A stretch of 32,879 bases of DNA from Bacillota bacterium. Its GTDB lineage: Bacteria; Bacillota; UBA994; UBA5500. Under the pieces are notes generated by a model that was given only the letters and a program-made list of their open reading frames with translations, ran no database searches and had not been told where the DNA came from. Both the position numbers and the translations under genes were made by a program. Shown here one piece after another: positions 1 to 32,879 of the stretch (position 1 is its first letter; each line of letters starts with the position of its first letter). The stretch spans positions 1 through 32,879 of the forward strand of contig JAKOXL010000031.1 of NCBI GenBank assembly GCA_029781045.1, read 5' to 3'.

Positions 1-743
1 TAAGCGGCATTGGCATAGGGGCCCCCGGGCCCATTGACGCCCATCGGGGTATCATTACTTGCCCGCCCAATTTGCCTAACTGGCGACAGGTGCCAATTGT
101 AGCTCAGTTGGAGCGGCGCTTTGGCGTACCCGTGGCCCTGGCCAACGATGCCAATGCGGCCACCTTGGGTGAAAAATGGGTAGGAGCAGCCCAAGAGAAC
201 AATCATTTTGTCTGCATGACCATCGGCACTGGTATTGGCGCCGGCATTTTCCTCAACGGCCAACTCCTGCAAGGTGCTACTGGCAACGCCGCCGAATTAG
301 GCCACATTGTGCTGAACCCCAACACGGAAGAAATCTGCACCTGCGGTCAGAAGGGCTGCTTTGAATGGCACGCCTCCGGCACTGCCATTGCCCGCAAAGC
401 CTCGGCCTTACTGGGCCGCCGGGTCACTGCCCAAGAAGTGTTTGAACTATATAGGTCGGGACAGCCGGCCATCGTACCCCTCGTGGAAGAAGTGTTCCAC
501 TATATCGGGGTGGCCTGTGTAACACTGGTCAATTTACTAGAACCGGAAAAGATCATTATCGGCGGCGGCGTAGCTCAGGCGGGAGCCCCCCTCTTTGCTT
601 ATGTGCGGAAATATGTCAGCAAATACCCGCTGAACCCGGGGAGCCGCCAAGTGCATATTGTTCCCGCCGGTCTCCGCACCAATGCGGGCATTATTGGGGC
701 CGCATCGCTCATCCTTTGCCCGCAGCCGGGGGTGAGCAAATGA
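1..743 (+). CDS. ROK-family sugar kinase (glucokinase-like), 5' truncated by window edge
   Basis: The open frame runs in from the left edge (frame starting at base 3), so the N-terminal ATP-binding part is missing. ROK kinases phosphorylate glucose or related sugars with ATP in the cytoplasm. Visible ROK hallmarks are the glycine-rich TIGTGIGAGIF stretch, the ELGHI motif, the zinc-binding CTCGQKGCFEWHASG segment (CxCGxxGCxE) and the C-terminal KIIIGGGV motif. The TTG at 72 lies inside the conserved domain and is not the real start. The stop overlaps the start of the next gene (ATGA at 740-743), so the two are translationally coupled, which suits hexose phosphorylation followed by hexose-phosphate isomerisation. 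The exact sugar cannot be read from the sequence. Confidence 0.93.
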   Translation, partial: SGIGIGAPGPIDAHRGIITCPPNLPNWRQVPIVAQLERRFGVPVALANDANAATLGEKWVGAAQENNHFVCMTIGTGIGAGIFLNGQLLQGATGNAAELGHIVLNPNTEEICTCGQKGCFEWHASGTAIARKASALLGRRVTAQEVFELYRSGQPAIVPLVEEVFHYIGVACVTLVNLLEPEKIIIGGGVAQAGAPLFAYVRKYVSKYPLNPGSRQVHIVPAGLRTNAGIIGAASLILCPQPGVSK

Positions 744-1714
744 CGCAGGTCCCCATCTTCTTGCAGCCCACTTTTCACGAGCGCATCTGGGGCGGCGACG
801 CTTTACAACACTATTTTGGCTACACCCTGCCCTCGGGCCGTACCGGCGAGTGTTGGGCTATCTCGGCCCATCCAAAAGGGGAGAGTATTGTGCGGGAGGG
901 CTCTTACGCCGGCCTCACCTTAGGGCAGCTATGGTCGCAGCACCCTTATCTGTTTGGCCATGGGGAAGCTGAACGTTTCCCCCTTTTGATAAAACTCATT
1001 GATGCTCAGGATGATCTATCGGTGCAGGTGCACCCGGATGATGCCTATGCGGCTCGCTACGAAGGTGGGCAGGCCGGCAAAACGGAAGCCTGGTATGTGC
1101 TGGCTTGCCGTGAAGGAGCGGAAATTGTCTATGGCCATGCCTGCCAAAGCCTAGATGAGTTCAAGGAGCTGGTGGCCGCCGGTAAATGGAAGCAGTTGCT
1201 GCGCCGAGTGCCCGTAAAACCGGGCGATTGTTTCGAAGTGCCCAGCGGGCTAGTCCACGCCCTGGGAACCGGAATGCTAGTCTATGAAGTGCAGCAGAAC
1301 TCGGATCTCACCTATCGCCTTTACGATTACGACCGTCTCGATGCCAACGGTCAACGGCGGGAACTGCACCTGGAGCAGGCCTTAGCAAACATTAGCCTAC
1401 TACCTCCGCCCGCAAGGCAATTACCCCGGAAAACTCAAGTACCGGGGGCCCGCATCGAGACCCTCGTAGAAAACCGGTATTTTGGCCTGCAAAAATGGAC
1501 ACTGCAGGCAGTTGCCCACTTAACGCCAACCGCCTCTTACTTGCTGGTAAGCGTTATTGCCGGGCAAGGGCAAATCCAGACCAGCGCTGGGAGCTTCTCT
1601 TTTCAACGGGGCGACCACCTAATAATACCCAGGGATGCGGCTCAGCAGTTCTCGGTGCAGGGAAATAGTGAATGGCTGGTGGCCTACCCTCCCCTGGCAG
1701 CCCAACTTTCGTAA
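740..1714 (+). CDS. manA: Mannose-6-phosphate isomerase, class I
   Basis: A 324-residue cytoplasmic enzyme interconverting mannose-6-phosphate and fructose-6-phosphate. Family features in order: the N-terminal RIWGGDAL motif, the metal-binding LSVQVHPDD, KTEAWYVL with the conserved Glu, and the PSGLVHALGTGMLVYEVQQ segment leading to the active-site TYRLYDYDR. Length fits the short Firmicutes class I type. The ATG at 740 is chosen because GGGGGTGA lies just upstream and it overlaps the TGA of the ROK kinase; an upstream in-frame codon at 716 would lie inside the kinase gene and has no ribosome site. It probably feeds mannose or mannosylated substrates into glycolysis together with its neighbour. 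Confidence 0.93.
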   Translation: MTQVPIFLQPTFHERIWGGDALQHYFGYTLPSGRTGECWAISAHPKGESIVREGSYAGLTLGQLWSQHPYLFGHGEAERFPLLIKLIDAQDDLSVQVHPDDAYAARYEGGQAGKTEAWYVLACREGAEIVYGHACQSLDEFKELVAAGKWKQLLRRVPVKPGDCFEVPSGLVHALGTGMLVYEVQQNSDLTYRLYDYDRLDANGQRRELHLEQALANISLLPPPARQLPRKTQVPGARIETLVENRYFGLQKWTLQAVAHLTPTASYLLVSVIAGQGQIQTSAGSFSFQRGDHLIIPRDAAQQFSVQGNSEWLVAYPPLAAQLS

Positions 1715-1789
1715 CCATTTCGTTATTGCATCGTCCTTTGCCTGGGGCCATAATTAATTAATACCATCAACGGAATTGGAGGGCCCACC

Positions 1790-3091
1790 ATGTCTGAGCA
1801 AAGGCGCACCAGTAAGCTACACGAATTGCTGCGTTTCTATTTTCCTTTAGCCGTTACCTGGATGCTAATGATGTTTACCCACACCATCATTAGCAGCGGT
1901 CTGGCGCGCACTGTGGACCCTACCGTCTCCACGGCAGCCTATGCGGTTGCTCTTAGTCTAGGAGCTATCTTCGAAGCTCCGTCGGTGATGCTGCGGCAAA
2001 CGGGCATGGCCCTTATATCTAGCCGCCAGTCCTACCAGGTGGTGCGACGCATGGCCGGTATCACCCTGCTGGCTTGCATGGCCATCGTGCTGGCCATCGG
2101 TTATGTGCCCGCTCTCGGGCGCTTCGTATTTCAGGATATCCTGGGCGTAACCGATGAACTTCTGGCAGCCACCATTACCGCCTTTAGAGTAACCATGCTG
2201 CTGCCCATCGCCAGTACTCTGCGCTGTTTCTATCATAGTTTGATTATGTTAAACCGGCGCACCACCTACATTTCCATCGGTATGTTCATTCGCGTGGGCT
2301 TCATGATTGTTCTCATTTACTGCTTCTCTACCTATCGTTGGGTAGTTGGCCCACTGGTGGGCGCTATTGCCATAGTGGGTGGCATCTTCATTGAAGGGGT
2401 TAATGCCTACTGGTTTGGCCGCAAGCTCGTACCGGAAGGCGAAACCACAATTACGCCCCGCACCGCTTGGAGCTTCTACACGCCCCTAATTGCCTCTTCG
2501 CTTTTCGTGGCCATGGGCAAACCATTTATTAATGGGGGCTTAGCCCGCATGCCCAACGCCGCGGTGGCGTTGGCGGCCTTCAATGTGGCCTCGTCCTTCG
2601 CTTGGGTACTAATTAGCACCTGTCAAAACGTGCATCAGGTAACCATGGTTTTCGGGCGTGATCCGCTCGACCGCCCATTGGTAAAGAAGTTTGCTGCAAC
2701 GGTGGGCATAGTGTCTACGGCAGCCCTGTTGGCAGTTTCTCTTAGCCCGTTAGGACGCTGGCTACTAACCAACCTAATTCAGGTGCCAGACGAGTTAATC
2801 GAGCCCTCCCTCTGGGGAATTCGCACCTTCGCTCTCTTCCCGCCGGTTATCTGTTGGCTTGAATACAATACCGGCCTTTTACTTCTGACCCAGGCCAGCC
2901 GTTTGGTGAGCTTAGGCAAGACTGTCAACCTGTTGGCCACCATCGCTTTTGTGCTAACTCTGGCTCCCCTGGTGCCCGGCGCCATCGCTGCGCCACTGGC
3001 TCAACTTATCGGTTTCGCCAGCGAGGGCCTGGTGTTACAGTTCGGCCTCTCACTGCAAAGACACCGTCTAATGCAAAGGTCCCACTACTAG
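1790..3091 (+). CDS. Polytopic membrane protein, MATE/MOP-flippase-like
   Basis: A 433-residue, very hydrophobic protein with roughly ten to twelve predicted membrane segments in two halves (about residues 12-215 and 225-425), separated by a charged loop near WFGRKLVPEGE. The two-half layout and a first helix starting RFYFPLAVTWMLMMF resemble the MATE/polysaccharide-flippase (MOP) superfamily. I do not see a motif that fixes the substrate, so it could be a drug/cation exporter, a lipid-linked saccharide flippase or an ANK-like relative. GGAGG precedes the ATG, and a strong terminator directly after the stop suggests a single-gene unit. The preceding gene ends 75 bases upstream. Confidence 0.65.
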   Translation: MSEQRRTSKLHELLRFYFPLAVTWMLMMFTHTIISSGLARTVDPTVSTAAYAVALSLGAIFEAPSVMLRQTGMALISSRQSYQVVRRMAGITLLACMAIVLAIGYVPALGRFVFQDILGVTDELLAATITAFRVTMLLPIASTLRCFYHSLIMLNRRTTYISIGMFIRVGFMIVLIYCFSTYRWVVGPLVGAIAIVGGIFIEGVNAYWFGRKLVPEGETTITPRTAWSFYTPLIASSLFVAMGKPFINGGLARMPNAAVALAAFNVASSFAWVLISTCQNVHQVTMVFGRDPLDRPLVKKFAATVGIVSTAALLAVSLSPLGRWLLTNLIQVPDELIEPSLWGIRTFALFPPVICWLEYNTGLLLLTQASRLVSLGKTVNLLATIAFVLTLAPLVPGAIAAPLAQLIGFASEGLVLQFGLSLQRHRLMQRSHY

Positions 3092-3095
3092 TAAT

Positions 3096-3130
3096 AAAGC
3101 AAGCAACCCAAGTCGGTTGCTTGCTTTTTT
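3096..3130 (+). terminator. Rho-independent terminator
   Basis: A perfect 13-bp stem (3096-3108 with 3115-3127) with a 6-base loop ends in a run of T. It lies five bases after the stop of the MATE-like gene. Confidence 0.95.
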
Positions 3131-3214
3131 GCAGGGTTTTCTGGCCCTATTGGTTAACTACATAACATGCTGATGGATATACTAGAGTTAATTATGGCAA
3201 AAGGAAGTGGTTAC

Positions 3215-4006
3215 ATGCGTTTCCGTCCTCACCTGGCTCTTATAGGCATTCTCACCCTCAGCATTATCATCATTGGCTGCCAGCCTACCTCCGGCTATCA
3301 GCTAATAACCAACCTTGAACGGTTACCGGACCAGGTGCGTTCATGGGCCGAAGCCTATAGTCAAATTTTCGCTGGCACTAGCATGAGCGATGATAAATAC
3401 ACCTATGTGCTCATCAGCACCGGGCCGGCAGCCGATCCCCAGCAGAAAATAAATATCCTTGATATCCGAGAAGAAGAAGGAAAACTCATTGTGGAGGTGG
3501 ATTTGGCTGGCGAGGTAAGCGATACGGCCCAGCCGGGGCAGAATTATTCCTACCCCTTTGCCCTCGCCCGCTTACCTAAGACCCAGCTCCCTGTAGAATT
3601 TCGCTCCACAGTTAACTCCGAGCTCTGGATACCCCGCGTAGTTGGCGTACCCGAGGGCTGGCTACCCTTTGCCGGGCCAGAAGGTGAAGTTACTTACAGC
3701 GAAAGGCGCCCGCAAATTGTATTAGGTGCAATGCCACCAAAGCCGGGTGTTTACAACGATGTGAGAATTATCGAAGGGCTGGCCCGCGTATTTGAGGCCA
3801 CGGTGGAACAAGACTGGGTCACCAACGGCATACCCCACAACCATAGCTTTACCACCGCTGCCGCCGGCGCGCCCGATTGGGGCTTCTTCCGTTTTGAACT
3901 GGAGCCACTCAGAGGCAACACAGACCTTTTGCGGATTTACAGCACCAGCGCCAAAGATGGCAGTATTGAGAATCTGGTTACGGTAAAGACAACGGGAGCG
4001 AGGTGA
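3215..4006 (+). CDS. Lipoprotein with PrcB-like and Gmad2-like domains
   Basis: A 263-residue probable lipoprotein. The N-terminus is a lipoprotein signal (hydrophobic residues 8-20, lipobox IIGC with Cys22). The middle (about residues 70-120) resembles the PrcB C-terminal fold (IDIREEEGKLIVEVDL-type strands). The C-terminal part (about 190-245) has the pattern of Gmad2, an immunoglobulin-like domain found with spore-germination and secreted proteins (EGLARVFEATV, later FFRFELE). The ATG at 3215 is preferred over an ATG-like codon at 3167 because AAGGAAG lies 5-8 bases upstream and it puts the signal peptide at the N-terminus. The next gene starts 4 bases after its stop, so the lipoprotein and the SpoIVB-like peptidase are probably co-expressed at the membrane surface. 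Domain names are by eye. Confidence 0.7.
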   Translation: MRFRPHLALIGILTLSIIIIGCQPTSGYQLITNLERLPDQVRSWAEAYSQIFAGTSMSDDKYTYVLISTGPAADPQQKINILDIREEEGKLIVEVDLAGEVSDTAQPGQNYSYPFALARLPKTQLPVEFRSTVNSELWIPRVVGVPEGWLPFAGPEGEVTYSERRPQIVLGAMPPKPGVYNDVRIIEGLARVFEATVEQDWVTNGIPHNHSFTTAAAGAPDWGFFRFELEPLRGNTDLLRIYSTSAKDGSIENLVTVKTTGAR

Positions 4007-4010
4007 TCCT

Positions 4011-4880
4011 TTGTCCAGCAGACGCACATCTCTATTAACCATAATTGCAGTAGGCTGCATCTCCTATTTACTAGATCCTACGCCCGACCGCCTACCTTTC
4101 CTCGCGTTGGCGGCGGCCATCCTAGGAACCATCCTTCTCCCTCGCACCAAGAAGGAACGGATAGCAGGAATCCTGCTCTGCTGTGCGCTGCTATTCTTCT
4201 TCATAGGCCCCGTGCTAAGCAGCCAGTTCATTGAGGAAACTTTAGCTGGCATAACGGCAGAACCGATGCAGCACTGGCCAGCTCCCGCTGCCCAGGTGGG
4301 GTTAGGAGGGCAACAGATAACGTTTAGGGGCGATGGTCGGTACTATATAGCCACAGTCTGCTACTGGCTAAATAAGCACCAAGCATTAGTTGCTGCCCAT
4401 CGTATCAAAGAGTTTTCTGTAGGAGCTAGCATGCCTATCCAGCTGGTGGCGGAAGGGCTGGTTGAAGAACTCTCAGCCGAGATACTCTTTAATGATGATA
4501 ATGGGGTGGGCATTAAGCTGGCCGATGAGCCTTCCTCCCCATGGGAGCAATTGCCGATAGCAGGCACCAGCGAGATTATCATTGGGGGAGAAGCCGAGAT
4601 CATCTCCATCCACGGCGGTTCTTTCCCTGTCATAGTTAAAGGCTTTCTTGCCATGGACAGCCAACAAGAGAAGGTTGTTATAGAAAGGATTAATGATACG
4701 GATAACTTCATCGGTGGCATGAGCGGCAGCCCCATCGTGCAAAATGGGAAGATCATCGGCTTCATGAGTAGTACGCTAAGAGGAATGAAAGGCTTAGCCT
4801 TCGGTAATGTAGCGGCCCAGGCATACGCACAAACGGAAGGCTTAATGCAAGAATACGCTCGAGAGAAGCCACAAAAATAG
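4011..4880 (+). CDS. SpoIVB-like (S55) membrane-anchored serine peptidase
   Basis: A 289-residue protein with about three N-terminal hydrophobic segments (residues 6-21, 28-43, 51-69) and then an extracytoplasmic domain. The motif FIGGMSGSPIVQNGKIIG (about 233-250) matches the active-site serine region of SpoIVB peptidases, which cleave SpoIVFA and open the SigK checkpoint. His130 in LVAAHRI is the likely catalytic histidine. There is no clear PDZ domain and the protein is shorter than SpoIVB, so it is a relative rather than SpoIVB itself. It starts with TTG (4011) behind GAGGTGAT, four bases after the lipoprotein stop; no better start is in frame. A terminator follows. A role in surface proteolysis with the neighbouring lipoprotein is inferred. 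Confidence 0.72.
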   Translation: MSSRRTSLLTIIAVGCISYLLDPTPDRLPFLALAAAILGTILLPRTKKERIAGILLCCALLFFFIGPVLSSQFIEETLAGITAEPMQHWPAPAAQVGLGGQQITFRGDGRYYIATVCYWLNKHQALVAAHRIKEFSVGASMPIQLVAEGLVEELSAEILFNDDNGVGIKLADEPSSPWEQLPIAGTSEIIIGGEAEIISIHGGSFPVIVKGFLAMDSQQEKVVIERINDTDNFIGGMSGSPIVQNGKIIGFMSSTLRGMKGLAFGNVAAQAYAQTEGLMQEYAREKPQK

Positions 4881-4940
4881 AAGGCTACACAGTCTTGCGG
4901 GTAAAGCAAAGAGCTATATAACTTGGCCCCAGCATTAAAC

Positions 4941-4978
4941 AGCCACGGGAAACACGCCCGTGGCTATTTCTTCTATTT
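4941..4978 (+). terminator. Rho-independent terminator
   Basis: A 9-bp GC-rich stem (4941-4949 with 4957-4965) and 7-base loop are followed by a T-rich tail. It ends the lipoprotein-peptidase unit and separates it from the convergent acetyltransferase gene. Confidence 0.85.
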
Positions 4979-4998
4979 AGACGTATTAGCCGAGAATA

Positions 4999-5816
4999 TC
5001 ATACAGAAAACCAATACACCTGATAATCATAGGCTTTAGCGAACCCTAGGCTTTCTGCCAGCGCAATTGAGCCCTTGTTAGTGGGCATCACATCCCAATG
5101 GACAGCGATGCCTCGCTGGTGGCACTGTTCCAGCAAAGCAGCTGTGGCTAATTTAGCAAACCCCTGCTGGCGAAACTCGGGTAGCGTCTCCACCACCAGC
5201 GCATGTCTCTGGGCGCCGGCATACCCCGTAAAACAGAAACTGACTACCTGATCCTCCACTACACAGCAGTTGCCTAGGCCGTTAGCCAAGAATCGATCAG
5301 GGGATTGCCAGCAATCCCACAACATCTTCGTCAGGAAATGTTCTTTGCCTAAGGGGCCGGCTAAAAGAGCAGCATCAATTGGTACTGCCTTTGCCCGCTC
5401 CTCTACTTCGTGCCAACGCGGTTGAGCCAGCAAATAGACCAACTGGGGCTCAGACTGCAATTCCCTCTTGGCGAAGGTATGCTCAATCAATAAATTCCAA
5501 GCCGGATCATCAGCACTGAACTCGAAACTAGACATCCCACGAGCCTTCAGAAAGGCGGCCAACTCCGCATCGATTAGCCGCTCCACGTCTCGTAAGAATT
5601 CCTGCCCTGGTTTCCCCAATAAAAAAAACCGCTCTGCCCCTGCACCCAAACCAGGGCTGCCTGAGGCGCTGTCGATTGATCTACAAAAACCCTGCCAGGA
5701 CTATGGCCTCGAATCACCGAGTCCGACTCAGGGTAATAAATCTTGCCTCCGGTCAGAGGAACCGCCAGCTGAAATTGCGTCTTTGCTAATTCAAACGCTG
5801 TCTTTCTCCTTACCAA
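4999..5816 (-). pseudogene. GNAT acetyltransferase, frameshifted at a T8 run
   Basis: Two overlapping minus-strand frames together make one protein of about 270 residues resembling the GNAT_acetyltran_2 (ZmaR-like) group. The N-terminal part (5816 down to about 5621) reads to QAALVWVQGQSGFF. The C-terminal part, in another frame, continues LLGKPGQEFLRDVERL and carries the acetyl-CoA binding core (residues such as LVVETLPEFRQQGFAK and ALAESLGF). The frames meet at eight T residues (plus-strand A run 5621-5628); a ninth T would restore one frame. A real deletion, a sequencing or assembly error in the homopolymer, or slippage are all possible. A TTG at 5816 is the most upstream plausible start; the real start is uncertain. 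A TATAAT hexamer lies upstream. Confidence 0.75.
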
Positions 5817-5865
5817 TGCTTGTAGGGCAGTCCTCTGCCCCTTTTTGGCAAAATATCTACCCTAG

Positions 5866-5894
5866 ATTATAGCCTTTTGTCTCCTGAACAGAAA
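5866..5894 (-). promoter_or_regulatory. Candidate vegetative promoter for the acetyltransferase gene
   Basis: On the minus strand a perfect TATAAT (5866-5871) stands 17 bases from a weak TTTCTG (5889-5894). The -10 is convincing and the -35 poor. Confidence 0.4.
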
Positions 5895-5903
5895 CGGGTT
5901 AGA

Positions 5904-6152
5904 TCAAAGTGCTGAGGTATAGGCATTAGAAATCGTCTCGCAATCCACGATAGTACCTTCTGGGGTGGTCTCAATTAGTTCAACCCATATAGGCTGGTTC
6001 AAATACTAGCCCCCCGCCCCTGGGCGTAGCTGAAGAGCCTTTGTGCTTGTCTGCGAATTTTCCACTGTACTCTCGTGACAGCATGGCAAGTAGGAGAGAA
6101 CCGACAGAAAGGACTAACAAAGAAACGACAGGCAGTTTATTCTTTCCCTTGG
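5904..6152 (-). pseudogene. Decayed paralogue of the membrane-anchored protein at 14003-14551
   Basis: Directly after the stop of the lipoprotein gene, the minus strand encodes a typical signal-anchor (LPVVSLLVLSVGSLLLAML) with no start codon, reaching a stop near 5993. In another frame it continues YLNQPIWVELIETTPEG and ends at 5904. This C-terminal stretch matches the end of the protein at 14003-14551 (DRPIRV, then VELIETVPE), with a one-base loss in the AGTATT-TGAACC region, a deletion of about eight codons, and loss of most of the middle domain. It is therefore a shrunken, frameshifted copy of that gene, once probably last in the site A operon. Confidence 0.7.
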
Positions 6153-7265
6153 TTACCTAGACGGTAACTGAAAGCTGAACATCTTAGTATTAATCTTATC
6201 TGCAGGGAAAGTCGTCTCGGACAATGCCTTGCCACGGGCATCGTAAACAGTGAGCACAGCGTTACTATACTCGTAGGCTAGAGTGGCTTGCGGTTTACCG
6301 TTTTGCCAAACTATGGTGATACGTTTACTAGGAAGTTGGGCTCCGGTCTTCTTGTCTACCGAGTCAGTGCAATCGTAGTTTAGGAGCAAGCAATCCTCCC
6401 AGGCGGTAACATCATAGAGCTTGATGCCATTGATTTTCTCCTGCGGCAAGAGCCTATCGAAAATAGCACTCTTGTATTGTTCGTAGTAAGCATATTTGCC
6501 AGTTTGCAAATCCAGTGACGCCAGAGCCAGCCCATCGCGGAAATAATACTTGCCCTCAATAATACCATTGTTATAAGTGGGTAGAGAGTTGCCTACTAAG
6601 TCGGCTCCAGGGCGCACTTCATAGGTTTGGAAAGCAGTCTGCTCGCTAGCAAAATCATAGGTAAGGCAATGAAAATAATTCTCCCAATGCGAGTGGCTGT
6701 CATCTTCAGGCCACTGTTCAAGAAAGATTAGCGTTACCTGACCAGCTGTGTAATCGGCCAACACCAAGTTAAGAAAACTGCTTTCCGTCTCCTTCTTGCC
6801 TTCTGGAGGAGACAGCCGCGCCTCCAGGCCATCTTTGGTACATACAATAAGCCCCGCATATTGCCCCTCGCTATCGTATTCAACCTCAACTATGCAGCCT
6901 TTGCCATATATCCAGTGCTTTTCCGGATCGGGAAAAATCATCAAGTCGGGTTGCCGGACCTCAATACCGTCCTCTTCCCGTAAGAAGGATACAAGCGTCG
7001 TGCCATCCCAAAGCTTAGCGTCAGGCCCTAGGCCAATCTCCGGTATTAAGGGAGCTTTGTATAACGTTTCACCTTGCCATTGAACCGTACCATCGCTGCA
7101 GTTAATATGGCCTATCTGCACGTCCAATTGATTGTCAGCGGTGTTGTGATAAAAAAGGGTCGGTATGATGATATCTTCCTTCGGTGAACATCCAAAAAGA
7201 CATAGAAGCAGACCGAAGGCAAAGGTAAGGGCCAAAACAATACCCCTCACTGACCGCTTAATCAT
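6153..7265 (-). CDS. Putative lipoprotein of unknown function
   Basis: A 370-residue protein with a lipoprotein signal peptide (Lys/Arg-rich start, hydrophobic residues 9-24, lipobox LFGC with Cys26), so it is probably tethered to the outer face of the membrane. The rest is acidic and rich in Tyr, Trp and short beta-like stretches, including repeated patterns such as YNNGIIEGKYYFRDGLALASLDLQTGKY, suggestive of a beta-propeller-like fold, but I recognise no family. The ATG at 7265 has AGGAGG about ten bases upstream. It follows the amidase pseudogene on the same strand and could be read from site A, possibly limited by a weak hairpin at 7292-7324. Confidence 0.8.
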   Translation of the reverse strand: MIKRSVRGIVLALTFAFGLLLCLFGCSPKEDIIIPTLFYHNTADNQLDVQIGHINCSDGTVQWQGETLYKAPLIPEIGLGPDAKLWDGTTLVSFLREEDGIEVRQPDLMIFPDPEKHWIYGKGCIVEVEYDSEGQYAGLIVCTKDGLEARLSPPEGKKETESSFLNLVLADYTAGQVTLIFLEQWPEDDSHSHWENYFHCLTYDFASEQTAFQTYEVRPGADLVGNSLPTYNNGIIEGKYYFRDGLALASLDLQTGKYAYYEQYKSAIFDRLLPQEKINGIKLYDVTAWEDCLLLNYDCTDSVDKKTGAQLPSKRITIVWQNGKPQATLAYEYSNAVLTVYDARGKALSETTFPADKINTKMFSFQLPSR

Positions 7266-7291
7266 TCACCGTTCCTCCTACCTGCATTTTT

Positions 7292-7324
7292 TTATAAAAA
7301 GAGGTAGACAGAAGCCCGCCTCTT
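7292..7324 (-). terminator. Weak terminator or attenuator-like hairpin
   Basis: On the minus strand a 6-bp stem (7319-7324 with 7299-7304) is followed by TTTTTAT and more T/A-rich sequence. It lies between the amidase pseudogene and the lipoprotein gene. The stem is short, so it may be leaky. Confidence 0.4.
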
Positions 7325-7333
7325 CTTGATACT

Positions 7334-8470
7334 TTACCAGAGCGTATAAAACACCCATTTACCAGCATCTGAACTAGTGTATGGCAAGTCCTTCACATCA
7401 TTGGTATGGCCACATCGTGTTCGTGTCACAGTATCGTTCTGGCTAATCATTACTATGTGTGAAGGCATGCGAATCACCGCACCCGCGACAGCAGTCTGGA
7501 AATCAGACTCCTTCCAATAGCCTTTGTTTAACATATAGGTTTCCATAGCCGACACAGATATCCAGGCAGATTTTCCAGGCGCCCATGTAGCATCTCTTGG
7601 CAGTCCACCTGCTTCTAGGCACTGAGACACAAAGTTGGCACAATCACTATGACAATACTTAGGATAGTTACTATTCCACTTTGTCTGGTCTCGATATACA
7701 TTAAGGTTTGCACCACAGTCGTACTTGTAGACAGCAGTGAATGGAACATTGGATGTGTAGCGCCTAGCATAGTCTCGAGCAGCAATTCGGTCGTAGTTAG
7801 GGTACAGACTAGATGTTACTTAAGTGGAGTTCTGCTTAGCTGCAATAGATCTTACCGCCTCACGCCCCTCATTCCGAAGGGTTTCAGGTTCAGCAGGGAA
7901 CATTTGCTCGACAGGTACGTGACCGTCTGAGTTCTGGGCTAGTACAGTCACCTGGTCTGAATCAAACTGTCCTCTGTTCAGCTTACCACTAATACGCAAA
8001 ATGAAATTAGTGTTTTGCTTTTCACCCAGATAACTCTCCACTTCCTCAACCCAAAAGTTTACTTGTTGGGCTACGGTGGCCTTCTGGGATTCGTTAAAAT
8101 CAGAGCGTTGCACGTGTTCCGCCCCAATATGCCCACTAGTGCGATCAGTAGGCACATTAGCTTCTTCAAACATTCCTTGTATGAAGGGTAGCTCATGCGC
8201 ATCTTTTGCTTTAAGAACACGAGTGAGGGAGACTAGCAAATCCGCTTGATACTGCTCACCTTCAACGGTTAGGTCGTAGAATTCTGCATGAGCATCGAGT
8301 ATATGGTAGTAATATGAATACCCATCAGCGACCAATTCCAGCGCGTAAATCTTGATCTGTTCAGCTAATACCTCACTCGAAGCGGTGACAGCGCTAGTCG
8401 GTGCCACAGCTTGGGCCACGAAACAGACAACGGCGAGGAACATAGCTGCTAAACGACTGGTTGGTTTCAT
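7334..8470 (-). pseudogene. Secreted amidase_6-type protein interrupted by an in-frame TAA
   Basis: One continuous minus-strand frame is broken only by a TAA at 7820-7822. The upstream part has a signal peptide (MKPTSRLAAMFLAVVCF, processed near AVAPTSA) and a domain of about 190 residues. The downstream part is a recognisable amidase_6 (putative NlpC-like cysteine amidase) domain: NYDRIAARDYARRY, then SDCANFVSQCLEAGG with the catalytic Cys, and late His residues in SHIVMIS and GHTND. The segment between these His motifs looks shortened compared with the family. The ATG at 8470 is preserved behind GGGGAG; a further in-frame ATG at 8542 with AGGAG would add 24 Cys-rich residues. It lies downstream of promoter-like site A. 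Only the N-terminal product would be made without readthrough. Confidence 0.85.
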
Positions 8471-8558
8471 GTTTTTCTCCCCTTTCTTTTTACACTTGAG
8501 TACCTGAGCACACGTACACCAGTAGCTCGTCTTGTCACACATAGAAACTCCTGTTTCG

Positions 8559-8607
8559 ATCACCCCCTCATCTATATATCAGTTGAGAGGTCCAATTTGT
8601 GACACCC
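8559..8607 (-). promoter_or_regulatory. Putative ECF promoter, site A
   Basis: Minus strand: TGTCACA (8598-8604), 17 bases, GATATA (8575-8580), then AGATGAGGGGGTGAT. It lies upstream of the amidase pseudogene and lipoprotein. It is one of seven sites in this window with identical spacing. Confidence 0.75.
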
Positions 8608-8654
8608 ATAACAAAGGAATTTTCCAAGACCTCACAGCAGGCAAAGCAAAGTAT

Positions 8655-8690
8655 AGGCGGCTCCTGGCCTTTGCCAGTAGCCGCCTTTTG
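8655..8690. terminator. Strong bipartite hairpin terminator
   Basis: An 8-bp outer stem (8655-8662 with 8679-8686) and a 5-bp inner stem (8664-8668 with 8673-8677) close a 4-base loop. On the plus strand it ends in TTTTG; on the minus strand it follows the RCC1-like gene directly, which it most likely terminates. Confidence 0.7.
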
Positions 8691-8697
8691 TTCACAA

Positions 8698-9861
8698 CTA
8701 TTCTCCCGCCCAGGTCCAACCGGCCAGCTGCCCATAGTCTCCTAAAGTTATAGGAGGAACTTGAAGGCCCTTAAGCGCTCCAGCAGCTCGCATCTTGCCA
8801 TCGGTAGTCTTCACAAACAGATGGGGCGTAACCCAAAAATCTTGCACTGAAGATGCAATTTCAACCCAGCCATCAGTTGATGCCCCAGGCACCAACTCAT
8901 CAACGGCACCACCATAACCGTATAGGCTTCCGTCCTGTCTAAGCACTACTAATAGATCGCCCGCATCGATAGTGGCAATAGCCATCTTTTGTACCTGATC
9001 AGCTATTAATATCGGTTCTGCACTGAGCTCGTCGCCATTGCTGTAGATATCGTCTAAGTTAAGCCCTAGCTGATAAAGCCTACCATCATTCTTAAGAATC
9101 AGGGTACGTTGCGGGGCTGCGAAAACACTTCGAACATCGTCGGCCACTTTCTTTGGAGTGGAGTTGGCTATGGGTCGGTGATTGGAACCTTTGAAACTGA
9201 TAATCCCCCACTCACCAAAACCCAACTCTCCCCAACCGTTAGCGCCGCAGGCAAAAAGCTGTCCATCCTTTGTCAGGTAATAGGAACGGTCGCCACCGGC
9301 AAACATATCTATCACGTCTTGAGCAATAGTCTCCAACCGAGCCAACTGGTCGCTCCCCAGCTGACCGAAGGTATTGTCGCCAAATCCTAGTAGTTCGCCG
9401 TTGTCTCTTAATATAAGCACATGCTCCTCACCTGCGGCTATTTTACGTACACCGGTCAGAACCTTAGTCTTAGTTAAATATCGTCTGTGATTACCACGAG
9501 CCTTTTCTACAGCCTCGGGGAAAACCTTGAAGTCTTGGTCGTTACCCATCACCCACAGTTCACCAGTCTCTGTCAGGTAGACAGTCGATCTTGGAAGCGC
9601 GACCGCCTGCTTAACCCCGTCGGCCAGTTTGATCGGCTTCCCCCCGCGGCTAACAATACCTAATTCTCCATCACCACTCCAACCGCTAGCCCACAGCTCG
9701 CTATTAGACGTAACAATCAGAGTACGGTCTCCATTGCCACTTATTTCTGTCACAGTGGCCGGGTCTAGTTTTTTGGTCGTTAGCACTCTATAACCTATTA
9801 GCGCTAGGCCTAACGCTAGCAGAGCAACAACGCCTAGCAAGATGCTTTTGTTCTTGCCCAT
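8698..9861 (-). CDS. Membrane-anchored RCC1-repeat protein
   Basis: A 387-residue protein with an N-terminal signal-anchor (SILLGVVALLALGLALIGY) followed by five or more repeats of about 50 residues of the RCC1 type, for example LIVTSNSELWASGWSGDGELG, VLILRDNGELLGFGDNTFGQLG and YYLTKDGQLFACGANGWGELG. RCC1 repeats form a seven-bladed beta-propeller, in bacteria usually an extracellular interaction surface. The ATG at 9861 is selected because GGGAGGTGA is 6-13 bases upstream; that ribosome site is formed by the last codons and stop of the preceding gene (stop 9867-9869), so the two are coupled. It belongs to the site B operon. Its partner is unknown. Confidence 0.82.
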   Translation of the reverse strand: MGKNKSILLGVVALLALGLALIGYRVLTTKKLDPATVTEISGNGDRTLIVTSNSELWASGWSGDGELGIVSRGGKPIKLADGVKQAVALPRSTVYLTETGELWVMGNDQDFKVFPEAVEKARGNHRRYLTKTKVLTGVRKIAAGEEHVLILRDNGELLGFGDNTFGQLGSDQLARLETIAQDVIDMFAGGDRSYYLTKDGQLFACGANGWGELGFGEWGIISFKGSNHRPIANSTPKKVADDVRSVFAAPQRTLILKNDGRLYQLGLNLDDIYSNGDELSAEPILIADQVQKMAIATIDAGDLLVVLRQDGSLYGYGGAVDELVPGASTDGWVEIASSVQDFWVTPHLFVKTTDGKMRAAGALKGLQVPPITLGDYGQLAGWTWAGE

Positions 9862-9866
9862 TGAGT

Positions 9867-10733
9867 TCACCTCCCAAGTGAAACCAAAGCGAATTTGAGC
9901 GTTCCATCTAGTTTCTTAAAACCAATCGTAACAGACTCGCCTTCATGATCAAACCAATAGATAGGCATGGAATCCCCAGGGCTTAGTTCGCCTACTTCAA
10001 ACGCTTGGATTTGCCTTAGAATAAGCTTTATTGAATCGCTGTTCCAGCCATCGACGTGTTTTTCTCCAGCTAGAAGTGCGGACAGTTGATCTGCGTATAC
10101 AATAGTTGCGTCACTCAGCTGAACATGCTCGCTAAGCTCGTTGCTTAGCTCGGCACGGTCATACTTCGGTAACCTAACTGGTTTCTCGTCAACAAGCATA
10201 TATACACCTTCCGGAAGCTGGGCAAAACTAGGGCTGTTGCTCTTGTAAAGCCTTACTGTGACTACAGCTTCGCTTCGAACCAGATCGTAATTGATAGATG
10301 GATGAATATCGCTTAAGGCTGAATAGTGAGTACTATCGGCATGAAATTTCATATCCCGGTAACTTGAAGGCCCAGTGTAGAAAAAATTAACATTCTTATC
10401 AACTACTCCTGTCAAAAGCGGCAAATAGGCAGGCTTTCCTTGCAGCGGAGTGTCATGAGTGCCTATATGAGTATAGTCATCGTTATAAACAGTTAGGTAA
10501 AGCCCCCAGGCTTCCTGCCCACCACCCACAGTAGTATTACCTTCAGCCCTAACCTTGTAAACATAGTTTGCTGGAGGAGAAGTAACCTGATCGTATACCC
10601 AGAGGTCGGTCCAGCCTTGTGTGTAGACACTAAATGGGGTGGCGTCAGCTTTATCGTGATATACAGCAGCAAAACAGATACCGGTAAAAGCTACAAATAG
10701 AATACCAGCAATAATAGAGCTTCTTTTCAACAC
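9867..10733 (-). CDS. Secreted protein of unknown function, first gene of site B operon
   Basis: A 288-residue protein with a clear signal peptide (MLKRSSIIAGILFVAFTGICFA) and a predominantly beta, Tyr/Asp-rich mature part. No family was recognised. It starts with GTG at 10733 behind a near-perfect AAAGGAGGT. The stop region supplies the ribosome site of the RCC1-like gene downstream. About 80 bases upstream is promoter-like site B, and the divergent ECF sigma gene starts at 10998. The context suggests an exported target of that sigma factor. The function is unknown. Confidence 0.82.
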   Translation of the reverse strand: MLKRSSIIAGILFVAFTGICFAAVYHDKADATPFSVYTQGWTDLWVYDQVTSPPANYVYKVRAEGNTTVGGGQEAWGLYLTVYNDDYTHIGTHDTPLQGKPAYLPLLTGVVDKNVNFFYTGPSSYRDMKFHADSTHYSALSDIHPSINYDLVRSEAVVTVRLYKSNSPSFAQLPEGVYMLVDEKPVRLPKYDRAELSNELSEHVQLSDATIVYADQLSALLAGEKHVDGWNSDSIKLILRQIQAFEVGELSPGDSMPIYWFDHEGESVTIGFKKLDGTLKFALVSLGR

Positions 10734-10814
10734 GTAAAGTACCTCCTTTCTAGTTTAAATTTCTGGTCCAACTCGTTAAAGTAGTTGCAGTACGCTCATG
10801 ATGCCCTTACCTGC

Positions 10815-10863
10815 ATCACCCCCTCACCCGTATATCCATTGGGAAACTCAATTTGTGACACCC
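10815..10863 (-). promoter_or_regulatory. Putative ECF promoter, site B
   Basis: Minus strand: TGTCACA (10854-10860), 17 bases, GATATA (10831-10836), then GGGTGAGGGGGTGAT. It points at the secreted-protein/RCC1 operon and lies back to back with the sigma gene promoter. Confidence 0.8.
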
Positions 10864-10919
10864 TCATTCATTAATTCATGTTATTAAAGATATAAGCACC
10901 GCATCTCCATCATTTTCAT

Positions 10920-10948
10920 TTGCTTAACCAATCAATCTATTCTATGAT
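10920..10948 (+). promoter_or_regulatory. Candidate vegetative promoter of the ECF sigma gene
   Basis: TTGCTT (10920-10925), 17 bases, TATGAT (10943-10948), about 50 bases before the sigma start. There is no TGTCACA motif in this position, so the sigma gene may not be directly autoregulated. Confidence 0.5.
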
Positions 10949-10997
10949 ATTGTCAATAAGCATAAGTAAAAAACTGGTGGGGGAGGGTGATGGGCGC

Positions 10998-11555
10998 ATG
11001 AAGAAGCTCACTGCGTCCGACATGGAATATATTGAAGGGCTATACCGTGAAATGTATACGCTTCTGTTCAGCTATGCCAAAAGGGTTTTGCAGAAAGAAG
11101 CGCTAGCTGAAGAAGCGGTACAAGAGACCTTTGTAACGGCCTGCCAGCGCCTAGATAGCATTAAATCGAGCCCTAACCCACAGGGTTGGATAATGAACAC
11201 ATTGAAATATATCACCCGACGAATTCAAGAAGCACGCAATTTGCATAGTCGCTACCTATTTCTAGATGAATCGGCACTAAATATCCCTGACCCTACGGCT
11301 CATTACAAGGACCCGGCCCTGCTCTACGACGGTCTGGTCAGCCAGGAAGACTATTATTTGCTGAGCCGCACAGGCATAGATGGTTGTTCTACGTTAGAGC
11401 TGGCCAAAGAACTGGGCATTAGTTTGGCAGCTTGTCGAAAACGAATCCAAAGGGCAAGAGAAAGGTTTAGAGCCCAATACGGCCGCGAGTATAAGAAAAA
11501 GGAAAAAGCTAGATTGGGTGTCACAAAAAAGACTCAATCGCGGATATACGATTAG
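10998..11555 (+). CDS. ECF-type RNA polymerase sigma factor (only intact copy in window)
   Basis: A 185-residue cytoplasmic sigma-70 family protein. Region 2 spans about residues 10-85 (LYREMYTLLFSYAKRVL, EEAVQETFVTACQR, then PQGWIMNTLKYITRR). Region 4 is about residues 120-165 with a helix-turn-helix (STLELAKELGISLAACRKRIQRARERF). The ATG at 10998 follows GGGGGAGGGTGATGG; upstream in-frame codons have no ribosome site. The last codons overlap promoter-like site E, and the anti-sigma gene starts 14 bases after the stop. It should recruit polymerase to ECF promoters when released from the adjacent membrane anti-sigma. The seven TGTCACA-N17-RATATA sites are its probable targets (inference). Confidence 0.9.
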   Translation: MKKLTASDMEYIEGLYREMYTLLFSYAKRVLQKEALAEEAVQETFVTACQRLDSIKSSPNPQGWIMNTLKYITRRIQEARNLHSRYLFLDESALNIPDPTAHYKDPALLYDGLVSQEDYYLLSRTGIDGCSTLELAKELGISLAACRKRIQRARERFRAQYGREYKKKEKARLGVTKKTQSRIYD

Positions 11556-11562
11556 GGGGTGA
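11516..11562 (+). promoter_or_regulatory. Putative ECF promoter, site E, inside the end of the sigma gene
   Basis: TGTCACA (11519-11525), 17 bases, GATATA (11543-11548), followed by AGGGGGTGAT, which doubles as the ribosome site of the anti-sigma gene. The -35 and -10 lie within the last codons of the sigma gene, giving the anti-sigma its own sigma-dependent promoter. Confidence 0.75.
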
Positions 11563-11569
11563 TGATGCC

Positions 11570-12463
11570 ATGCAATCTGAAAACCGGGATGCACTAAAAG
11601 AGCGTTTTGCTCACTTGGATTTAGCACAACTAGAGGAGTTACTCCGGCAGGATTGGTTAGCTGATAGCAATAACCTGACGGCTGAGCAGACTCTGGCGAT
11701 TTTAGAGGTAATTGAGGAAAAGAAGTCTTCGGGGCTGAATGAAGACAGGGAAGCTGAAGTAGCGGCAGCCTGGCAGTCTTTTAAGCATCACTACCTGCCT
11801 CTGGTTGAAGCCGATGAGACTCTATACGGTGCCACTATCAGAAAAACGAAATCTACTAAACGTTGTTTTATACCACCTCGACTTTCCTGGGCCGCAGCTA
11901 TAATAGTCGTGTTCATCCTGTCTACCTCGGTTTTTGCTTATCAAGTTTATGGTTATAACATCTTCGAGAATATTGCCCAGTGGACAGCCGAGATTTTCCG
12001 GCTGAAAGCTCCTGTGGAGCCCAACGACAATCTGAACGAGAATTTAGGGGAAGATTTGTTCCCAGACGCCTCAGACCCCCGGCTGCAACCAGTGTATGCG
12101 ACAATGAAAGAGCTAGAGATACCGACTACTTTAGCACCAACCTGGATTCCGGAACGCTTCGATGGACATCCGATAGTTGAAACATCCACTACCCCATTTA
12201 AGGGGGTAATCTCTGCCTTCATCCACGAATCAGAAACACTCATGCTTAGCTTTGATTACCTTACCAAGGCTGACACCATATATGAAAAGGACGACTCTCT
12301 GGTTACCTCGTTACGGATTAACGGCGTCACCTACTACTTCATGTCCAACAATGCGCAGAACCGAGTTGTCTGGTCAGTCGACCAATTCGAATGCTCGATA
12401 AATGGAACAGTGACCTATGAAGAACTAGAACAGATAGTGCTATCTATTTATGAAAGGAGATAG
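11570..12463 (+). CDS. Membrane anti-sigma factor with DUF4367-like ectodomain
   Basis: A 297-residue single-pass protein: cytoplasmic acidic N-terminus (1-105) with a conserved ERFAHLDLAQLEELLRQDW segment likely to bind sigma, a membrane helix near 106-124, and an extracellular domain ending in a DUF4367-like region (about 180-295) with TLAPTWIPERF, INGVTYYFMSN and the terminal NGTVTYEELEQIVLSIYERR. DUF4367 proteins commonly sit beside ECF sigma genes. Paralogues lie at 15343-16335 and 19815-20639. The start at 11570 has AGGGGGTGATG upstream from site E. The next gene begins 3 bases after the stop. The signal it senses is not evident. Confidence 0.85.
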   Translation: MQSENRDALKERFAHLDLAQLEELLRQDWLADSNNLTAEQTLAILEVIEEKKSSGLNEDREAEVAAAWQSFKHHYLPLVEADETLYGATIRKTKSTKRCFIPPRLSWAAAIIVVFILSTSVFAYQVYGYNIFENIAQWTAEIFRLKAPVEPNDNLNENLGEDLFPDASDPRLQPVYATMKELEIPTTLAPTWIPERFDGHPIVETSTTPFKGVISAFIHESETLMLSFDYLTKADTIYEKDDSLVTSLRINGVTYYFMSNNAQNRVVWSVDQFECSINGTVTYEELEQIVLSIYERR

Positions 12464-12466
12464 AAG

Positions 12467-12907
12467 ATGAGAAAACCAAGGTATTACAGCATTTTACTAG
12501 TGGCATTGTTATTAAGCTTTGCTTTTTCATCGCATACAGCGGTAGCAGCGGAAATACCTTTGCGAGCTAGCGATTACTTTGATTCCATTCAGGCATCCTT
12601 AGAACCAACTGGCTACGGTCTCGTTCGCATCGATTTCCGAGTAACAGGCACCTCTTTAATGAAACAATTAGGTGCCACTGAAGTGCAGATCAAGGAAAAG
12701 ACCGCGACATCATGGACTACCGTACGTACTTATCGCTACGAGAATTTCCCTGATCTCATGGGTTATAACGTGCTGCAGCACTCCGGGAGCATCGTCTTCC
12801 CTGGTATCGCAGGACGCACCTATGTGGCACACATTACTTTTTACGCCTCAAATGCTAGTGGCAGCGAAAATCAGCTAGTAATCACCTCTCCTGCTACTGC
12901 CTACTAG
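12467..12907 (+). CDS. Small secreted protein, DUF6147-like
   Basis: A 146-residue exported protein: signal peptide (residues 1-28, ending AVAAEI) and a compact beta-rich domain beginning LRASDYFDS and ending GRTYVAHITFYASNASGS. The pattern RASDYF, a short IDFRVTGT strand, then LGATEVQI, a HSGSIVFPGIAGRTY loop and a closing strand recalls DUF6147 proteins; the function of that family is unknown. GGAGAT lies 6 bases before the ATG. It is the third gene of the sigma/anti-sigma unit, and a frameshifted paralogue sits in the same place in cassette 3 (20676-21111), so it belongs to the system. A hairpin follows at 12932. Confidence 0.82.
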   Translation: MRKPRYYSILLVALLLSFAFSSHTAVAAEIPLRASDYFDSIQASLEPTGYGLVRIDFRVTGTSLMKQLGATEVQIKEKTATSWTTVRTYRYENFPDLMGYNVLQHSGSIVFPGIAGRTYVAHITFYASNASGSENQLVITSPATAY

Positions 12908-12931
12908 CACAGCAATAACAGATGCAGGAAA

Positions 12932-12965
12932 GGCCCACCCCGCAACCGAGTGGGCCGTCTATCAT
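12932..12965 (+). terminator. Probable terminator of the sigma/anti-sigma operon
   Basis: A 7-bp GC-rich stem (12932-12938 with 12950-12956) closes an 11-base loop; the tail is only moderately T-rich. It lies between the small secreted gene and the vanW-like start. Confidence 0.5.
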
Positions 12966-13026
12966 ATCTCGTAAGCAGGTTCTTGCTGCCTTATACAGAA
13001 GCTACGAGCAAGAATGGGGGATTGTT

Positions 13027-13839
13027 ATGGGCAAAAACCAGGTTTCACGGCCGCTGAACCGTAGCAAACTGAGGCTAGCTCTGGGGAAGCGCTACTATAC
13101 ACTGAAGCGATACCTACTCTGGTACTCGGGCCGCTATCGTTTTGCCCGCCAGAGACAAATAGAGCCCCTCCCCTATCTGCATTTTGAGCATAAGACGCCT
13201 CTGCTACGGAAGCTGAAAGACGTCGATATGCAATACCAATACAACAAGATTATCAATTTGCGCCTAGCTACGGCCAAGCTAGATGGGCTTATCTTGCAGC
13301 CCGGTGAAACCCTGAGCTACTGGAAGACTATCGGCAAGCCGACGGCGAAAAAGGGATACGTTCCAGGTATGGTACTCTTTATGGGCACTTTCCGGTATGG
13401 TATTGGTGGCGGTCTCTGCCAACTCTCGAACTTAATCTATTGGATTACACTACATACTCCTTTAACCGTGATAGAGCGCTATCGCCATTCCTTCGATGTT
13501 TTCCCCGACGCCAATCGGGTGCTGCCCTTTGGTAGTGGGGCAACCTGCGTTTACCCCTACCGCGACCTGATGATTCGCAATGACACGGCCGCCACGTTCC
13601 AGCTACAGGTACGCGTGGGCCCCGAGTTTCTTGAGGGGCGTTGGTTGGCCAACGCCGAACCTGCCTACCGTTACCAGGTGGTAGAACGCAACCACGAAAT
13701 GCGCAGCGAAGCCTGGGGTGGTTTCAGCCGCCAGAACGAGCTGTATCGCCAGCGTTATAACGTAGATGGGAACTTCGCTGACGAAACCTATGTTACCGAG
13801 AACCACGCTCTGTATGTGCCCTTCTTGCCGCCACGCTAA
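13027..13839 (+). CDS. VanW family protein
   Basis: A 270-residue protein covering the whole VanW family core: VSRPLNRSKLRLALGKRYYT at the N-terminus, DMQYQYNKIINLRLA, then LILQPGETLSYWKTIGKPT, and the hallmark GIGGGLCQLSNLIYW and ERYRHSFDVFPD motifs. VanW proteins accompany some vancomycin-resistance operons but most are chromosomal with no known activity; there are no van genes here. The ATG at 13027 (GGGGG upstream) is preferred over the ATG at 12922, because the latter lies ahead of the terminator hairpin and its extra 35 residues do not resemble the family. No signal peptide is obvious. Confidence 0.88.
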   Translation: MGKNQVSRPLNRSKLRLALGKRYYTLKRYLLWYSGRYRFARQRQIEPLPYLHFEHKTPLLRKLKDVDMQYQYNKIINLRLATAKLDGLILQPGETLSYWKTIGKPTAKKGYVPGMVLFMGTFRYGIGGGLCQLSNLIYWITLHTPLTVIERYRHSFDVFPDANRVLPFGSGATCVYPYRDLMIRNDTAATFQLQVRVGPEFLEGRWLANAEPAYRYQVVERNHEMRSEAWGGFSRQNELYRQRYNVDGNFADETYVTENHALYVPFLPPR

Positions 13840-13844
13840 CTAAC

Positions 13845-13870
13845 CAGCAACCGTTGCTGTTTCCGTTTCA
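13845..13870 (+). terminator. Possible weak terminator after vanW-like gene
   Basis: A 6-bp stem (13845-13850 with 13854-13859), 3-base loop and tail TTTCCGTTT follow the vanW-like stop by six bases. A second pairing of 13887-13894 with 13921-13928 lies beyond. Confidence 0.35.
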
Positions 13871-14002
13871 CCTTCAATGCCTAACGCAACAGGCGCCTTC
13901 TGGCCTAGAAATCAGTAGCAGCCTGTTGTGTCGGGGTCGTCTGCAAACACGAACTTTCTAATTCGCCTTTAGTCTACCGCCCAGGTCACCACTTCATCTG
14001 CG

Positions 14003-14551
14003 TTAGAAGGTATCTTCAGCATCTCCAATAATAATTTCAGGAACCGTCTCAATTAGCTCCACACCCTGGGAATGAGAGATCTTAACCCGTATAGGCCGAT
14101 CCAGAATACTCAGCAGCGACTCGACCGCTCCTAATCCAGCCTCTTCATCAATAGGAGCATCTCTTGAAAATACTAGCCCTGGATGCCATCCTTCTCCTAA
14201 ATCGATGTATTGCTCTGGATCAAAAATCACATAGGGTCTACGGGTCCAGAGGATAGATGCAATCTCATCATCCAGCTTTGCTGAAATAACAGCTCTATTG
14301 ATTGCCGCTGCCCCATTCTTATGCAGCATTTTAATCTCGATAACAAGGTGTGTCGGAACTCCATCCTCAACCTTTACTGATATTCTGCTGTACGTTTCTA
14401 CATAAGGGTTGGTTGCTTGATAGCCTGTCTCTGGAAAATCGTAAAGTAGTTTTTGATGATTTGCCTTGGCTCTTGAGTTTACTAGAACAATGATGACAAC
14501 TATAGCTAGGGCAACGATCAACAATCCAATGAAAATTCGTTTTGGCTTCAT
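14003..14551 (-). CDS. Membrane-anchored protein of unknown function
   Basis: A 182-residue protein with an N-terminal signal-anchor (IFIGLLIVALAIVVIIVLV, residues 6-24) and an extracytoplasmic domain with no recognised family. The ATG is immediately after the TAG of the upstream gene (14552-14554), so they are coupled; the ribosome site is weak (ACAGG). A decayed paralogue is found at 5904-6152, next to another secreted-gene operon. It is the second gene of the site C unit, divergent from cassette 2. Confidence 0.8.
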   Translation of the reverse strand: MKPKRIFIGLLIVALAIVVIIVLVNSRAKANHQKLLYDFPETGYQATNPYVETYSRISVKVEDGVPTHLVIEIKMLHKNGAAAINRAVISAKLDDEIASILWTRRPYVIFDPEQYIDLGEGWHPGLVFSRDAPIDEEAGLGAVESLLSILDRPIRVKISHSQGVELIETVPEIIIGDAEDTF

Positions 14552-14929
14552 CTACCTGTTTTCTGCTACTACACGTTGCGGGTCAGGTAGGGGTGGTGTA
14601 TATCCCCATGTTTCAGTTGCGGGCCCCATAGCACGAACATATCGCTCCCGCGCAATTTGAGCTAGCATGTAGTGATCGGTATAGTGCTGCGCATACTGGA
14701 TTCCCGCTGGCGCATAACCGGTTCTATCTTCGTGAAGTGTTGGTTCATTATATTCCGGAAGCACGCGCGTGGAAATATTTCTAAGTTCGAGAGATGTCTC
14801 ATCCACTTTAACATAGGTAGGAACAACCAATCCAACGGCTTCTGCGCTTTTCACCGCAAAGCAGGTAGTAGTGAAGAGCATTGCTACGATTAGTAAAAGA
14901 CTGAGGCTAAAGGTTGTGTTCTTTTGCAT
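14552..14929 (-). CDS. Small secreted protein of unknown function
   Basis: A 125-residue protein with a clean signal peptide (MQKNTTFSLSLLLIVAMLFT, cut near CFAVKSAEA). The mature part is short and polar, with a Pro-rich C-terminus (YTPPLPDPQRVV). No family is recognised. GGGAGGT sits seven bases before the ATG. Promoter-like site C is about 155 bases upstream. It forms a two-gene unit with the membrane-anchored protein that follows without a gap. Confidence 0.78.
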   Translation of the reverse strand: MQKNTTFSLSLLLIVAMLFTTTCFAVKSAEAVGLVVPTYVKVDETSLELRNISTRVLPEYNEPTLHEDRTGYAPAGIQYAQHYTDHYMLAQIARERYVRAMGPATETWGYTPPLPDPQRVVAENR

Positions 14930-15069
14930 TTTTTACCTCCCTTTTTCTTCCCAAGAATACGCTCTTAAAGATTGCAGGTCGTAGATGCAAAGGTATGTAT
15001 ATTCGATATATCTCCTCCTTATCATTAATCTAATAGGCGCTAATTGCCTACCGTCGACATAACTTAAAA

Positions 15070-15118
15070 ATCACCCCCTCATCTATTCATGTCGCGAACC
15101 CCTTGATTTGTGACACCC
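15070..15118 (-). promoter_or_regulatory. Putative ECF promoter, site C (degenerate -10)
   Basis: Minus strand: TGTCACA (15109-15115), 17 bases, CATGAA (15086-15091), then TAGATGAGGGGGTGAT. The flanks match the other sites base for base but the -10 departs from RATATA, so activity may be lower. Confidence 0.6.
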
Positions 15119-15266
15119 TTGTTTGAAAAAGTTTTACTCTATACAATCTCAATGTCCTCCGAACACCTATCTTTACGGGCTTGGTAAGGACTTTCAGGCC
15201 TTTATACTCTTTTTACTACAACTGTTCTCATTTGGACCTTTAAGCACTCTATACTATTTCCCGCCA

Positions 15267-15294
15267 TTGGCATTCTGAAGCATTTTATTATACT
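15267..15294 (+). promoter_or_regulatory. Candidate vegetative promoter of the sigma/anti-sigma fusion
   Basis: TTGGCA (15267-15272), 16 bases, TATACT (15289-15294), about 50 bases before the GTG start. The stretch just before the start (TAAGTAAAA, then GGGGGTGAT) resembles that in front of the intact sigma gene. Confidence 0.5.
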
Positions 15295-15342
15295 CTAGTA
15301 ATTCAAATAGCAAATATAAGTAAAAGCTGGGGGTGATAGTTA

Positions 15343-16335
15343 GTGTCACACCGACTCACTGAATCTGAGCAACGGTTCCTGAACGAGTTATATGCAAAAA
15401 TGCGCACACCCATGTCTAATCTGGCAATAGGGACTCTGCGCCAAAACTCCTTGGCAAAAGACGCAGTACAAGAGACGATGCTTATCGCCAGCAAAAAAGA
15501 ACGGTTTGCCAAGCTAGAGACGGAGCAGTTGGAGGGATTAATCGAGCAGGACTGGCAAGAAGGAGGCAGCACGCTTAATGCGGAAGAAACTCTGGCTATC
15601 TTAGAGATACTTGAGGAAAGAAGTCCCTCAGGGGTGACAGATGACGAGATTGAAGCGGAGTGGCAGACTTTCCTAACCGACTATCTGCCCGTATTGGAGG
15701 AAACCGGAGAAACCCTTTATGAAGGCATTTACGACCTCACAGAGCCAGCTGTTAAACACCGCTCCAAAACATCTATGCTTACACGCGTTGCCGCTATACT
15801 AGCGGTGGTTGTCGTGTCGTCATCGCTGTTTGTTTATAAAACTTACAGCTATAACGTATGGGAGAACTTTGCCAAATGGACGGCCGAAATATTTCGCCTA
15901 GATAACCAAGGCGCACCCATCGAAGAGCCTATGTTTCCAAACGCGGCAGATCCAAGACTGCAACCACTTTATGAGGCAATGAAGGATCTAGAAATACCGA
16001 CAACGTTAGCACCGACTTGGATTCCGGAACGTTTCCAAGCTACCGGAATAATTGACTCATCGGATACTCCATTTAAAGGCGTTGTCAACACCTTTGTCCA
16101 GGAACAGGAGGTACTAATGCTGATTTTTGAGCACAGTACCGATACAGACACTATATATGAAAAGGATGACACCGATGTCACCACCTTGAAAATCAACGGA
16201 GTCACTTACTACTTCATGTCTAACTTGGCGCAGAATAGAGTTGTCTGGTCGGTAAACCAATTTGAGTGCTCAATTAACGGGACGGTCAGCTATGAAGAGC
16301 TGGAACAAATGGTGCGATCAATATACGAGAGGTGA
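15343..16335 (+). CDS. Chimeric sigma N-terminus fused to DUF4367-like anti-sigma (cassette 2)
   Basis: An unbroken 330-residue frame. Residues 1-50 (LTESEQRFLNELYAKM, SLAKDAVQETMLIAS) match the start of the intact sigma factor up to region 2.2. From residue 51 (KKERFAKLETEQLEGLIEQDW) it matches residue 10 onward of the anti-sigma at 11570, with a membrane helix near 148-165 and the DUF4367-like end NGTVSYEELEQMVRSIYER. The join at about 15492 lies in an A-rich run. A deletion has removed the rest of sigma, the internal promoter and the anti-sigma start while keeping the frame. GTG at 15343 follows GGGGGTGAT. It may still act as an anti-sigma carrying a sigma fragment. No small secreted gene follows. 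Confidence 0.85.
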   Translation: MSHRLTESEQRFLNELYAKMRTPMSNLAIGTLRQNSLAKDAVQETMLIASKKERFAKLETEQLEGLIEQDWQEGGSTLNAEETLAILEILEERSPSGVTDDEIEAEWQTFLTDYLPVLEETGETLYEGIYDLTEPAVKHRSKTSMLTRVAAILAVVVVSSSLFVYKTYSYNVWENFAKWTAEIFRLDNQGAPIEEPMFPNAADPRLQPLYEAMKDLEIPTTLAPTWIPERFQATGIIDSSDTPFKGVVNTFVQEQEVLMLIFEHSTDTDTIYEKDDTDVTTLKINGVTYYFMSNLAQNRVVWSVNQFECSINGTVSYEELEQMVRSIYER

Positions 16336-16381
16336 TAAAATATAAGAAGGACAAAGTTATCCTGCCCATGGATGGATATTA

Positions 16382-16424
16382 AAACCCGTGGAGGGATTTC
16401 ATCCACGGGTTTCTTGTTCTATTT
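16382..16424 (+). terminator. Rho-independent terminator
   Basis: An 11-bp stem (16382-16392 with 16402-16412) with a 9-base loop and T-rich tail lies 46 bases after the fusion gene. Confidence 0.88.
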
Positions 16425-16486
16425 AAACATCAACTCCGTATGTGCTCCCCCGCCCTATCCGGCCCCCGCGTTCGTTCAGCTCCACG

Positions 16487-17074
16487 CTAGGTGGTGGTTT
16501 TCGCTTTTATCTTTCGAAGGAGCAGGGCCGCCAGCGCAACAAACATAACCACTCCGAAGATGACCAGCACAGGGCTCAGCATCCCGGAGCCCTCGCTCCG
16601 GCCGCTGTGGAGGTCCATCTCCGCGACGGCTGCCGCCAGATTTTCCACCCCGGCGCGGAACCCGGCAGCGTCGGCCTCCGGGACCAGCCCGTCGCTCACC
16701 TGCACATAGGCCTGCTTCAGATTGTGGATTTAGACGACGCATACGGTATCAGCGGCGGCATGCTGGGATATTTCGGCCACCGCGTCGTCAAAAGAAGCGT
16801 AGCCGCTGCTCTCCAGCGTCTCCCACTGCCATAGATAGACGTGGCAGCCATAGGCCTTGGAAAATTCGACAAGCCGGGACAACATGACCTTATAGCTGTC
16901 CACCATCACATCGCCGATCACCATAAAGGTCGACAGGGCCGGCAGATAGTCGCCCCGCAGCTTCGTGCTAAAGGGGAAGTCCGGCGTCCCATATCTGCTT
17001 GCGGACGCCGCCGTACCAAGCAGCGTCAGGGCAAGGACAACCACGAGGAACGTCTTTCCGAGTTTCTTCTTCAT
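16487..17074 (-). pseudogene. Secreted C-terminally anchored protein with in-frame TAA
   Basis: One minus-strand frame runs from ATG 17074 to 16487 and is interrupted only by TAA at 16730-16732 (a single base from CAA, Gln). The protein would have a signal peptide (MKKKLGKTFLVVVLALTLLG, then ASA), a soluble domain of about 130 residues, and a C-terminal membrane helix with basic tail (VLVIFGVVMFVALAALLLRK). This layout recalls TPM/YgcG-type proteins, but I cannot show that motif. GC-rich codon use differs sharply from the neighbours, pointing to recent transfer. AAAGGATG lies upstream of the start. Confidence 0.7.
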
Positions 17075-17127
17075 CCCGTCATCGCATCCTTTCTAGACAG
17101 CCCTCCCCCTGGGAGGGGGTGCCCAGT

Positions 17128-17775
17128 CTACTGCGGCAGGTCATAAAATGCAGGCACATACCGGTTGAAGACCCGCCCAGTCTCAAGGGTGGCGTTTGCG
17201 GCGAGTTCCCCTACTGTGATCCCAACGAAGACCAGCTGGCCGTGGGTGAAGGCACCAGTCTCGACGTCAAAGTAGTAGGAGGCCCCGCACTCATAGGTCT
17301 CCCCGCTCGAAACGAGCGTCGGGTTATATGGCAGGGTCGCGATATCAGAGGCGGTGAACTCCACGATGACAGCACTTGCTGCGTCAAGGAAAGCTTGCGT
17401 GCTATCTTCGACCTTTAGATCGATCAGGGAAGAATCCCCCGTGAGCGGGATTACCATTGTTTCCTCAGCTTGCTCCTCCACATAGAGAACCGGAGGAACA
17501 ATTTCCACGTCTTTAAGATTCAACGATTCCTGCGAATACAAAGGTATAGGTTACAGTCCCGTTTTCAAAGGAAGCCATGTTCAACGTGCTGCGTGTGCCG
17601 TCCTTGAGGTTTACCAGCTCCGCAGATTTGGTCTCCAAAACCATCGGATCGTCAATTGAGCGAACGACTACTGAGCTAATGATTATCATATTTGGCGATC
17701 TTGAACATGAAGGCGAGACATTTGCGGGCGGAGCGTATTCTCTTGATACGGGAGCCTCCACCCCTCGCCCATAGC
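17128..17775 (-). pseudogene. Frameshifted extracytoplasmic protein fragment of foreign composition
   Basis: Two overlapping minus frames. The upstream one reads SSVVVRSIDDPMVLETKSAE, NLKDGTRSTLNMASFENGTV, then TYTFVFAGIVES and stops at 17513. The downstream one (from about 17530) continues KDVEIVPPVLYVEEQAEETM and ends at 17128. Removing one T near 17516 would join them. The strand-rich pattern resembles the Ig-like extracytoplasmic domains (DUF4179/DUF5643 type) of other Firmicutes anti-sigma proteins; this is a weak guess. No start or signal peptide remains, and the upstream end runs into IS-like repeats. The next gene on this strand (17074) has the same GC-rich codon use. Confidence 0.5.
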
Positions 17776-17878
17776 CCCTAAGACTCAAACACTGCGAAAA
17801 AATGGATACGAAGATGAAGGAGTGATGCCTAGAGCTGTCGCCCCAAACACGCTGGTGAACACAATCTGTTTTCGCCAG

Positions 17879-17926
17879 GGTGGTCAACATTTCGCTAAGT
17901 GCGGTGGTCAATTTTTAGGTGGACAA
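17879..17926. repeat. IS21-like terminal repeat relic
   Basis: GGTGGTCAA occurs at 17879-17887 and 17903-17911, followed by GGTGGACAA at 17918-17926. Tandem TGGTCAA-type repeats are typical of IS21-family ends. No transposase gene is left in the window. It lies at the edge of the foreign-composition block. Confidence 0.45.
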
Positions 17927-18002
17927 ATGCATTGAATGAAGGCCAGGAACGAACGCAGATCCAGTCAACTACATAGCCTCTGACCAGCAAGTCTAACATA
18001 TT

Positions 18003-18308
18003 AGATGCACAACCTGCAGTCAAGAGTGTCAAGGCAGGAATAGTATTCAAGCTGTTCTTACGGCTAATAAAGAAAGCTTGCTGGAACAATACAATCAGCT
18101 GGCTGGCGATACGCCGCTGATTTTCCTAACTACCGTAATGCCTGACAGCTGGGAGCAGTCGGTGAACAAAAAACTCCGCAATTACGCAGATATCCATGCG
18201 GGAGTTTATATAGCTGATTGGTACGCCCTAGCAAAAACTCATCCCGAGTGGTTTTATGACCATGGCACCCATATCAGTTGCGATTATTTTCCGCCAGTAT
18301 GCGCCTAA
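18003..18308 (+). pseudogene. C-terminal fragment of an SGNH-domain acyltransferase
   Basis: An open frame without a proper start, ending at 18308. The readable part LLEQYNQLAGDTPLIFLTTVMPD, WEQSVNKKLRNYA, and ADWYALAKTHPEWFYDHGTHIS matches the end of the SGNH domain fused to OafA/YrhL membrane acyltransferases: a loop with a conserved Trp/Asn, and the catalytic D-x-x-H-type end, here DHGTH. The N-terminal membrane domain and the catalytic Ser block are absent, and the sequence before about 18003 is unrelated. It is a leftover of a larger gene. Confidence 0.55.
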
Positions 18309-18384
18309 TTTCCTTCAGATGCCTGTCAATGTTAACAAGCTCCCACACTACGAAAATAAGCAAAAGCATAATGATTATAGGCAT
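18274..18384 (-). CDS. Small single-pass membrane protein (36 aa)
   Basis: ATG at 18384 follows AGGTGGGAAGGAT. The peptide is a membrane helix (MPIIIMLLLIFVVWELVNI) followed by an amphipathic basic tail (DRHLKEIRRILAENNRN). Its end is antisense to the acyltransferase fragment. A good ribosome site, a helix plus charged tail and a clean stop argue for a real small gene, but there is no homologue in the window to compare. Confidence 0.5.
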   Translation of the reverse strand: MPIIIMLLLIFVVWELVNIDRHLKEIRRILAENNRN

Positions 18385-18402
18385 ATCCTTCCCACCTCTT
18401 AG

Positions 18403-18441
18403 CTACAAGTGATCTGGCTAAGACAGCCAGATCACTTGTAG
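18403..18441. terminator. Perfect 17-bp inverted repeat, probable terminator
   Basis: Arms 18403-18419 and 18425-18441 pair perfectly round a 5-base loop. It lies downstream of the secreted-protein gene at 18490 (minus). No T run follows on either strand, so another role such as a binding site or processed RNA end is possible. Confidence 0.45.
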
Positions 18442-18489
18442 TATTCATGGCAAACTAATGAATCCTAATGATGATTTGGTGTGATTAGT

Positions 18490-19296
18490 CTAGAAATCAT
18501 CCCAGTTAAAGTTATGGGTATGAAGTCCTCCAGGCGATGTGTGATAGTTACCAGGCAAGGAAATAGAGATTGAGGGAGCTCCACCAAAACTTATAGACCC
18601 ATTAATAGGCCAAATTTGATGAAAATACTTGCCCAGCAGGCCGATACTATCAGGGCCGCTTTTGCCAGTCTTAGCCTGCTGTACTTTTACAGATAACCAT
18701 CCAGAATGGCTATCGGCTGAAACATAGTTTCCGTCCCAGTTTGTAAAACCCGATATTATGTCGTGCCGGCTAGAAAGTCCTGTAGTAGCATTTGCATCGT
18801 AATTCGTACCTGATTGCATGCTATAATAACTACCCGAATGCGCATAGTATCTCCATTCTTGACTATTATTAACATAGTCCCAACCAGATTCCCAAGCCAC
18901 CGCTACCTTGTCAACAAAAGTCTGGAGAGGCGCCGCCAACCATGCCCAGGTGTATGTAATTAGAAACTGAGCCATACCGGCGGGGGCTGTACTTACTCTA
19001 GACAAAACAAATGTTCCATGATAGTTATTTATATCGACACGCTCTACGCCTAAATCACCGATGTTCGAAACCTCCGTCTGCATGCTCACAAACTTACATC
19101 CCTCATTGTACAGTAACTCTCTAAGATCATAGTCAAAAGAGTTAATGATATCCAGTGGATACCCACTATCAATAAGATACTGATTCAACACGCCCTCGTC
19201 AATCTTTATATCATTCTCTGGTGTGGTTACTGCTGCAAAGGTTGCAGAAGGAAGTAAAAGCAACAAGCAGAGCACAAAAGCAACACATCTTTTCAT
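18490..19296 (-). CDS. Secreted protein of unknown function (cassette 3)
   Basis: A 268-residue exported protein: signal peptide MKRCVAFVLCLLLLLPSATFA, then a mature region with many Tyr, Ser, Gly and Trp residues, ending in a His-rich tail (HTSPGGLHTHNFNWDDF). No family is recognised. The ATG at 19296 is chosen because AAAGGTGA stands six bases upstream; a GTG at 19305 is part of that ribosome site. Promoter-like site D lies about 100 bases upstream. It occupies the same place relative to the cassette as the secreted genes at 9867 and 14552, though its sequence is unrelated. Confidence 0.82.
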   Translation of the reverse strand: MKRCVAFVLCLLLLLPSATFAAVTTPENDIKIDEGVLNQYLIDSGYPLDIINSFDYDLRELLYNEGCKFVSMQTEVSNIGDLGVERVDINNYHGTFVLSRVSTAPAGMAQFLITYTWAWLAAPLQTFVDKVAVAWESGWDYVNNSQEWRYYAHSGSYYSMQSGTNYDANATTGLSSRHDIISGFTNWDGNYVSADSHSGWLSVKVQQAKTGKSGPDSIGLLGKYFHQIWPINGSISFGGAPSISISLPGNYHTSPGGLHTHNFNWDDF

Positions 19297-19393
19297 TAAT
19301 TTCACCTTTCTTTCCTTATCTTATCACCTTGCTGACTGCGACAAAACCCTGGACAACTCTACTACCGCAATAGCGTTCAAATATCTTATCAGC

Positions 19394-19442
19394 ATCACCC
19401 CCTCATCTATCTATTTCCTGAGACACGCGATTTGTGACACCC
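19394..19442 (-). promoter_or_regulatory. Putative ECF promoter, site D
   Basis: Minus strand: TGTCACA (19433-19439), 17 bases, AATAGA (19410-19415), then TAGATGAGGGGGTGAT. It faces the secreted-protein gene at 19296. Confidence 0.7.
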
Positions 19443-19514
19443 TGATTAAAAATAATTTTCTTAGATCCAAATTAAATATCCCCCCAATGCCCGTGTTACG
19501 GGGTTAACTCCGTT

Positions 19515-19757
19515 TTAGAAGGCCACATAGATACAAAAGCAGATCAAATCAATCCTGACTTGCTTTATGAGGGCCTGGTAAGTGAGGAAGATTACTGCAT
19601 ACTTCGCCGCCTAGGGATTGATGGTTGTACAGTTAAGGAACTGGCTGACGAGCTTAGTATCAGTTCGGCTACAGCCCGTAAACGAATCCAAAGGGCAGGA
19701 GAGAGATTTCGAAAACAGTATGCGCAGCAGATAGACGTGATTGAAAAAGACTTATAA
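19515..19757 (+). pseudogene. C-terminal fragment of an ECF sigma factor (cassette 3)
   Basis: This is the region 4 half only. HIDTKADQINPDLLYEGLVS aligns with the linker of the intact sigma (DPALLYDGLVS), and VKELADELSISSATARKRIQ with its helix-turn-helix. The N-terminal region 2 that binds the -10 element is missing, and the sequence before about 19515 has stops. The TTG at 19560 could start a peptide of 65 residues, but no ribosome site supports it. The anti-sigma promoter F follows its end. Confidence 0.8.
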
Positions 19758-19760
19758 AGG

Positions 19761-19806
19761 GGTGTCACAAAACGCGCCCTTCAGGAAATATATAAGTAAG
19801 GGGGTA
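19761..19806 (+). promoter_or_regulatory. Putative ECF promoter, site F
   Basis: TGTCACA (19763-19769), 17 bases, AATATA (19787-19792), then AAGTAAGGGGGTACT, which serves as ribosome site for the anti-sigma gene at 19815. It is equivalent to site E. Confidence 0.75.
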
Positions 19807-19814
19807 CTAACGCT

Positions 19815-20639
19815 ATGCGAAGAGACAAGGAATTCTACAAAGAACACTTTGCCAATTTTGATGTCGATCAACTAGAGGAGCTAATCCAACGAGATTGGCA
19901 AGCTGATGGCACTCTGCTTAATGCGGAACAAGTTCTAGCTATCGCAGAGATACTTGAGGAGAAAATTCCTTCGGGGGTGACGGATGAGGAAATCGAAGCA
20001 GACTGGCAATCTTTCTTGAACGATTATCTGCCACTACTAGAGGTGGACGAACCCCTTACTGAAGCCAAGGGAAATAAAGAGCAACTTCCCAAGCACTCCA
20101 GAATTGCGTGGGCTGCCGGCATACTAGCGGTGGTTATTCTGTCTACCTCTGTGTTTACCCAGCTAGTCTACGGTTATAACGTGTGGGAGAATTTGGCTAA
20201 GTGGACGGCAGAGATCTTCCAGCTGAAGACTCCTGTTCCACCCAACGAGAATCCTGAAGAAGATATGTTCTCAAACGCGGCAGATCCAAGACTACAACCA
20301 CTTTATGAGGCGATGAGGGATCTAGAAATACCGACAACGTTAGCACCGACTTGGATTCCGGAACGCTTTGAGGACCCGGGAATAATTGAGACGTCAGACT
20401 TCCCGTTTAAGGGGGTGGTCACTGCCTTTACCCAAGAGCAAGAAACACTGATGCTCATCTTTGACTACATTGCTGACGGGGAAACCATGTATGAAAAGGA
20501 TGATGCGCCTGTAGAAACTTTGAAAATCAACGGGGTCACCTACTACTTCATGTCTAATCTGGCACATAAGCAGGTTATCTGGTCGGTAAACGAATTCGAA
20601 TGTTCGATTCAAGGGACGGTCAGCTATGAAGAGTTATAA
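19815..20639 (+). CDS. DUF4367-like membrane anti-sigma factor, last residues lost (cassette 3)
   Basis: A 274-residue paralogue of the anti-sigma at 11570: acidic N-terminus with the LEELIQRDWQADG segment, membrane helix near 97-115 (GILAVVILSTSVF), ectodomain with TLAPTWIPERF and INGVTYYFMSN. It ends at TAA 20637-20639 where the paralogues have a Glu codon (YEELEQ); the lost nine residues QMVRSIYER are still readable before a TGA at 20667-20669. It keeps its own ECF-type promoter (site F) although its sigma partner is only a fragment, so any sigma it binds would be the one at 10998 or one elsewhere. Confidence 0.82.
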   Translation: MRRDKEFYKEHFANFDVDQLEELIQRDWQADGTLLNAEQVLAIAEILEEKIPSGVTDEEIEADWQSFLNDYLPLLEVDEPLTEAKGNKEQLPKHSRIAWAAGILAVVILSTSVFTQLVYGYNVWENLAKWTAEIFQLKTPVPPNENPEEDMFSNAADPRLQPLYEAMRDLEIPTTLAPTWIPERFEDPGIIETSDFPFKGVVTAFTQEQETLMLIFDYIADGETMYEKDDAPVETLKINGVTYYFMSNLAHKQVIWSVNEFECSIQGTVSYEEL

Positions 20640-20675
20640 CAAATGGTGCGGTCTATATACGAGAGGTGATAAGAA

Positions 20676-21111
20676 ATGAAGCGAGCAAAATTAAGCAGTA
20701 TTATTCTAGCAGTAATGTTACTAGGGCTAGCCGTTGTGCCACAGATGGTGGCAGCAAATACGGAGCCTTTGAGAGCCTGTGAGTATATTTTCAGTCGTCA
20801 AGCAGCTGCAGTACCACTTAACTACGGCCAGATCCGCTTTGATTTCCAGATATACTTCCATTATGAATCAACTGGGCGTAACTGAGATACAAATCCTAGA
20901 GCAAAACGGAACTTCATGGAGAACGGTTGAGATCTACCGCTACCAAGACTATCCTAATCTCATGGGGAGCAATACATTAAGACACACCGGCAGCATAACT
21001 TTCCCTGGCATCGCCGGTCGAACTTATGTAGCCCACATTACCTTCTACGCCGCAAATGCAAAGGGCAGTGAAACACAGGTAATTACCACCTCTTCTGTCA
21101 CTGCCTACTAG
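20676..21111 (+). pseudogene. Frameshifted DUF6147-like small secreted protein (cassette 3)
   Basis: A paralogue of 12467-12907. The first frame gives a signal peptide and PLRACEYIFSRQAAAVPLNY up to RFDFQIYF. The second frame gives MNQLGVTEIQILEQ through GRTYVAHITFYAANAKGSET to 21111. Compared with cassette 1, the stretch between GATTTC and the ATG of M(N/K)QLG is 16 instead of 21 bases, so a 5-base loss broke the frame. GAGGTGAT precedes the start. Confidence 0.83.
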
Positions 21112-21215
21112 TTTAGCAGCTAGTTCTGTTACTCAAATACCTGTTTTGGATAGGGTAGCAGTCGAGATGTACGCTAATACTACCTATTTGATAAACGTAT
21201 TATAAAGAGTAGCAC

Positions 21216-21250
21216 AGCCACGGGGAGCCTACCGCCCCGTGGCTTTTGCT
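21216..21250 (+). terminator. Rho-independent terminator
   Basis: A 10-bp stem (21216-21225 with 21235-21244) with a 9-base loop and TTTTG tail ends cassette 3. Confidence 0.9.
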
Positions 21251-21287
21251 ATCCAGCCCTTCCCCAAAAAATTACACCAGCAGAAAG

Positions 21288-21300
21288 CGAACATATGTGC
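21288..21300. promoter_or_regulatory. Imperfect LexA (SOS) box
   Basis: CGAACATATGTGC resembles the Bacillus-type consensus CGAAC-N4-GTTCG with a degenerate right half. It directly abuts the TATAAT (21301-21306) of the dnaE2 promoter. Confidence 0.6.
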
Positions 21301-21306
21301 TATAAT
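21301..21306 (+). promoter_or_regulatory. -10 element of the DUF6504-dnaE2 unit
   Basis: A perfect TATAAT lies between the two LexA boxes; no good -35 at the standard distance was seen, the nearest being TTACAC further upstream. Confidence 0.55.
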
Positions 21307-21315
21307 CTATGCATA

Positions 21316-21333
21316 TACGAACCTTTGTTCGTA
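21316..21333. promoter_or_regulatory. Perfect LexA (SOS) box
   Basis: CGAACCTTTGTTCG (21318-21331) matches the Gram-positive LexA consensus exactly and is extended to a longer palindrome by ATA/TAT flanks. Binding just downstream of the -10 would block transcription until DNA damage. Confidence 0.85.
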
Positions 21334-21374
21334 TATACTAATTAATAATTAGCCTTTAGGGGAAGGTGTTTGAC

Positions 21375-21629
21375 ATGAGTAAGCGCTACCAAGATCTGAT
21401 TGAGCTTAAGCTCGCAGATCGGCGCCCGCAAGCCTTCGTTTGGCGGGGGCGTAATTATGAAATCAAAGAAGTGCTCAAACGATGGACTGTAAGCGGAGAT
21501 TGGTGGCAAAAGGAATCGCGCCGCCTGCATGCGGTGGTGGCGGCAAAACGCTACGGCGAGTGGGGGCAATATGAAATAGTCTATGTCGCCAAACGACGAC
21601 AATGGTTTTTGCATCGGGTTTATGACTGA
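21375..21629 (+). CDS. DUF6504 family protein
   Basis: An 84-residue protein with the DUF6504 pattern: RPQAFVWRGRNYEIKEVLKRW, then GDWW and the closing RRQWFLHRVYD. In other bacteria this domain is found at the end of ImuB-like Y-family polymerases or as a small separate gene next to dnaE2, so it is probably an accessory to SOS translesion synthesis. ATG 21375 (GGGGAAGG eight bases upstream) is preferred to GTG 21366. It overlaps dnaE2 by eight bases (ATG 21622, stop 21627-21629). Confidence 0.82.
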   Translation: MSKRYQDLIELKLADRRPQAFVWRGRNYEIKEVLKRWTVSGDWWQKESRRLHAVVAAKRYGEWGQYEIVYVAKRRQWFLHRVYD

Positions 21630-24600
21630 TACTAGCTTTGTGCACTTACACGTGCATTCTAACTTTAGTTATAAAGATGCCACACCCCACCCCCACGAGC
21701 TGATCAAAGCCGCCGCCTTTTATGAAATGCCGGCGGTGGCTCTGACCGACCACAGCACTTTGGCAGGAGCCATTCGCTTTTACCGAGCCGCCCAAGGTTC
21801 GGGTGTTAAGCCAATTATCGGCACAGAAATTGAGCTGACCAGTGGCCACCATCTAACCCTATTGGCGGAAAACCTGGCCGGTTATAGCAATTTATGCCGT
21901 TTGCTAACCGAACTTCACCTCTCCCAGCCCGGTGAAACCCGCCCTTTGGCCAACTGGGAGACAATCGCCCCTCTAGCAGATAACCTGGTTTGCCTTTCTG
22001 GCTGTGGCCACTCGCGCCTTAGCCAAGATTTGCTACAAGGGAATTTAGCCGCGGCCCGCCAGTTCTTAAGCCAACTGGCCGATGTTTTTCCCGCCAGTTG
22101 CTATGTGGAGCTGGAAAACCCTTTGCTGCCCCACACACCCGGGTTAATCCAGCAGCTGGTGGGGCTGGCCAATAGCCTGAAGTTACCGCTGGTGGCCACC
22201 AACAATGTACATTTCCTGCGCCGGCGCGACCACAAGGTGCGCGATCTGCTGGTCTGCATGGGGGCGAATATCAATCTACGGCAACCCCACCCCTACCGTC
22301 ACCAAAACGACCAGCGCTATTTCAAAGGGCCCCGCACTATGGCTAAGCTCTTTGCCGCCTATCCACAGGCCCTGGCCAACACCTTGCGCATAGCCGAGCG
22401 CTGCCAGCTACGATTGCCTATAGGTGAATACCATTTTCCCTACTTCCCTTTACCCGAGGGACAAACGGCCTCCGGTTTTCTGCGCCAGCTTTGCCAAGAA
22501 GCATTAGATAAGAAATATCGGCCAGAACAAAAGACGCGGGCCCAAGAGCGGCTAGAGCATGAGCTGGCTATTATTGAGCAATTGGGCTTTTGCGAGTACT
22601 TCCTGGTGGTGTGGGACATCGTTAACTTTGCTAAGCAAGAAGGCATTCGCTGCGCGGGGAGAGGGTCAGCCGCCGATTCGCTGGTGACCTATTTACTCGA
22701 CATCACCACCGTTGATCCGCTAGAATATGACCTACTCTTTGAACGTTTTCTTAACCCGGAGCGCAAAGGTATGCCCGACATTGATCTGGATATCGATTCT
22801 AGCCGCCGTGATGAGGTCTTGACCTATGTTTATAACAAATACTCGACCCGCCGCGTGGCCATGGTGGGCACGGTGAACACTATTTCTGCCCGCAGCGCTT
22901 TGCGGGAAGTAGCTAAGGCCATGAACATTAACAAAGCAGAAGTTGACCGCTTGGCTCGCTTTTTGCCGCGCATCGCTGCCGATCGCATGGAGGCGGCCAT
23001 CGCTTCTTTGCCCGAACTGCAGGGTCAGTTTCCTAAAGGGGAGCCTTGGGATACCCTACTCCACTTTTGCCAGCAGATAGACAGTTTCCCGCGCCATCTG
23101 AGCGTACATCTGGGCGGCGTGGTTATTAGCCGGCAACCGTTGACCGATCTGGTGCCTCTGCAGTGGAGCGCAAAGGGGGTGATCATTACCCAATATGATA
23201 AAGACGACATTGAATACTTGGGGCTAGTAAAAATGGACCTTTTAGGACTGCGCATCCTCTCGGCCATCGAAGAAACGGTGCAGAGGCTTAAGCAGGATGG
23301 CATCGAGCTGCGCTTAGAAGAGCTGCCGCTGGATGACCCGGCGGTTTACGACCTACTCCGCTCCACCAAAACCGTGGGCCTCTTCCAACTGGAAAGCCCC
23401 GGTATGCGGGAGCTTTTAGGCAAGCTACAACCCACCTGCTTTAGTGACATAGTGGCCAATATATCCCTCATGCGCCCCGGGCCCATGCAGGGCAACATGG
23501 TCACCCCCTATATCCGGCGTCGCCACGGGCTGGAACCGGTCACCTACGCCCACCCCAGCCTGAAACCGATTCTGGAATCCACCTACGGAGTAATCATTTA
23601 CCAAGAGCAGGTCTTGCAGGTGGCCAGCACCCTGGCCGGTTTCACGTTAGGTCAGGCCGACCTTCTGCGCCGCTTCATGACCCATGAGCGTTCACCGGAA
23701 GAGATGGCCGGTTTGGAGGCCGAATTTGTGGCCGGCGCTACCAGCCACGGGGTGGATGAACAGACCGCTAAGAAGGTCTTTCAACAACTGGCGGCCTTTG
23801 CCTCCTATGGCTTTAACAAAGCCCACGCTGCCACCTTTGGGCTTACCGGTTACTACACGGCCTACCTAAAGGCCCATTACCCGGCCCATTTCTTAGTGGC
23901 TCTGCTCAACCACCAACCCATGGGGTTTTATCCACCGCGGGTGGTTTTACACGAAGCCCGCCTATTAGGTATTCCTATTTACCCCATTGATATTAATGCC
24001 AGCGAGGACAACTTCTCCCTGGAAAAGGGCGGTATCCGCGTGGGGCTAAGGGCGCTACAAGGTTTAAATGACAAACACATTGCCGATATCTGCGCAGCGC
24101 GCAGGGAGCGGCCCTTTGCATCGTTTGCCGACTTCCTCTGGCGGGTTAAGCTACCCCAAAAGGCGGTGCGCAATCTAATTCGCATCGGTGCCTTCCGTGC
24201 CTTCGGCCCAGCTCGCGATTTAATGCTGAAACTAGCTATTAGCGGGCAAAACAAAACCAACCAGCCCCCAGGGCAATGTGTGCTGCCCCTAACAGCGCCC
24301 GACACCAACAATCCAATTCCTAGCCCACTGGATAAGCAAGCAGCCATCCTTACCGAGCTAGAACTAACCGGGCTGTATATCTCGGGCCACCCGCTGGAAC
24401 ACTACCGCCCTCTACTGGCCAGCTATGAAGCCATAACCAGCCAACAGCTGCGCTGGTGCAGCGATGGGCACAAAGTGAGGGTGGCCGGCATCATCGTTTC
24501 TCGCCAGATGCCCCCCACCAAAAGCAAACAGCGCATCATCTTTCTTACCATTGAGGATGAGTGGGGCCTGATCGATGTAACGGTTCTCCCCCACACCCAA

Positions 24601-24738
24601 GAGAAGTATGCCAAAGTGGCCCTCGGTTGCGCCCTTCTACTTATAGAAGGCACCGTACGCCGAACGGGGCCGGAAAGCATTAGCGTCACCGCTGAGCGGC
24701 TGTTTGACCTCAGGCGTTTGCGGAAGAAGGAAACATAA
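21622..24738 (+). CDS. dnaE2: Error-prone DNA polymerase III alpha subunit, DnaE2/ImuC type
   Basis: A 1038-residue replicative-family (C-family) polymerase. The N-terminal PHP domain begins FVHLHVHSNFSYKD; the catalytic palm has GRGSAADSLVTYLLD and PDIDLDID (about residues 385-392) with the metal-binding aspartates; the finger/tau-binding part includes MRPGPMQGNMVTPY and YGFNKAHAATFGLTGYYTAY; an OB-fold closes the C-terminus (VRVAGIIVSRQMP). The length of about 1040, shorter than standard DnaE1, and the pairing with DUF6504 behind LexA boxes point to the SOS mutasome polymerase (ImuC) rather than the main replicase. ATG 21622 sits right before the PHP domain; the ATG at 21583 would add 13 residues inside the previous gene. 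A strong terminator follows. Confidence 0.9.
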   Translation: MTDTSFVHLHVHSNFSYKDATPHPHELIKAAAFYEMPAVALTDHSTLAGAIRFYRAAQGSGVKPIIGTEIELTSGHHLTLLAENLAGYSNLCRLLTELHLSQPGETRPLANWETIAPLADNLVCLSGCGHSRLSQDLLQGNLAAARQFLSQLADVFPASCYVELENPLLPHTPGLIQQLVGLANSLKLPLVATNNVHFLRRRDHKVRDLLVCMGANINLRQPHPYRHQNDQRYFKGPRTMAKLFAAYPQALANTLRIAERCQLRLPIGEYHFPYFPLPEGQTASGFLRQLCQEALDKKYRPEQKTRAQERLEHELAIIEQLGFCEYFLVVWDIVNFAKQEGIRCAGRGSAADSLVTYLLDITTVDPLEYDLLFERFLNPERKGMPDIDLDIDSSRRDEVLTYVYNKYSTRRVAMVGTVNTISARSALREVAKAMNINKAEVDRLARFLPRIAADRMEAAIASLPELQGQFPKGEPWDTLLHFCQQIDSFPRHLSVHLGGVVISRQPLTDLVPLQWSAKGVIITQYDKDDIEYLGLVKMDLLGLRILSAIEETVQRLKQDGIELRLEELPLDDPAVYDLLRSTKTVGLFQLESPGMRELLGKLQPTCFSDIVANISLMRPGPMQGNMVTPYIRRRHGLEPVTYAHPSLKPILESTYGVIIYQEQVLQVASTLAGFTLGQADLLRRFMTHERSPEEMAGLEAEFVAGATSHGVDEQTAKKVFQQLAAFASYGFNKAHAATFGLTGYYTAYLKAHYPAHFLVALLNHQPMGFYPPRVVLHEARLLGIPIYPIDINASEDNFSLEKGGIRVGLRALQGLNDKHIADICAARRERPFASFADFLWRVKLPQKAVRNLIRIGAFRAFGPARDLMLKLAISGQNKTNQPPGQCVLPLTAPDTNNPIPSPLDKQAAILTELELTGLYISGHPLEHYRPLLASYEAITSQQLRWCSDGHKVRVAGIIVSRQMPPTKSKQRIIFLTIEDEWGLIDVTVLPHTQEKYAKVALGCALLLIEGTVRRTGPESISVTAERLFDLRRLRKKET

Positions 24739-24742
24739 GAAC

Positions 24743-24780
24743 AGCCCCTCTTGGGTCATCACACCCAGGAGGGGCTTATG
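24743..24780 (+). terminator. Rho-independent terminator
   Basis: A 14-bp stem (24743-24756 with 24763-24776, one G-T pair) with a 6-base loop lies five bases after dnaE2. Confidence 0.88.
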
Positions 24781-24819
24781 GTTAAAACTTGCGTAAACGT
24801 TAAGAACCACTCCGACCAA

Positions 24820-24921
24820 CTACATATAGCCGGTAAATGAGCGGGCGGCTTTAATACCCAGGATAATCAACAACACTAGAACTAAGAGAACCATCGGAAA
24901 AGCAGCTTCCCTCTTCCCCAT
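24820..24921 (-). CDS. Tiny single-pass membrane protein (33 aa)
   Basis: ATG 24921 follows a near-ideal GGAGGTG (24928-24934). The peptide has a basic start (MGKREAAF), a membrane helix (PMVLLVLVLLIILGI) and a short KAARSFTGYM tail. Promoter-like site G is about 110 bases upstream in the same orientation. The excellent ribosome site makes it a likely real gene; the function is unknown. Confidence 0.62.
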   Translation of the reverse strand: MGKREAAFPMVLLVLVLLIILGIKAARSFTGYM

Positions 24922-25036
24922 TGCTTGCACCTCCAGTTAAGGAATGCCAAATGCCATGCTCAACATCCGCTGACTCAAATCACATTCTGGGGAGGGGCGC
25001 CCAACAGCACCCCGAAACCTTACAGGCTTCCACCTC

Positions 25037-25069
25037 TATATCTCTTGAAAGCAGCGAATTGTGACAGGG
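25037..25069 (-). promoter_or_regulatory. Putative ECF promoter, site G
   Basis: Minus strand: TGTCACA (25060-25066), 17 bases, GATATA (25037-25042), then GAGGTGG. Unlike sites A-F it lacks the GGGGGTGAT tail, so it is not just a copied block. It faces the 33-residue membrane protein. Confidence 0.55.
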
Positions 25070-25164
25070 GTATCGCTCACCTTGGTTTTCCCCGGTGCGT
25101 CAAGAACTCCCTAGTGCTAAGGGATAGCAGCGGAGAGAAAGAGGATTCTGAAGCAGCTGAGTGC

Positions 25165-25198
25165 AAAAACGAAGTAACCGGCCGAAAAGCCGGTTACT
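25165..25198 (-). terminator. Terminator of the gene at 25286-25732
   Basis: A 10-bp stem (25189-25198 with 25173-25182) with a 6-base loop is followed on the minus strand by TTCGTTTTT. On the plus strand the tail is also fairly T-rich. Confidence 0.75.
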
Positions 25199-25226
25199 CC
25201 TTTCTTCGGTGGCCTGACAGGGCATG

Positions 25227-25251
25227 AGAGGGCCCTCACACAGGGCCCTCT
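25227..25251. repeat. 10-bp GC-rich inverted repeat
   Basis: Arms 25227-25236 and 25242-25251 with a 5-base loop. It lies between the stop of the gene at 25286 and its terminator, and may add to termination or protect the mRNA end. It has no T run. Confidence 0.5.
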
Positions 25252-25285
25252 ACCAACTACTATTCTTGACATCCACTTTCACTAG

Positions 25286-25732
25286 TTAGCCACTATTCTT
25301 CCTCGCCAGTCGCTGTCCCTCAAACAGAGAGAGGAAATCTCTCCAGCGAACTCCGGCGGTATTCTGTAGCTTCTCAAATATGGTGGCTGCGAAGGGTTTG
25401 CTCAAACTCTTAAGCAATATGGTGCTCTCGTTTCCTTCCGCGTTAGTTACGCGTAGCTCTGTTCTAAAGCCCAGGTTAATCCAGAACTTCACTTCTGTAT
25501 CATCTACCGCCCGTAAACGAACCTGCTTAATGCCCCCGTTTTCCACTATCTTCTCTACTTCAATATATAGCGCCTTCAGGTGATTGAGATCAGCATCCTC
25601 ATAGTAACCGTAACGGTCTATCCATAGGGTGGTCTTGCCTCTATACTTCTCAATTGATGTCTCAAAATAGGCTTTGGCATTCCGAAAAGTTACATACCCA
25701 TTATCATTGGCAATCCACACGTTTTTCCTCAT
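25286..25732 (-). CDS. Unknown cytoplasmic protein, possibly a divergent GNAT-like domain
   Basis: A 148-residue protein without signal peptide or membrane helix. The middle has ALYIEVEKIVENGGIKQVRLR and VKFWINLGFRTEL, which recalls the FW..LGF motif at the end of GNAT acetyltransferases, but the acetyl-CoA loop is not visible. The C-terminal 40 residues are basic and amphipathic. ATG 25732 is chosen because GGGGAGAGGG lies upstream; a start at 25765 has none. It seems to be a single-gene unit with its own terminator. Confidence 0.65.
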   Translation of the reverse strand: MRKNVWIANDNGYVTFRNAKAYFETSIEKYRGKTTLWIDRYGYYEDADLNHLKALYIEVEKIVENGGIKQVRLRAVDDTEVKFWINLGFRTELRVTNAEGNESTILLKSLSKPFAATIFEKLQNTAGVRWRDFLSLFEGQRLARKNSG

Positions 25733-26097
25733 GCCAATCCCTCTCCCCGTGCAACAAAATGGCAACTGGGTGCGACTAGAGACTTGATTTCATTCCCCAA
25801 AGCTATTGCTTTAAAGATCCTCCTATCTATACATAGCAACATATGGCAATGATGGTGCGATTCATTCTATCTCAGATGATGTACTTATCTATCTGTCCAT
25901 AAACATTATACCATTCTTTGCCCGACCGTTGTTTAATTCTGAAATTAAGCTAATGTCAATAATGCCAAGGGGTAACATCATTACTACTGCACAGATTATT
26001 CCACTATATATAAGGAATATGCTGGTTTGATGACGAAAGGATATACAATGAAGTTATGCCTAATAGGTAGCTGTGTTAGCTACGGGAGGTGATGCGA
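25733..26097. other. A/T-rich intergenic region
   Basis: There is no gene in these 365 bases. A 5-bp stem (26067-26071 with 26079-26083) ends immediately before the GGGAGG ribosome site of the ABC operon. I see no convincing promoter. Confidence 0.5.
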
Positions 26098-27555
26098 GTG
26101 TTCGCCCGGCTGGGAGTGCTGAACATTCAGCGGCAACAGGGGCGTAGTCTACTAGTTCTGGCCACTTTAGCTTTGGCGGCCATTAGTCTCACCTACTCCC
26201 TCTTTGTGCGCGACATACCACCTTTAAGGGTGGCGCCGCTACTGAGTAAGGTTACGGGCGGGGAAGTTCTGGTGGCCCCTTTACGCTGGGCGGGGCAGCA
26301 AACCAGCGACGTTTCCACCCATGTAAACTACCGTTATGCGCGGCTAGTGGCCAGCGGCTCCAGCTGGTTGGAATGGTTTTACCCAGAGCTTTATGACCAA
26401 GGCTTCTGGGCAAGAGACGATATTACGCCCAGTGAGTTCTTTGATCCGGCGGATGTTAAAGCACTAGCGGAGTTCCCCGGGGTGGAAGAGGTACTTATTA
26501 CTCCCATGCTGACGGCCCTTGTCCATGCGGTGGGAGACAAGGGCGTAGTGGAATATCCAGTGCGTTTAACACCCATGCTGCCTCGCCTGCAGGAGTTTGC
26601 CAATGGCGAAGCAGGCCAGGTGGCAACAGAAAAGCTGATATGGTTGAACTCGCAAATGCACGTGCCTCCGTCTTCGCCAACCTATAAGAAAGGCCAGGCG
26701 GTGGAACTGCTGCTTCCAAAACAGAGCAGACGTGGAGGGCTGGAACATGCGGAGGGCCAGCGCTATGAATTGGCTTTTGCCGGTTATGTGGAAATACCCA
26801 CCCGGTCGGTCGCATGGTATGGCTCGGGGGAACAGGTATGGGAGTCAACCCCCAGTTTACAGCTGGAAACTGGTGTCTTTAAGGCAAATGTGGCCTGGGT
26901 ATCGGAGGCGGCCTGGCAAGACGTATTACAAGAAGTTGGGATAGATGGGCAACTGCCGGTAAGCAACCTGGTGCTGCGTGTGGCTGATCTGCGGCAGCTG
27001 GATGAAATCATTGTGCGTTTGGGCGAGGCCTTCCCCCACCTGACCTTTGTGCACATGAACCGGGTGGAAGAGCGCCTCTATGAGACGGGAAGAATGGAGC
27101 ATTTTCGCAGAGCACCTAAAGACGTGTGGACGAAGGTAGAACAGTCGGGGCTGGTGGTGCCCCAATCATTCAGCCCGGTCTTTAGCATCTTATTCCTGCT
27201 CATAGCCGGTCTGCTCTTGGGCGGGCATATGTTAACGGGAGCCGCTGCTCGTAGGAAGGAGATCGGCATGCTGCGGGCCCTAGGGGCTAGACGGCGCGAC
27301 ATACTAGTGTTGGGAGCCAGCGAAACCAGTTTCTTAACCTTTGTGGGCGTAACCATTGGTTACCTGGCACTGCGACTATTTGGTATGATTATGGAACTGC
27401 GGGGCGGGCAAAAGTTGCTAAGCGTGCTCTGGCGCATGGCCGGCGAATATGGGCAAGTATTGGGGATATCCCTTGTCGTGTCGCTAATCTTCGCCCTGCT
27501 TCCCATCTGGCGTCTATCACAAATTACGCCGATGGAGGTGCTGCGGCATGAGTAG
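26098..27555 (+). CDS. FtsX/MacB-family ABC transporter permease 1
   Basis: A 485-residue membrane protein with the MacB/FtsX layout: one N-terminal helix (LLVLATLALAAISLTYSLFV), a large extracytoplasmic domain of about 320 residues, then three helices in the C-terminal quarter. The FtsX core is seen in ARRKEIGMLRALGARRRDILVLGASE and the final SQITPMEVLRHE. GTG 26098 is selected because GGGAGG is eight bases upstream; the in-frame ATG at 26092 is too close to it. The end overlaps the second permease by 8 bases. With the following permease and ATPase it should form an exporter or mechanotransmission complex; the substrate is unknown. Confidence 0.85.
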   Translation: MFARLGVLNIQRQQGRSLLVLATLALAAISLTYSLFVRDIPPLRVAPLLSKVTGGEVLVAPLRWAGQQTSDVSTHVNYRYARLVASGSSWLEWFYPELYDQGFWARDDITPSEFFDPADVKALAEFPGVEEVLITPMLTALVHAVGDKGVVEYPVRLTPMLPRLQEFANGEAGQVATEKLIWLNSQMHVPPSSPTYKKGQAVELLLPKQSRRGGLEHAEGQRYELAFAGYVEIPTRSVAWYGSGEQVWESTPSLQLETGVFKANVAWVSEAAWQDVLQEVGIDGQLPVSNLVLRVADLRQLDEIIVRLGEAFPHLTFVHMNRVEERLYETGRMEHFRRAPKDVWTKVEQSGLVVPQSFSPVFSILFLLIAGLLLGGHMLTGAAARRKEIGMLRALGARRRDILVLGASETSFLTFVGVTIGYLALRLFGMIMELRGGQKLLSVLWRMAGEYGQVLGISLVVSLIFALLPIWRLSQITPMEVLRHE

Positions 27556-28921
27556 TTTTATCTTTTTACTCTGTAAGCGTTTGCATCGTTTTCGCTTCCC
27601 CTACTTGCTGGCTGCCTTCTTGGTGGCAGCGGTGCTGACGGCCGCTTTGCTCTACCAGGGTTATGTGAATGCTCTATCCAGCCAGTTTAGGGGCCGCCTA
27701 ACCCACCCCACCATCCCTGGGGCCATAATGGCTCGCCAATTACCTGGGGTACAACCTCCGGTGGTGGTTAACGCTCAGCCGCTGCTGAAGTTACATATTT
27801 GGGATATCAACACACGGCATGGCAACCTGCAAATTGCCGGGGTTGCCAGCACCACACTGGCCGATTGGCCCCTGCCGCAGCCGGGCGAAGTGTGGTTGCC
27901 GGAAAGCCTAAAGGGGCAAGTCTTTGACGAGGAAGTGGGCGACACTATTGCTCTCACCCACTTAGGCAACCAGGGCCGCTCTACGGCCACCGCCCGGGTG
28001 GCCGGCTACTATGCCGATGGCGGATTCTTGAATCCGCTCTTGGTAAGCCAAGCCTGGGTTGCGTCTTGGCTAGACGAGGAAGCGGGTAGCATAATTCTTG
28101 CTTACCCGGAGGCAGCGCTAAACGAACTACGGCGCTGGGAAGGCAACAATGAAAAGGCGGAGCTTATCCGCCAGAATGATGTGGTGCAAAACGCCACCAA
28201 TCTGGTGGGTTCCATCTATGCGGGTGGCCAAGGTGTCATCTTGCTAGGAGTGGTTTTCTTAGCCTTGGGGCTTGGCATTTTAGCCATGTTGGTGTTCTTA
28301 GACAGCCGCGGCGAGTTTGCCGTGCTCAAAGCTCTTGGCTTAAGGCCCCGCACCGTAGGTAGATTACTGTGGGCCGAGTTCGCCGTTACCGTAGCCGTTG
28401 GTCTTGGCATCGGCTGGGTAATTCTACTGTTGACTGCTCGCCAGGTCGGCTTCCCTCTGGCTATCGATACCCATCTGTTCCGCTACGGACTGCTGCTGGT
28501 AGCCATAGCCTATCTGGTAGCCCTGGTGGCACCGGCCCGATTGGCTCGGGTGGCCTTGGTAAATGAACTGATGCTGGGGCGCCCCATTCTACTTTGGAAG
28601 CAGATCATCGGCAAGCCCGTCGAAAGGCACCCGGCTTTCCATGATTTGCTGGAGCAAGGTTTGACTTGCCTCAAGCTGGAGCGGGATGGCCAAGGTTTTC
28701 GGGGCGCTATCCTGCAGGCGGTGGGGGCACGAGTAAAGCAGGGGGAGCCGCTGGCCTTCCTACCGGTTTGGTTTGGTATGGGAGAAAAGCACTATGTGGC
28801 ACCCCATGACGGTATTTTGCGAGTAGTAGACCCGGGTCGCGGTGTGATCGGTATTGCGCCTATTCAAAAGGGAGGGGAGAAAAATGAGCAAGGAAATACT
28901 GAGAACCGTAAATCTATTTAA
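27548..28921 (+). CDS. FtsX-like permease 2 with C-terminal barrel-sandwich (biotinyl/lipoyl-like) domain
   Basis: A 457-residue protein: N-terminal helix (PYLLAAFLVAAVLTAALLY), extracytoplasmic domain, three helices (about 225-345) with FtsX features such as DSRGEFAVLKALGLRPRTVG. After the last helix there is an unusual tail of about 110 residues: ILQAVGARVKQGEPLAFLPV, then HDGILRVVDPGRGVIGIAPI, which has the hairpin repeat of lipoyl/HlyD-type barrel-sandwich domains. MacB systems normally carry this fold on a separate adaptor, which is missing here. ATG 27548 overlaps the end of permease 1, and the C-terminus overlaps the ATPase start (28884). Confidence 0.78.
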   Translation: MSSFIFLLCKRLHRFRFPYLLAAFLVAAVLTAALLYQGYVNALSSQFRGRLTHPTIPGAIMARQLPGVQPPVVVNAQPLLKLHIWDINTRHGNLQIAGVASTTLADWPLPQPGEVWLPESLKGQVFDEEVGDTIALTHLGNQGRSTATARVAGYYADGGFLNPLLVSQAWVASWLDEEAGSIILAYPEAALNELRRWEGNNEKAELIRQNDVVQNATNLVGSIYAGGQGVILLGVVFLALGLGILAMLVFLDSRGEFAVLKALGLRPRTVGRLLWAEFAVTVAVGLGIGWVILLLTARQVGFPLAIDTHLFRYGLLLVAIAYLVALVAPARLARVALVNELMLGRPILLWKQIIGKPVERHPAFHDLLEQGLTCLKLERDGQGFRGAILQAVGARVKQGEPLAFLPVWFGMGEKHYVAPHDGILRVVDPGRGVIGIAPIQKGGEKNEQGNTENRKSI

Positions 28922-29570
28922 AGCCTTTCATCTGGGGGAGACGATTTACGCCGTAAATGATGTAAACATCACTCTTAAGGCAGGAACCCTCAATGTGATT
29001 GTGGGGCCCTCGGGCAGTGGCAAAAGCACTCTGCTCAGCCTACTGGGTGGGCTGGACCGCCCCATCAGCGGAGATATCATCTTAGACGGCCAGTCTTATG
29101 CGGCCCTCAGTGAAGATGAACTAGCCATGCTGCGGCGCCGCAAGTTGGGCTATGTCTTCCAGTTTTTCAACCTTATCCCCCACCTGACGGCACTGGAGAA
29201 TGTGATGTTGCCCATGCAGTTCATTGGTATGTCTCACCGGGCCGCCAAAGAACGAGCCACTATGCTGATGGAAAAGGTGGGGCTGGAAAAGCGCCTACGC
29301 CATCTTCCCCTCCAACTTTCGGGTGGAGAACAACAGCGGGTGGCCATCGCTCGGGCTTTGGCTAACCAGCCGGCCCTAGTGCTTGCCGACGAACCGACAG
29401 GCAATTTGGATACACAGAATCGCGATGAAATAGTGGCTCTGTTTAAGCAGTTGAATGAGGAAGACGGCCAAACCTTCGTTATGATCACCCATGACCCCAG
29501 CATGCGCCACCATGCCCACCAGGTTTTTGAGATGATTGATGGGAAGGTTACGGCCGTGGACAATGGCTAG
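28884..29570 (+). CDS. ABC transporter ATP-binding protein, MacB/LolD type
   Basis: A 228-residue ATPase. Walker A GPSGSGKST (residues 41-49), Q-loop in YVFQFFNLIPHLTALENV, signature LSGGEQQRVAIARAL, Walker B ALVLADEPTG with the D-loop NLDT, and the H-loop MITHDPS. The sequence class (FNLIPHLTALENVMLPM) is that of LolD/MacB proteins which pair with FtsX-type permeases, so it drives the two permeases upstream. ATG 28884 has GGGAGGGGAG before it; an earlier start at 28854 has none. A bidirectional terminator follows. Confidence 0.93.
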   Translation: MSKEILRTVNLFKAFHLGETIYAVNDVNITLKAGTLNVIVGPSGSGKSTLLSLLGGLDRPISGDIILDGQSYAALSEDELAMLRRRKLGYVFQFFNLIPHLTALENVMLPMQFIGMSHRAAKERATMLMEKVGLEKRLRHLPLQLSGGEQQRVAIARALANQPALVLADEPTGNLDTQNRDEIVALFKQLNEEDGQTFVMITHDPSMRHHAHQVFEMIDGKVTAVDNG

Positions 29571-29593
29571 AGTTATGCCTTACTGTCGAAATC

Positions 29594-29625
29594 AAAAGGC
29601 CACTCGTTAACTGAGTGGCCTTTTC
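29594..29625. terminator. Bidirectional rho-independent terminator
   Basis: A 12-bp stem (29594-29605 with 29613-29624), 7-base loop, T runs on both strands. It ends the ABC operon and may also stop minus-strand transcription from the DUF72 gene. Confidence 0.88.
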
Positions 29626-29639
29626 TCAACCCTCTGCTA

Positions 29640-29770
29640 GATATCGATTATGACATCTGGCTCGACCAACAACAGCTCTATTCCTGCATCGTGAACCAAC
29701 TTAACCAAGAGTGGTCAATCATCTCGTCAAACTTGTCGTCCGCAAGTGATCTAAGTGGGGTCGTTCAAGA
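29640..29770 (-). pseudogene. Possible decayed coding tail
   Basis: Two minus-strand frames read TTPLRSLADDKFDEMIDHS and, after a shift, LLVKLVHDAGIELLLVEPD ending at a TAG just upstream of the terminator. The second looks like genuine protein sequence (alternating hydrophobic helix and strand). There is no start codon and no recognised family. Confidence 0.3.
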
Positions 29771-29794
29771 GAAACTAACGAACTAAAGAGTGCT

Positions 29795-30613
29795 TTATCC
29801 TTCCTTAAGCTGCCGCATAATCTCACGGGCATTGACAATGGCATCATCGGCAAAGCAGTTGTTGAACATGATGTAGACTACGCTGGCCCTGGAGGCCAGC
29901 TTCTTTATGGGTCCTATCCATTCGGCCAACTCTTCAGAGCTGTAGAGGTAATGAAAGCGTTCGTAAACCGGGATGTTCTTGGCGAACCAGTTTTTCAGGT
30001 TGCGTCCGTTGAAGCGTACGACAGCCATATCGGCAGCCGTTGCCACCGAAATGGGCGGTATGGTGCGACGAGTTCTGAACTGGGGCTCATCCACCACCAC
30101 ATACGGCAGGTCATGCTGTTTTAGCCAGCGGAAGGTTGCAAGCGCTTGCTGGTGTGACGCCAACCAGCTGGGATGGCGGAACTGAATGGCTAACCTGTAT
30201 TCGGGCAAACGCTCTTGGCATTCCAGGATATAGGCCTGGTTTTCGGGGGAGCAGACAAACCAGGGCGGAAATTGAAACAGAACGTAACCCAGCTTACCGG
30301 CGGCATGTAAAGGACGAATAGCACTGGCAAACATGCGCCATTCTGTTTCCTCGGCCTTTCTGTCCCGCTCATGCAACGTTAAGCTTTTATAAGCCTTAAT
30401 GTTGAAGATGAAGTCGGCGGGAGTACGCTCTACCCATAGATGAGAGTTGCGCTCAGCCGGTAGATGATAGTAGGTGCTATCTACCTCCACCGTGTCAAAA
30501 TGGGTGGCATAGTACCGCAGGCGCTGCTCTGCCGTTTTGGCCTCAGGTGGGTAGAAACGTCCACAGTTGATTAGCGTAGGATCGGTCCAACTACAGGTAC
30601 CTATACGGAACAA
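29795..30613 (-). CDS. DUF72 family protein (YecE-like)
   Basis: A 272-residue TIM-barrel-like protein with DUF72 family markers: the N-terminal RIGTCSWTDP, FDTVEVDSTYYHLP, FIFNIKAYKSLTLH, LGYVLFQFPP, and the C-terminal YIMFNNCFADDAIVNA. The function of DUF72 proteins is not established. It starts with TTG at 30613 with AGGCAGGT upstream; no ATG gives a better start. It follows the DUF3792-type gene on the same strand but is separated from it by a terminator. Confidence 0.9.
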   Translation of the reverse strand: MFRIGTCSWTDPTLINCGRFYPPEAKTAEQRLRYYATHFDTVEVDSTYYHLPAERNSHLWVERTPADFIFNIKAYKSLTLHERDRKAEETEWRMFASAIRPLHAAGKLGYVLFQFPPWFVCSPENQAYILECQERLPEYRLAIQFRHPSWLASHQQALATFRWLKQHDLPYVVVDEPQFRTRRTIPPISVATAADMAVVRFNGRNLKNWFAKNIPVYERFHYLYSSEELAEWIGPIKKLASRASVVYIMFNNCFADDAIVNAREIMRQLKEG

Positions 30614-30691
30614 GGCTTGTCTACCTGCCTTTCACACTTGCTTAGGCACAGAGGCTTGCGCAGGCCCTCACGCATCCCCGCACCCTACAGG

Positions 30692-30722
30692 TTAAAAGAA
30701 GTGCAGGCGCAGTTGCGCCTGC
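30692..30722 (-). terminator. Terminator after the DUF3792-type gene
   Basis: On the minus strand a perfect 9-bp stem (30714-30722 with 30703-30711) with a very short loop is followed by ACTTCTTTTAA. Confidence 0.75.
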
Positions 30723-30733
30723 CGAATTACTCG

Positions 30734-31159
30734 TCATCGTCCGTTGTTCCCCATTATACCTCCTAAGACTCCGGCTACCACATCAACCAGTGGCCTGATT
30801 AAGCCTTTCATACTGAACCCTAAGGGTGTTGAGGTAGTTAGCCCTGCCAGAGCGCCCAATAGTAGTGCATAACCTACGCCTACAACTCCTCCATTCAACA
30901 AGCCTCCCCCACCAGCACGGCGGGCAGCCAAACGCCCCCCGAGGAAGACGGCAATGAAACTGGTACCATAGGCGGCATAGGTCATATATTGATCGGGCAG
31001 CGAGGTTAGAGTAAACAACAGGCTCCAGCCGAGAAAGGCAACAAGAGCAAAAATGAGTGCAAACCCCAAGCCGGAAAGAACGGCATACAGAGAGAACCCG
31101 GGCTTCGTAGGCGGTGCAGCCTTAGCGCTGGTGCGACGCGTCGGTTTGCGAGTAGGCAC
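30734..31159 (-). CDS. DUF3792/TIGR04086-type membrane protein
   Basis: A 141-residue protein: basic N-terminus (TRKPTRRTSAK) and four membrane helices (about 24-46, 58-76, 85-107, 118-137), with the small-residue motif FLGGRLAARRAGGGGLLNGGVVG typical of this family of Clostridia membrane proteins. The function is unknown. GTG 31159 is preferred because GGGAGG lies eight bases upstream; the GTG at 31168 overlaps that site. Confidence 0.82.
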   Translation of the reverse strand: MPTRKPTRRTSAKAAPPTKPGFSLYAVLSGLGFALIFALVAFLGWSLLFTLTSLPDQYMTYAAYGTSFIAVFLGGRLAARRAGGGGLLNGGVVGVGYALLLGALAGLTTSTPLGFSMKGLIRPLVDVVAGVLGGIMGNNGR

Positions 31160-31236
31160 GTCCTTCACCTCCCAGTAAATCTGGTTTCACCATAATCTAT
31201 TAGAGGTGTAGGACAAATATGTGCTGCTATGACGAG

Positions 31237-32879
31237 CTAGCCCTGGTAAATACTTGCTTCCGTTTGCACCTGGCAAAGACGGCTATAGAGGCCGCCCTGA
31301 GCCAGCAACTCTTCGTGATTGCCCCGCTCCACAATCCGCCCTTCTTCCAAAACCAGAATGGTATCGGCCCGCTTCACTGTTGACAGACGGTGGGCGATAA
31401 CGATGATGGTGCGGGTGCCAGCAAGAGCATCGATGGCTGCCTGAATCTCGGCCTCGGTTTCCACGTCAACGGCGGAAGTGGCTTCATCTAGGATCAAGAT
31501 GGGGGCATTACGCAGCACAGCCCGCGCAATAGCCAGACGTTGTTTCTGACCACCGGATAGGCGCAATCCCCGTTCACCAATGGGCGTTTCGTAGCCTCTC
31601 TCGGTAGCCATGATAAAATCGTGGGCTCGGGCGATCTTGGCAGCAGCGATAATCTCGGCTCTTGTGGCATTCTCATTACCGTAGGCTATGTTCTCAACAA
31701 TGGTGCCATTGAAAAGGAAAACATCTTGTAGCACCACAGAGATTTGCTCCCGCAACGAATGCAGTGTAATATCCCGCAGATCACGGCCATCTAGAGTGTT
31801 CCTTCCCTCTCGGGGATCGTAAAAACGGGCAATCAAGCTGACAATTGATGTCTTTCCTACCCCCGTGGGTCCCACTAAAGCTATCATTTCACCTGGCTTG
31901 GCCTCAAAGGTTATGTCTTCTAGAACTGTTTGCCCATCATTGTAACCAAAACTCACGTTTTCAAAAGCTATATGGCCAGAACTACGGGGAACCTCGACGG
32001 CACCTGGGGCATCGGTGATATCAGGGCTGGTGTCGAGCACTTTGAACACCCGCTCCCCACCGGCATAGGCCTGCTGCACATCTTCCATCAGACGAGCCAA
32101 CATGGTAATAGGGCGGTAGAAGAGATTGAGATAGAGCATAAAGCCAACTATATCACTACCCCGCATGGTACCCTGAATGGCCAGCAGGCCGCCAAAGAAG
32201 ATGACAATGACCGTTCCTAAGGAAGTGAGAAACTCAATGGCCGGGTGATAGATAGCTCCTTGGCGCAGGGCCCTTAGCATGGCCACCATGTGGCTCTGGG
32301 ACTTATCATCGACCCGCTCCCTTTCCTGCTCCTGCTTGTTAAACACCTGGATCTCTTTCAAGCCAGAGAAGTTATCTTGCAGTATGGCATTCAGTTCCGC
32401 AATCTTCTCCTGCGCCAAACGGAAACTGGGCCGCACCCGCTGGGCATAGACCTGAGTGGCCACTATGAGCAAAGGCACTGGTACGAGGGTGAGCGCAGCC
32501 AGCTTGGAGTTCATGCTAAAGAGGATCACGGCCACCCCAGTTAGGACTAAGATGTTGGCGGCCAGATCGGGAATGGCATGGGCAATAAGGGATTCAAAGG
32601 TGCGCACATCATTTATGGTGATGGACATTAACTGTCCGGTTTGCTTATCGTGGAAGAAACCCATAGAAAGCTTCTGCATGTGATCGTAAACCTTGGTGCG
32701 CATGTTGGCGACCAGCTTCCAGGAGCCGACATGGGACATGTAGCTGGCTAGAAAGCGGAAAACGATCTTTATCAGATAAAGGCCCAAGAGGGCAAGAGTA
32801 ATTGGTACTAGTCTATCCATGGTGAGTAAGCCGTCGGTTTCCAGATAGGCGAGCACCTGTCGCACCAACTGGGGAGCAA
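31237..32879 (-). CDS. ABC exporter (fused permease and ATPase, MsbA/LmrA type), 5' truncated by window edge
   Basis: At least 546 residues; the frame continues past the right edge, so the N-terminal cytoplasmic part and first helix are missing. The membrane domain (type I exporter fold) covers about the first 300 visible residues with the coupling-helix region MGFFHDKQTGQLMSITINDV. The nucleotide-binding domain has Walker A GPTGVGKTS, Q-loop VVLQDVFLFNGTIVENI, signature LSGGQKQRLAIARAV, Walker B ILILDEATSAVD and H-loop IVIAHRLST. Such half-transporters export lipids, drugs or peptides as homo- or heterodimers; the partner may lie outside the window. The GTG near 32868 is not a real start. 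Confidence 0.93.
   Translation of the reverse strand, partial: APQLVRQVLAYLETDGLLTMDRLVPITLALLGLYLIKIVFRFLASYMSHVGSWKLVANMRTKVYDHMQKLSMGFFHDKQTGQLMSITINDVRTFESLIAHAIPDLAANILVLTGVAVILFSMNSKLAALTLVPVPLLIVATQVYAQRVRPSFRLAQEKIAELNAILQDNFSGLKEIQVFNKQEQERERVDDKSQSHMVAMLRALRQGAIYHPAIEFLTSLGTVIVIFFGGLLAIQGTMRGSDIVGFMLYLNLFYRPITMLARLMEDVQQAYAGGERVFKVLDTSPDITDAPGAVEVPRSSGHIAFENVSFGYNDGQTVLEDITFEAKPGEMIALVGPTGVGKTSIVSLIARFYDPREGRNTLDGRDLRDITLHSLREQISVVLQDVFLFNGTIVENIAYGNENATRAEIIAAAKIARAHDFIMATERGYETPIGERGLRLSGGQKQRLAIARAVLRNAPILILDEATSAVDVETEAEIQAAIDALAGTRTIIVIAHRLSTVKRADTILVLEEGRIVERGNHEELLAQGGLYSRLCQVQTEASIYQG

Follow-up and report, generated by a model that had tools for sequence, protein, structure and literature searches.

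A conserved promoter-like element between an ECF sigma factor gene and its presumed anti-sigma gene

Which gene of an ECF sigma/anti-sigma pair lies behind a promoter of the sigma factor's own type, the gene of the activator or that of its presumed inhibitor? The question is raised by a stretch of 32,879 nucleotides (the window), which is contig C33 of a 2.0-Mb draft genome in 57 contigs. Here a promoter-like site, site E, begins within the 3' end of an ECF sigma gene, and its tail is the Shine-Dalgarno sequence of the presumed anti-sigma gene that follows (Table 1). The 5' part of the site is formed by GGGTGTCACAAA (11516-11527, plus strand), exactly 17 nt separate TGTCACA (11519-11525) from GATATA (11543-11548), and the 3' end, GGGGGTGAT (11555-11563), lies 6 nt 5' of the anti-sigma ATG at 11570. 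This confirms the initial annotation, which had seen in the end of the sigma gene a sigma-type site whose tail doubles as the ribosome site of the anti-sigma gene. From its boxes, transcription would be expected to start near 11555.

Table 1. Positions of promoter-like sites and genes in the window
Feature	Position	Strand	Remarks
Site A	8559-8607	-	5' of exported-protein gene 7820-8563
Site B	10815-10863	-	divergent from sigma gene; 5' of exported-protein gene 9867-10733 and RCC1-repeat gene 8698-9870
Vegetative-like promoter of sigma gene	10920-10948	+	TTGCTT-N17-TATGAT; same boxes and spacing 5' of the L043 sigma gene
ECF sigma factor gene, cassette 1	10998-11555	+	Pfam Sigma70_r2 (3.6e-9), Sigma70_r4_2 (8.5e-7)
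Site E	11516-11563	+	-35-like TGTCACA, N17, -10-like GATATA, Shine-Dalgarno GGGGGTGAT; also at this junction in L043 and L044
Presumed anti-sigma gene, cassette 1	11570-12463	+	Pfam DUF4367 (2.6e-7); helical N-terminus
Small exported protein, third gene of cassette 1	12467-12907	+	starts 3 nt after the anti-sigma stop
Site C	15070-15118	-	5' of exported-protein gene 14552-14929 and gene 14003-14551
Cassette 2, fusion gene (sigma N-terminal stub joined in frame with anti-sigma)	15343-16335	+	without an E-type site
Site D	19394-19442	-	5' of exported-protein gene 18490-19305
Cassette 3 sigma remnant	19560-19757	+	region 4 only
Site F	19760-19808	+	TGTCACAA-N15-AAATATATA and GGGGGTACT, 5' of the cassette 3 anti-sigma gene
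Cassette 3 anti-sigma gene	19815-20639	+	59% identical to anti-sigma 1; dN/dS 0.17 to anti-sigma 1
Further TGTCACA-N17-GATATA match	25037-25066	-	pattern match

The exact 12-mer GGGTGTCACAAA is found six times in the window, at sites A to D (minus strand) and at sites E and F (plus strand); with up to two mismatches there are eight matches, against a shuffle mean of 2.20. TGTCACA-N20-36-GGGGGTGAT occurs five times in the window, where shuffles give an expectation of 0.00, and a search of the whole 2.0-Mb genome with a spacer of N20-40 returned the same five matches. The products of the minus-strand genes behind sites A to D have signal-peptide-like starts (read by eye), and sites B to D are divergent from sigma genes. 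Another element match, G000:C48:51061, was set aside on account of its position inside a gene. The minus-strand match at 25037-25066 has no clear target gene, and a closely similar site is present at L044 4064. A gene similar to the RCC1-repeat gene behind site B is found near the element in the related genome G002 (L045 5580-6863).

The sigma gene of cassette 1 encodes 185 amino acids with the Sigma70_r2 and Sigma70_r4_2 domains only, which is the ECF layout. It is the only intact sigma among the three cassettes and has a 77% identical ortholog in G002. The DUF4367 domain of the following product, together with the adjoining ECF gene, would place it among DUF4367-type membrane anti-sigma factors. 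Its anti-sigma role is presumed from gene order and layout, with binding and inhibition of sigma putative; a low-confidence structural model (mean pLDDT 43) has helices at 2-75 and 104-127, the latter in the position of a transmembrane segment. Comparison with its orthologs gave dN/dS values of 0.15-0.17. The third gene has counterparts in L043, L084 and L085.

Cassettes 1 to 3 are paralogous, and the sigma gene is broken in two of them. Since the sigma of cassette 2 is a stub fused to the anti-sigma and that of cassette 3 retains region 4 only, the locus holds one intact sigma factor and three anti-sigma copies. Purifying selection still acts on the anti-sigma genes (pairwise dN/dS 0.10-0.19), and so it does on the copy at L044, which stands beside a sigma remnant. 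Site F had been described as arranged in the same way as site E; it does stand ahead of the cassette 3 anti-sigma gene, but just past the stop of the region-4-only remnant and not inside a working sigma gene. The junction site has been lost from the fusion gene of cassette 2. In cassette 3 the anti-sigma frame stops about 10 codons earlier than its paralogs (window 20637-21111), and the third gene (20676-21111) looks frameshifted.

What drives the sigma gene itself? TTGCTT-N17-TATGAT, in the region 5' of its start, matches the vegetative consensus at 8 of 12 positions, which is under the 9-of-12 threshold of our scan, and is kept at L043. On the plus strand there is no TGTCACA between 9748 and 11519, so none precedes the sigma start at 10998. 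A TGTCACA-type start upstream of 10998, which would have contradicted the initial annotation, was thus not found, and cassette 1 lacks the sigma-type promoter 5' of the sigma gene that defines positively autoregulated ECF operons. A terminator or attenuator in the junction between the sigma and anti-sigma genes of cassette 1 was also considered, and was rejected when a scan for terminator-like hairpins found none there. Because no such hairpin separates the two genes, the vegetative transcript of the sigma gene probably also makes the anti-sigma.

Relatives were identified by anti-sigma homology in two uncultured Firmicutes MAGs, CALNBW010000478 (G001) and UBA5500 (G002), and, more distantly, in Oscillibacter sp. 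MSJ-31 and an Oscillospiraceae MAG. G001 has one copy of GGTGTCACAAA and G002 has four; in each genome one copy lies between the sigma gene (or its remnant) and the anti-sigma gene, so that, with the window, all three species of the genus have the site at the sigma/anti-sigma junction. In both of the other genus genomes the junction site lies just 3' of the sigma stop codon, and at L043 and L044 the sigma frame ends immediately 5' of GGGTGTCACA; thus, that the site of cassette 1 reaches into the sigma coding sequence is a secondary feature. The element is intact also beside sigma remnants, at L044 and in cassette 3. At L044 the anti-sigma gene and its junction site are intact 3' of the sigma remnant and of a gene pair (L044 1501-4500) that we take to be an IS21-like istAB.

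We searched 15 genomes of the class for TGTCACA-N16-18-GATATA. The three genus genomes contain 13 sites, every one with a spacer of 17, against zero for reversed controls; the other 12 genomes contain four sites, none with a spacer of 17, against three for reversed controls. The GGGGGTGAT tail is common to sites A to E and confined to this window, and the remaining genus sites have in common only TGTCACA-N17-GATATA and a loose GRTGAAG. Part of the likeness in the tail is therefore probably due to local duplication. This local tail, the paralogy of the cassettes and the two broken sigma copies might suggest that the copies in the window are chance matches or functionless leftovers of cassette duplication. 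We regard that as highly improbable, given that the same element occupies the same junction in two other species and is also present in Oscillospirales relatives; in the two named relatives the anti-sigma identity is only 25-32%.

A different concern is whether the element belongs to this sigma factor at all, or is the operator of another regulator or the promoter of a different sigma. Two observations point that way: in G001 the cassette sigma is a remnant while element and anti-sigma are intact, and in G002 a different ECF sigma gene is present twice, each copy with the element about 180-225 nt 5' of it (L045 4469 and 7259). Against it stand the single -35/-10-like spacing across the genus sites, the orientation of the six window sites, all of which point into genes, the lack of genus-like spacing in the 12 class genomes outside the genus, and G003, the one other family member, in which no match to this anti-sigma was found. 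We consider such an outside owner of the element unlikely, and prefer the cassette's own sigma factor. This placement in G002 raises the possibility of a sigma cascade. One of the two ECF sigma copies there is followed by an RCC1-repeat-like gene. The single GGTGTCACAAA of G003 lacks a suitably placed -10 and resembles a chance occurrence.

For a wider comparison we collected 78 loci with anti-sigma relatives from genomes of the family and the order to which the Oscillospiraceae MAG belongs (matches in 44 of 200 genomes in one search and 27 of 394 in another). An ECF sigma gene lies directly 5' of the anti-sigma gene in 76 of the 78. After removal of anti-sigmas at least 70% identical, 67 non-redundant pairs remained, all from a single order and of shared ancestry. 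A matrix built from the 13 genus sites, and hence from no Oscillospirales sequence, exceeded its 99% shuffle threshold at 22 of the 67 junctions. In the control regions it did so in 2/67 (100 nt before the sigma start), 1/66 (the next 100 nt), 2/67 (sigma 3' end) and 0/66 (after the anti-sigma gene). The other 45 junctions are under the threshold; in 11 junctions the spacer is <40 nt, where the element would scarcely fit, if at all.

A de novo two-block search of the junctions returned TGTC(A/C)cAA-N16-CATATATA, of the same geometry as the genus element; its likelihood gain was 195.3, where eight shuffled sets gave 62-73. Five-fold cross-validation of this motif was weak (11/67 junctions at 99%, controls 2 to 5) because in three of the five folds the search ended at an A-tract optimum, and we have therefore relied on the genus-trained matrix and on a plain pattern. 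TGTC-N20/21-ATATA is present at 14 of the 67 junctions and in none of 266 control windows. When the set was reduced to 37 representatives with <35% identity, TGTC-N20/21-ATA was found in 10 junctions and once across all control windows. What is read directly from the genomes is thus the element with its spacing, where it lies, that it is conserved and that it is absent 5' of sigma genes.

Of the 67 junctions, 19 carry TGTC-N20/21-ATA. In 18 of these, ATA lies 17-29 nt from the anti-sigma start (mode 24), and in the other one 70 nt; the distance from the sigma stop varies from 3 to 48 nt. Sites E and F, read by hand in the same way, give 23 and 24 nt. These positions bear on a reading in which E is a sigma-dependent promoter meant for the third gene, a regulon member, with the anti-sigma gene merely carried along. 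The third gene does begin 3 nt past the anti-sigma gene, and an exported third gene is found, by a crude rule, in 46 of the 67 Oscillospirales cassettes and in 14 of the 19 motif-positive ones. However, in most motif-positive junctions the element lies mostly 22-24 nt from the anti-sigma start, and the anti-sigma would be boosted under this reading as well; we hold it to be a less probable explanation than a promoter intended for the anti-sigma gene.

Could the junction site simply be a vegetative promoter that holds the anti-sigma in excess, with no feedback? GATATA does resemble a vegetative -10, but all six window sites have an identical -35 sequence, TGTCACA, which is unlike TTGACA. Moreover, vegetative-like promoters at the 67 junctions (8/67) are not enriched over shuffles (15.8%), on which ground a vegetative promoter at the junction was rejected, whereas those 5' of the sigma gene are (25/67 against 13.7% in shuffles, binomial p ~1e-6). 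A housekeeping promoter is thus a very unlikely account of E. Conservation in the genus and enrichment at Oscillospirales junctions give strong comparative support to a candidate sigma-type promoter that would serve the anti-sigma gene rather than the gene of the sigma factor. The sigma recognition helix went with the motif (18/33 against 1/34), by a helix rule that was chosen after the table had been seen; under the matrix criterion the association was not significant (14/33 against 8/34, p = 0.12). A region 2.4 signature showed no difference with the motif (5/19 against 10/48).

Genome-wide copies were sought with TGTCC-N17/18-ACATATA, which has 69 sites in 20 Oscillospirales genomes, against nine for the reversed pattern; four genomes carry 9-15 sites each. 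Thirty sites were examined: eight are before anti-sigma genes, one is before an anti-sigma remnant and none is before a sigma gene, 14 are before signal-peptide or lipoprotein-like starts (judged by eye), and seven have other genes or nothing clear behind them. One site, in G169, is divergent from a sigma gene, like sites B to D in the window. The 9-15 copies of the promoter-like site TGTCC...CGGACATATA in each of G266, G289, G307 and G349, several of them before lipoprotein-like genes, are a ready-made candidate regulon.

From these comparisons we think it probable that E and F are promoters of the regulon of their own ECF sigma factor, with the anti-sigma gene also placed on such a promoter and the sigma gene on a vegetative one. 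In the circuit that we propose, the sigma gene would be expressed steadily from its vegetative promoter, and read-through would supply sigma and anti-sigma together at a basal level. The DUF4367 side would sense a signal that relieves the membrane anti-sigma and sets sigma free. Free sigma would then transcribe the exported-protein genes behind sites A to D and, at site E, produce a short-leader transcript for the anti-sigma and the small exported protein. Because free sigma would raise the anti-sigma but not sigma, the response would be self-limiting. That this sigma recognizes the site, that its neighbour is an anti-sigma and that the feedback is negative is what we infer from sequence. The initial annotation is supported as to a junction promoter for the anti-sigma and not the sigma gene, by conservation in the genus and enrichment in Oscillospirales; the negative feedback that it drew from this arrangement is still a proposal. 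Counting against the circuit, the AT-rich -10 box GATATA differs from the CGT box that is usual for ECF factors (PMC8103513, PMC3426412).

On a broader scale, these observations may reflect a clade-wide wiring of Clostridia ECF systems composed of ECF sigma, DUF4367 anti-sigma and small exported protein, in which the sigma gene lies outside and the anti-sigma gene inside the sigma factor's own regulon by way of a dedicated junction promoter. The same promoter would keep orphan anti-sigmas alive after decay of the sigma gene, as in cassette 3 and L044, with inhibitors piling up against the one remaining sigma. Our confidence in this extension is evenly divided. Traces of the arrangement are seen in many related bacteria of gut type. 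If the junction does hold the target promoter, the specificity of non-autoregulated ECF factors could be read from genomes alone, and the circuit would be a conserved one for self-limitation, not amplification. In PMC8103513 most ECF factors are described as positively autoregulated (about 55% are predicted to be), and predicting promoters for the others is presented as an open task.

How does this arrangement compare with known systems? An element of the sigma factor's presumed regulon directly 5' of the anti-sigma gene is, at the level of sequence, the logic of FlgM, the anti-sigma28. The flgM gene presumably does not adjoin the sigma28 gene in one sigma/anti-sigma cassette, unlike the pair described here. 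Directly upstream, flgM has a dedicated sigma28-dependent promoter, P2, which is thus read by the sigma factor that FlgM inhibits, as is proposed here, and the arrangement is described as negative feedback; unlike here, sigma28 is not an ECF factor and its gene also has a class 3 promoter (PMC3861889). The same source holds feedback of this kind, by way of a sigma-dependent promoter of the anti-sigma gene, to be general among E. coli anti-sigmas. In Methylobacterium extorquens EcfG1/NepR the sigma gene is apparently not autoregulated, and a sigmaEcfG-dependent promoter has been mapped or predicted upstream of nepR, both as proposed here. That system differs in its partner-switch, in ecfG genes located away from the phyR locus, in positive feedback possibly through EcfG3, and in having no conserved junction promoter described (PMC4814048). 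The remark in the initial annotation that the locus is unlike the usual autoregulated sigma operon is fair for ECF factors, but sigma-dependent promoters of anti-sigma genes are known from FlgM and NepR.

ECF41 shares the -35 box TGTCACA with all six window sites. Its -10, in contrast, is CGTC after 16 +/- 1 nt, where the present sites have a GATATA-type box; its sigma has a fused C-terminal regulatory domain, where the present one ends at 185 amino acids with no further domain; its targets are COE genes, and its motif can precede the sigma gene (PMC3426412). The typical autoregulated ECF operon likewise has an ECF sigma gene adjoining that of a presumed membrane anti-sigma, but there the sigma-dependent promoter drives the sigma-containing operon, and here none was found 5' of the sigma gene (PMC8103513). 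Our literature search found no paper linking DUF4367 with a sigma factor and, being partial, no description of a dedicated promoter conserved at an ECF sigma/anti-sigma junction with sigma left out, although more may exist in print. The feedback principle is already known from FlgM and NepR, and the present locus would represent a variant of it, in which the new element is a conserved promoter at the ECF junction that leaves the sigma gene out.

Follow-up and report, generated by a model that had tools for sequence, protein, structure and literature searches.

An in-frame fusion of an ECF sigma factor remnant to a DUF4367 anti-sigma factor, possibly a retained spare inhibitor, in a Bacillota bacterium

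The window, the whole stretch of 32,879 nucleotides that was analyzed, corresponds to contig C33 of a Bacillota bacterium, whose genome measures 2.0 Mb (57 contigs; estimated completeness 100%). Three copies of one module lie here within 10 kb. All three genes of copy A (10998-12907), which encode an ECF sigma factor, an anti-sigma factor and a secreted protein, are intact; copy B is a fusion; and copy C (19533-21111) has decayed, its secreted-protein gene being frame-broken too. This genome has no full sigma copy besides that of copy A. The features of the two outer copies are as follows.

10998 to 11555, plus strand: intact ECF sigma factor of copy A (Sigma70_r2 and Sigma70_r4_2)
11519 to 11559, plus strand: internal ECF promoter of copy A, found by its pattern and deleted in copy B
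11570 to 12463, plus strand: intact anti-sigma factor of copy A (DUF4367; profile search)
12467 to 12907, plus strand: third gene of copy A, a small secreted protein (open reading frame and comparison)
19533 to 20672, plus strand: remnant of sigma region 4 and anti-sigma gene with a premature TAA in copy C (open reading frames and comparison)

The ECF-type promoter of the locus reads TGTCACAAA-N15-(G/A)ATATA, followed by GGGGGTGAT, an element that stays conserved behind the promoter also in places where the annotated gene does not use it as its ribosome site. Since all five exact matches in the genome (8604, 10860 and 19439 on the minus strand; 11519 and 19763 on the plus strand) fall into this locus, the predicted regulon of the ECF sigma factor is local; it is contained as a whole in about 12 kb, with promoters that diverge from the sigma modules, and each module is paired with a divergent target gene. 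A sixth copy of the promoter, altered in its -10 element, adjoins copy B (15115, minus strand). The internal promoter was detected by pattern search at 11519-11559 in copy A and at 19763-19804 in copy C and is absent from copy B, in agreement with the first-pass annotation of this DNA, which had reported its loss.

Copy B consists of one continuous open reading frame of 330 codons that extends from a GTG at 15343 to position 16335, and not to 15640, where that annotation had let the feature end. In the alignment, the GTG takes the place of the ATG that starts the sigma gene of copy A, and the start codon and ribosome site had rightly been described as kept.

15343 to 15492, plus strand: sigma stub of about 50 codons, the N-terminus and regions 2.1-2.2 of an ECF sigma factor (alignment; weak NCBIfam match)
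15478 to 15480, plus strand: internal ATG (M46; Phe in intact sigma factors), a possible alternative start yielding a near-native anti-sigma factor, without a good ribosome site ahead of it
15490 to 15498, plus strand: deletion junction between sigma and anti-sigma codons (alignment)
15496 to 16335, plus strand: anti-sigma part with cytoplasmic sigma-binding region, one predicted membrane helix and extracytoplasmic DUF4367 (Pfam, alignment, low-confidence model)

Residues 1-50 of the fusion match the N-termini of the sigma factors of copy A and of the congeneric genome G002 (33-37% amino acid identity over 51 codons), with a BLOSUM62 score of 76 versus at most 43 across 5000 shuffles. From K52 onward, the fusion aligns with DUF4367 anti-sigma factors, starting at their residue 10 or so, at 58-66% identity (58% to copy A, 65% to G002), and it retains all residues that are invariant from this point on. 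The Pfam profile of DUF4367 matches residues 223-327 (E = 1.7e-8; 35.3 bits, above the gathering cut-off of 22.1), and a hydrophobic helix at about residues 146-167, seen in the sequence and in the low-confidence model, lies between the cytoplasmic N-terminal part and DUF4367; these data support the membrane anti-sigma product proposed earlier, with the membrane helix as a prediction. Judged by its sequence, the product of copy B files as a variant of the DUF4367 anti-sigma factors. In the solved structures that were searched, no counterpart of the anti-sigma factor was found; for the sigma factor, SigL was.

The same Pfam search found no sigma domain in the fusion, from which complete regions 2 and 4 are absent, while NCBIfam sigma models match residues 14-57 weakly. 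Because region 2 was kept only in its 2.1-2.2 half, the part responsible for -10 recognition was lost along with region 4; of the earlier statement that region 2 had been retained and region 4 removed, the second half stands and the first holds only in part. Going by the spacing in copy A, about 450 nt are missing between sigma region 2.2 and anti-sigma codon 9 or so, and with them regions 2.3-2.4 and 4, the internal sigma-dependent promoter and the anti-sigma start. The alignments agree with an in-frame deletion that joins sigma residue 50 to anti-sigma residue 10, approximately, and the junction set near 15492 in the first-pass annotation falls within the interval given above. The third gene of the operon (12467-12907 in copy A), which encodes the secreted protein, is absent from copy B.

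The open reading frame is framed by the following signals.

15067 to 15115, minus strand: divergent ECF promoter adjoining copy B, -35 intact, -10 altered (CATGAA), missed by the exact pattern
15267 to 15294, plus strand: sigma70/sigmaA-like promoter TTGGCA-16-TATACT upstream of the fusion (consensus match only)
15331 to 15339, plus strand: ribosome-binding site GGGGGTGAT a few nucleotides ahead of the GTG, aligning with the sigma leaders of copy A and G002
16382 to 16412, plus strand: intrinsic terminator with an 11-bp stem, a 9-nt loop and a T-rich tract (-23.1 kcal/mol; z -3.8 for 16370-16425)

The promoter-like site matches the consensus at 10 of 12 positions, and the region holds four such sites as compared to 2.1 in shuffled sequences; at the corresponding place, copy A carries TTGCTT-17-TATGAT. 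The promoter-like site, the ribosome site and the terminator around the open reading frame, together with the intact C-terminus of the anti-sigma part, speak for retention of the gene, and the decay of the genes neighboring copy B counts against it. The stretch between copies B and C at 16476-17911 of the window is richer in GC and contains short, probably frame-broken genes on the minus strand.

Selection on the two halves was assessed with our own implementation of GY-type branch codon models (F3x4 frequencies, shared branch lengths, four topologies), with five anti-sigma sequences and only two full, intact sigma sequences as input, and with the species represented by one strain. On the branch leading to copy B, the anti-sigma part has an omega of 0.20-0.23 in the joint codon model, and neutrality is rejected under all four topologies (2dlnL 24-61), also when possible conversion tracts are left out; the cytoplasmic sigma-binding region taken alone yields an omega of 0.23 (2dlnL 8.8). 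The sigma stub, in contrast, has an omega of 0.56-0.86 versus 0.07-0.08 in intact sigma factors. That it evolves at this background value is rejected (2dlnL 21.6), while the better topologies do not reject neutrality; it is marginal under the worse ones (2dlnL 4.3-4.5) and when conversion tracts are left out (3.3). In a switch model that lets constraint end at a point in the past, neutrality applies to no less than about half of the branch for the stub and to no more than about 13% of it for the anti-sigma part, limits that loosen to roughly 0.3-0.4 and 0.2 of the branch, respectively, without conversion tracts; a simultaneous relaxation of both parts is rejected, being worse by 11-14 lnL units. 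The retention suggested by the first-pass annotation hence gains support from the anti-sigma half (omega about 0.22), and constraint across the fusion as a whole does not hold for the effectively unconstrained stub. Statistically, these codon comparisons show that purifying selection persisted on the anti-sigma part, whereas constraint on the stub effectively ceased.

Over about 100 nucleotides, copies B (15937-16035) and C (20273-20371) are about 94% identical, as against 72% overall, silent sites included, and this tract is likely a product of gene conversion. Such conversion could inflate the apparent constraint on the anti-sigma part, although leaving the tract out changes little.

Among 60 relatives searched, the anti-sigma factor is present only in the two congeneric genomes, G001 and G002, and the fusion itself was found in the present genome only. 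G002 possesses an intact operon next to the same neighbor gene as copy C (21366-21629 in the window). A second copy in the same genome (L010, 8290-8653, minus strand) has its sigma gene joined out of frame to the anti-sigma gene by a deletion, and this relic has acquired a frameshift and stops and has lost most of the anti-sigma factor at a divergence of only about 16% from the intact G002 copy. The relic represents the second sigma/anti-sigma deletion of this type in the genus. G001 (L011, 4338-5421) has, as an independent case, an open anti-sigma gene beside sigma debris. Both this case and the contrast between copy B and the decayed G002 relic speak for a retained anti-sigma gene in copy B.

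On balance, we lean towards the view that copy B is a retained anti-sigma gene devoid of its sigma factor, with the stub as a passenger that supplies the start of translation. After the three-gene operon had been duplicated, a deletion removed the DNA between sigma region 2.2 and about codon 9 of the anti-sigma gene from copy B and closed up the frame. Transcription of the fusion would proceed from the housekeeping-type promoter at 15267-15294 instead of the sigma-dependent internal promoter, with whose removal copy B would leave the feedback loop. Translation would begin at the sigma start codon, and the strong terminator would end the unit; the frame of the stub would have stayed open because the stub is translated as the leader of an anti-sigma factor that is itself under constraint. 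The product would be inserted into the membrane with DUF4367 on the outside, and its cytoplasmic region may bind the copy A sigma factor, the only intact paralogous, and the only evident, partner. It would thereby act on a small and locally clustered regulon, either as a permanent additional brake or by providing an alternative input from a sensor.

It is possible, but in our judgment doubtful, that the fusion is a recent pseudogene, in which a late deletion left the frame open by luck and which is going the way of copy C. The copy C branch has an omega of 0.30 despite the stop already present, so that a branch average is blind to recent loss and copy B may have been lost very recently; the anti-sigma part may have been neutral for up to about 10-20% of the branch, the -10 element of the divergent promoter beside copy B is altered, and copy B lacks the third gene of the operon. 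The drift of the stub could also have begun in an unfused, already dying sigma gene, with the deletion being recent; the chance that such a drifting sequence stays free of stops is about 0.1-0.2. Against a recent pseudogene stands the fact that the stub, although free of constraint for a much longer time than the anti-sigma part, contains neither stop nor frameshift (chance about 0.15, from stops alone). The rejected simultaneous relaxation of both halves and the intact C-terminus, promoter-like site, ribosome site and terminator likewise argue against it.

Another reading, which we hold to be improbable, has translation start at the internal ATG at 15478, giving a near-native anti-sigma factor without a stub and leaving the fusion frame as a relic. 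The M46 in place of the Phe of intact sigma factors fits such a start, as does the resulting product (MLIASKKERF...), whose N-terminus is about as long as the native MQSKDQKFYKERF...; however, it is 15343, and not 15478, that has GGGGGTGAT just upstream, and nothing would then require the stub frame to be open (again a chance of about 0.15).

We consider it quite improbable that the tethered stub is itself functional, either by occluding the anti-sigma domain of the fusion or as a decoy, as the first-pass annotation had envisioned. In class I anti-sigma factors, helix 4 binds sigma regions 2.1-2.2 and helix 1 binds region 4 (PMC7406223). The stub corresponds to precisely the part that helix 4 grips, and self-binding is therefore structurally conceivable; the AVQET block has been kept as well. 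Contacts were mapped without gaps onto the E. coli RpoE sequence, with numbering anchored on the VVQEAF/AVQETF block and RseA-like binding assumed. The copy A and G002 sigma factors are identical at all ten mapped positions contacting helix 4, whereas the stub keeps one of the ten versus 18 of 38 positions elsewhere (Fisher p 0.065) and has a proline at one of them. With nine contact positions substituted, regions 2.3-2.4 and 4 gone, and an omega that does not differ from 1 in the better topologies, the self-occlusion or decoy proposal is not supported, and docking cannot be read from the AlphaFold model of the fusion, the quality of which is poor (five sequences; mean pLDDT 38.6). We give still less credence to a turn of the autoregulated operon into a constitutive, self-tethered anti-sigma factor whose stub tunes its affinity for the surviving paralogous sigma factor.

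An assembly artefact is scarcely credible: three paralogous copies do lie inside 10 kb, but to the junction with 50 nt on either side (15440-15550), other parts of the genome match over no more than 23 nt, the genome contains no unplaced sigma copy, and G002 exhibits a related but distinct deletion. The misassembly between paralogous copies that had been raised as an objection is unlikely, a chimera of copies A and C being excluded by the 28-50% nucleotide differences that set both halves apart from them.

Sigma and anti-sigma sequences in one polypeptide are known from IutY of Pseudomonas putida (ECF243; PMC5411451, PMC8999054), in which, as in the fusion, the sigma sequence is N-terminal to a membrane anti-sigma factor. 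IutY, however, keeps its sigma domain, which is active after release by Prc and RseP, whereas the fusion carries a near-neutral stub of regions 2.1-2.2 on a DUF4367-type protein and, without regions 2.3-2.4 and 4, has no functional sigma domain that proteolysis could free. Natural joins also occur in ECF48, ECF52 and ECF53, with a C-terminal fusion to membrane portions that act as anti-sigma factor and a zinc-finger domain, and in fused members of ECF36 (PMC8999054); these are described as sigma factors with regulatory extensions, and the copy B product cannot be a sigma factor. In the open-licence literature that we searched, the sigma/anti-sigma fusions encountered retain the sigma factor, and no case of a truncated stub came up. 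With the DUF4367 anti-sigma partners of Bacillota, the fusion shares the domain order and DUF4367 seen in copy A, where the gene adjoins that of the ECF sigma factor, and a membrane helix is predicted in the fusion as well; unlike the fusion, these proteins (copy A; Flavonifractor sp. An306, L009) carry no stub, and their sigma factor has a gene of its own. The G002 relic resembles copy B in its sigma-to-anti-sigma deletion but is out of frame, frameshifted and deprived of most of the anti-sigma factor.

Copy B thus looks like a retained spare inhibitor and not like a new type of switch. It offers a readable case of duplicated sigma/anti-sigma pairs coming apart, in which the sigma factor is lost, the inhibitor is kept and the sigma leftover serves as a leader, and it illustrates that selection on one half alone can maintain a long open fusion frame. 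Of the five anti-sigma copies in the genus, three lack a complete sigma gene as partner, which hints at a role for the order of loss; had the inhibitor gone first, we infer, the sigma factor would be left unopposed.

A scan for close relatives in a wider genome collection returned only a distant sigma/anti-sigma pair of the same kind, 25% identical, in Flavonifractor sp. An306 (L009). There, anti-sigma paralogues lie on both sides of one sigma gene (4024-7248), which suggests that duplication is common in the family. A scaffold gap in G002 (L005, 3208-3294; a run of N) has the same ECF promoter sequence on either side, and this repeat may hide another gene.
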